From Caballeronia turbans (GTDB lineage Bacteria; Pseudomonadota; Gammaproteobacteria; Burkholderiales; Burkholderiaceae): a DNA stretch of 64,000 bases. This document shows, in pieces, positions 1 through 64,000 of the stretch (position 1 is its first letter; each line of letters starts with the position of its first letter). The position numbers were made by a program, and so were the translations under genes. The DNA lies in NCBI GenBank assembly GCA_001544655.2, contig FCOD02000003.1:248001-312000 (forward strand). Reading direction: 5' to 3'. Below the pieces are notes generated by a model. That model saw only the letters and a list, made by a program, of their open reading frames with translations, was not told the DNA's origin and searched no databases.

Positions 1-524
1 CGAACCTGTCGCGTTTCGACGGCGTGCGCTACGGACATCGTGCGGCGCAGTACAAGGATCTGCTCGACATGTACAAGAAGTCGCGCGCGGAAGGCTTCGG
101 GCCGGAAGTGAAGCGCCGGATTCTCGTCGGGACGTATGTGCTGTCGCACGGGTATTACGACGCGTACTACCTGCAGGCGCAGAAGATCCGCCGCATCATC
201 GCGCGGGACTTTCAGGAAGCGTTCAAACAGTGCGACGTCATCATGGGGCCGGTCGCGCCGTCCGTCGCGTGGAATCTGGGCGAGAAGGCCGACGATCCCG
301 TGCAGATGTATCTCGCGGATATCTACACGCTTTCCGTGAGCCTCGCGGGTCTGCCCGGCATGAGCGTGCCGTGCGGCTTCGGCGCGGGCGCGAACGCGGA
401 TCGCCCGGTCGGTCTGCAGATCATCGGCAACTATTTCAACGAAGCCCGGATGCTCCAGGTCGCCGACGCGTTCCAGCGTGCGACCGACTGGCACCGCAAG
501 GCACCATCGGCATCGGGAGTGTGA
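1..524 (+). CDS. gatA: Glutamyl-tRNA(Gln)/aspartyl-tRNA(Asn) amidotransferase subunit A, C-terminal part
   Basis: This is the 3' end of gatA; the reading frame is open to the left edge, so the start and the amidase catalytic core lie outside the window. GatA is the amidase subunit of the GatCAB complex. It releases ammonia from glutamine so that misacylated Glu-tRNA(Gln) or Asp-tRNA(Asn) can be amidated. The visible part begins [13 protein letters not shown] and holds the late conserved block around [13 protein letters not shown] followed by GLQIIG, which is typical of GatA C-termini. The stop lies two bases before the gatB start, so the two genes are translationally linked. An internal GTG at 24 is not the real start. 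Confidence 0.95.
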
Positions 525-526
525 AC

Positions 527-1996
527 ATGCAGTGGGAAGTCGTCATCGGTCTGGAAACGCACGCGCAGCTTTCCACCGTCTCCAAGATTTTCTCGGGCGC
601 GCCGACGCAATTCGGCGCGAGCCCGAACTCGCAGGCGAGTCCTGTCGATCTCGCGCTGCCCGGCGTGCTGCCCGTGATGAACAAGGGCGCCGTGGAGCGC
701 GCGATCCGCTTCGGCCTGTCGATCGGCGCGCACATCGCACCGCGCAGCATCTTCGCGCGCAAGAACTACTTCTATCCGGATCTTCCGAAGGGCTATCAGA
801 TCAGCCAGTACGAGATTCCGGTCGTGCAGGGCGGTCAGATCACGATCCAGGTTCCGGCCAACGAGAAGGCGGGCAAGGAAGCGTATTCGAAGACCATCAA
901 CCTGACGCGCGCGCACCTCGAAGAGGACGCGGGCAAGTCGCTGCACGAAGACTTCGCGGGCATGACGGGCATCGACCTGAACCGCGCGGGCACGCCGCTG
1001 CTCGAGATCGTCACGGAGCCGGAAATGCGCAGCGCGGCGGAAGCCGTTGCGTATGCGAAGGCGCTGCATGGCCTCGTCGTGTGGCTCGGCATTTGTGACG
1101 GCAACATGCAGGAAGGCTCGTTCCGTTGCGACGCGAACGTTTCGGTGCGGCCGGTCGGCCAGAAGGAATTCGGCACGCGCGCGGAGATCAAGAACCTGAA
1201 CTCGTTCCGTTTTCTCGAAGAAGCGATCCAGTACGAAGTGCGCCGTCAGATCGAGCTGATCGAAGACGGCGGCACGGTGGTCCAGGAAACGCGTCTCTAC
1301 GATCCGGACAAACGCGAAACGCGTTCGATGCGCAGCAAGGAAGACGCGCACGATTACCGCTATTTCCCGGATCCGGACCTGATGCCGCTCGTGATCGAAT
1401 CGTCGTGGATCGAGCGCGTGAAGGGCGAAATGCCGGAGCTTCCGGCGGACATGCAGAAGCGTTTCGTCGATACCTACGGCCTCACGCCGTATGACGCGGG
1501 CGTGCTGACGTCGTCGAAAGCGATGGCGTCGTACTTCGAGGCGCTCGTGCAGAAAGCAGGTTCGGCACAAGCGAAGATCGCCGCGAACTGGATGATGGGC
1601 GACGTCTCCGCGCAACTGAACCGCGAATCGCTCGACATCAGCGAATCGCCGGTTTCGAGCGCGCAACTCGCGCTGATTCTTCAACGCATCGCCGACGGCA
1701 CCATCTCCAACAAGATCGCGAAGGACATCTTCCAGACGATCTGGGACGAGAAGGCGACGGACGACGCGGCAGCGGATCGCATCATCGAGGCGAAGGGCCT
1801 GAAGCAGATTTCCGACACCGGCGCGCTCGAAGCAATCATCGACGAAGTGCTCGCGGCGAACCAGAAATCGGTCGAAGAATTCCGCGCGGGCAAGGAGAAG
1901 GCGTTCAACGCGCTGATCGGCCAGGCGATGAAGGCGACCAAAGGCAAGGCGAATCCGCAGCAGGTCAACGAACTGCTGAAGAAAAAGTTATCCTGA
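527..1996 (+). CDS. gatB: Glutamyl-tRNA(Gln)/aspartyl-tRNA(Asn) amidotransferase subunit B
   Basis: GatB is the kinase and tRNA-binding subunit of GatCAB. It phosphorylates the side chain of the misacylated amino acid and completes the transamidation. The protein has 489 residues, the usual family length. The N-terminus shows GLETHAQL (residues 8-15) and the block [16 protein letters not shown] (81-96). The lysine-rich C-terminus, ending NELLKKKLS, belongs to the GatB/YqeY tRNA-binding domain. The start chosen is the ATG two bases after the gatA stop, preceded by GGGAG. The same frame is open upstream to 230, but that part overlaps gatA and is not family sequence. Confidence 0.97.
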
Positions 1997-2021
1997 TCGC
2001 TCCGTCCCGCACGGGATGAAT

Positions 2022-2059
2022 GGGCTGCTGCCGGTCGAGCCCGGCAGCAGCCCGTTTTT
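2022..2059 (+). terminator. Rho-independent terminator after gatB
   Basis: A perfect 13-bp stem (2022-2034 with 2041-2053) with a six-base loop is followed by GTTTTT. It lies 25 bases after the gatB stop and closes the gatCAB transcript. Confidence 0.9.
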
Positions 2060-2086
2060 CATTGGCGAACCAAGAACCAAAGAGAC

Positions 2087-2926
2087 ATGGCAAAGAAACC
2101 CGGACTCGACGACTTTCGCGTGCCTTTCTTCGACGCTGGCAAAAAGCTGAAGGCGTTCGACCTGAGCGCGATCGATCCGTCCGCGAAGCCGTTTTCCAGC
2201 GGCTCGAAAGATGAAGATCGCGAACGCCTCACGGCGATCGGCGTGCAACTCGACGACCTTCAGGAGAAACTCCACGCGCAGCGCCGCCAGCGCGTGCTGC
2301 TGGTGCTGCAAGGCATGGACACGAGCGGCAAGGACGGCACCGTGCGCGCGGTGTTTCACGATGTCGATCCGCTCGGCCTGCGCATCGTGCCGTTTCGCGC
2401 GCCGTCGGAGCGCGAGGCCGCGCACGACTTCCTGTGGCGCGTGCACGCGCAGGCGCCGCAGGCCGGCGAGTTCGCGATCTTCAATCGCAGCCACTATGAA
2501 GACGTGCTCGTGCCGCGCGTGCTGAAGCAGATCGACGCCGACGAATGCGAGCGGCGCTTTCGCCATATTCGCAACTTCGAGTCGCTGCTCGCGGATAGCG
2601 GCACGACCATCGTCAAATGTTTCCTGCATATCTCGAAGGATGAGCAGCGCGAGCGCCTGCAGGCGCGCATCGACGATCCGACGAAACACTGGAAGTTCGA
2701 CGTCTCCGATCTCGACGCGCGCAAGGAGTGGGACGACTATCAGGCGGCGTATGCGGACCTGCTCGGCGCGACGTCGACCGACTATGCGCCGTGGTACATC
2801 ATTCCGGGCAATTCGAAGACGCATCGCAACGTGATGGTCGCCGAACTGCTGTTGCGCACGCTGCAGGACATGAAACTCGAATTTCCGCCGGCGAAGGAAT
2901 CGCTCAAGGGCGTGAAGGTCGAATAA
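2087..2926 (+). CDS. ppk2: PPK2-family polyphosphate kinase (polyphosphate:nucleotide phosphotransferase)
   Basis: PPK2 enzymes transfer phosphate between inorganic polyphosphate and nucleotides. The single-domain proteins of about 270-300 residues phosphorylate AMP and/or ADP (GMP, GDP) using polyphosphate. This protein has 279 residues and one domain. Walker A is GMDTSGKDG at residues 76-84, and a Walker B-like region reads FAIFNRSHYEDVLV. The layout resembles the 'PPK2_rel_1' group, so the product could be ATP or ADP; the exact class (I, II or III) cannot be settled by eye. It follows the gatB terminator and sits 23 bases before the exonuclease III gene, so the two may share a message. Confidence 0.9.
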   Translation: MAKKPGLDDFRVPFFDAGKKLKAFDLSAIDPSAKPFSSGSKDEDRERLTAIGVQLDDLQEKLHAQRRQRVLLVLQGMDTSGKDGTVRAVFHDVDPLGLRIVPFRAPSEREAAHDFLWRVHAQAPQAGEFAIFNRSHYEDVLVPRVLKQIDADECERRFRHIRNFESLLADSGTTIVKCFLHISKDEQRERLQARIDDPTKHWKFDVSDLDARKEWDDYQAAYADLLGATSTDYAPWYIIPGNSKTHRNVMVAELLLRTLQDMKLEFPPAKESLKGVKVE

Positions 2927-2949
2927 AAACGAACTCAAAAAGGAAGCGT

Positions 2950-3735
2950 ATGTTTCGCGTGATTACCGCCAATCTGAACGGCATCCGTTCGGCCGCCAAG
3001 AAAGGATTCTTCGACTGGTTCGGCGAGCAGAAATCCGACGTCGTGTGCGTGCAGGAAATCAAGTGCTCGCAAGACGACCTGACGCCGGAATTCCTCGCGC
3101 CGCACGGTTTTCAGGGCTATTTCCAGCATGCCGTGAAGAAGGGCTACAGCGGCGCGGGCCTCTATACGCGTCACGAGCCGGATGACGTGATCATCGGTTT
3201 CGGCTCGGAAGAGTTCGATCCGGAAGGGCGCTACGTGGAAGCGCGTTTCGGCAAGCTCTCGGTGGTATCGGTGTACGTGCCGTCCGGGTCGAGCGGCGAC
3301 GAGCGCCAGCAGGCCAAATACCGCTTCATGGACGAGTTCATGCCGCATCTCGACGCGCTGTCGAAAGAGCGCGAAGTGATTCTGTGCGGCGATGTGAACA
3401 TCGTGCACAAGGAAATCGACATCAAGAACTGGAAGAGCAACCAGAAGAACTCCGGCTGTCTGCCGGAAGAGCGCGCGTGGCTCACGAAGCTCTTCGACGA
3501 CGTGGGTTATGTCGATGTATTCCGCACGCTGGATCAGCGCCCCGAGCAGTACACGTGGTGGAGCAATCGCGGCCAGGCGTATGCGAAGAACGTGGGGTGG
3601 CGTATCGACTATCAGATCGCGACGAAGGAAGTCGCCGCGACCGCGAAGGAGACGTCGATTTTCAGGGACATCAAGTTCAGCGACCATGCGCCGCTGACGA
3701 TCGACTACGACTGGAAGCTCGGCAAGAAGAATTGA
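2950..3735 (+). CDS. xthA: Exodeoxyribonuclease III (AP endonuclease family)
   Basis: This is an ExoIII-type 3'-5' exonuclease and apurinic/apyrimidinic endonuclease of base-excision repair. The 261-residue protein has the full set of family blocks: ITANLNGIRSA near the N-terminus, VQEIK with the metal-binding Glu36, GDVNIVH, GWRIDYQ and the C-terminal SDHAPL catalytic His. The ATG at 2950 is preceded by AAGGAAG; a longer frame from 2728 lies inside the PPK2 gene and is rejected. The stop codon abuts the convergent M48 protease gene with no bases between them, so no terminator fits between the two genes. Confidence 0.95.
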   Translation: MFRVITANLNGIRSAAKKGFFDWFGEQKSDVVCVQEIKCSQDDLTPEFLAPHGFQGYFQHAVKKGYSGAGLYTRHEPDDVIIGFGSEEFDPEGRYVEARFGKLSVVSVYVPSGSSGDERQQAKYRFMDEFMPHLDALSKEREVILCGDVNIVHKEIDIKNWKSNQKNSGCLPEERAWLTKLFDDVGYVDVFRTLDQRPEQYTWWSNRGQAYAKNVGWRIDYQIATKEVAATAKETSIFRDIKFSDHAPLTIDYDWKLGKKN

Positions 3736-4650
3736 CTAGCGCCCGCTCTTCTTGAACCGCCCCATGCCCGCGTAATTCGGCAACTGGTCGATGGTCTTGC
3801 CGAGCGCCTTTGCATAGAGCGGCATCATGTCCGGCATGCGCTTGAGCAGGTCCTGCCTGCGATCCGGGCCATACGGATGCATCCAGATGAAGCCGACATC
3901 CGCGCGCCGTGTTCCCGAATCGATCTTGTTCCACAACGTGACCGCCGCGCGCGGATCGTAGCCCGCGCGCGAGGCGATCTCGCTGCCGATCACATCGGCT
4001 TCGGTCTCATCGGCGGGGGAATAGCGCATGGTCAGTAATTCATCGCCGAAATCGGGCTGTTGCGGCGGATAGTTCGAGAAGCCGAACAACTGGGGCGGCG
4101 CGCCGGCGGAGAGTTGCGCCGCCTGCTGCCGGCCGAGCCGCTCGCGCGCATGCTCGCGCAACGCGTGCGCGATCTCATGGCCGATCATCATGCCGATCTC
4201 GTTATCGTTCAGACGCAGCTTCTCGATGAGACCGCTATACACGACGATTTTCCCGCCCGGCAGGCACACCATGCGCTCTTCGGGCGACTTGATGACGTTG
4301 ATCTCCCACTTCCAGTTCTTCGCGCGATCGTTCCACTTGAGCGCGAACGGAATCTCGTGATTCGCGATCTCGCGCACGCGCTTCACGAGCGGGTTGCTAT
4401 CGGGAAGCAATGTCTTCGCGCGACCGGCATCGAGGATGACTTGCGCGTATTCCTCGGCGGACTGCGCTTCGAGCGTTGCGGGCGGGATCAGGTTGCGAAA
4501 GAGCGCCGTATCGCCGAAGCGGATCTGGTTGTTCGGTGCGGTGTAGGGCGGCGGCGTCTTCTGTTCGTCCTGAGCGTGCGCGGACATGGGCGCGAGCGAC
4601 GCCGATGCCAATGCGCAAACCAAGGCGCGAAGCTTGAAAGAAACCGTCAT
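3736..4650 (-). CDS. Periplasmic M48-family metalloprotease
   Basis: This is a zinc metallopeptidase of the Oma1/HtpX-related M48 family, of the exported type that acts in envelope protein quality control (compare LoiP and BepA). It has 304 residues. A signal peptide ends near AHA (residue 26). The HEIAH motif puts zinc ligands at His158 and His162 and the catalytic Glu at 159; the third ligand is in the downstream ETEAD segment. No TPR tail like that of BepA is present. The start chosen overlaps the stop of the upstream AmpG-like gene as ATGA and has GGAGAA before it. A longer frame to 4737 would bury the signal peptide. Confidence 0.88.
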   Translation of the reverse strand: MTVSFKLRALVCALASASLAPMSAHAQDEQKTPPPYTAPNNQIRFGDTALFRNLIPPATLEAQSAEEYAQVILDAGRAKTLLPDSNPLVKRVREIANHEIPFALKWNDRAKNWKWEINVIKSPEERMVCLPGGKIVVYSGLIEKLRLNDNEIGMMIGHEIAHALREHARERLGRQQAAQLSAGAPPQLFGFSNYPPQQPDFGDELLTMRYSPADETEADVIGSEIASRAGYDPRAAVTLWNKIDSGTRRADVGFIWMHPYGPDRRQDLLKRMPDMMPLYAKALGKTIDQLPNYAGMGRFKKSGR

Positions 4651-5933
4651 CGTCGAGTTCTCCAGGGCGCGATCTTGGGCAACAGTAACATGCCCGGAAT
4701 GGACAACGCGACGCAGATCATGAAGTACGGAAACCATCCGGTTTCATTCACGATGAAGCCGCTGCCCGCCGCGGCGAACGTGCGCGGCACCGCCGCGAGG
4801 CTCGTGAAGAGCGCGAACTGCGTCGCGGTGTAACGCGGGTCCGTCGTGCTCGCGATGTACGCGGTGAAGGTGGCGAGCGTGAGACCCGTCGCGAAGGTTT
4901 CAAAGCCGTAGAGCACGGCGAGCGCCGCGGGCGACGGCCCGATCTTCGCGAGCCAGGCGAAGCCTAACGTCGCGACGATCTGCAGCGCGCCGAAAATCCA
5001 CAGCCCGCGCGCGATGCCGATCTTCACCAGCGCGATCCCGCCGAGCAATCCGCCCGCGATGCTCGCCCAGAATGCGACCGCTTTCGCGATCACGCCGATC
5101 TGCGCGAGTGAGAAACCGACGTCGATGAAGAACTTCGTGGCGAGTGCCGTCGCCATCGTGTCGCCGAGCTTGTAGAGGAAGATGAAGCTCAGCACGAGCA
5201 GCGCCGCGCGCCAGCCGTCGCGCGTGACGAACTCGTGAAACGGCTCGACAATCGCCTCGCGCAGATTCTTCGGCGGCGCGCCGTGAATCTCCGGCTCCCT
5301 GACGACGAGCGTCGTGATGAGACCCGGCAGCATGAACGCGGCGGTGATCAGAAACACGGTCTTCCACGGGAAGACCGTGGCGAGAATCAGCGACAGCGAG
5401 CCCGGCACGAGCCCCGCGACCTTGTACGCATTGACGTGAACCGCATTGCCGAGTCCTTGCTCGGTGTCGGCGAGCAATTCGCGGCGGTATGCATCGATGA
5501 CGATATCCTGACTCGCGCTGAAGAACGCGACGAGCGCGGCAACCGCCGCGACGGCCCATAGACTTCGTTCAGGTGAGAAGAATCCGAACGAGCCGATCGC
5601 CACCATCACGAGCACTTGCGTGACGAACATCCAGCCGCGCCGTCTGCCGGGACTCCAGCCCGGAAAGCGCGGGATGTAACGGTCCATCAGCGGCGACCAG
5701 ACGAACTTCCACGTGTATGGCAGTCCGATCAGCGCGAACAGGCCGATCTCCTTGACGTTGATGTGCGCGGTCGTCAGCCACGCCTGCAGCAGGCTGTAGA
5801 GCGTGAAGAGCGGCAATCCGGACGTGAAGCCGAGAAAGACGCAAATGAGGATGCGCTTGTTGAGAAACGTGCGCCATCCGGGATGTTCTTCGTGAGCAGT
5901 TAGAGCGGGCGCCTCGTGTGGCGTATCGGGCAT
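4647..5933 (-). CDS. ampG: AmpG-family muropeptide MFS transporter
   Basis: This is a 428-residue major-facilitator protein with about 12 hydrophobic segments. The N-terminal block SGLPLFTLYSLLQAWLT, the LPYTWKFVWSPLMDRY loop and the FFSASQDIVIDAYRREL segment are typical of AmpG, the inner-membrane permease that imports anhydromuropeptides for peptidoglycan recycling and, in many Gram-negatives, for beta-lactamase induction. Its stop overlaps the start of the M48 protease by four bases, so the two are co-translated; both act at the cell envelope. Other AmpG-like MFS paralogs exist in Burkholderia, so the exact substrate is inferred. Confidence 0.85.
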   Translation of the reverse strand: MPDTPHEAPALTAHEEHPGWRTFLNKRILICVFLGFTSGLPLFTLYSLLQAWLTTAHINVKEIGLFALIGLPYTWKFVWSPLMDRYIPRFPGWSPGRRRGWMFVTQVLVMVAIGSFGFFSPERSLWAVAAVAALVAFFSASQDIVIDAYRRELLADTEQGLGNAVHVNAYKVAGLVPGSLSLILATVFPWKTVFLITAAFMLPGLITTLVVREPEIHGAPPKNLREAIVEPFHEFVTRDGWRAALLVLSFIFLYKLGDTMATALATKFFIDVGFSLAQIGVIAKAVAFWASIAGGLLGGIALVKIGIARGLWIFGALQIVATLGFAWLAKIGPSPAALAVLYGFETFATGLTLATFTAYIASTTDPRYTATQFALFTSLAAVPRTFAAAGSGFIVNETGWFPYFMICVALSIPGMLLLPKIAPWRTRR

Positions 5934-5978
5934 GTCGTATAGCGGGCAGTTGTCGATGCGCGACGGCGCCGGTCATCG

Positions 5979-6587
5979 TTACCGGCGCTTCACGCGATAG
6001 ACCGCAAGACTACCACGCCAGTTCGCCCCCCAACGGACCGGCTGGCCGTCGTGCAGCACCACGCGGTCGAGAATTTCGATGCCCACCTCCGGCGCGAGCG
6101 CCTCGAAGTCCTTGATCGTGAGCACACGCACGTTCGGCGTGTTGTGCCACTGATAGGGCAGCGACTTCGACACGGGCATGCGCCCCTGAATCACCGACAG
6201 CCGATGTTGCCAGTATCCGAAATTCGGAAACGACACGATGCACTGGCGCCCGACGCGCACCGTCTCGCGCAGGATCGCGGCGGTCTGATGAATCGTCTGC
6301 AGCGTCTGCGAAAGGACCGCGAAATCGAAGCTGTCGTCCTCGAAGAGACGCAAACCGTCTTCGAGATTCTGCTGAATCACGTTCACGCCTTTTTGCGCGC
6401 ACGCGAGCACGCCGGCATCGTTGATCTCGATGCCGTAGCCCTTCACTTCGAGTTCTTCGCCGAGCAGCGATAGCAGCGACCCGTCGCCGCAGCCGAGATC
6501 GAGCACCGTCGAGCGCGGTTCGACCCAGCGGGCGATCGCCCGAAAATCGGAGCGCAGCGCGAGCGAATCGAGGGTGTGCTGGTTCAT
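5979..6587 (-). CDS. metW: Methionine biosynthesis protein MetW
   Basis: MetW is a class I SAM-methyltransferase-like protein that pairs with MetX in the acylation of homoserine during methionine synthesis. The 202-residue protein has motif I as [15 protein letters not shown] near residues 28-42, and the late segment [15 protein letters not shown] seen in MetW proteins. Its start overlaps the metX stop as ATGA, the standard metXW arrangement in beta- and gamma-proteobacteria. Its own methyltransferase activity has not been needed to explain the pathway; the role as a MetX partner is established knowledge of the family. Confidence 0.93.
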
Positions 6588-7729
6588 GCGCCGATCTCCG
6601 TGGCAATGCGTTCGTAATAGGCGCGCATCAGGTTGTGATAACGCGCGTCGTCGAGCAGGAAGGCGTCGTGGCCGTGCGGCGCATCGATTTCCGCGTAGCT
6701 CACGGTGCGCTTGTTGTCGAGCAGCGCTTTCACGATTTCGCGTGAGCGCGCGGGCGCGAAACGCCAGTCCGTCGTGAAGCTGGTAATGAGATATTTCGCG
6801 CTGGTATTGCCGAGCGCTTTCGTGAGATCGCCGTCGAAGGCTTTGGCGGGATCGAAATAATCGAGCGCGCGCGTGATCAGCAGATACGTGTTCGCGTCGA
6901 AGTATTCGGCGAACTTGTCGGCCTGATAGCGCAGATACGACTCGACTTCGAATTCGACATCGAAGTTGAAGTTGTACGCATCGAGCGCGCCCTCGGCACG
7001 GCGCAGCGCGCGGCCGAATTTCACGGCCATGTCGTCGTCCGACAGATACGTGATGTGGCCGATCATGCGCGCGACGCGCAAGCCGCGACGCGGCTTCACG
7101 CCGTGCGCGTAATAGTCGCCGCCGTGGAAATCGGGATCGGAGAGAATCGCGGAACGCGCGGTTTCATTGAACGCGATGTTCTGCGCGGAAAGCTTCGGCG
7201 TCGATGCCACGACGATGCAATGCGCGAGCCGCTCCGGATACATCATGCTCCACGCGAGCGCCTGCATGCCGCCGAGGCTGCCGCCCATCACGGCCGCGAA
7301 GCGCTCGATGCCGAAGCGGTCCGCGAGACGCGCCTGCGCGTTCACCCAGTCTTCCACCGTGACGACGGGAAAGCTCGCGCCGTACGGCTTTGCCGTCGTG
7401 CGGTCGATGCTCATCGGTCCAGTGGAACCGAAGCACGAGCCGAGATTGTTCACGCCGATCACGAAGAAGCGGTTCGTGTCGAGCGGCTTGCCGGGACCGA
7501 CCATGTTGTCCCACCAGCCGACGTCCTTCGGATTATCCGCGTGGATGCCCGCGACATGATGCGACGCGTTCAACGCGTGGCACACGAGCACGGCATTCGA
7601 GCGCGCGGCGTTGAGCTCGCCGTACGTTTCGACGACGAGTTCGTAGTCGCCCAGCATCGAGCCGTTCTGCATCTTGAGCGGCTCGGTGAAGCGCAGTGTT
7701 TGGGGCGTGACGATGCCGATCGATTCCAT
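6584..7729 (-). CDS. metX: Homoserine O-acyltransferase MetX
   Basis: MetX acylates homoserine, the committing step towards methionine. It is an alpha/beta-hydrolase fold enzyme of 381 residues. The nucleophile is Ser151 in GGSLGGMQ; the catalytic His is in the C-terminal PHGHDAFL. The N-terminal [17 protein letters not shown] block is typical. MetX proteins that travel with MetW often use succinyl-CoA rather than acetyl-CoA, and the donor cannot be decided here by eye. The start ATG is preceded by AAAGGCGGAATGA. The upstream leader is long and holds a 9-bp inverted repeat (listed separately). Confidence 0.93.
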
Positions 7730-7924
7730 TCATTCCGCCTTTGACCAAGCGGCTAAACGGTGTCGGCGAAGCGCGGAAAAAAGTGATGGCGCGGCTGACG
7801 ACCTCTTTAGCCGCATTTATAGTGAACGCCCGTGAATCATCACTGAGGTTCGCGCGCCCGCAATCGAGTCAGCAAATCGGCGCGTCGTTGATGTTCGAGA
7901 AAATCTCGTTAGCGATGGAGTATA
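7730..7924 (-). promoter_or_regulatory. metX leader with long-range stem
   Basis: On the minus strand a good -10 hexamer, TATACT, lies at 7924-7919, which would give a leader of roughly 180 bases before metX. Within it a perfect 9-bp inverted repeat (7749-7757 and 7806-7814) encloses 48 bases and ends about 20 bases before the metX start, close to the ribosome binding site. It does not match a SAM or SAH riboswitch that I can recognise. It may be a structured leader or only chance. Confidence 0.35.
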
Positions 7925-7959
7925 GCGGAAAACGTCATTAAGCCGCCATTTGCTCCGTC

Positions 7960-7989
7960 TTGGATGGGGCCCGCGTTTCCGTCTATATT
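7960..7989 (+). promoter_or_regulatory. Candidate sigma70 promoter of the toxin-antitoxin operon
   Basis: TTGGAT (7960-7965) and TATATT (7984-7989) are separated by 18 bases and lie 33 bases before the antitoxin ATG. The nearby run of GTCT-like repeats (7981-8005) could be the autoregulatory operator. Confidence 0.5.
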
Positions 7990-8021
7990 GTCTAATCGTC
8001 TCGTCTTGCCAGGAAACGGAA

Positions 8022-8303
8022 ATGAAACCGAGCCGGGTCAGACCGCTGAGTCACCTGAAGAGCCGCGCGGCCGAGTTGATCCGCAATATCGTCGAGAGCC
8101 GCGAGCCGATGCTCATCACGCAGAACGGCGAGGGCAGGGTGGTCGTGCAGGACGTGCAGTCATACGAGGATCTGCATCAGACGCTTGCCTTGCTGAAGAT
8201 TCTGGCGATGGGGCAGAAGACCATTGAAGCCGGCCAGTGCATGAGCGCGGGCGATGTGTTCGCCGAGATCGAGCGGCTCGACCGCGAAGAAGGCGTCAAG
8301 TGA
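8022..8303 (+). CDS. Phd/YefM-type antitoxin
   Basis: This is a small 93-residue protein with the Phd/YefM antitoxin layout: an N-terminal DNA-binding part with SRAAELIRNI, then PMLITQNGEGRVVVQD, the conserved beta-hairpin of this family, and an acidic helical tail that would bind the toxin. It would neutralise the partner toxin and repress its own promoter. The ATG at 8022 has AGGAAACGG before it; the frame is open upstream to 7950 but without family character. The stop overlaps the toxin's GTG start by three bases (GTGA). Confidence 0.8.
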   Translation: MKPSRVRPLSHLKSRAAELIRNIVESREPMLITQNGEGRVVVQDVQSYEDLHQTLALLKILAMGQKTIEAGQCMSAGDVFAEIERLDREEGVK

Positions 8304-8620
8304 AGACCGTCTTTCTCGATCCCGTGCGCCAGGATTTGCAGGACTTCCGGCGCTACGTCATCAACAAGTTCGGCGGCACCGCGTGGTCCGCAACGCCCAA
8401 CAAGATCGCCGATACCATCGCCGAAATCGAAGCCGCGCCGCGCAACGGCTCGACGCCGCCGGAGCTCGTCGACTTTCGCATGTCGGGGTACTACGAAGTC
8501 GCGAGCGGCACGAACCGCATCATCTACAAGGTCGATGGCGACACCATCTACGTGCATCTCGTCGTCGACGCGCGCTCGGACCTCGAAGACATTCTCGCGC
8601 GGCGGCTGTTTCGGATGTAG
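8300..8620 (+). CDS. ParE/RelE-superfamily toxin
   Basis: This is the 106-residue toxin partner of the preceding Phd-type antitoxin. It has the RelE/ParE pattern: an N-terminal helix (DLQDFRRYVINKFGG), a central ELVDFRMSGYYEV strand region, then NRIIYKVDGDTIYVHLVVDARSDLED near the C-terminus. RelE types cleave mRNA and ParE types poison gyrase; the sequence looks nearer to ParE, but this is not certain. The GTG start at 8300 is chosen because it overlaps the antitoxin stop; the frame open from 8237 runs inside the antitoxin. The convergent HAD gene begins 20 bases after the stop. Confidence 0.78.
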   Translation: MKTVFLDPVRQDLQDFRRYVINKFGGTAWSATPNKIADTIAEIEAAPRNGSTPPELVDFRMSGYYEVASGTNRIIYKVDGDTIYVHLVVDARSDLEDILARRLFRM

Positions 8621-8640
8621 CTGCAATGGACGCGATCGGA

Positions 8641-9387
8641 TCAGAGCGCGCGGCCGCGCATGCCGAGGGTGAGCGCGCGCAACGACCGCACCGTGCGATC
8701 CACATAATGCGGCCTGCCCGCGCCCGGCAGGCGTACTGACATTCCGCCGCTCGACGTCTTCGCAACCGGCAGATGCCCGACGATCCACACCGTGCGAATG
8801 CCCAGCCGCCGATAGCGCTTCAGATGCCCGCGCGTATCCTCGACGAGAATCGCGTCTTCGAGACGCACGTGCGCGCGGCGCATCGCACGGCGCAGCATCG
8901 GCGCGTCAGGCTTCGCGCGCCAGTGCTGACCTTCGCGCATGTCCTCGATCGCGATCACGCGCTCGAACAGCTTCGCGATGCCGAGTTCAGCCAGCACGGT
9001 GCGCGCGTAGAGCGTCGGTGCGTTGGTAAGCACGATCTTGCGTCCGGGCAGCGCACGCAGTATCCGCGTGAGGCCGCGCTCGGCGCGCAGCATCGACGGC
9101 AGATCGGGGAAAGTGTGAACCTCGCGCAGGAAATCGGCCGGATCGACGTCGTGATGCCTGACGAGCCCGAGCAGCGTCGCGCCGTAACGCACCGTATAAC
9201 CGACGCGCAGGCGGTTCGCCTCGTCGACGTCGACGTTCAGGCGATCCATGATGTATTGCGTCATCCCGCGATTGATCGCCGGGAAAATTTCATGCGACGC
9301 GTGATGCAGCGTGTTGTCGAGATCGAAGAGCCAGACGGGACCGCGCGTTTTCACGCGGCGTCGGCGGGACGGGCGATGCGGACTCAT
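8641..9387 (-). CDS. HAD-family hydrolase, pyrimidine 5'-nucleotidase type
   Basis: This is a haloacid-dehalogenase superfamily phosphatase of 248 residues. Motif I is FDLDNTLHH near the N-terminus, motif II is KIVLTNAP and motif III/IV contains KPDAPMLRR and ILVEDTRGHLK. This pattern matches the pyrimidine 5'-nucleotidase (SDT1-like) subgroup. The start at 9387 is preferred because the alternative ATG at 9420 lies inside the argB terminator hairpin. It follows argB on the same strand but is probably transcribed mainly from its own or read-through message. Confidence 0.85.
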   Translation of the reverse strand: MSPHRPSRRRRVKTRGPVWLFDLDNTLHHASHEIFPAINRGMTQYIMDRLNVDVDEANRLRVGYTVRYGATLLGLVRHHDVDPADFLREVHTFPDLPSMLRAERGLTRILRALPGRKIVLTNAPTLYARTVLAELGIAKLFERVIAIEDMREGQHWRAKPDAPMLRRAMRRAHVRLEDAILVEDTRGHLKRYRRLGIRTVWIVGHLPVAKTSSGGMSVRLPGAGRPHYVDRTVRSLRALTLGMRGRAL

Positions 9388-9399
9388 ATCAGCGTTGCA

Positions 9400-9430
9400 C
9401 CAAAAGAAACGCCCGCGCATTGGCGGGCGT
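9400..9430 (-). terminator. Rho-independent terminator after argB
   Basis: Read on the minus strand, an 8-bp stem (9430-9423 with 9416-9409) and a six-base loop are followed by TTCTTTTGG. It lies 20 bases after the argB stop. Confidence 0.8.
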
Positions 9431-9450
9431 GGAAAGCGAAATGACGATGC

Positions 9451-10374
<924 letters not shown>

Positions 10375-10494
10375 TTAAACACGCCGAATTGTACAGGACC
10401 GACGCATTGCGGCAGGACGAATTGCCGCGCCGGCGCGACGTTTTCCGGCGGACGGGCCGGCGTGCGATCATCGTTCGAACGGATTGATGACAAG

Positions 10495-10716
10495 ATGATG
10501 AACGAATCCCCTGAAACGAACGGGCGGCCAGCGCCGGGCGCGCTGGTTTGCGCCCGCTGCGGCGCGTCGTTTCGCTGCGGCATGCGCGCGGGCGATCCGG
10601 CCTGCTGGTGCGCGTCCCTCGCCGCGTTGCCGCTCGACTGTCTGCGGCCGGGCATGAGCTGCCTGTGTCCGGCGTGTCTCGCGGCGCAAATCGATCGTGC
10701 CGCACCGCTGGACTAG
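10495..10716 (+). CDS. Small cysteine-rich CWC-family protein
   Basis: This is a 73-residue protein with the Cys_rich_CWC pattern: CARCGASFRCG, then CWC, then CLCPACL. Nine cysteines sit in about 50 residues and suggest a metal-binding knuckle. Function is not known for the family. A second in-frame ATG follows directly (10498). The gene is divergent from argB, so the two share a promoter region, and it lies 126 bases before the RegB-type kinase gene. Confidence 0.75.
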   Translation: MMNESPETNGRPAPGALVCARCGASFRCGMRAGDPACWCASLAALPLDCLRPGMSCLCPACLAAQIDRAAPLD

Positions 10717-10842
10717 CAGATCGAGCGCCGTGGCTGCCTCCCGCGGCAAGGTGCGACAAATCGCGCCAGATGCGGCTGCGGGCCCGACGCAAGCGGGATA
10801 ATGTCGCGGGAAGCGTAACCACGCTGTCAAGCACTCAAGCAG

Positions 10843-12141
10843 ATGCATCGCATAACCAATACCGGCCGCGTCAATCTCGGACACCTCTTCTGGCTTCGCT
10901 CGCTCGCGATCATCGGCCAGCTGACGACCATCGCCGTCGTGCAGATCTTCTTCGGCGCGAAGCTCCCGCTGCCCGCGATGCTGCTCGTCGTCGCGCTGGA
11001 GATGATCTTCAACGGCCTCACGTGGCTGCGCGTCGCGCGGGCGCGGCCGGAGACGAATCTCGAACTGTTCGGCCAGATGCTGGTTGATCTCGGCGCGCTC
11101 TCGGCGCTCCTGTTTCTCTCGGGCGGCGCGACCAATCCGTTCGTCACGCTTTATCTGCCATCGCTCGCGATAGCCGCCGCCGTGCTGCCGTGGACAATGA
11201 TGGCTTGCCTCGCGCTCTTCGCCGTCGCCTGTTACGCGCTGCTCAGCTACAACTACGTGCCGCTCAACATCGAGAATCCGGCCAATCTCTTCGATTATTT
11301 CCGCACCGGCCTGTGGGTCAACTTCATGGTGAGCGTCGGGTTGATCGGTTGGTTCGTCGCGCGCATGTCGCGGGCGCTGCGCGTGCGCGACGCCGCGCTC
11401 GCCGAAGCCCAGCAACGTCATCTTCGCGATGAGCGCGCGGTCGCGCTCGGCGTGCAGGCCGCGACCGTGGCGCACGAAATGGGCACGCCGCTTTCGACCA
11501 TCGCGATGCTGGCCGAGGAACTGCGCGACTCCGCCGCGCACGACAGGAACCTCGCACCCTACGCGGCGGATTTCGAACTGCTCGAGCAGCAGATGGCGCT
11601 CTGCACGTCCGCGCTCGCACGCCTGCGCAGCCGCGCGACGGGGCCGTCGAGCCGCCAGGGGCTGGACGAATGGCTATCGAGCTTCATCGAGCAATGGCGT
11701 TTGCGGCATCCGCAGGTGAAATTCGCGCAGATCGGCCGGACTCCCGTGGATGCGTCTATCGACGACGCGGTAGCCGTCGGCCAGATCCTCACGATCCTGC
11801 TCGATAACGCCGCGCGCGCGAGCAGCGAATCGGTGACGCTGCAGGCGTCGGTCGAAACGGTAGACGACATGGACTACGTGCGCTTCGACGTGTGCGATCG
11901 CGGCCCGGGCATTCCGCCCGCGCTGCGCGGCACGCTCGGCGCGGGCCCGGTCGACAGTACCCAGGGCGGGCACGGCGTCGGGCTTTATCTGGCGTTCGCG
12001 GCGGCGGCGCGGCTCTCTGGATCGATCGAACTGATCGACGGCAAGCCGCGCGGCACGTGCGCGGTGTTGCGCCTGCCCAATCGCGGCGCGGTCGCGGCGC
12101 CGGCGCCGGCGGCAGGAACTGAACGAAGCGGCGCGGCCTGA
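10843..12141 (+). CDS. regB: RegB/PrrB/ActS-type redox-sensing histidine kinase
   Basis: This is an inner-membrane sensor kinase of 432 residues. About six hydrophobic segments fill residues 15-175. The quinone-binding box is present as GGATNPF (94-100). The H-box is AHEMGTPLSTI with the phospho-accepting His211. The redox-active Cys of RegB (in the segment before ILTRL) has a clear counterpart at Cys254 in MALCTSALARL. The ATPase domain shows DNAARA and GPGIP. In known systems this protein senses respiratory redox state and phosphorylates RegA. It lies directly before the matching regulator. Confidence 0.9.
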   Translation: MHRITNTGRVNLGHLFWLRSLAIIGQLTTIAVVQIFFGAKLPLPAMLLVVALEMIFNGLTWLRVARARPETNLELFGQMLVDLGALSALLFLSGGATNPFVTLYLPSLAIAAAVLPWTMMACLALFAVACYALLSYNYVPLNIENPANLFDYFRTGLWVNFMVSVGLIGWFVARMSRALRVRDAALAEAQQRHLRDERAVALGVQAATVAHEMGTPLSTIAMLAEELRDSAAHDRNLAPYAADFELLEQQMALCTSALARLRSRATGPSSRQGLDEWLSSFIEQWRLRHPQVKFAQIGRTPVDASIDDAVAVGQILTILLDNAARASSESVTLQASVETVDDMDYVRFDVCDRGPGIPPALRGTLGAGPVDSTQGGHGVGLYLAFAAAARLSGSIELIDGKPRGTCAVLRLPNRGAVAAPAPAAGTERSGAA

Positions 12142-12183
12142 ACTCGAACCCAGGCGCGCCCGAGGGGCATTACGGAGAAAAAT

Positions 12184-12726
12184 ATGAGCGATACCAACTT
12201 TCTGATCATCGACGACGACGAAGTCTTTTCCGGCATTCTCGCCCGCGGCCTCACGCGGCGTGGTTTCACGCCGCATCAGGCCCACGACGCCGACGAAGCG
12301 CTGAAGCTCGCCAACCAGCACAAGTTCGGGCAGATCACGGTCGACCTCCATCTGGGCAGCGATTCCGGGCTGCGGCTCGTCGCGCCGCTGCGCGATCTGC
12401 AGCCGGATGCGCGCATTCTCGTGCTGACCGGCTACGCGAGCATCGCGACGGCCGTGCAGGCGGTGAAGGACGGCGCGGACAACTATCTCGCCAAGCCGGC
12501 GAACGTCGAGTCCATTCTTTCCGCGCTCCACGAGCAGGCGAGCGAGCAGACGGCCGAGGAAGCGATCGAGAATCCGACGCTGCTTTCCGTCGCGCGGCTC
12601 GAATGGGAGCATATCCAGCGCGCGCTTGCCGAGAACAACGGCAATATTTCGGCGACGGCACGCGCGCTCAACATGCATCGACGCACGCTGCAACGCAAGC
12701 TGGCGAAGAAGCCGGTGCGGCAATAA
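12184..12726 (+). CDS. regA: RegA/PrrA/ActR-type response regulator
   Basis: This is a 180-residue regulator with an N-terminal receiver domain (acidic cluster IIDDDE at 8-13, phospho-acceptor Asp54 in ITVDLHLGSD, Lys in YLAKPA) and a C-terminal Fis-type helix-turn-helix (GNISATARALNMHRRTLQRKL). The HTH is the part most conserved among RegA proteins. With the upstream kinase it forms a redox-responsive global regulator of respiration, carbon or nitrogen metabolism. It begins 42 bases after regB and has an ATG preceded by ACGGAGAAA. Confidence 0.92.
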   Translation: MSDTNFLIIDDDEVFSGILARGLTRRGFTPHQAHDADEALKLANQHKFGQITVDLHLGSDSGLRLVAPLRDLQPDARILVLTGYASIATAVQAVKDGADNYLAKPANVESILSALHEQASEQTAEEAIENPTLLSVARLEWEHIQRALAENNGNISATARALNMHRRTLQRKLAKKPVRQ

Positions 12727-12830
12727 GCGAGACGACGCCCGGGCAAAACTCGGGCGGCAATTGAATATCGGCCGGAAATGGCGATGCGCGATGCGTTCAG
12801 ACACGCATCGCGATAAAAGCGACCGCGCAA

Positions 12831-12935
12831 AAAAAAGAACCGCCCAAGCCGGGTGCCAAGGGCGGTAATCGGAGAGTTGCAACGACATGCATGTACATGG
12901 AACACGCATGCAGAAAGTGTACGTTGCGGCGCTGT
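12831..12935 (-). ncRNA. Candidate small RNA ending in a strong terminator
   Basis: On the minus strand a 7-bp stem closing at 12869-12863 and 12848-12842 is followed by an eight-T run (about 12839-12831). No minus-strand gene lies upstream for over 3 kb, so the terminator needs its own short transcript. A weak promoter (TTAAGC, 18 bases, TATCTT) can be drawn near 12974-12945. The 5' end is a guess. Confidence 0.3.
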
Positions 12936-13085
12936 ACCCTTGAATAAGATAACTCCGAATTAAGAATTCGCTTAATTTGTCTGCTTTTACGCAGCAAATA
13001 GCGAATTTCTTTCAATCACCCTTCTTCGGGTCTTCGTCGATGTTTCCGGCGCTCATTCTCAGGCCGTTATCCCCTTCATACGCGC

Positions 13086-13113
13086 TCAAGAAAATCGAAA
13101 CGAGCGCCGTAAA
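13086..13113 (+). promoter_or_regulatory. Possible sigma28 (FliA) promoter of the chemoreceptor
   Basis: TCAAGAAA (13086-13093) and GCCGTAAA (13106-13113) resemble the flagellar sigma28 boxes TAAAGTTT and GCCGATAA, with 12 rather than 11 bases between them. The chemoreceptor gene begins 78 bases further on. Confidence 0.35.
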
Positions 13114-13191
13114 GCCACTCTGTGCGCAAACCGGGATTTGCGCCGCGCCGTCCGCGGGCGTCGTCCGTGGGGCGTGACAGAGGAGACATCG

Positions 13192-14751
13192 ATGAAATGG
13201 TTTGACCGCCTGTCCGTGCTCAGCAAGCTCTTGCTGTCTTTCGCGGTCGTGATCCTGTTCTGCGCGTGCGTGGGCGTCACCGGCGTGGTTTCGCTCGCAA
13301 AGATGAACGGCCTGATCGAGGAAATCGGCGAGCGTCACATGGACGGCCTCTATTGGGTCGAGGAAGTCAACAAGCACAAGCTCAACACGGATCTCGCCGC
13401 CGCCAACCTCACGTTCGCCGACGATGCCGGCAAGGCAAAGCTGAAGGACGGCATGTCGGCTTCGCTCGACAGCATGCACCGCGCGTTCGAACTCATGCGC
13501 CCGACGATGCACTCCGCCGACGGCATCGCGCTCTACGACGCGGCGAGCAAGTCCGTCGCCGCGTGGGAAGACATCGTCCTGATGCAGATGGGCAAAAAGC
13601 CGATGCCGATCGACGTCGACCAGATGGGCCTCATCGCGCGCGCGATCGCGGCGAGCGAGAAGGCGCGCGCTTCGCTGGAGCGTCTCGCCGACTTCAAGCG
13701 CAAGCGCGCGACCGACGCGCGCCGCGACGCGGCATCGGAATACGCAACGATGCGCGTCGTCATGCTCGCGCTCGTGTTCGGCGCGATGGTCGCGGGCGCG
13801 CTGCTCGCGGTGCTGATCGGACGGCGTCTTTCCGCGCAGCTCGGCGGCGAGCCGGCATACGCGGCGGATATCGCCGACCGCATCGCGCGCGGCGACCTGA
13901 CCACGCGCGTCGCCACGCGCCCCGGCGACGACACCAGCATGCTCGCGAGCCTCGGCAACATGAGCACGAAGCTCGCGGATATCGTCGGCGGGATTCGCCA
14001 TTCGAGCGATTCGATCCTGTACGCATCGCGCGAGATCGCGCAGGGCAACACCGATCTGTCGCAGCGCACCGAGGAGCAGGCGGCTTCGCTGGAGGAAACC
14101 GCGTCGAGCATGGAACAGCTCACGCAGACCGTGCGCCAGAACGCGAGCAACGCGGACGCGGCGAGCGGCATCGCGCGCGGCGCGTCGGACGTGTCCGCGC
14201 GGGGCAGCGAGCTCGTCGGCGAGGTCGTCGATAACATGCGCGAACTGGCGTCGGGCTCCAAGCGGATGACGGACATCATCGCGGTGATCGAGGGCATCGC
14301 CTTCCAGACGAATATCCTCGCGCTGAACGCCGCGGTGGAAGCGGCGCGCGCCGGCGAGGAAGGGCGCGGCTTCGCGGTGGTCGCGGGCGAAGTGCGCTCG
14401 CTCGCGCAGCGCAGCGCGACGTCGGCGAAGGAAATCAAGGAGCTGATCGAGGCGTCGACGGCGCGCGTGGACAGCGGCGCGGCGCTGGCCGAGCGCGCCG
14501 GCGCGACGATGGCCGAAGTCACGCAGGCCGTGCAGCGCGTGACGGACATCATGGCGCAGATTTCGTCGGCCTCGCACGAGCAGAGCGCGGGCATTGAGCA
14601 GGTGAACCGCGCCGTCGCGCAGATGGATGAGGTGACGCAGCAAAACGCGGCGCTCGTCGAGCAGGCCGCCGCCGCCGCGGGCGCGATGGCCGATCAGGCG
14701 GAGCAACTGAAGAGCGCGGTCGCGGTTTTCGAACTGGAGCGCGGCGCCTGA
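13192..14751 (+). CDS. Methyl-accepting chemotaxis protein
   Basis: This is a 519-residue chemoreceptor. Transmembrane segment 1 is near residues 12-32 and segment 2 near 185-207; the periplasmic four-helix-bundle-like sensor lies between. A HAMP domain follows ([14 protein letters not shown]). The signalling tip reads [30 protein letters not shown] across its centre and binds CheA/CheW. The C-terminus (FELERGA) shows no CheR/CheB pentapeptide, so it is probably a low-abundance receptor that depends on others for adaptation. The ligand is unknown. The ATG at 13192 has AGGAGACATC before it; the frame is open upstream to 13138. Confidence 0.92.
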
Positions 14752-14912
14752 CCCGCGAAACGAGCGCGGCACGTCGCGGGCAAGCGACGGCCAAACGGCC
14801 GTAATATCGGCTCGCTTGCCACCCGAGAGCCCGCTCCGTACACTCGCGCCTGTTTTTCAAGACCAAGCGCGCCGCACGGACGGCGCCTCACCGCCGAGAA
14901 GGAGCCCCGCCG

Positions 14913-16214
14913 ATGTCCGATTCCTATTTCCCGCGCTGGCCGCTCCAGCCGGATGCTCAGGAGGGGCGCATCGTCGCGCCCGACGAGCGCCTCGCCTGGC
15001 CGCAGATGATCGCGATGGGCATTCAGCACGTCGTCGCGATGTTCGGCTCGACCGTGCTCGCGCCGCTCCTGATGGGCTTCGATCCCAATCTGTGCATCTT
15101 CATGTCGGGCATCGGCACGCTGCTGTTCTTCGTGCTGGTCGGCGGTCGCGTGCCGAGTTATCTAGGTTCGAGCTTCGCGTTCATCGGGCTGGTGATCGCG
15201 GTGACGGGCTACGGCGGTCACGGCCCGAACATGAACATTCCGGTCGCGCTCGGCGGGATCATCGCGTGCGGCGTGGCTTACACGATCATCGGCCTGATCG
15301 TCGCGGCGATCGGCACGAAGTGGATCGAAACGCTGATGCCGCCGGTCGTCACGGGCGCGATCGTCTGCGTGATCGGGCTGAATCTCGCGCCGATCGCCGT
15401 GAAAGGCGTGATGGGCAGCAGCTTCGAATCGTGTATGGCGCTCGTCACCGTGCTGTGCGTGGGCGGCGTCGCGGTGTTCGCGCGCGGCATGGCGCAGCGC
15501 CTGCTGATCCTGATCGGCCTGGCGATCGCATACCTCATCTATGCCGTGCTGACCAACGGCATGAGCATGGGCAAGCCGATCGACTTTTCGATCGTCGCGA
15601 ACGCCGCGTGGTTCGGCATGCCGCACTTCACGGCGCCCGTGTTCGAAGCCCCGGCGATGACGCTGATCGCGCCGGTTGCGATCATCCTCGTCGCGGAGAA
15701 CCTCGGGCACATCAAGGCTGTCGGCGCGATGACGGGCAAGAGCCTCGACAAGTACATCGGTCGCGCGTTCATCGGCGACGGGCTGGCGACGATCGCCTCC
15801 GGTTTCGCCGGCGGCACCGGCGTGACGACTTACGCGGAGAATATCGGCGTGATGGCCGTCACGAAGATTTATTCGACGCTCGTGTTCGTGATTGCGGCGC
15901 TGTTCGCCATCGTGCTCGGGTTCTCGCCGAAGTTCGGCGCGCTGATTGCGACGATTCCGGGACCGGTTCTGGGCGGCGTGTCCATTGTCGTGTTCGGGTT
16001 GATCGCGGTGACCGGCGCGCGCATCTGGGTCGTCAACAAGGTCAATTTCTCGGATAACCGCAATCTGATCGTCGCGGCTGTCACGCTCGTGCTCGGCACG
16101 GGGGACTTCACGCTGAAGCTCGGCGGGTTCGCGCTTGGCGGCATCGGGACGGCGACCTTCGGTGCGATTATTTTCTATGCGCTGTTGCGGCGGCGCGGCT
16201 CGGGCGTGGTTTGA
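14913..16214 (+). CDS. NCS2-family (UraA-type) uracil/xanthine permease
   Basis: This is a 433-residue inner-membrane nucleobase:proton symporter with about 14 hydrophobic segments. The family pattern is clear: SGIGTLLFF, then SYLGSSFAFIG, then AENLGHIK, whose Glu and His correspond to UraA Glu241 and His245, and YAENIGVM, whose Glu corresponds to UraA Glu290. These residues bind uracil in UraA, so uracil is the likely substrate, but xanthine and pyrimidine relatives are close. The ATG has GAAGGAGCC before it. An inverted repeat (14778-14785 with 14812-14819) lies in the upstream region. Confidence 0.88.
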   Translation: MSDSYFPRWPLQPDAQEGRIVAPDERLAWPQMIAMGIQHVVAMFGSTVLAPLLMGFDPNLCIFMSGIGTLLFFVLVGGRVPSYLGSSFAFIGLVIAVTGYGGHGPNMNIPVALGGIIACGVAYTIIGLIVAAIGTKWIETLMPPVVTGAIVCVIGLNLAPIAVKGVMGSSFESCMALVTVLCVGGVAVFARGMAQRLLILIGLAIAYLIYAVLTNGMSMGKPIDFSIVANAAWFGMPHFTAPVFEAPAMTLIAPVAIILVAENLGHIKAVGAMTGKSLDKYIGRAFIGDGLATIASGFAGGTGVTTYAENIGVMAVTKIYSTLVFVIAALFAIVLGFSPKFGALIATIPGPVLGGVSIVVFGLIAVTGARIWVVNKVNFSDNRNLIVAAVTLVLGTGDFTLKLGGFALGGIGTATFGAIIFYALLRRRGSGVV

Positions 16215-16287
16215 TTGCTTTTTCCCTGGGTTAGTCGGGTGGAGCTGCTCGCTTAAGGCGAAAGCACAAGCGAACTGCCCATCCACC

Positions 16288-17937
16288 TCACCCCGCAGTC
16301 CCCCGCTTGCGGTTGACGATCGCCGTCTCCGACAAATCGACCTCCCGCATCAGCTTGTTCAGCGTTTCATCGTTGATGTGCTGCAGCGACCGCAGCCGCA
16401 ACAACTCCGCCCGCTCGGCCCTCAGCGCCGCCATCTTCAGCCGCGTCTCCACCTGCTCGCTCTTCCTCGCCGCCACGCGCGGCGCTTCTTCATCGCCGAG
16501 CGATTCCAGCCGCCTGCGATACATGCTCATGACGCGGGCGGTCGAATCGGCGCAGCGCGCGGACGCGGTTTCGTCCATCTGCTCGATGAGCTCGTCGTGC
16601 GTGTCGTCGATCGCGCGGATCGCCGCCTGCGCCGCGCGGCGGCGCGCCATGCGTTCCTCCACCGCGTGCGGATTCTTCTCGCGCTCGATGCCGCGCAGCA
16701 TCAGCGGCAAGCCCACGACAGCGATGAGCAGCGACACCAGAATCACCGCCGATGCGATGAAGATGGCCAGATCGCGCCCCTCGAGCGTGACCGGCAGCGA
16801 CAGCACGCCCGCGAGCGTCACGGCGCCGCGCACGCCGCCGATCGTCGTTAGCGCGAGCGTGCGAAAACCGGGCGCGGCGCTGTCGATGCCACGCTTCGCC
16901 GTCTTGCGCGCCGCGACCCAACGCAGCGAATACACCCAGACGAAGCGCAGCGAGTAAAGCGCGACCAGCGTCGCGAGCACATAGCCGATCAGCAGGCCCA
17001 CTTGCGCGTCGCTATCGTGATGCGCCTCGATCAGCGCCTGCCCGAGAATGTGCGGAAACTGCAGCCCGAGCAGGATGAACACCATGCCGTTGAACACGAA
17101 TTCGATCATCGTCCAGGTGCTCGTCATGCGCACGCGCACCGCGCTCGGAATGCCTTCGCGCAGGCTCTGGATGTTCATGACCATGCCGGCCGACACCGCC
17201 GCCAGAATGCCCGAGCAGCCCACATGCTCGGCCATGACGTACGACGCGAATGGAATCAGGATCGTAAGGATCACGCCCGCGGCCGGGTCGTCGTCCTCGG
17301 AGAATTTCAGCAGACGCGACGGAATCTCGGTGAGCGCCCAGCTGATCGCCGCGCCGATCGCGATCCCGCCCGCCGCGATGATGAAAAAGCTGATCGTCGC
17401 GTCACGCAGCGAAAACACGCCCGTCAGCGCGGCCGCGATCGCGAACTTCAGCGCGACGAGGCCCGACGCGTCGTTCATCAGCGCCTCGCCTTCGAGGATA
17501 TGCATGAGGTTCGCCGGAATGCGGTTGCGTCCGGCGATGCCCGTCAGCGCGACGGCATCGGTCGGCGAGAGCACGGCGGCGAGCGCGAACGCGACGGGCA
17601 GCGGCATCGTCGGAATCATCGCGTGCAGGAAGTAGCCGAGCGCGCCCACGGTGATGAACACGAGTCCGAGCGCGAGCATCAGGATCGCGCGCCGCTGCAT
17701 GTAGAGCTCGCGCTTTGGAATGCGCCAGCCGTCCGCGAACAGCAGCGGCGGAATGAAGAGCAGCATGAAGAGATCGGGATCGAACGTGACGTGCAGCGCG
17801 AAGCCCGGCCACGCAAGGCACGCGCCGATCGCGATCTGGATGAGCGGCAGCGGCAGCTTGACCGGAAGCAGGCTCAGGCCGAACCCCGATAGGGCCACGA
17901 CCAGCAGAAGAATGAGGACGGTAAAAACGATTTCCAT
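16288..17937 (-). CDS. Na+/H+ antiporter, CPA1 family
   Basis: This is a 549-residue monovalent cation:proton antiporter. The N-terminal two thirds hold about 12 membrane segments; SPTDAVALTGIAGR and the ion-binding pair in EALMNDASGLVALKF (Asn-Asp, the electroneutral CPA1 type) are visible. The C-terminal 150 residues are hydrophilic and helical, as in bacterial NhaP/YjcE-type proteins. It would export Na+ (or K+) in exchange for protons for pH and salt tolerance. The start at 17937 begins directly with the first membrane segment; the longer frame to 18183 adds 82 residues with no family character. Confidence 0.88.
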   Translation of the reverse strand: MEIVFTVLILLLVVALSGFGLSLLPVKLPLPLIQIAIGACLAWPGFALHVTFDPDLFMLLFIPPLLFADGWRIPKRELYMQRRAILMLALGLVFITVGALGYFLHAMIPTMPLPVAFALAAVLSPTDAVALTGIAGRNRIPANLMHILEGEALMNDASGLVALKFAIAAALTGVFSLRDATISFFIIAAGGIAIGAAISWALTEIPSRLLKFSEDDDPAAGVILTILIPFASYVMAEHVGCSGILAAVSAGMVMNIQSLREGIPSAVRVRMTSTWTMIEFVFNGMVFILLGLQFPHILGQALIEAHHDSDAQVGLLIGYVLATLVALYSLRFVWVYSLRWVAARKTAKRGIDSAAPGFRTLALTTIGGVRGAVTLAGVLSLPVTLEGRDLAIFIASAVILVSLLIAVVGLPLMLRGIEREKNPHAVEERMARRRAAQAAIRAIDDTHDELIEQMDETASARCADSTARVMSMYRRRLESLGDEEAPRVAARKSEQVETRLKMAALRAERAELLRLRSLQHINDETLNKLMREVDLSETAIVNRKRGTAG

Positions 17938-18323
17938 GTGTGCGCTACTGCACGACGCGTGCGAGCGGCCGGCGCACGCGGCGTCTAGCATTGACTTGAT
18001 GAGCCGAAAGTTTAGCCCTTGCACGCGCTGCGGGCAGCGGCGGCGGCTTTTCGGTTTTCGCACCGTGAAGGTGCGCGTGCACGTCGAACCGCCTGCTGGC
18101 GGTGCACGAAGCTGGCAAACGATCGACGAATCGCGCCGCGCCGTGCGCATGGAGCTTGCTTTAACGAAAGCCACGGGACACACAGACTCCCGACGAGATC
18201 ATCGAGGGCGGTTCTTATGAAAACGGTATGGGACGGATCCGGCGCGGGTCCGCTGGCACGGATGACGCAAGGCAGGCGCAGGTCGATCGCGCATCGCCGG
18301 AACATGGAGGCGAGGGTATCGGC
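17938..18323 (+). other. Intergenic region between divergent antiporter and EAL genes
   Basis: About 385 bases hold the promoters of the two divergent genes. I see no convincing additional gene, repeat or RNA here. Confidence 0.5.
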
Positions 18324-19643
18324 ATGGTGATCGCAAACCCCGAGAAAGCGACGGTTTCCGCGCGCAGCTTCGAGCTCGGCGTGACTTCGGGCTTCGACCG
18401 CTATTCGGTCGAGCACGGCGAGTTGACGTTATCGAGCGTCTTTCAGCCGGTGTTCAGCCTGTCGCACATGCGCGCGGTCGGGTACGAGGGCTTGTTGCGC
18501 GCGCACGATGCGCTCGACCGGCCGGTGTCGCCGCTCGACGTGTTCGGGCAGGCATCGCGCGTCGGCGAAGCATTGCTCATCGACCGGCTCGCGCAGGCGC
18601 TGCATCTCGAGAACTTCAAGATGCTCGGCGCACAGACCGAATGGCTCTTTCTCAACGTGCATCCCGGCGCGCTGACCGAGCCGTATCACGCGGCGGCGCT
18701 GCTCGCGAATCTCAAGCGCCTCAATATCGAACCGCGCCGCGTCGTGCTCGAAGTGCTCGAGCACAGTGCGGAGGATATCGAGCGGCTCGCGCTCGCGGTG
18801 CAGCAGTTCCGCGATCACGGCTTTCTCATCGCGCTCGACGACTTCGGCGCGGGGCACACCAACATCGAGCGAATCTGGCAGCTCGATCCGGACATCGTCA
18901 AGCTCGATCGCGTGATGCTCTCGCACGCCGGCCACAACGTGCATGCGCCGCTATCGGCGCGCTCGCTCAAGCAGCGGCGGAACATGGAGGCGGTTTTGTC
19001 GGGCATCGTGTCGCTGCTGCATGAAGCCGGCAAGCTCGTGCTGATCGAAGGCGTCGAGACCGAGCACGAAGCGCAACTCGCGCTCGCGAGCGGCGCGGAC
19101 TTCGTGCAGGGGTTCTTCTTCGCGCGGCCGCATCCCGGGCTCGCGGACAGCGCGCATGCGCAGACGGTCATCGGTGAGCTGACCGAGCGCTACCGCTTGC
19201 AGACCGAAGCGCGCGAGCGGCGCGTCGCGACGCGGCTTCAGCCGTATATCCGCGCGTTCGAGCGCGCCGCCGAGCGGCTCGCGGCGGGCGAGCCGCTCGA
19301 AGAAGTGTGCTGGAACTTCCTCGCGCTCGACAACGCCGCGCGCTGCTTCCTGCTCGACCAGAACGGCCGGCAGGCGGGCCGCAACGTCGTGCTGCGCGCG
19401 GACCGCGCCGCGCACGAGGCGCGCTTCCTGCCGCTCAGCGACGCGCAGGGCGCGAACTGGTTGCGCCGCCCGTACTTCCGGGCGGCGCTCGGCGATCCCG
19501 AGCGCGTGCATGTGACCAAGCCGTATCTGTCGATCAACGAGGCGATGCCGTGCGTCACGCTGTCGGTGGAGACGCGCTCGCAAGGCAAGCGCTGCGTGTT
19601 GTGCGGCGACATCGACTGGTTGCCCGACGACGACGTCGAATGA
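18324..19643 (+). CDS. EAL-domain cyclic-di-GMP phosphodiesterase with C-terminal sensor-like domain
   Basis: This 439-residue cytoplasmic protein has an EAL domain at about 35-290 and a second domain at about 300-435. The signature is EGL (Glu55-Leu57) rather than EAL, which is allowed. The other catalytic residues are present: NVHPG (Asn), LEVLEHS (Glu), DDFGAG (Asp-Asp), IVKLD (Lys), EGVE (Glu) and QGF (Gln). It is therefore probably an active c-di-GMP hydrolase. The C-terminal part (RRPYFRAALGDPERVHVTKP and neighbours) resembles a PDC/Cache-like ligand-binding fold. Start chosen: ATG preceded by GGAGGCGAGGG; the frame is open to 18228. Confidence 0.85.
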   Translation: MVIANPEKATVSARSFELGVTSGFDRYSVEHGELTLSSVFQPVFSLSHMRAVGYEGLLRAHDALDRPVSPLDVFGQASRVGEALLIDRLAQALHLENFKMLGAQTEWLFLNVHPGALTEPYHAAALLANLKRLNIEPRRVVLEVLEHSAEDIERLALAVQQFRDHGFLIALDDFGAGHTNIERIWQLDPDIVKLDRVMLSHAGHNVHAPLSARSLKQRRNMEAVLSGIVSLLHEAGKLVLIEGVETEHEAQLALASGADFVQGFFFARPHPGLADSAHAQTVIGELTERYRLQTEARERRVATRLQPYIRAFERAAERLAAGEPLEEVCWNFLALDNAARCFLLDQNGRQAGRNVVLRADRAAHEARFLPLSDAQGANWLRRPYFRAALGDPERVHVTKPYLSINEAMPCVTLSVETRSQGKRCVLCGDIDWLPDDDVE

Positions 19644-19652
19644 TCCTTCGTC

Positions 19653-22600
19653 TTACTTCGCGACAACGACCGGAATGCCTTTGAGCGATGCCACGCCTTT
19701 CATCGTGTCGATGGCGGCGCGCACGGCATCGCCCGTCGCCGCTTCGATGCCGATGCGCGCCGCGATGCCGCGTTCGCCGCGCTTGACCGTCGCGACGTTC
19801 GCGAGCTTCACGTGACCGTAGCCGCGCACGCGCTCGAAAAGGGCGGCGAGCGCTTCGATGTCGCCCGCGCTGGCGGCGTCGAGTTTGTCAAGGGCGCGCG
19901 TCATCGTGATTTCGAAGTCGTCGGCGAGCTGGCGTTCCATGCGGCGTTCGAGCGTCCTGCCGAAGACATCGAATGCCGTGCCGCGCAGCGCGCGCATTTT
20001 CGCGAGTCCGCCGAACACGGGCCACATCCATTGGCCGAACACTTTCTTCTTCGGCGCACCATGCGTTAGCGCCGGCGGCGCGAGATTGAACTTCACGGTA
20101 TAGCTCTCACCCGCCGTGCCTTCGAATTGCGCGCCGAGCGCGGCGCGGAACGCCGGGTCCGCATGCAGGCGCGCGACCTCGTATTCGTCCTTCACCGCGA
20201 GCAGCTTGTAGAACGAGATCGCGATGGCGCGCGCGATGGCTTCATTGCCCGCCGCCTTGTTCACCAGGTTGCGATAACGCTCGACATACTTCGAACCGCC
20301 GTAAGCCAGCAGACGTTCCTCGCGATCGCGGATCAGCTCGGGCAACGACATTTGATCCATCACGACGCGCCTGGCCAGCACTTGCGCGGTCAGCGCTTCG
20401 AGCGCGGCCATGTCCGCCGCCGCGAGACGGCCGATCGAGAACGCCAGCTTGTTCGCCGCGACCGCGACATTGTTCAGCTCGATCGCGCGCATCAGCGCCA
20501 CGAGCGACAGCGGCACGAGCCCGAGCTGCCACGCGAAGCCGAGCATCAGAATGTTCGCGCCGATCGTATCGCCGAGAAAACGTTGCGCGAGCGCCTGCGC
20601 ATCGCAGCTGCGCATCGCGTCGTGCGCGCCGGGACCCGCGGCGTGACGCATCTTGTCGAGCAGCGCATCCGCGTGAAGATTCGCTTCGGGGTTCTGCACG
20701 AAGGTCGCGTTGGGAATCGCGTGCGTGTTCACGACGATTTTCGTGCGATCGTGCCGCACCGTCTGCAATGCTTCCGGGCTCGCGCCGACGACCATGTCGC
20801 AGGCGAGCAGCAAGTCCGCCTGTTGCGTGTCGATGCGAACCTGGTTCAGCAGCGCGTCCGTCGCGGCGAAGCGCACGAACGAGAGCACCGAGCCGCCTTT
20901 TTGCGCGAAGCCCATGAAATCGAGCACCGACGCGCTCTTGCCTTCCAGATGCGCCGCCATGCTGATGAGCGCGCCCACCGTCACCACGCCCGTGCCGCCG
21001 ACGCCCGTCACGAGAATGTCGTAGGGCGCGCGGTCGAGATGGGCGGACGGCTGCGGCAGCGCATCGACGCGGCGCGCGAGTTCGGCCGGGTCGAACGCGT
21101 GGCCTTCGGCCTTCTTCAACTTCGCGCCCTCGACGGTGACGAAGCTCGGGCAGAAGCCGTTCACGCACGAATAGTCCTTGTTGCACGACGACTGATCGAT
21201 GCGGCGCTTGCGTCCCAGTTCAGTTTCGACCGGCTCGACGGACAGGCAATTCGACTGCACGCCGCAATCGCCGCAGCCTTCGCACACGGCTTCGTTGATG
21301 AAGAGGCGCTTGTCCGGATCGGGAAACTCGCCCTTCTTGCGGCGGCGGCGCTTTTCGGCGGCGCAGGTTTGATCGTAGATGAGCACGGTGACGCCCGGCG
21401 TGTCGCGCAGGCGGCGCTGCACGTCGTCCAGTTCGCCACGGTGATGGAACGTCGTGCCGCGCGGAAACTGATCTTCGTGACCTTGGTATTTCTCCGGCTC
21501 GTCGCTCACGACGACCAGCAGCGCGATGCCTTCCGCTTCCACTTGCCGCGCGATCTGCGGCACCGAAATGCTGCCGTCGACCGGCTGGCCGCCCGTCATC
21601 GCGACGGCGTCGTTATAAAGAATCTTGTACGTGATGTTCGTCTTCGCGGCCACGGCCTGGCGAATCGCGAGGATGCCCGAATGGAAATAGGTGCCGTCGC
21701 CGAGGTTCTGGAAGACGTGCGGCGTTTTCGTGAACATCGAATGCGACGCCCAGTCGACGCCTTCGCCGCCCATCTGGATCAGACCGGTGGTGTCGCGCTC
21801 CATCCACGAGGCCATGAAGTGACAGCCGATGCCCGCCTGCGCGACCGATCCTTCCGGCACTTTCGTCGACGTGTTGTGCGGGCAGCCCGAGCAGAAGTAC
21901 GGCGTGCGCTTGACGGAATCGGCGACGTTCGAAAGGATCTGCGGCGCGACGAGATCGACGACCTTGTCGCGGCGATCGAGCGCGGGCTTGTGACGCGCGA
22001 GCCATTCGGCAAACACCGGCAGGACGCGCGACGGGCGCAATTCGCCGAGCGCGGAAAGAAGCTGCGCGCCGTCGCGCGCGTTCTTGCCGATCACGATCGG
22101 CCGGGCGCCTTCGGCACGGTTGTACAGATGATCCTTGATCTGCTGCTCGATGACCGGCCCTTTCTCCTCGATCACGAGCACTTCGCTCAAACCTTCGACG
22201 AACGTCTCCAGCCGCGTCGTTTCGAGCGGGTACGACAGCCCGACCTTGTAGATGCGCACGCCGGCGGCGTCGAGATCGTCGATGGTCAGGTCGAGGCGGC
22301 GCAGCGCTTCCATCAGATCGAGATGCGCCTTGCCGCATGTCACGATGCCGACGTTTGCGCGCGGGCTCGGCGCGATCCACTTGTCGATGCTGTTCGCTCG
22401 CGCGAAGTGGCGCACGGCGTCGATTTTGGCGGACAAGCGCGCTTCGATCGTCAGGCTCGGCAGATCGGGCCAGCGGTTGTGCAGGCCGCCCGGCGGCGGC
22501 GTGAAATCGTCGGGCGTTTTCCAGTCGGTGCGGATCGCGTCGAGATCGACGGTCGAGCCGGATTCGACCGTCTCCGAAATTGCCTTGAAGCCGATCCACG

Positions 22601-23219
22601 CGCCCGAGAACCGCGACAACGCCCAGCCGTAGAGGCCGAATTCCAGCATGTCCGCGACGTTCGACGGATTCACCACCGGCATGTGCCACGAGATCATCGT
22701 CTGGTCGCTCTGATGCGGCATCGACGACGACACGCAGCCGTGGTCATCGCCCGCCACGACCAGCACGCCACCGTGCGGCGACGAGCCGTACGCGTTGCCG
22801 TGCTTGAGCGCGTCGCCCGCGCGATCGACGCCCGGGCCTTTGCCGTACCACATCGCGAACACGCCATCCACCGTGCGTTCCGCGTCCGATTCCACGCGCT
22901 GCGTGCCGAGCACGGCGGTGCCGCCGAGTTCCTCATTGATCGCGGGGAGAAAGCGCACGTCGTGCGACGCGAGCAGTTTCTTCGCCTTCCACAACTGCTG
23001 ATCGACCATGCCGAGCGGCGAGCCGCGATAGCCGCTGACGAAACCGGCGGTGTTCAGATTCGCGGCGCGATCGAGTTCGCGCTGCATCAGGACGAGGCGC
23101 ACGAGCGCCTGCGTGCCGGTGAGGAAAATTCGGCCCTTGGCGGCGCTCAGGTTGTCGCTGAGTTGATAGTCCGACAGTGCGGGAGGAACAAATGCATCGG
23201 CTGGGACACGCGCGTTCAT
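19653..23219 (-). CDS. Fused indolepyruvate ferredoxin oxidoreductase
   Basis: This is a 1188-residue 2-oxoacid:ferredoxin oxidoreductase family protein with IorA-like and IorB-like parts in one chain. It would oxidatively decarboxylate aryl-pyruvates (from Trp, Phe, Tyr) to the acyl-CoA, passing electrons to a ferredoxin. The N-terminal half carries the pyrimidine and TPP domains (FVSGYRGSPLG; later GIGCHFMASWMERDTTG and TYFHSGILAIRQA). A ferredoxin-like cysteine cluster (CEGCGDCG, then the CNKDYSC region) follows. The C-terminal part is the gamma domain (GVGGTGVVTVG). The start at 23219 has TCCGGAGATTT before it; the longer frame to 23318 is unsupported. Confidence 0.88.
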   Translation of the reverse strand: MNARVPADAFVPPALSDYQLSDNLSAAKGRIFLTGTQALVRLVLMQRELDRAANLNTAGFVSGYRGSPLGMVDQQLWKAKKLLASHDVRFLPAINEELGGTAVLGTQRVESDAERTVDGVFAMWYGKGPGVDRAGDALKHGNAYGSSPHGGVLVVAGDDHGCVSSSMPHQSDQTMISWHMPVVNPSNVADMLEFGLYGWALSRFSGAWIGFKAISETVESGSTVDLDAIRTDWKTPDDFTPPPGGLHNRWPDLPSLTIEARLSAKIDAVRHFARANSIDKWIAPSPRANVGIVTCGKAHLDLMEALRRLDLTIDDLDAAGVRIYKVGLSYPLETTRLETFVEGLSEVLVIEEKGPVIEQQIKDHLYNRAEGARPIVIGKNARDGAQLLSALGELRPSRVLPVFAEWLARHKPALDRRDKVVDLVAPQILSNVADSVKRTPYFCSGCPHNTSTKVPEGSVAQAGIGCHFMASWMERDTTGLIQMGGEGVDWASHSMFTKTPHVFQNLGDGTYFHSGILAIRQAVAAKTNITYKILYNDAVAMTGGQPVDGSISVPQIARQVEAEGIALLVVVSDEPEKYQGHEDQFPRGTTFHHRGELDDVQRRLRDTPGVTVLIYDQTCAAEKRRRRKKGEFPDPDKRLFINEAVCEGCGDCGVQSNCLSVEPVETELGRKRRIDQSSCNKDYSCVNGFCPSFVTVEGAKLKKAEGHAFDPAELARRVDALPQPSAHLDRAPYDILVTGVGGTGVVTVGALISMAAHLEGKSASVLDFMGFAQKGGSVLSFVRFAATDALLNQVRIDTQQADLLLACDMVVGASPEALQTVRHDRTKIVVNTHAIPNATFVQNPEANLHADALLDKMRHAAGPGAHDAMRSCDAQALAQRFLGDTIGANILMLGFAWQLGLVPLSLVALMRAIELNNVAVAANKLAFSIGRLAAADMAALEALTAQVLARRVVMDQMSLPELIRDREERLLAYGGSKYVERYRNLVNKAAGNEAIARAIAISFYKLLAVKDEYEVARLHADPAFRAALGAQFEGTAGESYTVKFNLAPPALTHGAPKKKVFGQWMWPVFGGLAKMRALRGTAFDVFGRTLERRMERQLADDFEITMTRALDKLDAASAGDIEALAALFERVRGYGHVKLANVATVKRGERGIAARIGIEAATGDAVRAAIDTMKGVASLKGIPVVVAK

Positions 23220-23466
23220 GAAATCTCCGGAGGCTTTTTTTGAGATGCGGGGCAATGCGACATTCTTTGCCGACAAATGCGAAATGTTTTTGCGCACTCG
23301 CCCCGATTCCGCGCGCATGGAGAGACATCGACCTTATTTTTGAGATGAGCGGGAGGAATTTTCCCGATCCGGCGCGCGTAGGCGTAAACCCGATGCCGTC
23401 GGGCGCGCGATTCGCGTGGATTTGGGACTACCCTGAACGCATCGACAGACGACGAAAAAGACGCCG

Positions 23467-24117
23467 ATGAAGCTCTTCTACTGGCCGAAAACGCGCGCCT
23501 TCCGCGCGCTGTGGATGCTCGAAGAAATGCGCGTGCCGTATCAGCTCGAGTTCGTGAACATCCGCGCGGGTGCGCAGCACGACCCGAACTTCTGCCGCGT
23601 CAATCCGATGTCGAAGCTGCCCGCGCTGGAAGACGGCAGCGTGCGCGTGGCCGAATCGGGCGCGGTGCTGCTTTATCTTGCGGATCGGTATCCCGAAACC
23701 GCGCTCGGCGTGCCGTTGCACGATCCTTCGCGCGGCCGTTTTCTGCAATGGATGTTCTTCACCGGCTCGTGTCTCGAACCCGCGATGGCCGAGCGCGTAA
23801 CCGGCGCGCAGAGCAACAGTGTGAGTTTCGGCTGGGGCGATCTTGGGCGCGTCGAGCACGCGATCGAGAACGCGCTGGAAGAAGGGCCGTGGCTCCTGGG
23901 CGACCAGTTCACCGCCGCCGATATCCTTGCGGCGAGCACGCTGCAGATCGGATTCATCGCGAAGCTGATCGAGCCGCAAGGTGTGCTTTTCGATTACGTC
24001 GAGCGTTCGCTCGCGCGCGAAGGCTACGAACGCGCATCAGCGATCGACCGGCGCGAGGCCGGGCGGCTCGCGCTGAATGCGCACGTGGGTCTCGCGCAGC
24101 CGCCGGACGAGAATTAG
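23467..24117 (+). CDS. Glutathione S-transferase family protein
   Basis: This is a 216-residue GST-fold protein. The N-terminal thioredoxin-like domain shows KLFYWPKTRAFRALWMLEE, then NPMSKLPALEDG with the cis-Pro, and ESGAVLLYLADRY, the glutathione gamma-glutamyl-binding region. The C-terminal helical domain contains the N-capping motif FTAADILAAS. Substrate is unknown. It lies divergent from the indolepyruvate oxidoreductase. Its last four bases overlap the convergent small gene that follows. Confidence 0.88.
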   Translation: MKLFYWPKTRAFRALWMLEEMRVPYQLEFVNIRAGAQHDPNFCRVNPMSKLPALEDGSVRVAESGAVLLYLADRYPETALGVPLHDPSRGRFLQWMFFTGSCLEPAMAERVTGAQSNSVSFGWGDLGRVEHAIENALEEGPWLLGDQFTAADILAASTLQIGFIAKLIEPQGVLFDYVERSLAREGYERASAIDRREAGRLALNAHVGLAQPPDEN

Positions 24118-24359
24118 GGAAATGCGCGTGGCTTCGGAATGCCCGCGCCGGCTTCGATATCCGACACCGCGCGCTGATGCGCAAGTTCGACGGCTTCGGC
24201 CTTGTCGGCTAGACCGTCATCGCCGCCGACGGTCGTCCACGGCTGAACGGCCTTGTCGTGATGACGGATCTCGTATTCCGCGTCCCAGCGCGAGCCCTGC
24301 AACTCGACCGCCCTGACGTGAATGGCGTAGACGCCGTATAGGAAGATCTGCTCCGGCAT
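24114..24359 (-). CDS. Small conserved hypothetical protein (81 aa)
   Basis: This is an 81-residue soluble protein, MPEQIFLYGVYAIHVRAVEL at the N-terminus, rich in charged residues and without signal peptide or membrane segment. I do not recognise a domain. A strong ribosome binding site (GGAGGACAT) precedes the ATG, and codon use is like the neighbours, so it is probably a real gene. It lies 66 bases after another small gene on the same strand and overlaps the 3' end of the GST gene by four bases. Confidence 0.65.
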   Translation of the reverse strand: MPEQIFLYGVYAIHVRAVELQGSRWDAEYEIRHHDKAVQPWTTVGGDDGLADKAEAVELAHQRAVSDIEAGAGIPKPRAFP

Positions 24360-24425
24360 ATGTCCTCCGATGCAGCCCGGGAGGCGCCGCGAAGCCGAGC
24401 GCCCCGCGCCGCCCTGGCCGCCTGG

Positions 24426-24647
24426 CTACAGCTCGATTTCCCCAAGGATGCGGTGCGCGAGCGCGCGCGCTTCGTCGAGCGCTTCTTCTTCGTTACCCGA
24501 TACGGCTTCCACTTCGTAGAGCGTCGCATCGTTATCCTCGCCGTCGTCGCGGGCGAGCGAGACGAGGCCCTGGAACTTGCCGCCGTCGATGGCGCGCACG
24601 CCGATCGTCGCGGTATAGATGCCTTTCGTGTAGGTGGTGTCTTCCAT
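24426..24647 (-). CDS. Small conserved hypothetical acidic protein (73 aa)
   Basis: This is a 73-residue acidic protein starting MEDTTYTKGIYTATIGVRAI. It has a beta-rich N-terminal half and a Glu/Asp-rich C-terminal helix (NEEEALDEARALAHRIL). No known domain was recognised. The ATG at 24647 has GGAGG about 12 bases upstream; the frame continues to 24680. It is the likely upstream partner of the 81-residue gene and both stand between GST and the sugar operon. Confidence 0.62.
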   Translation of the reverse strand: MEDTTYTKGIYTATIGVRAIDGGKFQGLVSLARDDGEDNDATLYEVEAVSGNEEEALDEARALAHRILGEIEL

Positions 24648-24721
24648 GATGGATTCGCCTCCAGGCAAGGACGAACCCATGCTAGCACGCTGATATGTAA
24701 CGCGTGCGACGCGCTTTCAGA

Positions 24722-25633
24722 TCATTTCAACAGGTCTTCGACCTCTTCCAGCGAAGGCGAATGCGCGCCCGAATGACGGCACGCCGCCGCGCCCGCTGCG
24801 AGCGCGAACTTCAGATGATCGGGCCAGTCGCCGTGGCGCGCCATGAGGCTGTAGAGCAATCCGCCGATGGACGCATCGCCCGCGCCGACCGTGTCCGCCA
24901 CTTCGACGCTCGGCGGACGCGCGCTGTATTGCTGATCGCCGGCATAGAGCGTCGCTTGGCCCGAGCCGCGCGTGACGAGCACGGTGGCTTGCGGATTCAT
25001 CGAGCGGATTTTCGCGAGCGCGTCCGCTTCGGGCATGCCTTTGAAGAGCATGTGCAAATCCTCGTCCGACACCTTGATGAGATCGGCGAGGCTTGCCATG
25101 TTGCGCAGGATCGGCTCGTAGCCGTGCTCCATCAGATTGCGATAGTTCGGGTCGAAGCTGATCTTCACGCCGTGGTCGCGCAATTGCCGCGCGAGCGCGG
25201 CGAGCGTCGCGCCGAGCGGCTGGCGCACGAGGCTGATGCAGCCGAAATGCGCCCACTTCACGCGCTCCATCCATCCTTGCGGCAGCCGCGACGGGTCGAA
25301 CGCCAGATCCGCGCCGTTCTCGCCCATGAAGTAGTAGGTCGGCGGCTGCGTCTTGTGGACGATCGCGAGCAGCGGCGGACGCTCGACGCGCTGCATGAAG
25401 CGCATGTCGAGGCCCGATGAGACGCTCGCTTCCCACAGGTCGTCGGAGAAATTGTCGGTGCCGAGCGAGCCCGCGCAGGCCGTCGGCAGCCCGAGCCGCG
25501 CGACCGCACGCGCGACGTTCCAGCCCGCGCCGCCGGGACGCGAAAGCCAGCTCGACACGTCGGTGCGGATCATGTCGGTGAGGATGTCGCCCGCCGAGAC
25601 GAATTGGGGGAAGGTGGTTTGCTCGCTAGCCAT
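24722..25633 (-). CDS. PfkB-family carbohydrate kinase (probable fructokinase)
   Basis: This is a 303-residue ribokinase-like sugar kinase. The N-terminal signature RPGGAGWNVARAVARLG binds the sugar, and the C-terminal signature DTVGAGDASIGGLLY holds the catalytic Asp and the anion hole. It follows the AGE-type isomerase gene by five bases and is the third gene of the LacI-isomerase-kinase operon. The likely role is phosphorylation of the ketose made by the isomerase, for example fructose. The frame is open far upstream (to 26182), but that part overlaps the isomerase gene. Confidence 0.88.
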   Translation of the reverse strand: MASEQTTFPQFVSAGDILTDMIRTDVSSWLSRPGGAGWNVARAVARLGLPTACAGSLGTDNFSDDLWEASVSSGLDMRFMQRVERPPLLAIVHKTQPPTYYFMGENGADLAFDPSRLPQGWMERVKWAHFGCISLVRQPLGATLAALARQLRDHGVKISFDPNYRNLMEHGYEPILRNMASLADLIKVSDEDLHMLFKGMPEADALAKIRSMNPQATVLVTRGSGQATLYAGDQQYSARPPSVEVADTVGAGDASIGGLLYSLMARHGDWPDHLKFALAAGAAACRHSGAHSPSLEEVEDLLK

Positions 25634-25638
25634 GCTTG

Positions 25639-26892
25639 TCACCGTTGAGTCGAGGTCGGGCCGAGCGCGTTCAGCACTTCGTAACACGCGCCCATGGTGT
25701 GATAGTCGGTCTTGCCGGCGGGACTTTTCTCGTCGCCGTACTTGCGGTTGTCGCACGTGAGAATGCGATACCACGCGCCGTATTCGTGATCGACGAAATG
25801 CGTCCAGCTGTAGCGCCACAGTTCGTCGTAGCAGTCCCAGAAACGCTCGCGGCCCGTGCGCGCGCCGAGCAGCGCCGCCGCCGCGAAGCTTTCCGCCTGC
25901 ACCCAGAAGTACTTGTCGTGGTCGCAGATGGTGTCGTCCGGGCCGAAGCCGTAGTAGAGGCCGCCGTGACGGCTGTCCCACGCGCGGTTGAATCCGCCAT
26001 CGAACAGCTCGATGGCGCGCGGTGCGAGCCACGGCAGCGCGCGATGCCGCTCGAGAATCAGCAACAGCTTGGCCCACTCGGTCTGATGACCCGGCTGGAA
26101 GCCCCACGGACGGAAGATGTTCGAGCTGTCCGATTCGTTGTAGTGCCAATCCACGGACCAGTCGCGGTGAAAGTGCTCCCACACGAGCCCATGCGACAGT
26201 CGCGCCTGCCGCAGCGTGATATTGCCCGCGATCTTTTCCGCGCGATCCAGATAGATGACGTGGCCCGTTGCCTCGTATGCCGCGAGCAGCGCCTCGGTTG
26301 CGTGCATGTTCGCGTTCTGCCCGCGATAGTCCGAAAGCTGCCAGTCAGGCGTGGCTTCGTCGGCGTAGAGGCCGGCGTCGGCGTCCCAGAAACGCTGCTC
26401 CATGAGCGCGAAGGTTTCGTCGATCATCGGCTTTGCTTCGTCGATGCCCGCCATCGCGGCGTGCGCGCAGGCGAGCAGCACGAACGCCATGCCGTAGCAA
26501 TGACGCGTGCCGTCGAGCGTGCGTTTGTGCCCGTCGCGCCACTCGATTTCCCAGTCGTAGCCTTCGTTGACGGCGTCCCAGTGGGCGTCGCGCAGGAATG
26601 TGAAAGCGTGACGCGCGTCGTCTTGAAAACGCGCGTCGCCGAAATGGCGGTACGCCATCGCGTAGTTGAAGACGAAGCGCGTGCTGCTGACGAGATGGCG
26701 CGTCGTGCGATCGTAGACGCTGCCGTCGTCCTTGAAGAAATGAAAGAAGCCGCCGGACGGGTCGCGTGCGTTCGGCGCATAGAACGCGAGCGTGTCGCGC
26801 ACGTGGGAGAGCAGGAAGTCGCGGCTGCGGAAGTCGATCGCGCGTTCGGCTGGCGCGCTTTCCGCGATGGCAGGTGAGGCAGTCATGTTCAT
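25639..26892 (-). CDS. AGE/YihS-family sugar isomerase (probable mannose isomerase)
   Basis: This is a 417-residue (alpha/alpha)6-barrel protein of the N-acylglucosamine 2-epimerase family. The histidines that act in YihS-type aldose-ketose isomerases have counterparts in NANMHATEA, QPGHQTEWAKLL and DYHTMGACYEVL. Members next to a fructokinase commonly convert mannose to fructose; sulfoquinovose or other sugars remain possible. The start overlaps the LacI stop as ATGA; a second in-frame ATG lies at 26886. No transporter for the sugar is in this cluster. Confidence 0.82.
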   Translation of the reverse strand: MNMTASPAIAESAPAERAIDFRSRDFLLSHVRDTLAFYAPNARDPSGGFFHFFKDDGSVYDRTTRHLVSSTRFVFNYAMAYRHFGDARFQDDARHAFTFLRDAHWDAVNEGYDWEIEWRDGHKRTLDGTRHCYGMAFVLLACAHAAMAGIDEAKPMIDETFALMEQRFWDADAGLYADEATPDWQLSDYRGQNANMHATEALLAAYEATGHVIYLDRAEKIAGNITLRQARLSHGLVWEHFHRDWSVDWHYNESDSSNIFRPWGFQPGHQTEWAKLLLILERHRALPWLAPRAIELFDGGFNRAWDSRHGGLYYGFGPDDTICDHDKYFWVQAESFAAAALLGARTGRERFWDCYDELWRYSWTHFVDHEYGAWYRILTCDNRKYGDEKSPAGKTDYHTMGACYEVLNALGPTSTQR

Positions 26893-27908
26893 GGCGTGCT
26901 GATGTCCTGTTTCATGCCCGAACTCGCGCGAGGAACGAAATTGACGGCGACGAGCGTGTCGGCCTGGCTCGGCGGGCTCGATTGATCTTCCAGCAGCAAC
27001 TCGACGCCGCGGCGCCCGAGCGCTTCCTTGTCGACGGTCACGGTCGAGAGCGGCGGCGTGCTTTGCGCGGCGGCCGGAATGTCGTCGAAACCGACAAACG
27101 CGACGTCATCCGGCACGCGCAACCCGTGCGCGAGGCAGACGCGCATCGCGGCGAGGGCCGCTGCATCGTTATAGGCGAAAACCGCGTCGGGGAGGGGACT
27201 GGATTGCGCGCGGGCGTCGGCGATCAGGCGCTCCATCGCGTCGGCGGCGGCGAGGTCGGCGGGCAGGCCCGGCTGTGTCACGATTTCGAGCGTCGGATCG
27301 AAAAGCTGGCCGGCGTCGAAATATGCCTTGCGATAGCCGAGCGCGCGCTGCGCGATGCTGTAATGCGCAAGCGATCCGCCGATGAACACGATGCGCCGCC
27401 GACCTTGCGCGAACAGATGCTGCATCGCGAGCGATGCGCCTTTCACGTTGTCGATGTTGACGGAACGAAAGCCCGGCGCGCGCAGGTCGATGAGCACGGT
27501 AGGCCGCGCGAGCGAATGCAGATGCGCGAGCAGTTCCGGCTCGACGAAGCCCGCCACCGCGATGGCGTCGGGCGCATGTAGGCGCATCTGCTGCGCCAGG
27601 TCATGCGTCGGACCGGCGGTCAGCACGGACGGCACGAGCCGCCGCTCGCGACACGCTTCCTCGAAGCCGTTCAGGACGTGCGAGAAAAAAGGGCTGACGG
27701 CGAAATTGTTGTGCTGCCGATGCAGCAGGAACGTCACGCGACGAATGCGCGTGCGCAACTGTGCCGAGTCGTAGCCGAGTTGCTGCGCTACTTCGACGAC
27801 GCGCACGCGCGTCGCTTCGGATAAACCCGGTTGATTCTTGAGCGCGCGCGACACTGTCCCGATCGAGACGCTTGCCGCACGCGCGACATCGCGAATGGTG
27901 GTGGCCAT
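26889..27908 (-). CDS. LacI-family transcriptional regulator
   Basis: This is a 339-residue repressor. The N-terminal HTH reads TIRDVARAASVSIGTVSRALKN with the hinge helix region near residues 45-58. The periplasmic-binding-protein-like effector domain follows (DAVFAYNDAAALAAM, VAFVGFDDIP). It is the first gene of the operon with the sugar isomerase and kinase, and overlaps the isomerase start by four bases, so it very likely controls that sugar pathway and itself. Confidence 0.92.
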   Translation of the reverse strand: MATTIRDVARAASVSIGTVSRALKNQPGLSEATRVRVVEVAQQLGYDSAQLRTRIRRVTFLLHRQHNNFAVSPFFSHVLNGFEEACRERRLVPSVLTAGPTHDLAQQMRLHAPDAIAVAGFVEPELLAHLHSLARPTVLIDLRAPGFRSVNIDNVKGASLAMQHLFAQGRRRIVFIGGSLAHYSIAQRALGYRKAYFDAGQLFDPTLEIVTQPGLPADLAAADAMERLIADARAQSSPLPDAVFAYNDAAALAAMRVCLAHGLRVPDDVAFVGFDDIPAAAQSTPPLSTVTVDKEALGRRGVELLLEDQSSPPSQADTLVAVNFVPRASSGMKQDISTP

Positions 27909-28112
27909 CGTGGTGTTCTCTGTCTCCGCCTGTTTGCGGCTGGTGTTCGGTCAGCGCGATGTTTACCGCTTCTGGCCGGTGCGCATGTTTCACGGCGATT
28001 GTATAGTAAAAAAGCCGGGAAAATCGCGCAAACGAGATAGGAGAAAACCAGTAGACCCTTGTTGTATATGAGTTTCCTCGCGGTTTGTTTGTTTAGTAAA
28101 AACCAGAAAACA
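27909..28112 (-). promoter_or_regulatory. AT-rich upstream region of the LacI operon
   Basis: This region is AT-richer than its surroundings and carries two copies of TAGTAAAAA (28004-28012 and 28095-28103). These could belong to the LacI operator or to promoter elements; no clear palindrome with the usual central CG was found. Confidence 0.35.
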
Positions 28113-28724
28113 CTACGCCGACGCTTCCCGGTCGTGAACTGAGCGCTTGTCAGGCGTCCAGACGTCGAGAACCAGATCGTCGTCCCAATAGTGGCTCAGC
28201 AGCGGAAGACTCATACGGCCGCGCAACATCGCGTGCACTTCATCGCCGTTCTGCGCCCAGCCTTCGATCGGCCGGCGCCAGTGACATGCGACCACGGCGC
28301 CATCTCGCGACAGCGTCTGGTGTATGTGCTCGACGATATGCCATAGCTGCGGCTCGTCAAGGTAATAACCGATCTCGCTGATCACGACGAGATCGAGCGG
28401 GCCGCTCGGCCAGGCATCGGGCAAAAGCATCTGCTGGACTGTTACGTTGTGACACTGCGCGACGCGTTCCCGCGTGAGCGCGACGGCATCCTCGGCGATG
28501 TCCGTTGCGATCAACTCGTCGCAGCGCGGCGCGAGCAGTGCGGTCAGCTCGCCGTTGCCGCAGCCGGGCTCGAATGCGCGGGCGTACCGCTCATGGGGAA
28601 GCGAGGCGAGCATGAGTGCCCGCTTACGCCGCTCATACCAGCGATGCCTGATCTTCCAGGGATCGTCATTCTGTCGATACAGGTTATCGAAGTACTGCTT
28701 AGTATTGTCGTTGATGTTGTTCAT
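28113..28724 (-). CDS. NodS-like SAM-dependent methyltransferase
   Basis: This 203-residue class I methyltransferase has the N-terminus YFDNLYRQNDDPWKIRHRWYE typical of the NodS group. Motif I is FEPGCGNGELTALLA, and ISEIGYYLDEPQLW follows later. NodS N-methylates a deacetylated glucosamine end in rhizobial Nod factor synthesis. Here the gene overlaps a PIG-L (N-acetylglucosamine-type) deacetylase gene by four bases (ATGA), which fits deacetylation followed by N-methylation of an amino sugar. That link is inference. The frame is open to 28895 without family character. Confidence 0.85.
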   Translation of the reverse strand: MNNINDNTKQYFDNLYRQNDDPWKIRHRWYERRKRALMLASLPHERYARAFEPGCGNGELTALLAPRCDELIATDIAEDAVALTRERVAQCHNVTVQQMLLPDAWPSGPLDLVVISEIGYYLDEPQLWHIVEHIHQTLSRDGAVVACHWRRPIEGWAQNGDEVHAMLRGRMSLPLLSHYWDDDLVLDVWTPDKRSVHDREASA

Positions 28725-29512
28725 ATGAGTACGACTTCGAAAGGCCGGGTGAGCCGGGCCAGCACATGCTCGGGCAGCACTGGCGCCTGACCGGTTGTGG
28801 CATCGGGATCGAGCTGGCTCCGAAAAGCCTGCACGGCCCGAAGCTTCCGGGCATGCGTGGCGCCGTCCAGAACGATGCGGCGAGCACGGCTCCATGGCAC
28901 GCGCGTATCGTCCGGCGACGCCCAGTGCCAGGTCCAGAGCGGCACTTCCACGCAGGGCAGGTCGAGCGCTTGTGCCGCGGAATGAACGGCGCGCCCGGCT
29001 GCCTCGTGGTCGGGGTGACCATCATAGCGCCAAGTGGTGAAAACGATATCGCCGGGTTGAAGAAGTTCGGATAGGGCTCCTGACAAACTGGCTTCTATGC
29101 GGGCAGGCGCGCCGTCCTGAAGCCCGAGCCTGACCACCTGAACCTGGCGCAGATGCAGCCGCTGGAGCGCGGCTCTCGTTTCCTGCGGACGTACACGCGC
29201 AAGGCGTTCCGGCGGCCATTCGGTGGAATCCGGGTGACTTGCGGTGCCGTCCGTGACGGCGACAATGAGTATCTGCCGGCTTATTTCCGAGAGACGAGCG
29301 AGCAGTCCGCCGGTGCCGAGCACTTCGTCGTCGGGGTGTGGCGCAACTACGACAGCCCGGCCGCCGAACGGCACCAGTTCGGCGGGCTGGACTTCGGGCA
29401 GCGCATTCAGACGCGTCCATCCCTGCCATGTTGCCTCAGGCGTGCCTTCGCCGGATATCGCTCGGTCGGCGGGATTTTCGTCTGTCGGCGCTCGCGGGGT
29501 CACAGTTGCCAT
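28721..29512 (-). CDS. PIG-L family deacetylase
   Basis: This is a 263-residue zinc-dependent N-deacetylase of the PIG-L/LmbE family. The metal motif is PHPDDE (58-63) and the second metal site is GHPDHEAAG. PIG-L enzymes remove acetyl groups from N-acetylglucosaminyl compounds (GPI precursors, mycothiol, bacillithiol, some glycolipids and antibiotics). The ATG has AGAGGAACGG before it and overlaps the 3' end of the acyl-CoA dehydrogenase gene by 13 bases. It is the middle gene of the three-gene operon. Confidence 0.88.
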   Translation of the reverse strand: MATVTPRAPTDENPADRAISGEGTPEATWQGWTRLNALPEVQPAELVPFGGRAVVVAPHPDDEVLGTGGLLARLSEISRQILIVAVTDGTASHPDSTEWPPERLARVRPQETRAALQRLHLRQVQVVRLGLQDGAPARIEASLSGALSELLQPGDIVFTTWRYDGHPDHEAAGRAVHSAAQALDLPCVEVPLWTWHWASPDDTRVPWSRARRIVLDGATHARKLRAVQAFRSQLDPDATTGQAPVLPEHVLARLTRPFEVVLI

Positions 29513-30534
29513 GAAGTCCGTTCCTCTTCTATGACACGCTCGGCGAGCGATGCTTCGTCCCGCTCGGCGTGGCTTTGTCGAATGAATACCGGTAGATCGG
29601 CCATGAGTTGCGCGAAGTGCGCGTCGCGGCACAGCGGGGCGGCGCCCAACGCACGGCCGGCGCGTGCCGCGACGCGCGCCGCCGCGGATTCAGCGGCGAT
29701 GCGTGCGCGCATCGCAGGCGCCATCGCGTCGGCGTGCGGGGCGCGGTCGATGAGCGCGGCCGTCTCGCGCAGCAGCGCGGCGGTGGCGCACAGCGTCGTA
29801 TCGATGACGCCGAGATGCGCGAGCTTGTGCGGCCCCGCGCGATGCTGCGCGTCGCGCGCCACGAATGAGGCGATGCCGGCCGCTGCGCCGAACCAGCACG
29901 CGGCGATTCCTGCGCCGCCGTGCCAGAAGCCGGGACGCTCGACATACGCACGCGGGGAGCCGATGCGAAGCGCGGGCACCCGCTCGAAGCACACGTCAAC
30001 ACTCGCGCTCGCCTGCATGCCTACCGCTTGCCAGCCGGCTCCGGTGATCCGCACGCCGTCGTGTCGCAGGTCGACCGTGGCGAGCACGGGTTCGTCTCTT
30101 TCATTCCAGGCCGTCACGAGCGCATGGGTGACCGCCGCCGCCCCGGAACACCAGGACTTCGTGCCCTGCAGGAGCACGGTCTGCGCATCCGGGTCGCCCA
30201 GCGCCGATAGCCGCGCGCTCGGCGGCTCGGCCGCCCATACCGCCCACGCGCTGCCCGCGTCCGGTCGCGCCGCCCCCAGTTCAGCGAGGATCGCGAGCGC
30301 GTCGGTATGGCCTTCGTACAGCTTGACCAGCGACAGGTCGAACGCGGCGACCGCGCCGAGCGCGCGCCAGCGTTCGAGCGTATTGCCGTGGCCCGGCAAA
30401 GGCAGGCGATCCAGACCGGCCCCGATCAACGCACGCAGTGCACGGCCTGCGTCTTCCGCGCTGCCGCGCTGAAATGGCATTTCGTCGAGAAAGGCGCGCA
30501 AGGCGGACGCCGTGTGATGTTCGACGTGGTTCAT
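29500..30534 (-). CDS. Acyl-CoA dehydrogenase-like flavoprotein
   Basis: This 344-residue protein has an acyl-CoA dehydrogenase-like middle and C-terminal layout (QGTKSWCSGAAAVTHALV, GWQAVGMQASASVDVCFERV, then a helical C-domain). It is shorter and more divergent than beta-oxidation enzymes, and I could not locate the catalytic Glu with confidence. It may act on an unusual acyl or amine substrate. It heads the operon with PIG-L deacetylase and the NodS-like methyltransferase; the overlaps argue for a common pathway. The ATG has GGAAGGAACG before it; the longer frame to 30684 is unsupported. Confidence 0.78.
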   Translation of the reverse strand: MNHVEHHTASALRAFLDEMPFQRGSAEDAGRALRALIGAGLDRLPLPGHGNTLERWRALGAVAAFDLSLVKLYEGHTDALAILAELGAARPDAGSAWAVWAAEPPSARLSALGDPDAQTVLLQGTKSWCSGAAAVTHALVTAWNERDEPVLATVDLRHDGVRITGAGWQAVGMQASASVDVCFERVPALRIGSPRAYVERPGFWHGGAGIAACWFGAAAGIASFVARDAQHRAGPHKLAHLGVIDTTLCATAALLRETAALIDRAPHADAMAPAMRARIAAESAAARVAARAGRALGAAPLCRDAHFAQLMADLPVFIRQSHAERDEASLAERVIEEERTSWQL

Positions 30535-30857
30535 CGTTCCTTCCGCGGTGGATGCATGATGCGTGGTGTGCACATGCTTGTCTCGTATCCGTTTCTGCAC
30601 GGTGTTAAGCAAGAGTGTGGCAAGGCACATGCCCGGGCGCCATTCAGCCGAAAGGCATAGGCCGAATCGTCGGACACCGGCCAACGCAGATTCGCAACTC
30701 GATGCGGAAGGTCAGTCTTTTCGGCCTATGCCATCCGGCCGAATCGACTTCGGCGCGCGGGCGGGCTCAAATGACGCAAAGGCCGCACGAGGCGGCCTAT
30801 GTGACAGAAGGAGGAACGATGGTGAGGGGAACGACGCCGCCTGTGGTCGGGCGCGAA
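30535..30857 (-). other. Intergenic region with inverted and direct repeats
   Basis: No gene is seen. A perfect 13-bp inverted repeat (30654-30666 and 30720-30732) and a direct repeat GGCCGAATCG (30660-30669 and 30737-30746) overlap here, about 120 bases upstream of the acyl-CoA dehydrogenase start. A 7-bp hairpin (30780-30786 with 30792-30798) with TTTGCGTCATTT after it on the minus strand may terminate the BASS transporter gene. Confidence 0.55.
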
Positions 30858-31877
30858 TCAGCGACGCGCTGGCGCGGCGACGGCCTTGTTCTCGCGCACC
30901 GGCTCGGGCGCCGTCTTGCGCGCTCCCCAGCGCTGCGCGAGCACCGCGCACACCATGAGCTGGATCTGATGGAAGAGCATGAGCGGCAGCACCACCGCGC
31001 CAACCGCGTGCGACGCGAAAATCACCTTCGCCATCGGAATGCCGGAGGCGAGGCTTTTCTTCGAGCCGCAGAAGATGATCGTGATCTGATCGGCGCGGGA
31101 AAAGCCGAGGCGCTTCGCCGTGAACGCCGTGATGAGGAGCGCGGCCGCCAGCAGCAGGATGTTGACGGCAAGCAGGCCCGCGAGCGTCGACAGCGAGATC
31201 GAATGCCAGATGCCTTCGTTCACGGCCTCGCTGAACGCCACGTAGACGACGAGCAGGATCGAGCCTTGGTCCACGAACTTGAGCATCGCGCGGTGCCTGT
31301 CGATCCATTTGCCGATGGCCGGCCGCAGCAATTGCCCGGCGACGAACGGCACGAGCAGCTGCAGCGTGATGTTGCCGACGGTATGCCACGGCGACCCGGT
31401 CGTCGCGCCGTGATTGCTCACGACGAGTCCGACGAGCGCCGGCGTGATGAAAATGCCGAGCAGGCTCGACGCGGATGCACTGCACACAGCCGCCGGCACG
31501 TTGCCCTTCGCCATCGAAGTGAAGGCAATCGACGATTGCACCGTGGACGGCAGCGTACAAAGAAAGAGGATGCCCGTGTAGAGCGCGGGCGTGACGAGCG
31601 GTGTGAGCACCGGCTTGAGCACGAGGCCGAGCAGCGGAAAGAGCGCGAAGGTGCTGAGCAGCACGACGAGATGCAGCCGCCAGTGCGTCGCGCCCGCAAT
31701 GATCGCCTCGCGAGAAAGCTTTGCGCCGTGCAGGAAGAACAACAAGCCGATGGCGATATCGGTGATCCAGTTGAACGCGACCGCAGCGCTGCCCCGACAA
31801 GGCAGGAAGCTGGCGATGATGACAGTGCCGACGAGCGCCAGCGTGAAATTGTCCGGAAGAAGTTTGGGCCGTGCCAT
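30858..31877 (-). CDS. Bile acid:sodium symporter (BASS/SBF-like) family transporter
   Basis: This is a 339-residue inner-membrane protein with about nine or ten hydrophobic segments. The family motifs GLLFFLHGAKLSREA, CTLPSTVQSSIAFTSMAKGN and FCGSKKSLASGIPMA are all present. Bacterial members of this SBF-like group move organic anions with sodium; the natural substrate is not known, and bile acids are unlikely in this setting. The ATG is followed by the short N-terminus MARPKLLPDNF. A weak terminator-like hairpin follows the gene. Confidence 0.85.
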   Translation of the reverse strand: MARPKLLPDNFTLALVGTVIIASFLPCRGSAAVAFNWITDIAIGLLFFLHGAKLSREAIIAGATHWRLHLVVLLSTFALFPLLGLVLKPVLTPLVTPALYTGILFLCTLPSTVQSSIAFTSMAKGNVPAAVCSASASSLLGIFITPALVGLVVSNHGATTGSPWHTVGNITLQLLVPFVAGQLLRPAIGKWIDRHRAMLKFVDQGSILLVVYVAFSEAVNEGIWHSISLSTLAGLLAVNILLLAAALLITAFTAKRLGFSRADQITIIFCGSKKSLASGIPMAKVIFASHAVGAVVLPLMLFHQIQLMVCAVLAQRWGARKTAPEPVRENKAVAAPARR

Positions 31878-32391
31878 CAGAGATTCTCGTACCTGGGAAC
31901 GCCGGGCGCGCTGCCGCGCGTAGCCATCGTCAAGTCAGGAAAAACCATGATTTTCGCTCGCGCGCGATTAAATTGGCAAATTCATTTACTGGATCGATTG
32001 ATTACCAATGCGCATGAAAACGGTAAAAATTGTGCGCGGGCCGAAAGTGTTCTACAGCAACATTCGGGCCGCGCGTGGGTCAATTTCACGGCTTTTCAAT
32101 CGTCTGGTCAGCATGATTTTCGTCACATCTTTGGGCATCCGAAACGGTCGGCCAACGCGAAAAAACTCTGACGTAACATGGTGTTACAACCATCGAGCAG
32201 GCCTAACACTTTTTGGCTCGACTGCCGCGACCGGTCCAAATAAATTGTTGGATACACCGGTTGGCGGGTTTTTGCATCGTCTCGATGCAGGCGCCTGAAA
32301 CCTCCGACTACAGCCGGTTGTCCGCCTGATCGAAATCTCGTGTTTTCGACCCGCGGACGGGAATATCGGTCGGACGCAAGGCAGTTTCGAC
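31878..32391 (+). other. AT-richer intergenic region
   Basis: About 510 bases between divergent genes contain no convincing gene. The part 31940-32290 is AT-richer than usual for this genome. A perfect palindrome GTAACA-TGG-TGTTAC lies at 32173-32187 and could be a regulator binding site. Short open frames here have no family features. Confidence 0.5.
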
Positions 32392-32760
32392 ATGACGCTC
32401 ACTGGCTTTCGCAAGACTACCCGGCTTTTCGCATCCGCTGCGCTCGGCGCGCTGGCGGTGGCGGGTTCGCTCGCGCTCGCGGGGCCGCGCGTCGAGTGGC
32501 TGTCCTCGGCGGTGTTCAGCGATTCCGCCCCGAGCAGGCAATCGCTGCACTTCACGCCGGTCGCCGCCAAAGACGGTTTGACGCCCGTGAGCGCCGAAGT
32601 GCGCCCCGGTCCGCGCGCCGATCAGGCGGTGCCCATCCGCGGCGCGGGTTCCATTCGCGCCGACATCACGCGCTACAACGAAGAGCGCAGCCTGCCGCGC
32701 CCGCCCGGGCGTCCGGCGGACGATGGCCGCGCGCCGGCCAACGCGAATTACCGCAACTGA
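32392..32760 (+). CDS. Small exported hypothetical protein
   Basis: This 122-residue protein starts with a basic stretch and a hydrophobic segment (LFASAALGALAVAGSLALAG, about residues 12-31) that looks like a signal peptide. The mature part is Pro-, Arg- and Ala-rich and probably disordered (ending LPRPPGRPADDGRAPANANYRN). No domain is recognised. Codon use is like the neighbours. There is no strong ribosome binding site, so it is moderately supported. Confidence 0.55.
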   Translation: MTLTGFRKTTRLFASAALGALAVAGSLALAGPRVEWLSSAVFSDSAPSRQSLHFTPVAAKDGLTPVSAEVRPGPRADQAVPIRGAGSIRADITRYNEERSLPRPPGRPADDGRAPANANYRN

Positions 32761-33265
32761 TTCTCCCTTCCCGTCGGCATTAGCTGTCGTTCCGTGCGTT
32801 TACCGTGCAGAACGAAAAACTATTGGCACGTCTAGTTCCGCTGCCGCGATGACGTAATCTCGCCACAGTTACGCAGCGATTTTCTTTAAGACGTTCCGCT
32901 CTTTTTTCCGCGCACGGACAATGCGCCCTGCGCGGAGAAATGTCGTATTTCCAATATTTCGAATGGCTTTCGGCGCTTCGACAGGCGCGCCGCTGCTCGC
33001 TTCGCAAAGCATTGAGCCACATGAAATCCTGCGCGCGCGTTCGACTCGATTCGCTTCGCGGGATGCGCAGTCGATCGGCATTATCCGAACCGCTATACCC
33101 GCAATAACCAAAAACATTTTTGACCGGAAAAATGGTCCGTAAAGATGGTGCCGCTCCACACGCGATGCCACTCTCGCCCACATGAACCGTCAACCGGTCA
33201 AACGAGGCGAGGCAACGCTCCTCGCCCGCCAAGCTTTTAATTTTCGACAAAAGACAGGAGAGTTC
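32761..33265 (+). other. Intergenic region upstream of the porin
   Basis: About 500 bases, AT-richer than the genes around it, hold the porin promoter region. I see no gene, RNA or clear repeat; small open frames on both strands lack family features. Confidence 0.5.
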
Positions 33266-34378
33266 ATGAAGTCAACCGTCAACCGTGCGCCGAAGACTAC
33301 GGTGAAAGCAACGGTGAAGGCCACCGCGGTCGCCGCAGCGATGCTCGGCCTCTTTGCCGCGGGCGCGGCACACGCGCAATCGAGCGTTTCGCTGTACGGG
33401 CAGGTCGACGAATGGGTCGGCGCTACAAAATTCCCGGGCGGCGATCGCGCGTGGAACGTCAGCGGCGGCGGCATGTCGACGTCGTACTGGGGCTTGAAGG
33501 GCGCCGAGGATCTGGGCGGCGGCTACAAGGCCATCTTCACGTTGGAAAGCTTCTTCCGCGCACAGAATGGCCAGTACGGGCGCTTCCAGGGCGACACCTT
33601 CTTCGCGCGCAACTCGTACGTCGGCATACAAGGTCCGATCGGCACGTTCACCGCAGGCCGCCTGACGACGCAACTCTTCGTCTCGACGATTCTCTTCAAC
33701 CCGTTCGTCGATTCGTACGTCTTCTCGCCGATGGTCTATCACGTGTTCCTCGGCGCAGGCACGTTCCCGACGTATCGGACGGATCAGGGCGTGGTCGGCG
33801 ATTCGGGCTGGAACAACTCGGTGCAGTACACGTCGCCTGACTTCAACGGTCTGTCCGGCAGCGTGATGTACAGCTTCGGCAACACCGCCGGCGACGGCCG
33901 CTCGAAGAAGTACAGCGCGCAGTTCCTGTACTTCCACGGCCCGTTCGCGGCCACGGGCGTCTATCAGTACGTGAACTTCAACAACGTACCCGGCGACCTG
34001 ACGACGATCGACGGCTTCGCGACGCCCGGCTACAAGAGCCAGAGCGTCGGGCAACTGGGTGCGTCGTTCGACATGAAGTACGTCAAATTCTTCGCGCAGT
34101 ACATGTACACGAAGAACGACTTCGACGGCCCCGGCACGTTCCACGTCAACACCGGACAGGGCGGCGTGACGGTGCCGGTCGGCCCGGGCACGGTGATGGC
34201 GTCGTACGCGTACTCGCGCAGCAACGGCGGCCTCGACCAGACGCACAAGAGCTGGGCGGTCGGCTACGACTACCCGCTGTCGAAGCGCACCGACGTCTAC
34301 GCGGCGTACCTGAACGACAAGTACACGAGCATGTCGTCGGGCGATACGTTCGGCGTCGGCATCCGCGCGAAGTTCTAA
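33266..34378 (+). CDS. Outer-membrane porin (Gram-negative porin family)
   Basis: This is a 370-residue trimeric-type general porin. A signal peptide ends at AHA (residue 37). The mature protein starts QSSVSLYGQVDEWVG, has the SYWGLKGAEDLGGGYKAIF segment of Burkholderia/Neisseria-type porins, and ends in a C-terminal Phe (FGVGIRAKF), as needed for outer-membrane insertion. It forms a 16-strand beta-barrel for passive diffusion of small solutes. The ATG has ACAGGAGAG before it; a longer frame from 33182 has no family support. A strong terminator follows. Confidence 0.93.
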   Translation: MKSTVNRAPKTTVKATVKATAVAAAMLGLFAAGAAHAQSSVSLYGQVDEWVGATKFPGGDRAWNVSGGGMSTSYWGLKGAEDLGGGYKAIFTLESFFRAQNGQYGRFQGDTFFARNSYVGIQGPIGTFTAGRLTTQLFVSTILFNPFVDSYVFSPMVYHVFLGAGTFPTYRTDQGVVGDSGWNNSVQYTSPDFNGLSGSVMYSFGNTAGDGRSKKYSAQFLYFHGPFAATGVYQYVNFNNVPGDLTTIDGFATPGYKSQSVGQLGASFDMKYVKFFAQYMYTKNDFDGPGTFHVNTGQGGVTVPVGPGTVMASYAYSRSNGGLDQTHKSWAVGYDYPLSKRTDVYAAYLNDKYTSMSSGDTFGVGIRAKF

Positions 34379-34400
34379 GCAGCGCACACGCCCAAACGAA

Positions 34401-34431
34401 AACACCGCGCTTCATGCGCGGTGTTTTTTTT
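34401..34431 (+). terminator. Rho-independent terminator after the porin
   Basis: A perfect 10-bp stem (34401-34410 with 34416-34425), a five-base loop and a run of Ts follow the porin stop by 22 bases. It also separates the porin from the convergent downstream gene. Confidence 0.92.
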
Positions 34432-34449
34432 GCGGCTATCGGAAAAGGA

Positions 34450-35412
34450 TCAGCCGATCGCGAGGCGCGTCTTCGCGTCGTCGTACTCGCGCTTCAGGCG
34501 CTGGACCAACTCGGCCACGCTCGGCACGTCCTCCATCAGCCCGACGCCTTGCCCCGCGCCCCAGATCTCCTTCCATGCCTTCGCCTTGCTCGTGCCTTCG
34601 GCGAAGTTCATCGCTTCCTTGTTGGACTCCGGCAAAGCGTCTGGGTCGAGCCCCGCTTTGACGATGCTCTCGCGGATGTAGTTGCCGTGCACGCCGGTGA
34701 AGAGGTTCGTGTAGATGATGTCGGCGGCTTTCGCATCGACGATTGCGCGCTTGTAGGCCTCCAGCGCGTGCGCTTCTTTCGTCGCGATGAAGCGCGTGCC
34801 CATGTAGGCGAGGTCCGCGCCCATCGCCTGCGCGGCGAGAATCGAGCCGCCGTTGGCGATTGCGCCCGACAGCACGATCGGACCGTCGAAGATGCGCCGC
34901 ACTTCGCCGACGAGCGCGAACGGTGACGTCGTGCCCGCATGGCCGCCCGCGCCCGCCGCGACGAGAATGAGGCCATCGACGCCCGCTTCGAGCGCTTTCT
35001 GCGCGTGTCTCAGATTGATGACATCGTGCAGCACGATGCCGCCATACGAGTGAACGGCGTCGATCATTTCCCTGACCGGCGCACGCAGGCTCGTGATGAA
35101 GATCGGCACCTTGTGCTCGACGCACACGCGCACATCCTGCTCGAGCCGCGCATTCGACTGATGAACGATCTGGTTCACCGCGATCGGTCCGATGACCGCT
35201 TCCGGATTCGCCGCCCTGTGCTCCGCGAGCGCGGCCTGAATCTGCGTGAGCCATTCGTCGAGCAATTCGGCGGGGCGAGCGTTCAGCGCCGGAAACGAGC
35301 CGACGATCCCCGCCTTGCATTGCGCAAGCACGAGTTCCGGATAACTGACGATGAACATCGGCGAGCCGACGACGGGCAATGTGAGGTGCTGCAAGATGGC
35401 GGGCAGGGCCAT
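34450..35412 (-). CDS. Nitronate monooxygenase-like flavin enzyme
   Basis: This is a 320-residue TIM-barrel FMN protein of the nitronate monooxygenase / 2-nitropropane dioxygenase / FabK group. LPVVGSPMFIVS lies at the N-terminus, and GLILVAAGAGGHAG and ADLAYMGTRFIAT make up the FMN phosphate-binding parts. It could oxidise alkyl nitronates; annotation within this group is uncertain because FabK-type enoyl reductases look similar. The ATG at 35412 has AGGAGATTC before it; the longer frame to 35586 is unsupported. It is convergent with the porin. Confidence 0.85.
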   Translation of the reverse strand: MALPAILQHLTLPVVGSPMFIVSYPELVLAQCKAGIVGSFPALNARPAELLDEWLTQIQAALAEHRAANPEAVIGPIAVNQIVHQSNARLEQDVRVCVEHKVPIFITSLRAPVREMIDAVHSYGGIVLHDVINLRHAQKALEAGVDGLILVAAGAGGHAGTTSPFALVGEVRRIFDGPIVLSGAIANGGSILAAQAMGADLAYMGTRFIATKEAHALEAYKRAIVDAKAADIIYTNLFTGVHGNYIRESIVKAGLDPDALPESNKEAMNFAEGTSKAKAWKEIWGAGQGVGLMEDVPSVAELVQRLKREYDDAKTRLAIG

Positions 35413-35657
35413 GGCACGAATCTCCTGAATGTGTCCGGGCAGCATTGAAACCATTCTACGAACTGGCGCTCGTTTTCGGGAAAGCGTGCGCGCCCGGATA
35501 GCGAACGATCGTTCGATTATAAGCACGGCATCGTCGGCGAAACATCCGCCATTTCCCGAAGAAGTCTTCGGTTTCCGCGTTCGCACGCCCTCCGGCGCGT
35601 GAGCAATGGCGCCCCCGCGCCTACAATGACCCGCAATGCCACGAACAAGAAAACACC

Positions 35658-36539
35658 ATGTCTTTCGGAGACTACGAGCCGTTTCGCGTCGATGCGGGGG
35701 ACGTCGAAATCGTCGGGATGAAAGGCGGTGACGGGCCGCCGCTGCTCCTCATGCACGGTCATCCGCAAACGCACGAAATCTGGCACAAGTGCGCCGGCGA
35801 GCTTGCCAAGCACTTCACCGTGATCGCCACGGATCTGCGCGGCTACGGCGCGTCGGGGAAGCCGAAAAGCGACGCGCGTCACACGCCGTATTCGAAGCGC
35901 GCGATGGCCGCCGATCAGGTCGCGGTGATGCGTCACTTCGGCTTCGAACGCTTTCTCGTCTGCGCGCATGATCGCGGCGCGCGTGTCGCGCATCGCATGG
36001 CGATGGACTTTCCGGATGCCGTCGATCGTCTGATGCTGCTCGATATCGCGCCGACGCTCGCGATGTACGAGGCGACCGACCGCGCCTTCGCGACCGCATA
36101 CTTCCACTGGTTCCTGCTGATTCAACCGTCGCCGTTGCCCGAGTTGCTGATCGGCGGCAATCCGAACGCCTATATCGATCGCGTGATGGGCAATCGGCAC
36201 GCGGGACTCGCGCCGCACGCGTTGCAGGCGTATCGCGACGCGCTCGCATCGCCCGGCGCGATCTTCGCGATGTGCGAGGACTACCGCGCATCGGCGAGCA
36301 TCGATCTGGACCACGATCGCGCCGATCTCGAACGCGGCCTGAAGGTCGCGTGTCCGCTGCGCGTGCTGTGGGGAGAAGAAGGCGTGATCGAGCGATGCTT
36401 CGATGCGCTCGATGAATGGCGGCGCGTCGCACGCGACGTGAGCGGCCGCGCGCTGCCGTGCGGGCACTACATTCCCGAGGAACAGCCCGACATGCTGCTC
36501 GCGGAAATGCTCGCCTTCTTCGAGGCCGATGCGCCCTGA
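35658..36539 (+). CDS. Fluoroacetate dehalogenase-like alpha/beta hydrolase
   Basis: This is a 293-residue alpha/beta hydrolase that aligns over its length with fluoroacetate dehalogenase FAc-DEX FA1 (294 residues) as I recall that sequence. The nucleophile is Asp105, followed by Arg106 and Arg109, which bind the carboxylate. The fluoride pocket His150-Trp151 and Tyr209 are present, with Asp129 and the base His270. All key residues of the characterised enzyme are thus conserved. It would hydrolyse haloacetates to glycolate. Natural substrate and level of defluorination are inferred. It has no operon partner. Confidence 0.82.
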   Translation: MSFGDYEPFRVDAGDVEIVGMKGGDGPPLLLMHGHPQTHEIWHKCAGELAKHFTVIATDLRGYGASGKPKSDARHTPYSKRAMAADQVAVMRHFGFERFLVCAHDRGARVAHRMAMDFPDAVDRLMLLDIAPTLAMYEATDRAFATAYFHWFLLIQPSPLPELLIGGNPNAYIDRVMGNRHAGLAPHALQAYRDALASPGAIFAMCEDYRASASIDLDHDRADLERGLKVACPLRVLWGEEGVIERCFDALDEWRRVARDVSGRALPCGHYIPEEQPDMLLAEMLAFFEADAP

Positions 36540-36716
36540 AACCCGCGCCGGCATTGGGTCTTACGCCGATTCAGGTGATCGTTAAAGTTTTGTAGGGAAA
36601 GCACCGATGCACGTGAAACAGCGTCGCGCTACGATACGCTGGACGTTGATCACGTCCCTATGATTCTGCCGCTTGCCGTAGCTGACAAGCGGCTTTCTTT
36701 TGGGCGTCCGGTTTGA
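36540..36716 (+). terminator. Terminator-bearing gap after the dehalogenase-like gene
   Basis: An 8-bp stem (36668-36675 with 36686-36693) followed by TTTCTTTT reads on the plus strand. It lies about 130 bases beyond the hydrolase stop, so it may end that message or a short RNA from 36580-36700. Confidence 0.6.
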
Positions 36717-37628
36717 TCAGGCCGCCGACACCATCGCGCCGCTCACGTTCACCGAGCCGCCGCGCGCCAATTCCCCGACGATCGTCTCGATGAGCCTCCG
36801 ACGCTCGCCCGGCCGCGCGAGCGCATCGGCGGCGGCGCGCATCGCGCGGGCTTGCCCGGTCATTGCGAGCAAGGCGTCGAAGGACATCGCGCGCACTTCC
36901 ATCAGCTTGAACACGATCAGCACCTTGAGCGCGTTCTTCGCGTTGCGTGTGGGATCGGCTTGCAGATAGTCGAGCCGCGACGCAGCCACTTCGAGCGCGC
37001 GCGCGACATCGGTGAATGGCGCGCCGTGCCCGGGAATCACGAGATCGACGTCGAGCGTCGAGATCAGTTCGAGCACCGCGCGCTCTTCCGCGAAACCGCT
37101 GTCGCCTTCCAACTCGGGAAAGATCACGCCGAAGCCGTTTTCCCATAACGCGTCGGCGCTGATCAGTACGCGCATCTGCGGACAATGCAGCATCAAGGAA
37201 TGCGGATCGTGGCCCGGCGCGCCGAGCACGTTCCATTCGAAGCCGCCGAGCGCGAGCGTCGTGCCGTGTTCGATCGTTCCCGTGAAGTCGAAGCGTTCGC
37301 AGCGCTGGCCGGTTGCGCGAAACGTGAGCGCTTCTTCATCCCACGTGCGCACGGCGTGCGCCTCGCTCGCGGGAATCAGCGTGCGGCACGCATGGTTTTC
37401 CTGAAGCAGCGCGTTGCCGCCGCAATGATCCGAATGCAGATGCGTGTTGACGATCAGATCGAGCGTGCGCGCGCCGAGCTTCTGCTTCACGAGCGCGAGC
37501 GTCTGCGGCGCGTGCGACGCATAGCCGGTATCGACGATCGCGGTGCCTTCATCGCTCGCGAACAGCACATTGTTCGAGGACAGCCAGCCGCGCTCGAACA
37601 CCGTCATGGATTCCGGAAGCGCCTTCAC
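36717..37628 (-). CDS. Metallo-beta-lactamase-fold hydrolase
   Basis: This is a 303-residue MBL-fold protein. The metal motif is THLHSDHCGGN; further ligands are likely in APGHDPHSL and VIPGHGAPF. The C-terminal 80 residues form a helical tail. Substrate is unknown; proteins of this type may hydrolyse thioesters or lactones. The GTG start at 37628 overlaps the stop of the upstream MaoC-fusion gene (GTGA), which supports both the start and co-translation. It is the last gene of the long bio run. Confidence 0.82.
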   Translation of the reverse strand: MKALPESMTVFERGWLSSNNVLFASDEGTAIVDTGYASHAPQTLALVKQKLGARTLDLIVNTHLHSDHCGGNALLQENHACRTLIPASEAHAVRTWDEEALTFRATGQRCERFDFTGTIEHGTTLALGGFEWNVLGAPGHDPHSLMLHCPQMRVLISADALWENGFGVIFPELEGDSGFAEERAVLELISTLDVDLVIPGHGAPFTDVARALEVAASRLDYLQADPTRNAKNALKVLIVFKLMEVRAMSFDALLAMTGQARAMRAAADALARPGERRRLIETIVGELARGGSVNVSGAMVSAA

Positions 37629-38221
37629 GCGCGCGGCTCCTTCGGCATCACGAGGATGGTGGCCGTCCCCTTCATCACCGTCTCGCCGTGCTGATTGCGC
37701 GCGCCGCCTTCGAGCTTCACGAGGTCGCCGCCGAGGCTCGCTTTCCACTTCGCTTCGGTGACGCGCCAGAACATCGTGAGCACGTCGTTCGCCTTCGCGG
37801 CGCGCGTCAGCTTGATCCCGAACTCGAGGCCGAGCGGCTGCGCGTCGCGCGAGAAATGCGCGGCGAGCATCGCCATCAGATGCGCGGTCGGCTGCGTGCC
37901 GGAGGCGATCAGCGAACCGAAGCGGCTCGCGCGCGCGTAGGCGTCGTCGTGATGCAGCGGGTTGAGATCGTTGACGAGCGTCGCGAAATGTTTGATCGAA
38001 TCGGGCGGCAGCGCGAGCGTCGCTTCGAACGATTCGCCGATCGTCACGACGCGCGCGCCATGGCGGCGGCTCTCGACGCGCGCGAGCACCGCGCGCTTTT
38101 CATGATCGTCGCTGGAGGCCCACGCCGCGATTTCGCCGATGGTGCGAAGGCAGCCGTCGCAGAAGCCGGTCTCCGGGTTCATGCGGCAGACGTCGACGCA
38201 CGGCGACGCCAGGCCGGTCAT
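37625..38221 (-). CDS. DUF1289-MaoC fusion protein
   Basis: This is a 198-residue protein with two parts. Residues 1-50 are a DUF1289 module with four Cys (SPCVDVCRMNPETGFCDGC). Residues 60-198 are a MaoC-like hotdog hydratase domain (TIGESFEATLALPPDSIKHF, NDLNPLHHDDAYAR with the catalytic Asp/His pattern, FGSLIASGTQPTAHLM). These parts are usually encoded by separate genes, and here they are joined in frame. A frameshift or lost stop is possible. The start overlaps the YbaK stop as ATGA. Substrate is an enoyl- or hydroxyacyl-CoA by family. Confidence 0.75.
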   Translation of the reverse strand: MTGLASPCVDVCRMNPETGFCDGCLRTIGEIAAWASSDDHEKRAVLARVESRRHGARVVTIGESFEATLALPPDSIKHFATLVNDLNPLHHDDAYARASRFGSLIASGTQPTAHLMAMLAAHFSRDAQPLGLEFGIKLTRAAKANDVLTMFWRVTEAKWKASLGGDLVKLEGGARNQHGETVMKGTATILVMPKEPRA

Positions 38222-38715
38222 GACTCGGCCGTCTCGCGCAAGGCGACATCGACGACCGGCGCGCCCGTCAACTCGATCAACTCTTGCGGCGACAGATTGA
38301 ACACCGCATGCGGATGCCCCGCCGCGGCCCAGAGACTGTCGAGCGCGAGCAGGTCTTCGTCGATCAGCGTGACCGGCTCGACCGCGTGGCCGATGGGGCA
38401 CACGCCGCCGATCGCATAGCCGGTCTTCTCGCGCACGAACTTCGCATCCGCGCGCGCCAGTGCGCCGACGCGCGCCGCGACCTTCGCCTCGTCCACGCGA
38501 TTCGCGCCGCTCGCGATCACGAGCACGGGCGCATCGTCCTCGCGGCGCCGAAAGAGAATCGACTTGGCGATCTGCGCGACCGCGCAGCCCAGGCCGGCGG
38601 CGGCCTCGGCGGAAGTCTTTCCGGTTTCCGGCAGCATCACGACGTCGTGCGGATGGCCGCGTTCCTTCAGCAAGAGCGCGACGCGGCGCGCGGAATCGGG
38701 TAATTGATCGATCAT
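38218..38715 (-). CDS. YbaK/EbsC-family aminoacyl-tRNA deacylase
   Basis: This is a 165-residue YbaK-type editing protein, which in known cases removes misacylated Cys or Ala from tRNA(Pro). QIAKSILFR, with the conserved Lys, and KTGYAIGGVCPIGH, the substrate-binding loop, are visible. The subtype (YbaK, ProXp-ala or other) is uncertain. The ATG has AAAGGACCACG before it. It lies 16 bases after mvaB and overlaps the DUF1289-MaoC gene. Confidence 0.85.
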   Translation of the reverse strand: MIDQLPDSARRVALLLKERGHPHDVVMLPETGKTSAEAAAGLGCAVAQIAKSILFRRREDDAPVLVIASGANRVDEAKVAARVGALARADAKFVREKTGYAIGGVCPIGHAVEPVTLIDEDLLALDSLWAAAGHPHAVFNLSPQELIELTGAPVVDVALRETAES

Positions 38716-38731
38716 CGTGGTCCTTTGTCGT

Positions 38732-39655
38732 TCAGGCGCAGGCGGCGACGCCATCGCGCTTTTTCGTGAAGAGCGCACGGCCGGCGCGCGACGAACTGGG
38801 CTTGGCGATAGCGCGCGAAATGAAATCGCCGATATCGACGAGCTGATCCAGATCGACGCCCGTCTCGATGCCGAGCCCGTTCATCAGATAGACGACGTCT
38901 TCCGTCGCGACATTCCCGGTCGCGCCCTTGGCATACGGACAGCCGCCGAGCCCCGCGACCGATGCGTGGAAAATCTCGATGCCTTCGAGCAGCGCCGCAT
39001 AGATGTTGCCAATGGCCTGTCCGTACGTGTCGTGAAAGTGCCCGGAGAGCCGCTCGCGCGGAAACACCTTCTGCGCCGCCGCGAGCACTTCGCGGGTGCG
39101 CTTGGGCGTGCCGACGCCGATCGTATCGGCGATGTCGATTTCATCGCAGCCGAGCGCCTTCATGCGCTCGACGACATCCACGACCGACTCGATGCTCACT
39201 TCGCCCTGATACGGGCAGCCGAGCGCGCACGAGATGCTGCCGCGCAGGCGCATGCCCGCGTCCTTCGCGGCTTTCGCGACCGGCTCGAAACGCGCGATGC
39301 TCTCCGCGATGCTGCAGTTGATGTTCTTCTGCGAGAACGCCTCGCTCGCCGCGCCGAAGATCACGATCTCATCGGCCTTCGATTCGAGCGCGCCTTCGAA
39401 GCCGCGCATGTTCGGCGTCAGCACGGAGTAGATCGTGCCCGGACGGCGCTCGATGCCAGCCATCAGGGCGGCGGCGTCGGCCATCTGCGGCACCCATTTG
39501 GGCGACACGAACGACGTCGATTCCACATTGACGATGCCCGCGCGCGCGAGCCGGTTCACGAGCTCGATCTTGGTTTGCGTGGGCACGAACTCCTTTTCGT
39601 TCTGCAGGCCGTCGCGCGGCCCGACTTCGACGATTTTCACCTTGGCCGGAATCAT
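38732..39655 (-). CDS. mvaB: Hydroxymethylglutaryl-CoA lyase
   Basis: This is a 307-residue TIM-barrel lyase that splits HMG-CoA to acetoacetate and acetyl-CoA, the last step of leucine breakdown. The N-terminal EVGPRDGLQNE (metal site), SGHFHDTYGQAIGN (His metal ligands) and the catalytic cysteine loop GLGGCPYAKGATGN are all present. It sits inside the biotin run, 27 bases after ghrA and not with other leucine-degradation genes in this window. Confidence 0.94.
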   Translation of the reverse strand: MIPAKVKIVEVGPRDGLQNEKEFVPTQTKIELVNRLARAGIVNVESTSFVSPKWVPQMADAAALMAGIERRPGTIYSVLTPNMRGFEGALESKADEIVIFGAASEAFSQKNINCSIAESIARFEPVAKAAKDAGMRLRGSISCALGCPYQGEVSIESVVDVVERMKALGCDEIDIADTIGVGTPKRTREVLAAAQKVFPRERLSGHFHDTYGQAIGNIYAALLEGIEIFHASVAGLGGCPYAKGATGNVATEDVVYLMNGLGIETGVDLDQLVDIGDFISRAIAKPSSSRAGRALFTKKRDGVAACA

Positions 39656-39682
39656 GGCTGTCTCCTTTTATGTGCGATGCGT

Positions 39683-40624
39683 TCAGTACCCGCGCTTGAA
39701 ATCGACGATGCCGCTGATCGGTTCGCCGCGCGCGAGCGCTTTGATCTTGCCGGCGATCTGCACGATGCTTTCTTCGCGCAGCGTTTCCGCCGAAATGTGC
39801 GGCGTGACCGACACGCGCGGATGCGTCCAGAACGGATGATCCTGCGGCAGCGGTTCCGTGTGGAAGACATCGAGCGTGGCGGCGCCGATCTGGCCGCTGT
39901 CGAGCGCGGCGAGCAGATCGGCGTCGACGAGATGCGGGCCGCGCGCGACGTTCACGAGATACGCGCCGCGCGCGAGCCTGCCGAACGCGCGCGCGTTCAG
40001 AATGCCTTCGGTGTCGGGCGTATGCGGCAACAGGTTGATGAGCACCTTCACGCCGTCGAGAAAAGCATCGAACTGATCGGGGCCTGCGTGAACCTGCACG
40101 CCTTCGATCATCTTCGGCGACCGGCTGTAGCCCCGCACCGGCACGCCGAGCTTCAGCAGTCCCTTTGCGACTTCAGCGCCCAGCACGCCGAGCCCGAGCA
40201 CGCCGACGGTGAACGACTCGCGCGCGTGCTGCGGCAGCTTTTCCCAGCGGCGTTCGCGTTGCAGCGCGTCGTATTCGTCGAAACGGCGCAGATAGCGCAG
40301 CACGCAGTAGGTCGCGTATTCGACCATCTGCCGGGCCATGCCGGTATCTTCGAGACGCACGAGCTTCGCGTTCGGCGGCAACGTGCCGGGTTCCTTGCGC
40401 TCGACATCGAGAATGGCGTCGACGCCCGCGCCGAGATTGAACACGGCCTTCAGATCCGGACGATTCGCGAAGAGCTCGCGCGGCGCCCGCCAGACGATCG
40501 CGTAATCGGCGGGCGCGGTGTCCCCCGGTTCCCACACGCGCAGGTCCGCATCCGGCAACTCGCGTCTCAGGCCGCCGAGCCACGCGTCGAGATCGGCGCC
40601 CTTTTCGTAGAAGATGATTTTCAT
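39683..40624 (-). CDS. ghrA: Glyoxylate/hydroxypyruvate reductase A
   Basis: This is a 313-residue D-2-hydroxyacid dehydrogenase of the GhrA type that reduces glyoxylate and hydroxypyruvate with NADPH. The Rossmann motif is [14 protein letters not shown]; the catalytic Arg is in [10 protein letters not shown] and the His in [10 protein letters not shown]. The N-terminus [15 protein letters not shown] is typical. Its start overlaps the bioB stop as ATGA. The frame continues upstream through bioB, which is not part of the gene. Confidence 0.9.
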
Positions 40625-41661
40625 GCGTGGCCGTGTCCGCACGAGCGCCCGGTGCTTTCGACGCCGACGTTCTGCGCAGACTCCGCGCGCATGCCGAGAC
40701 GCTCGATCAGCTTGCGGTCCGCTTCGGCTTGCGGGTTGCTCGTCGTCAGAAGCTGGTCGCCGTAGAAAATCGAATTCGCGCCGGCGGCGAAGCACAGCGC
40801 CTGCAGCGCTTCGTCCATCTGCTCGCGACCGGCGGAGAGACGCACCATCGCCTTCGGCATCGTGATGCGCGCGACCGCGATCGTGCGCACGAACTCGAAC
40901 GGATCGAGTGCGTCGACGCCCGTGAGCGGCGTGCCCGGGACCTGCACGAGATTGTTGATCGGCACCGATTCGGGATACGGCTCCATGTTCGCGAGCTGCG
41001 AGATCAGCCCCGCACGCTCGCGCCGCGACTCGCCCATGCCGACGATCCCGCCGCAGCAGACATTGATGCCCGCGTCGCGCACGTGCTCCAGCGTGTCGAG
41101 ACGATCCCGATACGTGCGCGTCGAGATGATCTGACCGTAAAACTCCGGCGACGTATCGAGATTGTGGTTGTAGTAATCGAGACCGGCTTCGCGCAGCCCT
41201 TGCGCCTGATGCGCTTCGAGCATGCCGAGCGTCACGCAGGTTTCGAGGCCCATCGCCTTGACGCCGCGGATCATGTCCTTGATCGGCTCCAGATGACGAT
41301 CCTTCGGATTGCGCCACGCCGCGCCCATGCAAAAGCGCGTCGCGCCGTTGGACTTCGCGACTTCGGCCGCCTTCAGCACTTCGTCGACGTCCATCAGCTT
41401 GTCGGCCTTGAGGCCGGTGTCGTGATGCACCGATTGCGGACAGTACGCGCAATCTTCCTCGCAGCCGCCCGTCTTGATCGAGAGCAGCGTGGAAAGCTGC
41501 ACCGCGTTCGGATCGAAATTTTCGCGATGCACGGTCTGCGCGCGATAGAGCAGATCGTTGAACGGCAAGTCGTACAGCGCGACGACATCGGCGACGCGCC
41601 AGCGCTGCATCGGCTGCGGCGTGGTCGTGGAAGTGGTCTCTGCGGCGGTTTGCTGTGTCAT
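40621..41661 (-). CDS. bioB: Biotin synthase
   Basis: BioB is a radical-SAM enzyme that inserts sulfur into dethiobiotin. The 346-residue protein has the [4Fe-4S] cysteines Cys67, Cys71 and Cys74 in CEEDCAYC, followed by the family blocks [12 protein letters not shown] and [12 protein letters not shown], and [13 protein letters not shown] near the C-terminus. The C-terminal tail ends with a His-rich stretch. The gene follows bioD by four bases and overlaps ghrA. Confidence 0.97.
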
Positions 41662-41665
41662 GGGG

Positions 41666-42363
41666 TCAATCCTTTCGATGAAGCTGGTCTGTCAGAAGGC
41701 CGATGTCGAGCGAATCGGCGGCGCGCCGTGCGTCGTTCGGCGCGAGATGCGGGATCACGCCGATGAGCGGCGCTTCGATGCGTTGCTTGAGCGTTGCGAT
41801 ATTTTCGTCCGGATACAGCATGTTCGGGTCGACGCGATTCGCGACCCAGCCCGCGAGCGTCAGTCCGCGCGAGGCGATGGCTTCCGCGGTCAAGAGCGCG
41901 TGGCTGATGCAGCCGAGCCGCATGCCGACCACGAGCACCACCGGCAGATTCAGCGCGACGGCGAGATCGGCGGTGTCGTGGGTATCGTCGAGCGGCACGC
42001 GAAACCCGCCGACGCCTTCCACCACGACGATATCCGCTTTCGTCGCGGCATGGCGATGCGCGTCGACGATGCGCCCGATATCGAGCGCGATGCCTTCACG
42101 CGCGGCGGCGATGTGCGGCGCGATCGGCTCGCGCATCATGAACGGCGTGCGGATGTCGTTGGGCAGTGCGACGCTCGCGGCGGCGTCGAGCTGATCGGCG
42201 TCTTCGTTGTGCAGCACGCCGTCGCGCTCGCTGGCGCCCGACGCGATCGGCTTCATCGCGGCGGCGCGCAGGCCGGCGCGCGCGAAGCCGTACAGCAGCG
42301 CCGCGGAGACGAAGGTCTTGCCGATTTCCGTATCGGTTCCGGCGACGAATAGCGATAAGGCGG

Positions 42364-42367
<4 letters not shown>
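41666..42367 (-). CDS. bioD: Dethiobiotin synthase
   Basis: BioD closes the ureido ring of dethiobiotin from DAPA, CO2 and ATP. The 233-residue protein has the P-loop GTDTEIGKT (residues 10-18) and [12 protein letters not shown], a typical BioD motif. The start overlaps the bioF stop as ATGA; bioB follows after four bases. Confidence 0.95.
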
Positions 42368-43550
<1,183 letters not shown>

Positions 43551-43554
<4 letters not shown>

Positions 43555-44858
43555 GCTGCGTCTCCGCCAAGCGTCGCGTCGAGCGTGTCGCGCGTGCGTT
43601 GCGCGAGGAGCAGGAGTTCGTCGTCGGAGAGGATGTACGGCGGCATCAGATAGACCGTCGTGCCGATCGGACGCATCAGCAGTTCGCGCTGCAACGCGTT
43701 GGCGAAAAAGCGGCGCGAGAAAGTCTTGTCGTCGATATCGACATCGAACGCGAAGATCGTGCCGCGCTGGCGCAGATTGCGCACGCGCTCATGTTCGAGC
43801 AGCGGCTGCAACGCTTCGTGCAGCAACGCGGACTTGCGCCGGTTCTCCGCGAGCACGTTCGCGCGCTCGAAGAGATCGAGCGTCGCCAGCGCGGCGCGGC
43901 ACGCGAGCGGGTTGCCCGTGTACGAATGCGAATGCAGAAAGGCGCGGGTGATGTCGTCGTCGTAAAAGGCGGCGTAGATATCGTCACGCGTGAGGACAAT
44001 CGAAAGCGGCAGGTAGCCGCCGCTGATGCCCTTCGACAGGCAAATGAAATCCGGCCAGATTCCGGCCTGCTCGCACGCGAAAAACGTACCGGTGCGCCCG
44101 CAGCCGACCGCGATTTCATCGGCGATCAGATGCACGCCGAATTCGTCGCAAAGTGCGCGCAACTGCGTGAGATACGACGCGTCATACATGGCCATGCCAG
44201 CCGCGCATTGCACGAGCGGCTCGACGATGACCGCCGCGAGTGCCGACGCGCGTTGCTCGAACAGCGCGCGCATTGCGCCGATGGCTTCATCGACGCCCAC
44301 CGCGGCCGGCGACGCGACCACATGCGCATGACGAATCAGCGGATCGTAAGCGTCCTTGAAAATGGCGACATCGGTGACGCCGAGCGCGCCGATCGTTTCG
44401 CCGTGATAGCTGTTCGCGAGGCACGCGAACTCGCGCTTCCCGCCCCGTCCGCGATTGCGCCAGAAGTGAAAGCTCATCTTCAGCGCGATCTCGACCGCCG
44501 AGGCGCCGTCCGACGCAAAAAAGGCATGTCCGAGCGTGCGGCCGGTCAGCGCACAAAGACGCTCGGCCAGTTCGACCGCCGGTGCGTGCGTGCAGCCGGC
44601 GAGCATCGCGTGTTCGAGCGTGTCGAGCTGATCTTTCAGCGCGCGGTTGATGTCGTCGTTCGCGTGGCCGAAGAGATTCACCCACCACGAGCTGATCGCA
44701 TCGAGATAGCGGTTGCCTTGCGGATCGTAGAGCCACGCGCCCTTGCCGCGCGCGATCGGCACGAGCGGCACGCGCTCGTGATGTTTCATCTGGGTGCACG
44801 GATGCCACACGGCCGCGAGCGAGCGGGCAACCCAGTCCTGATTGGCTTCTGTGTTCAA
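43551..44858 (-). CDS. bioA: Adenosylmethionine-8-amino-7-oxononanoate aminotransferase
   Basis: BioA makes 7,8-diaminopelargonic acid using SAM as amino donor. The 435-residue class III aminotransferase has VWHPCTQMK near the N-terminus, [30 protein letters not shown] and the PLP lysine in [13 protein letters not shown]. No ATG stands at the family start. A TTG at 44858 with GGGAG seven bases upstream fits best. The frame is open to 45047, but that N-terminal addition has no BioA character. It is the first gene of the bio operon. Confidence 0.92.
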
Positions 44859-45157
44859 AAACGGCTCCCAGGCCCGCGCGCGCGGTGCGGGCCGGATACG
44901 TCGGGCAGGCGCCTGGACGCCTGCGTTGCGGGGAAAACTGCGCGAGTCAATTATCCCTAAAAGATGCGCAGGCTTCCGTATTCGGAAGGTTTTTTTGGGC
45001 ATGCGCGCGTGCCCAACGGAAATGCGAAAACGCGCTATCGCACGCAACTTCGTTCAATTCGAAGCGTTGTCGGCGGATTGGCGCGGAAGATGCGGGTTCG
45101 ATAAAGGCGAACGCCGGTGCGAAGACCGGCATTCGGAGGAATCGGGAAAGGGCGCGG
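44859..45157 (+). other. Upstream region of the bio operon with a plus-strand terminator
   Basis: The bioA promoter must lie here; a near-consensus -10 (GATAAT on the minus strand, about 44957-44952) is visible without a clear -35. A hairpin with a six-base-pair stem (44973-44978 with 44983-44988) followed by GTTTTTTT reads on the plus strand, but no plus-strand gene precedes it. It may end a short antisense RNA. Confidence 0.4.
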
Positions 45158-46414
45158 TCAGCGCGATGCGGTCTGCGTCTCGGCCGCCTGATCGTTCCAG
45201 ACGACGCGATTGTTCACCGCGTAGAGCCTGCAAGGATCGGCGCTCTGCTTCTGGCAGCTCGCAATGGCGACGGCCATCGGATCGTCGCCGCCTTCGGCCC
45301 ACGACCACGCGCCGGAATCCGACACGGCGAACGCGCGGCTCGAATACTGCGAGAGGAAGTTGCGATAGCCGGCGCGGCCGTTTTCATCGACGTACGGAAC
45401 GGCCTGCACCGAATCGAGATCCGCGAAGTGGGTCGCGTTCGGCATGTTCGGCTCGGAAACCTGGTACTGCACGGCGGTCGGCATGGCGATCTGCGCGAGG
45501 AAGGTCTTCACGCGCGGCCACCAGATCTGCACGCCGTCGCGATCGCCGACGAGCCGATGCGCATCGTTCTTGTAGGTGCCGAAATCGACCATGTTCGCGC
45601 GCGCACCGTGCGACGTGAAGGCGGTGAACATCTGCGTGGAAAGATCGCCCTGCCAGACCGAGTCGTTGTCGCCATAGAGCCACAACGACGGCAGGCGCAC
45701 GTTCTGGCCGTAATCGCCGAACGCGCTGACGAGGTTTTTCTGCCAGCCCGTGCATTCGTCCTGACGCAGGCCGCCCGAGAAGTTGATGAGGCCGCGCACG
45801 CCGGGCGCCGCGACGGCATCGCGCGCGCCGTAGGCGATCGTCGTCAGGCCGCCGTGCGACGTGCCCGCGACGACGATATGTGTCTTGTCGACATACGCCT
45901 GCTCGCTCATGTACGCGACGGTCGCCGCGACATCCTGTGCCTGGGCGAAGCCGTTCGCCTCGACGTCGCAGCCGTGGCCGGCATAATCGCCGCCCGAGCC
46001 CGCGAAACCACGGCGATTCGGCACGACCACGACATAGCCGTGGCGCACGAATTCACGCGCGAGCGCGACCGGCCGATTGCGCGGCTGCGCGTGCGAGTCG
46101 CCGGGAAGCTTGCCGTGGTTGAAGACGATCATCGGGAACGGGCCGGCGCCGTCCGGCTTGAATACCGTGGTTTCGAGCGCGATGTCCGCTTCGGGAATTT
46201 CGATGACGGCTTCGTTCAGCCCATTCGAGACGGCGGGCAGGCCGGCATCGAGCGAATCGGGAATGCGGGAAAGCGGCTGGCCGAATGCGGGCGCCTGGAG
46301 ACCTTCGGATTGACGCACGCCGCCGATCGGTTCGGCGCGCACGGCGGACGTGACGAGTGACGTCGCGAGCGCGCACACCATGCTGCATCCGACCAACCAG
46401 GTTCTGATCGCCAT
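45158..46414 (-). CDS. Exported alpha/beta hydrolase (dienelactone hydrolase-like)
   Basis: This is a 418-residue protein with a signal peptide ending near AVRA (residue 27). The hydrolase core follows, with the oxyanion region VFNHGKLPGD and nucleophile Ser186 in GTSHGG. The C-terminal stretch after about residue 330 (YSSRAFAVSDSGAWSWAEGG, then CQKQSADPCRLYAVNN) is an extra module with two Cys that may form a disulfide. The periplasmic substrate is unknown. The ATG at 46414 has GGAG before it; the frame continues to 46465. Confidence 0.82.
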   Translation of the reverse strand: MAIRTWLVGCSMVCALATSLVTSAVRAEPIGGVRQSEGLQAPAFGQPLSRIPDSLDAGLPAVSNGLNEAVIEIPEADIALETTVFKPDGAGPFPMIVFNHGKLPGDSHAQPRNRPVALAREFVRHGYVVVVPNRRGFAGSGGDYAGHGCDVEANGFAQAQDVAATVAYMSEQAYVDKTHIVVAGTSHGGLTTIAYGARDAVAAPGVRGLINFSGGLRQDECTGWQKNLVSAFGDYGQNVRLPSLWLYGDNDSVWQGDLSTQMFTAFTSHGARANMVDFGTYKNDAHRLVGDRDGVQIWWPRVKTFLAQIAMPTAVQYQVSEPNMPNATHFADLDSVQAVPYVDENGRAGYRNFLSQYSSRAFAVSDSGAWSWAEGGDDPMAVAIASCQKQSADPCRLYAVNNRVVWNDQAAETQTASR

Positions 46415-46739
46415 CCGTGAACTCCGACTGCGCTTCCAATAAGGCGTTGATCCGGCGCGGCCCAACGCTTTTTGAAGTCACAAACCTATCGCGCTGCTCG
46501 TGAAGAGCAGTATCGGCTGCGGGTTCCGGGAGTCATGCCCGAAAAAGGCATGACAATTGGCTTCAAAACGGGGCTTCGCTGCGAGCGTCCGGGCACGGAG
46601 ATGACTGCGCCCTGACGAACACAGATTAACCGTTCAAAATTGCACTGCACAATAAGTGGTACCCCGTAACTGTTTAATCTGAAAGGAAATTCTTAGGAAA
46701 TTAATACCGTACGCCACTGCATATTTCTTAAAGACATAT
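46415..46739 (-). other. AT-rich intergenic region
   Basis: About 325 bases hold no gene that I can support. The stretch 46620-46740 is strikingly AT-rich compared with the genome and contains several TTAA and AAATT runs. It lies downstream of the ychJ-like gene and upstream of the exported hydrolase gene. It holds the hydrolase promoter and maybe a binding site for a nucleoid protein. Confidence 0.45.
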
Positions 46740-47159
46740 TTACTTTTCTTTTATCTGTCCATCGACGTAAATCCAGTTTCCATCGATGTTGCGCGTGAAG
46801 CGGCTCGCCTCGTGCAACCGGTGCGCGCGCCCGCCTGTCTTGTGGCGCGCAACGAACTCCACTTCCTCGTGATCGGCATCGATTCGTGTGTGGCGCATGA
46901 TCTGCAGGCCGAGCCAGCGCGTGCCTGCGTCGGCTGCGTCGAGGTCGGGCGGGCACGTGGATTCGGCCCATGTCGCACGAAGATAGGCCGTGTCGCCGAG
47001 CACGTAGGCGGTGTAGCGCGAACGCATCAGTTCCATCGCGCTGGCGGGCTTTTCGCTGCCCTCGATGAACCGCCCGCAGCACGCTTCGTAACGCGGCGCG
47101 CGTGCATTGGGGCGCTGATCGGGCGCGGCGCCGCCGCAGGGACAGTCCACCGGCTTCAT
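46740..47159 (-). CDS. YchJ-family protein
   Basis: This is a 139-residue protein with an N-terminal SEC-C-like Cys cluster (CPCGG, then YEACCGRFI) and the YchJ domain, including MRSRYTAYVLGDTAYLRATW and VEFVARHKTGG. The fold is NTF2-like and the function is unknown; the Cys cluster probably binds zinc. Its start overlaps the GST stop as ATGA, so it is co-translated with the GST. Confidence 0.85.
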   Translation of the reverse strand: MKPVDCPCGGAAPDQRPNARAPRYEACCGRFIEGSEKPASAMELMRSRYTAYVLGDTAYLRATWAESTCPPDLDAADAGTRWLGLQIMRHTRIDADHEEVEFVARHKTGGRAHRLHEASRFTRNIDGNWIYVDGQIKEK

Positions 47160-47764
47160 TGATCGACGCCCGGCATCTCGACATGCCGCGGCTGGCTGCG
47201 CACGCGTTCGAGCCACGCGCGGATCGCCGGGTAGCGCGACAGGTCGATATTCGCTTCACCGGCGACGTGCGTGTACGCATAGAGCGCGATATCGGCGACG
47301 CTGTACCGCTCGCCGACGAAATACGTGCGGGTGGCGAGATGCTGCTCCATCACGTCGAGCGCGCGATAGGAACCGGCGATCTTCTCGGGCAGGCGGGCAT
47401 CGCCGGGATTCTTCTGAAACTGCAGGATGAAGCGCGCCACGGCCACATACGGCTCATGGCTGTACTGCTCGAAGAACATCCATTGCAGCGCTTGCGCGCG
47501 CTCGAGGCGATCGGTCGGCATGAGGGGAGTGCCGTCGGCGAGATAGCAGAGGATCGCGTCGGATTCGGAGAGCGTCGTGTGTTCGTCGATGACGAGCACC
47601 GGCACCTTGCCGTTCGGATTGAGCCGTTTGAATTCGTCGGTGCGGGTCGCCCCGTGCATCATGTCGACTTCATGCCACGCGTAAGGCAGGCCGAGCTGTT
47701 CGAGGACGAGGCGAACCTTGTAGCAGTTGCCCGATGCGGAAACGCCGTGTACTTGATAGGTCAC
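47156..47764 (-). CDS. Glutathione S-transferase family protein
   Basis: This is a 202-residue GST-fold protein. The N-terminus has SGNCYKVRLVLEQLGLPY, NPNGKVPVLVIDE with the cis-Pro, and SESDAILCYLADG. The C-terminal domain contains RYSVADIALYAYTH. No ATG stands at the family start; the GTG at 47764, with GGAGGG upstream, is chosen. It lies 13 bases after the SDR gene and overlaps the ychJ-like gene. Confidence 0.87.
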   Translation of the reverse strand: MTYQVHGVSASGNCYKVRLVLEQLGLPYAWHEVDMMHGATRTDEFKRLNPNGKVPVLVIDEHTTLSESDAILCYLADGTPLMPTDRLERAQALQWMFFEQYSHEPYVAVARFILQFQKNPGDARLPEKIAGSYRALDVMEQHLATRTYFVGERYSVADIALYAYTHVAGEANIDLSRYPAIRAWLERVRSQPRHVEMPGVDQ

Positions 47765-47777
47765 ATTCCCTCCAGTT

Positions 47778-48455
47778 TCACCATTCGAGCTTCGTGCCGT
47801 CGTATTGCACAAAGGTCCCGTTGAACGCGTCGCGCATCGCGCCCGCTTCGGCGATCACCGCGCGCATGCCCGACACGCTGTGCGCGACGTCGATCGCCGC
47901 CGACGGTCCGCCCATTTCCGTGCGCACCCAGCCCGGATGCAGCGCGACGCACGCCGAATGACGCGATTCCAGCGACGCCACTTTCAGCGCCGAATTGAGC
48001 GCCGCCTTGCTCGCCCGATACAGCCAGCCGGTCGTGCCGCTCGCCCCGCCGATGCTGCCCATCTTGCTCGACACGACCGCGAGCACGCCGTTCGCGGCAT
48101 CGGTGAGCGGCAGAAGCACGGGAATCAGTTGCATCGGGCCGCGGACGTTCGTGTGCATGACCTGATCGAAATCGTCGGCGCCGATGGTTTCGACGCCTTC
48201 GGTGCGCGGACCGTACACGCCCGCAACCACGATCGCCACGTCCAGCTTTTCCTCGTCCAGTTGCCACGCGAGCGCGGCGATCTGCTCGGGCTGCGTGACG
48301 TCGAGCGGGAAGGTTTGCGCGCCCATCGCGTCGAGCGCGGAGAGCGAGGCCTTGTCGCGTGCCGTGGCGAGCACGCGCCAGCCATCGCGACAATATTCGC
48401 GCGCGAATTCGTGGCCGAGGCCGCGCGACGCGCCGACGATCAATACCGTTTTCAT
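47778..48455 (-). CDS. Short-chain dehydrogenase/reductase
   Basis: This is a 225-residue classical SDR. The cofactor motif is GASRGLG (residues 8-14), the catalytic Ser is in VVSSKMGSIGGAS and the YxxxK pair is YRASK. It resembles the C-factor/sniffer-like short SDR group. Substrate is unknown. It begins the three-gene run SDR-GST-YchJ. A plus-strand frame open across it (from 47805) belongs to the next divergent gene's upstream region and is not coding. Confidence 0.88.
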   Translation of the reverse strand: MKTVLIVGASRGLGHEFAREYCRDGWRVLATARDKASLSALDAMGAQTFPLDVTQPEQIAALAWQLDEEKLDVAIVVAGVYGPRTEGVETIGADDFDQVMHTNVRGPMQLIPVLLPLTDAANGVLAVVSSKMGSIGGASGTTGWLYRASKAALNSALKVASLESRHSACVALHPGWVRTEMGGPSAAIDVAHSVSGMRAVIAEAGAMRDAFNGTFVQYDGTKLEW

Positions 48456-48572
48456 GACCGATACGTTCCTTGTTTGGACGACCTTGCGACTATAGCGCGC
48501 GACTCGGCGTCGCGGATCGTTCGCCGGCCTTTCGGCTATCGTTGTGCGCTTTCAGAAAAGCAAGACGGAAAA

Positions 48573-49775
48573 ATGAGGCATACCGATATCGTGATCGTCG
48601 GCGCGGGGCCGGCGGGTTTGTGTCTGGCGAATGCGTTGAGCGGCGCGGATTTGTCGATCGTGCTCGTCGAGCAGCAGAGCGACGACGCGCTGCGCGAGCC
48701 CGCGTTCGACGGACGCGAGATCGCGTTGACGCAGAAATCCGTCACGTTTCTGAAGACGCTCGGCGTGTGGGCACGTATCGACGCGCACGCGAAATCGCAG
48801 CTTGCGGACGCGCGCATCTTCAACGGGTCGTCGCCGTTCGCGCTGAAGATCGGTCACGCGCTTTCGGGGCATGCCGAGCTCGGCTGGCTCGTGTCGAATC
48901 ATCTGATCCGGCGCGCGGCGTTCGATGCGGTCGGGCATCGTCGCGCGTCGGGCGCGGACATCCGCATCATCGCGTCCGAGCGCGTGATCGATATCGATAC
49001 CGATGCTTCCGGCGCGCGCGTGCGGCTCGAAAGCGGCGAGACGATCGAGGCGCAGCTCGTCGTCGCGGCGGACAGCCGTTTCTCCGCCACGCGCCGCATG
49101 CTGGGCATCGCCGCCGACATGCACGATTTCGGCAAGTCCATGCTGGTTTGCTGCATGACGCACGACGCGCCGCACGATCACGCGGCGTGGGAATGGTTCG
49201 GCCATCGGCAGACGCTCGCGCTGCTGCCGATGAATCCTGATCCGGAAACAGGCGCGCATCGGTCGTCGGTCGTGGTGACACTCGACGCGCGTGACACAGA
49301 GCGACTGAACGCGCTCGATGCCGATGCGTTCAATCGCGAAATCGAGCGACGCTTCGAGCGAAGGCTCGGGACGATGGCGTTGCGCACGACGCGGCATGTC
49401 TATCCGCTGGTGTCGGTTTATCCGAAGCGTTTCGTGGCGAAGCGTTTCGCGACGGTCGGCGATGCGGCGGTCGGCATGCATCCGGTCACGGCACATGGGT
49501 TCAATTTCGGGCTGGCGGGCATCGAGATGCTTTCACGCGGCATTGGCGATGCGCGCGCGGCGGGGCTCGATATCGCCGGCGATGCGCTGCTCGCGCGATA
49601 TGAGCAGAAGCATCGGCAGGAGACGCGGCCGCTTTATCTGATCACGCGGTTCATCACGGAGATCTATACGCGCGATTCGTTGCCCGCGCGGGTCGCGCGT
49701 GACGCGATGTTGCGCATCGGCGAAAGATTGACGCCGTTCAAGCGCGCCGTGGCGATGTCTTTGGCGGGGCGATGA
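48573..49775 (+). CDS. UbiH/UbiF/Coq6-family FAD-dependent monooxygenase
   Basis: This is a 400-residue flavin hydroxylase. The FAD motif is IVIVGAGPAGLCLANAL (residues 6-22); the GD motif is GDAAVGMHPVTAHGFNFGL. The HGFNFGL segment is typical of ubiquinone-pathway hydroxylases, so it may hydroxylate a ubiquinone precursor, though paralogs with other substrates exist. The ATG at 48573 has GACGGAAAA before it; the long upstream frame (to 47805) lies opposite the SDR gene and is not coding. Confidence 0.85.
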   Translation: MRHTDIVIVGAGPAGLCLANALSGADLSIVLVEQQSDDALREPAFDGREIALTQKSVTFLKTLGVWARIDAHAKSQLADARIFNGSSPFALKIGHALSGHAELGWLVSNHLIRRAAFDAVGHRRASGADIRIIASERVIDIDTDASGARVRLESGETIEAQLVVAADSRFSATRRMLGIAADMHDFGKSMLVCCMTHDAPHDHAAWEWFGHRQTLALLPMNPDPETGAHRSSVVVTLDARDTERLNALDADAFNREIERRFERRLGTMALRTTRHVYPLVSVYPKRFVAKRFATVGDAAVGMHPVTAHGFNFGLAGIEMLSRGIGDARAAGLDIAGDALLARYEQKHRQETRPLYLITRFITEIYTRDSLPARVARDAMLRIGERLTPFKRAVAMSLAGR

Positions 49776-49877
49776 AGGGTCGTTGCAGTAAATTCCTATA
49801 TCGTTTGGATGACTAGGGATGCTTATTGAATCGGAGTACAGTCTCGCTACTCGTAACGCTCAGACGAGGAGCAGACC

Positions 49878-50120
49878 ATGTTCAAAATCATTCAAGGAAC
49901 CTTACCGTCGAATATCGACGAGAGCGAGCTTCGGGAGCTTCAGGCGTATACCGCCCGACGCATGAAGATCGAGGCGGAAGTGCGAAGGCAGATGGGGGAG
50001 CCGGACGATGACGATAACGCAGGCTTCATCAGAGCCCTCATGAGTTTTCCGAAAATCGACTGCGACGATTCCATTTTCGATCGTCACGCCAGCACCGGAG
50101 ATTCCGATGTTTCTGGCTGA
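49878..50120 (+). CDS. Putative orphan antitoxin of a decayed PIN-toxin locus
   Basis: This is an 80-residue, charged protein (starting MFKIIQGTLPSNIDESELRE) with a strong ribosome binding site (GAGGAGCAG). I do not recognise its domain, but its last 14 bases overlap the start of a truncated PIN-type toxin frame, just as in antitoxin-toxin pairs. The Asp-rich middle and Ser/Asp C-terminus could be the toxin-binding tail. It is therefore best read as the antitoxin that remains after toxin loss. Confidence 0.5.
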   Translation: MFKIIQGTLPSNIDESELRELQAYTARRMKIEAEVRRQMGEPDDDDNAGFIRALMSFPKIDCDDSIFDRHASTGDSDVSG

Positions 50121-50139
50121 TACGAACGTCATCAACTAG
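50107..50139 (+). pseudogene. Truncated VapC/PIN-type toxin N-terminus
   Basis: A frame beginning ATG at 50107 encodes MFLADTNVIN and then stops. MFLADTNVIS is the classic start of VapC/FitB-type PIN ribonucleases, with the first catalytic Asp. Nothing of the remaining 120 or so residues follows; the convergent thiolase gene ends at 50187. The toxin is lost. Confidence 0.55.
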
Positions 50140-50186
50140 CAACCGCGCCGGCCCCGGCACCCGGCACCCGGACCGGCCCGCGGCAC

Positions 50187-51380
50187 TCAAACCAGTTCCA
50201 CGCCCATCGCGGTCGCTTCGCCGCCGCCAATACACAAACTCGCGACGCCACGCTTCAGCCCGCGCGACTTCAACGCGCCGAGCAACGTCACCAGAATCCG
50301 CGCCCCCGAAGCCCCGATAGGATGCCCGAGCGCACACGCGCCGCCATTCACGTTGACCTTGTCGTGAGGCAGATCGTGCTCGCGCATCGCGGCCATCGTC
50401 ACGACGGCGAACGCTTCGTTGATTTCATACAGATCGACATCGCTCGCGCGCCAGCCGTTCTTCTCGAAGAGCCTGTTGATCGCACCGACGGGCGCCGTCG
50501 TGAACAACGCGGGCTGCTGCGCAAACGTGCTGTGCCCGACGACGCGCGCAATCGGATACACACCGAGACGTTTCGCCGTCGACTCGCGCATCATCACGAG
50601 CGCCGCCGCGCCATCCGAAATGGACGACGAATTGGCCGCCGTCACCGTCCCGTCCTTGGCAAACGCGGGCTTGAGCGACGGAATCTTGTCGATGTTGGCC
50701 TTGAACGGCTGCTCGTCGCGATCGACGACCGTATCGCCTTTTTTGCCCGGCACGGTGACCGCCGCGATCTCCCACTTGAACGAGCCGTCTTCGTTCGCCC
50801 GTTGCGCGCGCCGCAGCGATTCGACTGCGAACGCATCCTGCGACTCGCGTGAGAACGCATACGACGATGCGCATTGCTCCGCGAACGTTCCCATCAGGCG
50901 GCCCTTCTCGTACGCGTCTTCGAGGCCGTCGAGGAACATGTGATCCAGCACCTGACCGTGGCCCATGCGCATGCCGCCGCGTGCCTTCGGCAAAAGATAC
51001 GGCGCGTTCGTCATGCTTTCCATGCCGCCCGCGACGATCGCATCGACCGATCCGGCGAGCAGCATGTCATGCGCGAACATCGCGGCGCGCATGCCGGAGC
51101 CGCACATCTTGTTGATCGTCGTGCAGCCGGTCGACAGCGGCAGCCCCGCGCCGAGTGCAGCCTGACGCGCGGGCGCCTGGCCCTGGCCGGCGGGCAGCAC
51201 GCAACCCATGATCGCCTCGTCGATCTGCTCGGGTTTCACACCCGCGCGCTCGACTGCGGCCTTGACCGCCGCAGCGCCGAGCTCTGCCGCGGTCAGCGAC
51301 GCGAAATCGCCCTGAAACGCCGCCATTGGCGTGCGCGCCGCCGATACGATGACGACGGGATCGGTTTGTGTCTCACTCAT
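50187..51380 (-). CDS. Acetyl-CoA C-acyltransferase (thiolase)
   Basis: This is a 397-residue thiolase. The acyl-accepting Cys93 is in NKMCGSGM; the His is in GGACALGHPIGASG and the second Cys in SLCIGGGEA. The layout fits biosynthetic acetoacetyl-CoA thiolases or the final step of isoleucine and fatty acid breakdown. The start overlaps the carbonic anhydrase stop by eight bases, so it is co-translated with the aceK-carbonic anhydrase run. That context suggests acetyl-CoA metabolism. Confidence 0.92.
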   Translation of the reverse strand: MSETQTDPVVIVSAARTPMAAFQGDFASLTAAELGAAAVKAAVERAGVKPEQIDEAIMGCVLPAGQGQAPARQAALGAGLPLSTGCTTINKMCGSGMRAAMFAHDMLLAGSVDAIVAGGMESMTNAPYLLPKARGGMRMGHGQVLDHMFLDGLEDAYEKGRLMGTFAEQCASSYAFSRESQDAFAVESLRRAQRANEDGSFKWEIAAVTVPGKKGDTVVDRDEQPFKANIDKIPSLKPAFAKDGTVTAANSSSISDGAAALVMMRESTAKRLGVYPIARVVGHSTFAQQPALFTTAPVGAINRLFEKNGWRASDVDLYEINEAFAVVTMAAMREHDLPHDKVNVNGGACALGHPIGASGARILVTLLGALKSRGLKRGVASLCIGGGEATAMGVELV

Positions 51381-52155
51381 GTTTCAACTCCTTGATGACG
51401 CCTTGAATAACGGCGGGAATATCGCCCAGACGCGCCGCATCGGACGCGAGTACATCGTTCTCCGCGGAATGCGCGCCGCTTCGGCTCATCGCGGCAATGC
51501 ACGACTGATACACCGGATCGATCTCATCCGATGCGCCGATCATCATGCCCATGTTGCGCAGGCGGCCATCGTGCACGCCGTAGGTCCAGCCGTGCACGGT
51601 GAGTTCCTGACCGCGCGCCCATGCATCGTTGACGACGGTCGTGCGGCATACATTGATGGTCTGCTCGATCGTGTTCAGCTCCACGAGACGGCGATGCCGC
51701 GCGTCGCCCATCGGCCATTCGTCGAGCAGCCCGGCGTGCTTCTCGCGCACGTCTTCGACATGGCGCAGCCAGTTGTCCGCGAGACCGACGCGCCGCCCGA
51801 CGAGTGCCGCGCCCACGCCTGAGCAACCGTAATGGCCGACGACCATGATGTGCTTCACCTTCAGCAGATCGACGGCGAACTGGATGACCGAAAGACAGTT
51901 GAGGTCCGAGTGCACGACCACGTTCGCGATGTTTCTGTGCACGAACACTTCGCCCGGCGGCAGGCCGATGATTTCGTTGGCGGGCACGCGCGAGTCTGCG
52001 CAACCGATCCACAGATATTCCGGCGTCTGCTGATGCGCGAGACGCTGGAAGAAGTCGGCGTCCTCGGCGAGCTTGCGCTGAACCCATTCCTGATTGTTGG
52101 CGAACAGGTGAGCAAGCGGAGTCGAGGTTTCGTTGTTGTCGGAAGTAGGGTTCAT
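51373..52155 (-). CDS. can: Beta-class carbonic anhydrase
   Basis: This is a 260-residue beta-carbonic anhydrase that interconverts CO2 and bicarbonate. Zinc ligands are Cys52, His108 and Cys111; the catalytic Asp-Arg pair is in CADSRVP (Asp54, Arg56). The C-terminal tail is about 40 residues longer than that of E. coli Can. It lies 29 bases after aceK and overlaps the thiolase start. Confidence 0.92.
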   Translation of the reverse strand: MNPTSDNNETSTPLAHLFANNQEWVQRKLAEDADFFQRLAHQQTPEYLWIGCADSRVPANEIIGLPPGEVFVHRNIANVVVHSDLNCLSVIQFAVDLLKVKHIMVVGHYGCSGVGAALVGRRVGLADNWLRHVEDVREKHAGLLDEWPMGDARHRRLVELNTIEQTINVCRTTVVNDAWARGQELTVHGWTYGVHDGRLRNMGMMIGASDEIDPVYQSCIAAMSRSGAHSAENDVLASDAARLGDIPAVIQGVIKELKHE

Positions 52156-52184
52156 GTTCGAAAGTCAAAGCGGGACGGCGCGCG

Positions 52185-53987
52185 TCAGGCGGCGCGCGCG
52201 TCGTGTCGGCCGGACTCGTCGAAGCGCTCCGGATAACGGATGCAGAATCGGACGTCCCGGTCATAGGGAAAGAAATCGGCGAGTTCGCCGCGCTGCAGTT
52301 GTTCCTTGTAGCGCTGCCAGAGCGCGGGATCGAAAAAATCCGCGTGATGGCGCATGAACGCCTCGCGCACGCGCGGATCGCCGAGCAGAAATGTGCCGTA
52401 CGTTTCGGGAAAGATATCGTGCGGCCCGACGGTATACCACGGTTCGCCCGACAGCTCGTCTTCCTCATTGCGCGGCGGCGGCACGCGGCGCACGTTGCAG
52501 TCGGTCAGATACTCGATTTCGTCGTAGTCGTAGAACACCACGCGACCGTGCCGCGTCACGCCGAAGTTCTTGTACAGCATGTCGCCGGGGAAGATGTTGG
52601 CCTGGATCAGCTGCTTGATCGCATCGCCGTATTCCTTGATGCCGTGATCGACTTCGTCATCGCTTCCGTCTTTCAGAAAGAGATTCAGCGGCACCATGCG
52701 GCGCTCGATATACACGTGCCGGATGACGAGATTGTCGCCTTCGTACTCGATCATCGACGGCGCTTCCTTCTCCAGTTCGCGGATGAGCGCGTCGTCGAGG
52801 CGCGCGACGGGCAGCGCGACGCTCGAATATTCGAGCGTGTCGGCCATGCGGCCCAGGCGATCGTGACGCTTCACGAGCTGATACTTGTCCTGGATCTTCT
52901 GCCGCGTGGTTTCCTTCGGCGGCGGAAACGCGTCCTTGATGAGCTTGAACACATAAGGAAACGACGGCAGCGTGAAGACGATCATCACGAGCCCTTTGAT
53001 GCCGGGCGCGACGATGAACTTATCGCTCGAATGCGACAGATGATGCAGCAAGTCGCGATAGAAATCGTTCTTGCCCTGCTTCTGCAAGCCGAGCGACGTA
53101 TAGATTTCGGCCTTCGGTTTGCGCGGCATGATCGTGCTCAGGAACTGCACATACGCCGATGGCACTTCCATATCGACCAGAAAATACGAGTGCGAGAAGC
53201 TGAAGATAATGAGCACCTGCTCGCGCGACAGCAGCACGGTGTCGAGCGCGAGCAGCCCGGGCGACGTGTGCCGGATGGCGATGGCGAAGGGCAGCAGCGC
53301 ATCGCCGTTGATGACGCGCCCGACGATATACGCCGCCTTGTTCCGGAAGAACAGCGACGACAGCACATGAATCTGAAAATTCGGCGCGGGCGTGATATCG
53401 CCGAAAGCATCGCGCATCGCCTGTATCACGCATTGCACGTCGCGCTGCAAGTCTTCGAACGGCGGATCGAGCTGAAAATTCGTGACGACGCGCTCGAGCG
53501 TCGCGGCGAGGCCGTCCTTCTGCGGGTAATACGCGCGATAGGTGGGCTTCGCGGCGGGTTCATCGTTTTCGATGTATTCGGTCGAGATTGCCGGCCGCAC
53601 GAAGATGAAATCGTTGTTGAAGTACGAGCGATGCAGGATCTTGCAGCACACGGAATTGAAGAACGTCTCCGCGCATTCGGGCTGGCGGTGCGTCGTCAGC
53701 AAGCCGATGTAGTGCAGCTTGATTTGCTGCCACACGTCGTCGTCGATGTTCTCGGCGTCGTATTCGTCTTCGAGCAGCGTCACGCATTCGGCGACGCGAT
53801 CGTCATACGATGCAATGCGCTCGCGCGCCAGTTGCTGCACCGCGAGCCATTCGCCGCGCTCGAACAGACCCTTCGCCTTGATCGCGGCGTCCCGGAACAC
53901 GCGGTAGTGATGCTCGAAGCCTTCGAGTATCGTCTGCGCGACATCGAAGCCGATTTGCGACGAGAGCAGCTTGGGGAAATGATTCAT
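52185..53987 (-). CDS. aceK: Isocitrate dehydrogenase kinase/phosphatase
   Basis: AceK reversibly phosphorylates isocitrate dehydrogenase and so sends carbon to the glyoxylate shunt when acetate or fatty acids are used. The 600-residue protein has the N-terminal regulatory helices and the C-terminal kinase domain. [20 protein letters not shown] and [17 protein letters not shown]-like [17 protein letters not shown] are family motifs. It follows the LiuR-type regulator gene by 32 bases, and no aceA or aceB is in the window. Confidence 0.95.
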
Positions 53988-54019
53988 GTCGACCCTGCGC
54001 TTCGGGTGGGGCAGTCACG

Positions 54020-54442
54020 TCATGCCGCTTTGGGTTTGCGCGCGCGCTTTTCCGTTCCTGCTGCGATCAGCGCGCGGCCTTGTTCCTCATACGCGGCGAG
54101 CTCGGTGAGCGTCGTGTTCAGGTCTTCGAGCTGACGTTCGAGCACCTCGCGATGCGCCGCGATCGTATCGACGAACGCTTGCAATTGCGTGGTCGAGCCG
54201 GTCGGCGAGTCATAGAGATCGAGCAGCGTGCGGATTTCCGACAGCGTGAAGCCGAGCCGCTTGCCGCGCAGCGTGAGCTTGAGGCGCGTACGGTCGCGCG
54301 GCGAATACACGCGCCGCAGGCCGTTCGAGCCTTCGCGCTTCGGCGCGAGCAGGCCCTGATCTTCGTAGAAGCGAATCGCACGCGGTGTGATGTCGAATTC
54401 GCGCGACAGTTCGGTGATCGTGTAGTGCGTCGGCTGAGTCAT
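54020..54442 (-). CDS. liuR: MerR-family regulator, LiuR type
   Basis: This is a 140-residue regulator with the N-terminal winged HTH (YTITELSREFDITPRAIRFY) and a C-terminal coiled-coil helix (AFVDTIAAHREVLERQLEDL). The sequence and the position next to aceK fit LiuR, which in Proteobacteria controls branched-chain amino acid breakdown. A LiuR-like palindrome lies in the divergent intergenic region. The ATG at 54442 is chosen by family; the ribosome binding site is weak and the frame is open to 54472. Confidence 0.82.
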   Translation of the reverse strand: MTQPTHYTITELSREFDITPRAIRFYEDQGLLAPKREGSNGLRRVYSPRDRTRLKLTLRGKRLGFTLSEIRTLLDLYDSPTGSTTQLQAFVDTIAAHREVLERQLEDLNTTLTELAAYEEQGRALIAAGTEKRARKPKAA

Positions 54443-54486
54443 CGCGGGCCGGCAGCGCAAATGCGCGCGCAACGTTAGAATGGATG

Positions 54487-54502
54487 TTTACGTTATCGTC
54501 AA
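54487..54502. promoter_or_regulatory. LiuR-like operator
   Basis: TTTACGTTATCGTCAA is an imperfect palindrome close to the known LiuR box TTTACGTTAACGTAAA. It lies between liuR and the divergent metallo-hydrolase gene, where it would act on both promoters. Confidence 0.62.
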
Positions 54503-54547
54503 CTTCGCTAAATTGCAACGCGGCGCAAACCCGGAGACACGGACCGA

Positions 54548-55621
54548 ATGAACGCACTCGAACACCAGCTCGATTATGTTTTCGCCGACGCGCTGCCCGA
54601 ATCGGGCGGTGTCAAGGAAGTGGCGCCGGGCGTTTTCTGGCTGCGCATGCCGTTGCCGTTCGCGCTCGATCACATCAATCTCTGGCTGCTGCGCGACGAG
54701 ATCGACGGCGTGAAGGGCTGGACCGTGATCGACTGCGGCATTTCGAACGACACCATCCGAGCGAACTGGGAGCGTGTGTTCGACACCGTGCTCGATGGCC
54801 TGCCCGTGCTGCGCGTGATCGTCACGCATTGCCATCCGGACCATCTGGGCCTTGCCGACTGGATCTGCAACGGCGGCGACAAAAAGCGCTGGAACGTGCG
54901 CCTGTGGATTTCGCTGGGCGAATACGCAATGGGCCGCGTGATGGCCGCCGGCGACGGCTCCAACGCCGGCGGAGAGCGCGCGGCGGCGCATTTTGCCGCG
55001 CACGGCCTGACCGACGAAGCCTCGCTCGATGCCTTGCGCAAGCGCGACAGCTACTACCCGACGCTCGTGCCGTCGATGCCCGCCGAATACCGGCGCATCC
55101 GCAACGGCGATGTCATCCGTATCGGCACGCGCAATTGGGAAGTGGTGTCGGGCTACGGGCATTCGCCGGAGCATAGCGCGCTCTTCTGCGCGGCCGACAC
55201 GCTGCTCATTTCCGGCGACATGGTTCTGCCGCGCATCTCGACGAACGTGTCCGTGTTCGCGGTCGAGCCGGAAGGCAATCCGCTCGCGTTGTATCTGGAA
55301 TCGCTCGGCCGCTATGAGACGATGCCCGCCGATACGCTCGCGCTGCCATCGCACGGCAAGCCGTTTCGCGGCGTGCAGACGCGCATCGGGCAATTACGCG
55401 AGCATCATCGCGCGCGGCTCGCGGAGGTGCGCGAGGCGTGCGCACTGAAACCGTGCAGCGCCGCGGATATCGTGCCGATCATGTTCAAGCGAAAGCTCGA
55501 CATTCATCAGATGACATTCGCGCTCGGCGAAGCACTCGCGCATCTGAATCTGCTCTGGCTCGATGGCACGTTGAGGCGCGAAACCGGCGATGACGGCGTG
55601 ATCCGCTTTTCGCCGGTTTGA
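54548..55621 (+). CDS. Metallo-beta-lactamase-fold hydrolase
   Basis: This is a 357-residue MBL-fold protein with the metal motif THCHPDHLG (Cys in place of the usual first variable residue), GYGHSPEHSALFC and ALPSHGKPF. The C-terminal 90 residues are a helical domain. These proteins may act on acyl-CoA or similar thioesters. It is divergent from liuR and shares the LiuR-like site, which suggests control by branched-chain amino acid or acyl-CoA breakdown. Confidence 0.82.
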   Translation: MNALEHQLDYVFADALPESGGVKEVAPGVFWLRMPLPFALDHINLWLLRDEIDGVKGWTVIDCGISNDTIRANWERVFDTVLDGLPVLRVIVTHCHPDHLGLADWICNGGDKKRWNVRLWISLGEYAMGRVMAAGDGSNAGGERAAAHFAAHGLTDEASLDALRKRDSYYPTLVPSMPAEYRRIRNGDVIRIGTRNWEVVSGYGHSPEHSALFCAADTLLISGDMVLPRISTNVSVFAVEPEGNPLALYLESLGRYETMPADTLALPSHGKPFRGVQTRIGQLREHHRARLAEVREACALKPCSAADIVPIMFKRKLDIHQMTFALGEALAHLNLLWLDGTLRRETGDDGVIRFSPV

Positions 55622-55632
55622 CATTGCGGTAG

Positions 55633-57228
55633 TTACTGCACGGAAACGCCGCCGAAGTTCACGCGCCCGAACGGACTCACGTTATAGCCGCTGACGTTCG
55701 CACGCGTGAGCGCCGCAGCCGTCGGATAGACGAGCGGAATCCACAGCGCCTGGTCGTGGATGATCTTCTGCGCATCGACATAGGCCTTGGTGCGCTGCGC
55801 GACATCGGGCGTCGATTTGCCGTCGGCGATGAGCTTGTCTAGCCGGCTGTCGCAGTAGCGCGCGAAGTTGATGCCCGACTTCACCGCATTGCAACTGAAG
55901 AGCGGCGACATGTAGTTGTCGGGGTCGCCGTTATCGCCGGCCCAGCCCATGAACAGCATGTCATGCTGACCTTGCTTCGCCTCCTTGATCAGTTCGCCCC
56001 ACTCGATCACCTTGACCTGCGCCTTCACGCCGATCTTCGCGAGGTCGGCCTGCAGCAATTCGGCGCCGGCTTTCGGATTCGGATTCAGCACGCTGCCGTT
56101 CGGGCGCACCCAGATGGTCGTGTCGAAACCGTTCGGGAAGCCTGCGTCGGCGAGCAGTTTCTTCGCATCGGCGGATGAATACTTGTACGCCGCGATGGTC
56201 TTGTCGTAGCTCCACGTGTTGGGCGGATACGGATTCACGGCGGGCGTGGCCGTATTGTCGAACACGGTCTTCATGTACGTCGTGCGATCGAAAGCCATGT
56301 TGATCGCCTGACGCACCTTCGGGTTATCGAGCGGCTTCTTCTGCGTATTGAGCGCGACGAACGCCGTCATGAACGCGGGGGCTTCGCTGACTTTCAGCGA
56401 CTTGTCCTTTTTCGCGTCGAGCACGTCCTGCGGCTTCGGCGACAGCGCGATCTGGCATTCGCCCGCCTTGATCTTCTGCGCGCGCACGGACGCATCCGGC
56501 GTGATCGCGTAGATCAGGCGATCGACCTTCGGCTTCGGACCCCAGTACGCCGGATTGACGTCGTAGCGGATCACCGAATCCTTCGTGTAGCTCTTCAGCA
56601 CGAACGGGCCGGTGCCGATGGGCTTGCTGTTCAGATCGTTTTGCTGGTTCGCCTTCAGCAGCTTGTCCGCGTATTCGGATGAATAGATCGATGCGAAGCC
56701 CATCGTGAGAATCGGCACGAAGGTCGCGTTCGGCTCGTTGAGCTCGAATTTCACTGTATGGTCATCGACTTTCGATACGGCCTTGATGAGCTTCACGAGG
56801 CCCATCGACTGCGCGTGCGGAAAGCCGCTCGCGCCCGCCACTTTGTGCCACGGATTGCTGTCCGACAGCATGCGCTCGAACGTGAAGACGACATCGTCGG
56901 CGCCGAGCGGGCGCGTCGGTTTGAAGTAATCGGTCGTCTGGAACTGGACGTTCGGACGCAGATGGAACGTGTAAGTCAGGCCATCGCTGCTCACGTCCCA
57001 CTTTTCCGCGAGCGAAGGCGCGACCTTCTTCGCGGCTTCGTCGTAAGAGACGAGCGTATTGAAGACGACATCCGCCGACGCATTGGTCGTCACGAGCGAA
57101 TTGAATTGCACGACATCGAAGCCGTCCGGGCTCGATTCGGTGCAGACGGTGAGCGGCTTGCTCATCGCGATTGTCGGCGCGGCGAGGATGGATACGGCCG
57201 CTGCCGCGGCGAGAAGTTTCAGGCGCAT
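55633..57228 (-). CDS. dppA: Dipeptide/oligopeptide ABC transporter substrate-binding protein
   Basis: This is a 531-residue periplasmic binding protein of the SBP_bac_5 family. A signal peptide ends near AMS (residue 23). The mature part starts KPLTVCTESSPDGFDVVQFN, as in DppA. GGNGDPDNYMSPLFSC-like GDNGDPDNYMSPLFSC (with Cys near residue 440) and HDQALWIPLVYP are family features. It binds dipeptides or haem in E. coli. No dppBCDF genes are nearby, so permease partners must lie elsewhere. The ATG has GGGAGATCTC before it; the longer frame to 57663 is rejected. Confidence 0.9.
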   Translation of the reverse strand: MRLKLLAAAAAVSILAAPTIAMSKPLTVCTESSPDGFDVVQFNSLVTTNASADVVFNTLVSYDEAAKKVAPSLAEKWDVSSDGLTYTFHLRPNVQFQTTDYFKPTRPLGADDVVFTFERMLSDSNPWHKVAGASGFPHAQSMGLVKLIKAVSKVDDHTVKFELNEPNATFVPILTMGFASIYSSEYADKLLKANQQNDLNSKPIGTGPFVLKSYTKDSVIRYDVNPAYWGPKPKVDRLIYAITPDASVRAQKIKAGECQIALSPKPQDVLDAKKDKSLKVSEAPAFMTAFVALNTQKKPLDNPKVRQAINMAFDRTTYMKTVFDNTATPAVNPYPPNTWSYDKTIAAYKYSSADAKKLLADAGFPNGFDTTIWVRPNGSVLNPNPKAGAELLQADLAKIGVKAQVKVIEWGELIKEAKQGQHDMLFMGWAGDNGDPDNYMSPLFSCNAVKSGINFARYCDSRLDKLIADGKSTPDVAQRTKAYVDAQKIIHDQALWIPLVYPTAAALTRANVSGYNVSPFGRVNFGGVSVQ

Positions 57229-57439
57229 GAGATCTCCCGTGACCTTGCGGTCACACAACGTTTGGTTCTTGTTGCAGTCTTGTAGGATCGCTTGGGCGCG
57301 CGCAGCAAGCGACGCGCCCGGCGCGGCCAGATTACCGAATGCACTCGGCGCCGACAACGATTCGATCGGCATACGCATATTCATGACGGTTCTGTCCCGT
57401 GCATGCGCGGCTTGCCGAAATCGGGCGCAACGGGCTAAA

Positions 57440-57555
57440 CTTGCGCCGTCTTTGGGGAGTAGCCTTCCTTCGCGAGCGAAGGAGAACGCGTCAACATCCT
57501 CGGCCCTGCTGCCGTGGCGCGTTCGACCGGAACGGTTTGGCGAGACCATCGATGC
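57440..57555 (+). promoter_or_regulatory. yybP-ykoY (Mn2+) riboswitch aptamer
   Basis: The three conserved blocks of the manganese-sensing yybP-ykoY aptamer are present in order: GGGGAGTAGC (57454-57463), CGTCAACATCCTC (57489-57501) and GGCGAGACCA (57539-57548). A strong stem (57466-57473 with 57476-57483) joins the first two blocks. The aptamer lies 150 bases upstream of the cation exchanger gene. Confidence 0.85.
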
Positions 57556-57656
57556 GCTATGTCGTTCTTGGTCGGACGGCGCGTGGCGCATCGTGGTTCG
57601 CTCGACGTCCGGCCGTGGAATTATCGTGTCCCTACAACTACAACATCCCTGTCTTT

Positions 57657-57677
57657 CGCGCACGCTTGCGCGCTTTT
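57657..57677 (+). terminator. Candidate riboswitch terminator
   Basis: A 6-bp stem (57657-57662 with 57667-57672) and a four-base loop are followed by CTTTTCGC. It lies between the Mn2+ aptamer and the exchanger start and may be the expression platform; control of translation is the alternative. Confidence 0.5.
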
Positions 57678-57702
57678 CGCATAGTTCGATGCGAGGTGCC
57701 GC

Positions 57703-58713
57703 ATGACGATGCTCTTCCTCGAACTCGCGTTGATGCTTGCGATCATTCTGATCGCGTCAGAGCTATTCACGAACGCGCTCGAACATCTGGGCGAACGGCT
57801 CGGTATATCCGAAGGCGTGACCGGGTCGCTGTTCGCGGCGGTCGGCACGGCGTTGCCGGAAACGACGGTGCCTATCATCGCGCTGCTCGGCGGCACACCG
57901 AGCCGTGCGATCAATGAAGAGATCGGCGTCGGCGCGATTCTCGGCGCACCGCTCATGCTCGCGACGCTTTCCACTTGCCTGATGACGGTCGCGATTCTCA
58001 AGTCGCGCGGCTTGCGCGGGCGGATCACGCCGGAGCGCAGCGGGTTCACGCGCGATCTCAACTTCTTTTTGTTCGCCTTCCTGATTGCGTGCGCCGCGAT
58101 GTTCGTGCCGCATCACGCGTGGCAGGTGCGTGCGGTGTTTGCGGCGGGTCTGGTCGGGGTGTACGTCGTTTATGTGATTTCGACGTTCAGGGCTTCGGCG
58201 AAGCTCGTCGAGGGCGGGCATGGGACGGAAGCGCCTGAGGCGCTGTTCGTGTCGCGTGCCGGGCTGAAGACGACATTCGGCACGATCATGCTGCAGTTTC
58301 TCGTCGGTATCGTGTTGCTCGTCGGCGGCGCGAAAGGGTTCATTCACGGCGTTGAAGGCGTGTCGCATGCGTTGGGGATTTCACCGCTGTTGCTGTCGCT
58401 CATCATCATTCCGATTGCCACGGAATTGCCCGAGAAGGTGAACAGCATTCTCTGGGCGCGCAGAGGGAAAGATACGCTCGCGTTCGGCAACATCACCGGG
58501 GCGATGGTGTTTCAAGGGACGTTGCTGCCGGGAATCGGCATCATGCTGACGCCGTGGGAGCCGCGGGTCGAAGTGCTGACTGGCGTGCTGATCACGCTCG
58601 CGGCGGCGGCGTGGCTGCGGTTCAATGCGAAGGAGAATGGGGTGGTGTTGTGGGCGTTGCTCGGCAATGGGGTGCTGTATGCGGCGTATCTCGTGCTGAC
58701 GCTTGGGCGCTGA
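57703..58713 (+). CDS. CaCA-family cation/proton (Ca2+/Mn2+) exchanger
   Basis: This is a 336-residue inner-membrane antiporter with about ten hydrophobic segments. Two alpha-repeats are visible, SLFAAVGTALPETTVPI and IIPIATELPEKVNSI, each with the essential Glu of the calcium/cation antiporter superfamily. A Mn2+-responsive riboswitch lies upstream, so the physiological substrate may be manganese rather than calcium. The ATG at 57703 is near a weak GAGGT. The CRISPR array begins 79 bases after its stop. Confidence 0.88.
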   Translation: MTMLFLELALMLAIILIASELFTNALEHLGERLGISEGVTGSLFAAVGTALPETTVPIIALLGGTPSRAINEEIGVGAILGAPLMLATLSTCLMTVAILKSRGLRGRITPERSGFTRDLNFFLFAFLIACAAMFVPHHAWQVRAVFAAGLVGVYVVYVISTFRASAKLVEGGHGTEAPEALFVSRAGLKTTFGTIMLQFLVGIVLLVGGAKGFIHGVEGVSHALGISPLLLSLIIIPIATELPEKVNSILWARRGKDTLAFGNITGAMVFQGTLLPGIGIMLTPWEPRVEVLTGVLITLAAAAWLRFNAKENGVVLWALLGNGVLYAAYLVLTLGR

Positions 58714-58792
58714 TGTTCGTGTCTTTCGGCGATGCGCGCGCGGATGGGAGTTTTCGGGTTTTTCCTTTCGGGTCATGCGGTTATGATCGAGG
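58714..58792 (+). promoter_or_regulatory. Probable CRISPR leader
   Basis: This 79-base stretch between the exchanger stop and the first repeat contains a T-rich tract (58751-58768). The repeats are intact beside it and decay at the far end, which places the leader and transcription start here. No clear promoter was read. Confidence 0.5.
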
Positions 58793-59610
58793 GGTTCCTC
58801 CGCGTGTGCGGAGATAGACCCCGCGAGCTGATCGCCGATGCGGTACTGCCGCGGGTTCCTCCGCGTGTGCGGAGATAGACCCAGCGGCCGTCATTGCCGC
58901 ACCCTCCGCGCATCGGTTCCTCCGCGTGTGCGGAGATAGACCCATCGCCGACACAGCGGGGCGAAGCCGGTGGCGGTTCCTCCGCGTGTGCGGAGATAGA
59001 CCCCTGAGCGACGAGGATTTCATCATCGCGCTCGAGGTTCCTCCGCGTGTGCGGAGATAGACCTTACGCAGACCATAAGGGCATGGCGGCATTCCCGGTT
59101 CCTCCGCGTGTGCGGAGATAGACCCTCATGCGCGCTGCTGAGCAACGAGCCGACGCGGGTTCCTCCGCGTGTGCGGAGATAGACCGCCGGCGCCTACGAC
59201 CAGCGGATCCCGAATAGGGGTTCCTCCGCGTGTGCGGAGATAGACCCGATGCGCATCCTGCAAGCGCTCGACGTCGCGCGGTTCCTCCGCGTGTGCGGAG
59301 ATAGACCCGGCGGCCGCGCGCCGACGATTGCTCTCCGGCGGGTTCCTCCGCGTGTGCGGAGATAGCCCCTGGTTTGCCCAGACGAAGCGCAGCACCGAGG
59401 ACGTTCCTCCGCGCGTGCGGAGATAGACCCTACGCGCCGGCGGCAAACAGTGACGCGATGGCAGTTCCTCCGCGTGCGTGGAGATAGACCTAATCACGCT
59501 CATTTGCCGCAAATCTCGAACGGCTTCCTCCGCATACACAGAGATACACCCAATCGCGGCCGCGGCGACTGCATCTGCCGCAGGCTCCTCCGCGAACGCG
59601 GAGACAGACC
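58793..59610 (+). CRISPR. Orphan type I-E-like CRISPR array (14 repeats, 13 spacers)
   Basis: Fourteen 28-base repeats alternate with 32- or 33-base spacers (about 61-base period). The repeat begins GGTTCCTCCGCG and ends GGAGATAGACC; a following C is mostly shared, so a 29-base repeat is possible. It forms a 6-bp hairpin (CTCCGC-GTGT-GCGGAG) and resembles the E. coli type I-E repeat in length, hairpin and ending, which makes the plus strand the crRNA strand with a 5' handle like AUAGACCC. Repeats 1-9 are identical. Repeat starts: 58793, 58854, 58915, 58975, 59036, 59097, 59158, 59219, 59280, 59341, 59402, 59463, 59523, 59583. No cas gene is in the window. Confidence 0.95.
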
Positions 59611-59670
59611 CGGCGAGGAACTCGCCAGGACCACCGTCAAGGACCATCCCCGGCCCCTGCGGACCCTAAA

Positions 59671-59697
59671 AAACAAAATGCCCGCCGAAGCGGGCAT
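59671..59697 (-). terminator. Rho-independent terminator of the glycan operon
   Basis: On the minus strand a perfect 8-bp stem (59697-59690 with 59685-59678) and a four-base loop are followed by TTTGTTTTTT. It lies about 105 bases after the methyltransferase gene and closes the leftward operon. Confidence 0.85.
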
Positions 59698-59801
59698 CCA
59701 AGAGCGAAGCAGCGCGCCAAAACATCAGCGCGTCTTTCTTGTTGTTCTTGTTCAGATTATCGGCACGCGAGGCGCTAACTTTAGCGAAACCTTGCCGTCC
59801 G

Positions 59802-60659
59802 TCAGTCGACGATGTAGATCGCGCGCCGATAAAACTCGCCGATGTGCTGATCCAGCGCGTACGGCGCGAGCGCGTCGGCGAAGAGTCGCAGTTCGCGTTC
59901 TCCATGCTCCCCGTTGAGCGCCTCGATGACGTCCTTGCCGAGATCGGCATAAGCGATCGGCGCGTCCGGTGTCTTTGTCGCATAAGCCACATCGCGAATG
60001 CGCCAGCCGGCATCGGTCAGCAGCTTCGATACATAGGCGAGACGCTCGGCATCCGTCGCGCCCGGCTGCAGCGGATGCGACTTGTCACCCCACAAGTTGC
60101 AACCGAGCTGAAACACGAGCGAGCGCGCCGCGCTGCGAAGCTTCTTCAGATAAGCAACCGCATACGCAGGAAAGTCATGCGCGCCAGTCACATGCTCCCG
60201 GTCGAAGTCCGCGCCCGCGTGATGCAGCACGTTCAAGTGCAGAAGCACGTCGATGTCCGACAGCTTGTCGAGACCGTCGAACGGAAGCGCCTCGTGATGC
60301 ACATCGACATTGCCGATCGAAAAGGCATCGCCGAGTTCGCCCAGGAACTTCGCATGTTCGGCGTTCGCTTCGATCGCCGTCACACGCGCATCCGGATATG
60401 CATGCGCGATCGTGTACGTGAAGAAGCCGGTGTTCGCGCCGAAGTCGGCCCAGCGTTCGCCGGCCCGAGGCGCGCGATGCGCGAGGATCCAGTCCAGACG
60501 GTTACGGTCGCCGCGCCACTGGCTCTGGATGGTCTCCTGATAGCCGAGCGTGCTCGCGACGAAGTCGGGGATCGTCTGATACCCCGAGTGCTTGGAGACT
60601 TCGCCGTAAAGTCGAGCAAGCCGCTCCTTGACTGCGATCGTGCCAGAGGTCATTTCCAT
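59802..60659 (-). CDS. SAM-dependent methyltransferase of the glycan operon
   Basis: This is a 285-residue class I methyltransferase. Motif I is WADFGANTGFFTYTIAH, the acidic loop is TAIEANAEH and the later motif is DVLLHLNVLHHAG. It resembles glycan- or lipid-modifying methyltransferases. The start overlaps the ATP-grasp stop by ten bases; a second ATG (60653) overlaps it as ATGA. AAGGAA precedes the first ATG. It is the last gene of the leftward operon. Confidence 0.8.
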   Translation of the reverse strand: MEMTSGTIAVKERLARLYGEVSKHSGYQTIPDFVASTLGYQETIQSQWRGDRNRLDWILAHRAPRAGERWADFGANTGFFTYTIAHAYPDARVTAIEANAEHAKFLGELGDAFSIGNVDVHHEALPFDGLDKLSDIDVLLHLNVLHHAGADFDREHVTGAHDFPAYAVAYLKKLRSAARSLVFQLGCNLWGDKSHPLQPGATDAERLAYVSKLLTDAGWRIRDVAYATKTPDAPIAYADLGKDVIEALNGEHGERELRLFADALAPYALDQHIGEFYRRAIYIVD

Positions 60660-61798
60660 AGTTCCTTGTAAAAGATTCGCCAGCTATCGCTCGCGAGATA
60701 GACGTCGCCCGCCAGAGCGCGCAGCGCAGCGCCCGCGAGGCGCATCTCGCTGCCATAGCGATGTACGATCGTCCGGCGCCGGCGCCACGTGTTCACGATG
60801 CCGCCCGTCCAGAGGTAGGTGGCGTTGCGTGCCCGCGAGAGGCGCCGGCTTTGATAGGCGCTTGCATCTTCTGTCGCCCAGTCGCCCACGAAGGCTTCGA
60901 CGATGCCGCAGTCGTGGTTCAGGCACAGGTCGAGCGGGCCCCAGGGACGGGGATTCATTTCGATGAAGTACGCGCCGTCCTCGCCGACGATGCATTCGAT
61001 CATCGCGAAGCCGAAATAGCCGCATTGCGAAAGCGTTTGCCGAAGCCTGACGCCGGCGGCGCTCTCGTGAAAATCGGCGGTACGGGCGAGCACGATCGAC
61101 TTGCCGCCCGGCTGTTGCGCGAGGTTCTCCTGCGATGAGCAGAAGACCTCGCCCGTGCGCGCGAAGTAGGCGAGCAGATAGAAGCTGCGTCCCGTCACGA
61201 AGTGCTGGAAGAAGTAGTGCGACGGATCCTCCGCCGCTTTGAAGGCGGCGAGGTCCGCGTCGCTCTTCACGAGCACCGGATAAAGCACCCGCCGGCCCTC
61301 GACGTTGCATTTCGGCTTGGCGACGAACGGCACCACGGCATCGTCGATGCCCGCATACTCGGGCGGTGACGCGACACCGGCGCGCGCGAAGAATTCGGTC
61401 GCGCTCGCCTTGTTGGTGAGTTTCGCGTAGAGCGACGGATCGACGAGCGGCACGCGCACGCCATCGATCGATTCCAGCGCTTCCTTGTGATTCAGAAGGA
61501 AGGTGTTGAAAAATTCGGAGATCGGCACGAGCGTCACCCGGTCGGCGCGATGCCTGGCCTTCGCCTGCTCGATATAACCGCTCAGAAGCGGCACCGAGAG
61601 CGCATCGCTTTCACGCACGGCGACCACGAGTTCGCGATACGCGCTCGAAAGAACCGGATCGGCGGCAGAACGCGCGACCACCGCCGCCCGTTGCCCGAGC
61701 TTGCCGATCGCGCGCAGCAGCGCGAGCACGGCGCGTTCGTTGGTGCCGCTGAAGAGAAGAAAGACGTGCATAGGTCGATCCCGCATGCGTCGAACCAT
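60650..61798 (-). CDS. ATP-grasp protein of the glycan operon
   Basis: This is a 382-residue ATP-grasp ligase-type protein. KLTNKASATEFFARAGV (start of the central domain), PYPVLVKS-like LYPVLVKSD, and IEMNPRPWGP (the metal and ATP site) are visible. It probably joins a carboxylate and an amine or alcohol, for instance adding an amino acid to a sugar. The start could also be the ATG at 61771 (MHVFLLFSG); the first ATG has TAAGGCG before it. It lies six bases after the aminotransferase gene. Confidence 0.78.
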   Translation of the reverse strand: MVRRMRDRPMHVFLLFSGTNERAVLALLRAIGKLGQRAAVVARSAADPVLSSAYRELVVAVRESDALSVPLLSGYIEQAKARHRADRVTLVPISEFFNTFLLNHKEALESIDGVRVPLVDPSLYAKLTNKASATEFFARAGVASPPEYAGIDDAVVPFVAKPKCNVEGRRVLYPVLVKSDADLAAFKAAEDPSHYFFQHFVTGRSFYLLAYFARTGEVFCSSQENLAQQPGGKSIVLARTADFHESAAGVRLRQTLSQCGYFGFAMIECIVGEDGAYFIEMNPRPWGPLDLCLNHDCGIVEAFVGDWATEDASAYQSRRLSRARNATYLWTGGIVNTWRRRRTIVHRYGSEMRLAGAALRALAGDVYLASDSWRIFYKELWK

Positions 61799-61804
61799 TG
61801 CGCC

Positions 61805-62953
61805 TTACGCGTTGCCCTTGCGGATCACGTCCACGACCCGCTCCACATCACGGTCCGCGAGCGCCGGATAGATCGGCAGGCACAACACCTTGCGCGATGC
61901 TTCCTGTGCGTGCGGCAGACGGCTCGGTTGAGCCGAGGGCAGGCCGCGATACATCGGGAAATCCGAAATCAGCGGATAGAAGTAGCGGCGACCGAAGATG
62001 TCGTGATCGCGCAGGCGCTGGTACAACGCATCGCGCGTCAACTTGTAGTCGCCTTCCACAAGCACGGGGAAATACGAGTGATTCGTCGTGCCGGCCGCCA
62101 GGCCGGGCAGCGGCACGATACCGTCGACATCGGCGAGCAACGTGCGATACAGCGCGTCGATCTCCTGACGGCGCGCCAGCGCGCGGTCGATGTGCTGGAG
62201 CTGGAGCAGGCCGAACGCGGCATTGATCTCGCTCATCTTGCCGTTGATGCCGGCCGCGACCACGGTCGTCTCGTTGACGAAGCCGAAGTTCTTCAGATGA
62301 TCGATCCGCTGCTTGACCTTCGCATCCGGACAGACGATCGCGCCGCCCTCGAACGTATTGAAGACTTTTGTCGCGTGGAAGCTCAACACCGACAGGTCGC
62401 CGTGCGTCAGGATACTGCCCGCCTCGTTGCGCACGCCGAACGCGTGCGCGGCGTCGTAGATCACCTTCAGGTTGTAGTTGTCGGCGATGGCCTGGATCGC
62501 TTCGACGTCGCACGGCTGGCCGTAGCAGTGCACCGGCATGATCGCGGTGGTCTGCGGCGTGATGGCGGCTTCGATCTGGCGCGGATCGAGATTCAGCGTG
62601 AGCGGGTCCACGTCGACGAACACCGGCTTGATGCCGTTCCACAGCAGCGAATGCGCGGTCGCGACGAAAGAATACGGCGTCGTGATCACTTCGCCCGTGA
62701 TGCGCAGCGCCTGCAACGCGGTGACGAGACCCATCGTGCCGTTCGAAAACAGCGCGAGGTGCTGGACGCCGAGGTATTCGCACAGCGCCTTTTCGAGTTG
62801 CTGATGAAACGGGCCGCCATTGGTCAGCGTCTTGTTTTCCCAGATCTTCTCGAGGTACGGAACGAATTCTTCGAGCGGCGGCAGGTGTGGCTGCGTGACG
62901 AAGATGCGTTCATCGACGGCGGGTTGCTCGCGAAAGAGAGGAATGGCGCTCAT
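61805..62953 (-). CDS. DegT/DnrJ/EryC1/StrS-family aminotransferase
   Basis: This is a 382-residue PLP enzyme that aminates keto-sugars on nucleotide carriers. The PLP lysine is Lys196 in FHATKVFNTFEGG; Asp167 in IYDAAHAFG binds the pyridine nitrogen. TNGGPFHQQLEKALCEYLG and LFSNGTMGLVTAL are family signatures. The ATG at 62953 follows the glycosyltransferase stop by two bases. It would provide an amino sugar for the glycan made by this operon. Confidence 0.9.
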   Translation of the reverse strand: MSAIPLFREQPAVDERIFVTQPHLPPLEEFVPYLEKIWENKTLTNGGPFHQQLEKALCEYLGVQHLALFSNGTMGLVTALQALRITGEVITTPYSFVATAHSLLWNGIKPVFVDVDPLTLNLDPRQIEAAITPQTTAIMPVHCYGQPCDVEAIQAIADNYNLKVIYDAAHAFGVRNEAGSILTHGDLSVLSFHATKVFNTFEGGAIVCPDAKVKQRIDHLKNFGFVNETTVVAAGINGKMSEINAAFGLLQLQHIDRALARRQEIDALYRTLLADVDGIVPLPGLAAGTTNHSYFPVLVEGDYKLTRDALYQRLRDHDIFGRRYFYPLISDFPMYRGLPSAQPSRLPHAQEASRKVLCLPIYPALADRDVERVVDVIRKGNA

Positions 62954-62955
62954 GA

Positions 62956-64000
62956 TCAACCTTGCGTGGTGGCTGCTGAAGTCGCTGCGGCGGGCGCGGC
63001 GGCGAGAAGTTCGGTATCGAAGGATGCGGCGGGCAGGCCGGCGCACCAGCGCTGCCACATGTGACGAAGCGCATGGCTCATGCTCGTCGCGATCACGTCC
63101 GGACAAAAGCGCGCGGATTGCGAGCAGCGCTCGCGCATGCCGGTGCGCAGGGCGGCGAGCGCATCGACATCGCTCGCGTATGCGACGCTCTTCGCGACGA
63201 ATTCGTCCTTGTCGCGTGCGATAAACGCGTCCAGTCCGACCTGGCTCATCAGGGTGCCGCCCGCGCGGCCCGGCATCGTGTCGCCGAGCAGCGTCAGGGT
63301 CGGCACGCCCATCCACAGCGCATGCAGCGTCGTCGTGCCGCCCGCGTACGGGAACGTGTCGAGACACAGATCGACCTGATGGTGCTGCTGCAGATACACC
63401 GACACATTCGAGCGCTTGTGCAGCGACAGCCGGTTCGCGCCGATGCCTTCCTCCGCAAACCACTTGCTCAGTTCGGCGACGGCGCTGTCGTCGGGCATTG
63501 CGCCCATCAGCATCTTCGAGTCCGGCACGGCATGCAGCACGCGCGCCCACAGCGCGATCACCTCGCGGCGCAACTTCGACACGCGGTTGAAGCTGCCGAA
63601 AGTGACGAAGCCCTTGTGGAGCGCGGGCAGCAGATTGACGGGCGGCGAATTCGGGTCGGGCAGGAACGGCGCGGCCGCCGGCAGAAAGGCGAGTTTCTCG
63701 ACGAACTGGTCGTCGATCGGCGCGAAGTGCGGCGTGCGGTTCGCGAAGTAGTAGTCGATGGCGCCGACGCCCGTCGTCTGCGGATAGCCGATCCACGATG
63801 CCTGGACCGGTGCGGGCTTGCGCGCGAAGGCGCGCAGGCGGTTACGGCCGGTATGCCCCGACAGGTCGATCAGGATATCGATGCCGTCGGCGCGCACTTT
63901 TTCCACGAACGCGTCGTCCGAGACGCCCGAGATCACGTTCCAGCGCGGCGCATGTCCACGCAGACGCTGGGTCGTCGAATCCTCGCGCGCATGAGTGCTG
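62956..64000 (-). CDS. OGT-like (SPINDLY/GT41) glycosyltransferase, C-terminal part
   Basis: This is the C-terminal part of an O-GlcNAc-transferase-like protein; the frame is open at the right edge, so its TPR half lies outside. Visible blocks are DILIDLSGHTGRNRLRAFA, PVQASWIGYPQTTG, GFVTFGSFNRVSKL, LDTFPYAGGTTTLHALWMGV and TLLGDTMPGRAGG, all typical of GT41 catalytic domains. In bacteria such proteins often glycosylate flagellin or other surface proteins. The GTG at 63936 is an internal codon, not the start. Confidence 0.88.
   Translation of the reverse strand, partial: STHAREDSTTQRLRGHAPRWNVISGVSDDAFVEKVRADGIDILIDLSGHTGRNRLRAFARKPAPVQASWIGYPQTTGVGAIDYYFANRTPHFAPIDDQFVEKLAFLPAAAPFLPDPNSPPVNLLPALHKGFVTFGSFNRVSKLRREVIALWARVLHAVPDSKMLMGAMPDDSAVAELSKWFAEEGIGANRLSLHKRSNVSVYLQQHHQVDLCLDTFPYAGGTTTLHALWMGVPTLTLLGDTMPGRAGGTLMSQVGLDAFIARDKDEFVAKSVAYASDVDALAALRTGMRERCSQSARFCPDVIATSMSHALRHMWQRWCAGLPAASFDTELLAAAPAAATSAATTQG

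Follow-up and report, generated by a model that had tools for sequence, protein, structure and literature searches.

The CRISPR array of the 64-kb window (the whole stretch of Caballeronia DNA analyzed here; the array is termed array W) is very probably an ordinary remote satellite array of a type I-E system, transcribed, processed, and updated in trans by the machinery encoded on another contig of the same genome, C46. This reading draws on an identical repeat, a complete cas operon, similar leaders, and an IHF-like motif at a fixed offset, as well as on a shared bias in the first spacer base and an exact viral protospacer with the expected neighboring bases.

The 13 spacers of array W are 33 nt (ten) or 32 nt (three) long. 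Repeats 1–9 each match GGTTCCTCCGCGTGTGCGGAGATAGACC at 28 of 28 positions, while repeats 10–14 carry 1, 2, 3, 7, and 5 mismatches, respectively; because the degenerate repeats follow the identical ones, the leader is placed at the left end and the old end at the right. The partly palindromic 28-nt repeats, the 32–33-nt spacers, and the period of ∼61 nt fit the type I-E format. The repeat is predicted to fold into a hairpin with a 6-bp stem, a 4-nt loop, and four further closing pairs (z = -3.7; 0 of 200 shuffled sequences were equally good). The comparison of repeats confirms the 14 repeats, nine of them identical at the leader side, that were described in the first-pass annotation. The array is placed between the stop codon of a caxA-like gene and a GCCCGC hairpin (Table 1). 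Farther right, on the opposite strand, are methyltransferase-like, ATP-grasp-like, and DegT/DnrJ aminotransferase genes, the first two assignments both being below the Pfam cut-off. Candidate Rfam RNA families near the array were rejected, as all four matches scored below the gathering score and lay on the minus strand of the hairpin region.

Table 1. Features of array W and its surroundings (positions in the window), and the other arrays of the genome.
Feature	Location	Strand	Evidence or remark
caxA-like gene (Na_Ca_ex, PF01699)	57703..58713	+	Pfam E 2.6e-33; co-oriented, directly upstream of array W
Leader of array W, 79 nt	58714..58792	+	Leader alignment
IHF-like motif GGTCATGCGGTTA	58771..58783	+	Ends 9 nt before repeat 1
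CRISPR array W, 14 repeats / 13 spacers	58793..59610	+	Repeat comparison; start of repeat 1 to end of last repeat
Array W spacer 4	59003..59035	+	33/33 match, viral contig IMGVR_UViG_3300047319_000106
GCCCGC hairpin with T-run	59676..59699	-	Hairpin scan: 1 found, 0.7 expected by chance
Array A1	contig C46		41 repeats; divergent from cas3
Array A2	contig C46		10 repeats; directly after cas2
Array A3	contig C61, 87836-88778		16 repeats; remote; 74 nt after Sua5-family gene

The genome assembly (7.35 Mb in 120 contigs, with the window on contig C48) encodes a complete type I-E operon, comprised of cas3, cse1, cse2, cas7, cas5, cas6, cas1, and cas2, at 73.8–82.6 kb of contig C46. Each of the eight proteins passes the threshold of one or more NCBIfam type I-E or cas3 models, with Cas5 scanned as a 206-aa piece, its start removed by the end of the locus. 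Genome-wide searches for cas1, cas7e, and cas3 above the cut-off found none of the three on contig C48, including the window, nor on contig C61, which carries array A3. Both cas7e and above-cut-off cas3 are confined to C46, which excludes a second I-E effector locus closer to array W. Six cas3-helicase matches fall below the cut-off, one of them on C48 outside the window (210874-211437). Estimated from the contig ends, array W and the C46 operon are at least about 158 kb apart if on the same replicon.

A repeat pattern search of the whole genome returned four blocks (W, A1, A2, and A3) and one stray site on contig C27, the latter probably due to chance (two mismatches in the pattern search, four over 28 nt, and no neighboring repeats). 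The consensus repeats of W, A1, and A2 are identical (28 of 28 positions), and that of A3 differs by one base. No spacers are shared among the arrays, the longest stretch common to any pair of the 77 spacers being 11 nt. The first-pass annotation had rightly called the array type I-E-like, had seen no cas gene beside it, and had raised the possibility that the machinery lies elsewhere in the genome; the window does lack the three cas genes searched for, no cas operon lies close by, and the genome search that it proposed recovers both the I-E operon and, on either side of it, an array with the same repeat. The apparent orphan can be assigned to a multi-array I-E system that looks intact, and a cas-free window of 64 kb says little about orphan status.

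The same genome also holds a broken type I-F locus (C29:177166-189077), with nine I-F-type repeat matches compared with one in a reversed-pattern control. It includes a fragment from the C-terminus of cas1f, part of the N-terminal region of cas3f, a Csy1 gene, and a transposase-like frame with no NCBIfam match, and vgrG-like genes adjoin it.

The leaders of W, A2, and A3 resemble one another, that of W also resembles array junctions in related genomes, and the A1 leader is unlike them except close to the repeat. In all four leaders, an IHF-like motif at position -22, ending 9 nt before repeat 1, is the best or joint-best site, matching 6 (W), 7 (A1), 6 (A2), and 8 (A3) of the nine fixed positions of the IHF consensus, WATCAANNNNTTR. 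The flanks of W (400 nt), A1, and A2 contain other sites that score as high, so that only the constant offset carries weight, and the weak motif of W (6 of 9) detracts from the satellite-array reading. In E. coli the IHF site spans -9 to -35 (PMC10011333).

Three of the arrays also share their position relative to genes: W, A2, and A3 each begin a short distance behind a co-oriented gene, 79 nt from the stop codon of caxA, ∼88 nt from that of cas2, and 74 nt from that of the Sua5-family gene. A crude consensus scan for sigma-70-like promoters, with a chance expectation of 0.2–0.4 (0.3 for W), found none near these three arrays and a promoter-like TTGACA-17-CATACT at A1. That three of the four arrays lie right behind a co-oriented gene with no promoter-like site hints at transcription by read-through. 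Since its own leader has no such site, which also counts against the satellite-array reading, array W might be transcribed at least partly by read-through from caxA.

The spacers provide evidence on the function of the arrays. Of the 77 spacers in the four arrays, 55 begin with C directly behind the 28-nt repeat (chi-square p = 6e-14), and C is the commonest first base in each array (W 10/13, A1 29/40, A2 5/9, and A3 11/15). In E. coli I-E systems, the last repeat base is derived from the PAM (PMC10011333), and AAC, AAG, and AAN are among the I-E PAMs listed for other genera (PMC8482600). The C bias would fit an AAC/AAG-type PAM.

Spacer 4 of array W, searched in IMG/VR as a degenerate coding pattern, matched two viral contigs, at 33 of 33 positions in the one listed in Table 1 (L098) and at 32 of 33 in the other (L099). 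In both, AA precedes the C, giving a PAM of AAC. Shuffled spacers, allowing up to seven mismatches, gave no matches in 83 of 123 viral loci. Because these loci were pre-selected by spacer patterns, the agreement of the exact match at the wobble bases, and at the seven positions outside the search pattern, is a stronger argument than the shuffles. The type I-E trait of a mobile-element spacer beside an I-E PAM is therefore found for spacer 4, one of the seven W spacers (of 13) tried in IMG/VR; exact 21-mers of spacers 1, 2, 6, and 10 and degenerate patterns of spacers 5 and 7 had no matches there. This yield weakens the satellite-array reading, as do the results for the whole array against INPHARED phages, where the three matches are at chance level. 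Array A1 had no match in INPHARED. Against plasmids, array W returned 18 records, the best of which (Caballeronia sp. M1242) has 65.5% identity over 76% of the query.

Among the spacers of the other arrays, A3 spacer 15 matches phage MW202796 at 33 of 33 positions within a cytosine methyltransferase gene, where the neighboring bases are CAC. With up to five mismatches, it has one place in each of at least 122 of the 123 viral loci, nearly all of which were fetched by the 25-nt core of this spacer, whose target gene is widely conserved. Among the 122 matches listed, the neighboring bases are AAC in 72, CAC in 26, AAT in 20, CGT in three, and TGT in one. The PAM is thus not clean, with CAC beside the exact match in MW202796 and bases other than AAC at 50 of the 122 places listed, and this also weakens the reading of array W as a satellite array. 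A2 spacer 5 has 91% identity (E = 0.004) to the primase gene of Burkholderia phage FLC5, beside AAG. Viral contig L098, in which W spacer 4 has its exact match, also contains a protospacer for A3 spacer 15 (two mismatches); AAC is present at both, and the two remote arrays may consequently target the same phage group.

From these features we infer that transcription, processing, interference, and acquisition would all be served in trans. Cas6e of the C46 operon would process the array W transcript by cutting it at its repeat hairpins, the resulting crRNAs would be loaded into Cascade, and phage DNA with both a match and an AAC/AAG-type PAM would be degraded by Cas3. The Cas1-Cas2 proteins encoded on C46 would add new spacers at the left end of the array, with IHF bending the leader.

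To place the array within the genus, we compared 58 genomes including its own, one per species. A cas1e gene scores above the cut-off in 13 of these genomes (24 with any cas1e match), and 26 have repeat-like matches. In a genome contig collection from which its own or near records are possibly absent, the exact repeat occurs at one locus, in C. cordobensis LMG 27620. The leader-repeat pattern identified 30 junction matches in 18 genomes, which fall into four groups by upstream flank, such that Caballeronia arrays recur at four chromosomal addresses. The cas-linked group has 14 matches in 12 genomes (one of the two in genome G024 lies inside the array of the other), and the remaining groups are the A3 site (10 genomes), a third remote site (three), and the caxA site (three). 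The genes preceding these addresses are cas2, the Sua5-family gene, caxA, and possibly a reading frame at the fourth: in one locus of the third remote site (L068), a forward reading frame ends 63 nt before the repeat, and its TGA is matched in the other two loci.

Downstream of caxA, repeats are present in 5 of the 56 genomes with a caxA match (the caxA matches of genome G045 are only partial), with 14 repeats in the array W genome, seven in G015, three each in G023 and G035, and one in G046; shuffled sequences gave one match. At this site, no repeat was detected in 51 of the 55 other genomes. The GCCCGC hairpin lies 3′ of the repeats in all five occupied genomes, ∼1 kb further on in G023 and G035. 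Among the 51 genomes with an empty site, 37 have a similar hairpin a short way behind the caxA stop codon, and in the other 14 none was found. No cas1e match was obtained in G015, G035, or G046, and cas1e of G023 is interrupted by a stop codon. The four other copies at this site are decayed, while array W remains intact and has a full complement of cas genes in its genome. In a tree built from caxA (one gene, 31 of the 56 sites), the five occupied rows are scattered and require four changes, three of them forced by well-supported branches. As 117 of 500 shuffles gave values as low, occupancy is not clearly clustered, and the tree does not separate an old array with losses from repeated arrival. 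Genome G017, at a 15-repeat junction (G017:C1:507921), and G015, at three junctions, carry arrays but have no cas1e match, and their arrays are more promising as true orphans than the window array.

The decayed copies in four relatives could suggest that array W is itself a silent relic, once active, which no longer gains spacers or makes crRNAs and persists through slow decay, and a leader with no promoter-like site would suit such a history. The unbroken run of nine identical repeats next to the leader, set against degenerate distal ones, argues otherwise, as do the retained leader and the complete cas operon in the genome, and we consider a relic improbable. A still smaller likelihood attaches to the other possibility raised in the first-pass annotation, that the array is an orphan with some other use; regulation of caxA or of host genes would be a non-immune example. 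Its location between the caxA stop codon and a conserved hairpin could alter the caxA 3′ end, but the array is not an orphan, given the operon on C46, and most relatives carry no detected repeat at this site. The leader, a first-base bias like that of the other arrays, and a spacer matching viral contigs look instead like ordinary immunity. A true orphan, with no cas genes in the genome, is ruled out by the C46 operon.

Beyond the satellite role of array W, a more tentative and rather doubtful proposal is that Caballeronia keeps its I-E memory at four or more recurrent addresses, where promoter-poor leaders lie right behind the stop codons of co-oriented genes, the supply of crRNAs would track host-gene expression through read-through, and addresses would fill and empty in the course of evolution. 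The recurrent addresses, and the gradient at the caxA site from 14 repeats to a single remnant, offer a compact set for studying the origin of remote arrays, their feeding in trans, and their decay after cas loss. Among the titles and abstract openings listed for the Caballeronia and Burkholderia CRISPR literature, none describes these arrays, which is no proof that they are unpublished.

Array W belongs to a known kind, the remote type I-E array. In E. coli, the CRISPR-2 array lies away from the cas genes. Array W resembles this second array, which has the same repeat as CRISPR-1, and the likeness would extend to the IHF-dependent leader integration and PAM-derived last repeat base described for E. 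coli (PMC10011333). In contrast to CRISPR-2, array W is much farther from cas (on another contig), belongs to a genome with four arrays, has a repeat-end base that is mostly C rather than G, and has a leader directly after a non-cas gene. Same-repeat arrays at a distance from cas are reportedly also treated by Shmakov et al. A survey (PMC12814883) concludes that, for arrays with identical repeats, distance from cas makes little difference to the likelihood of being updated. Array W, with an identical repeat far from cas, is the same in kind as the remote arrays described in that survey, to which the recurrent addresses across Caballeronia add a local detail.
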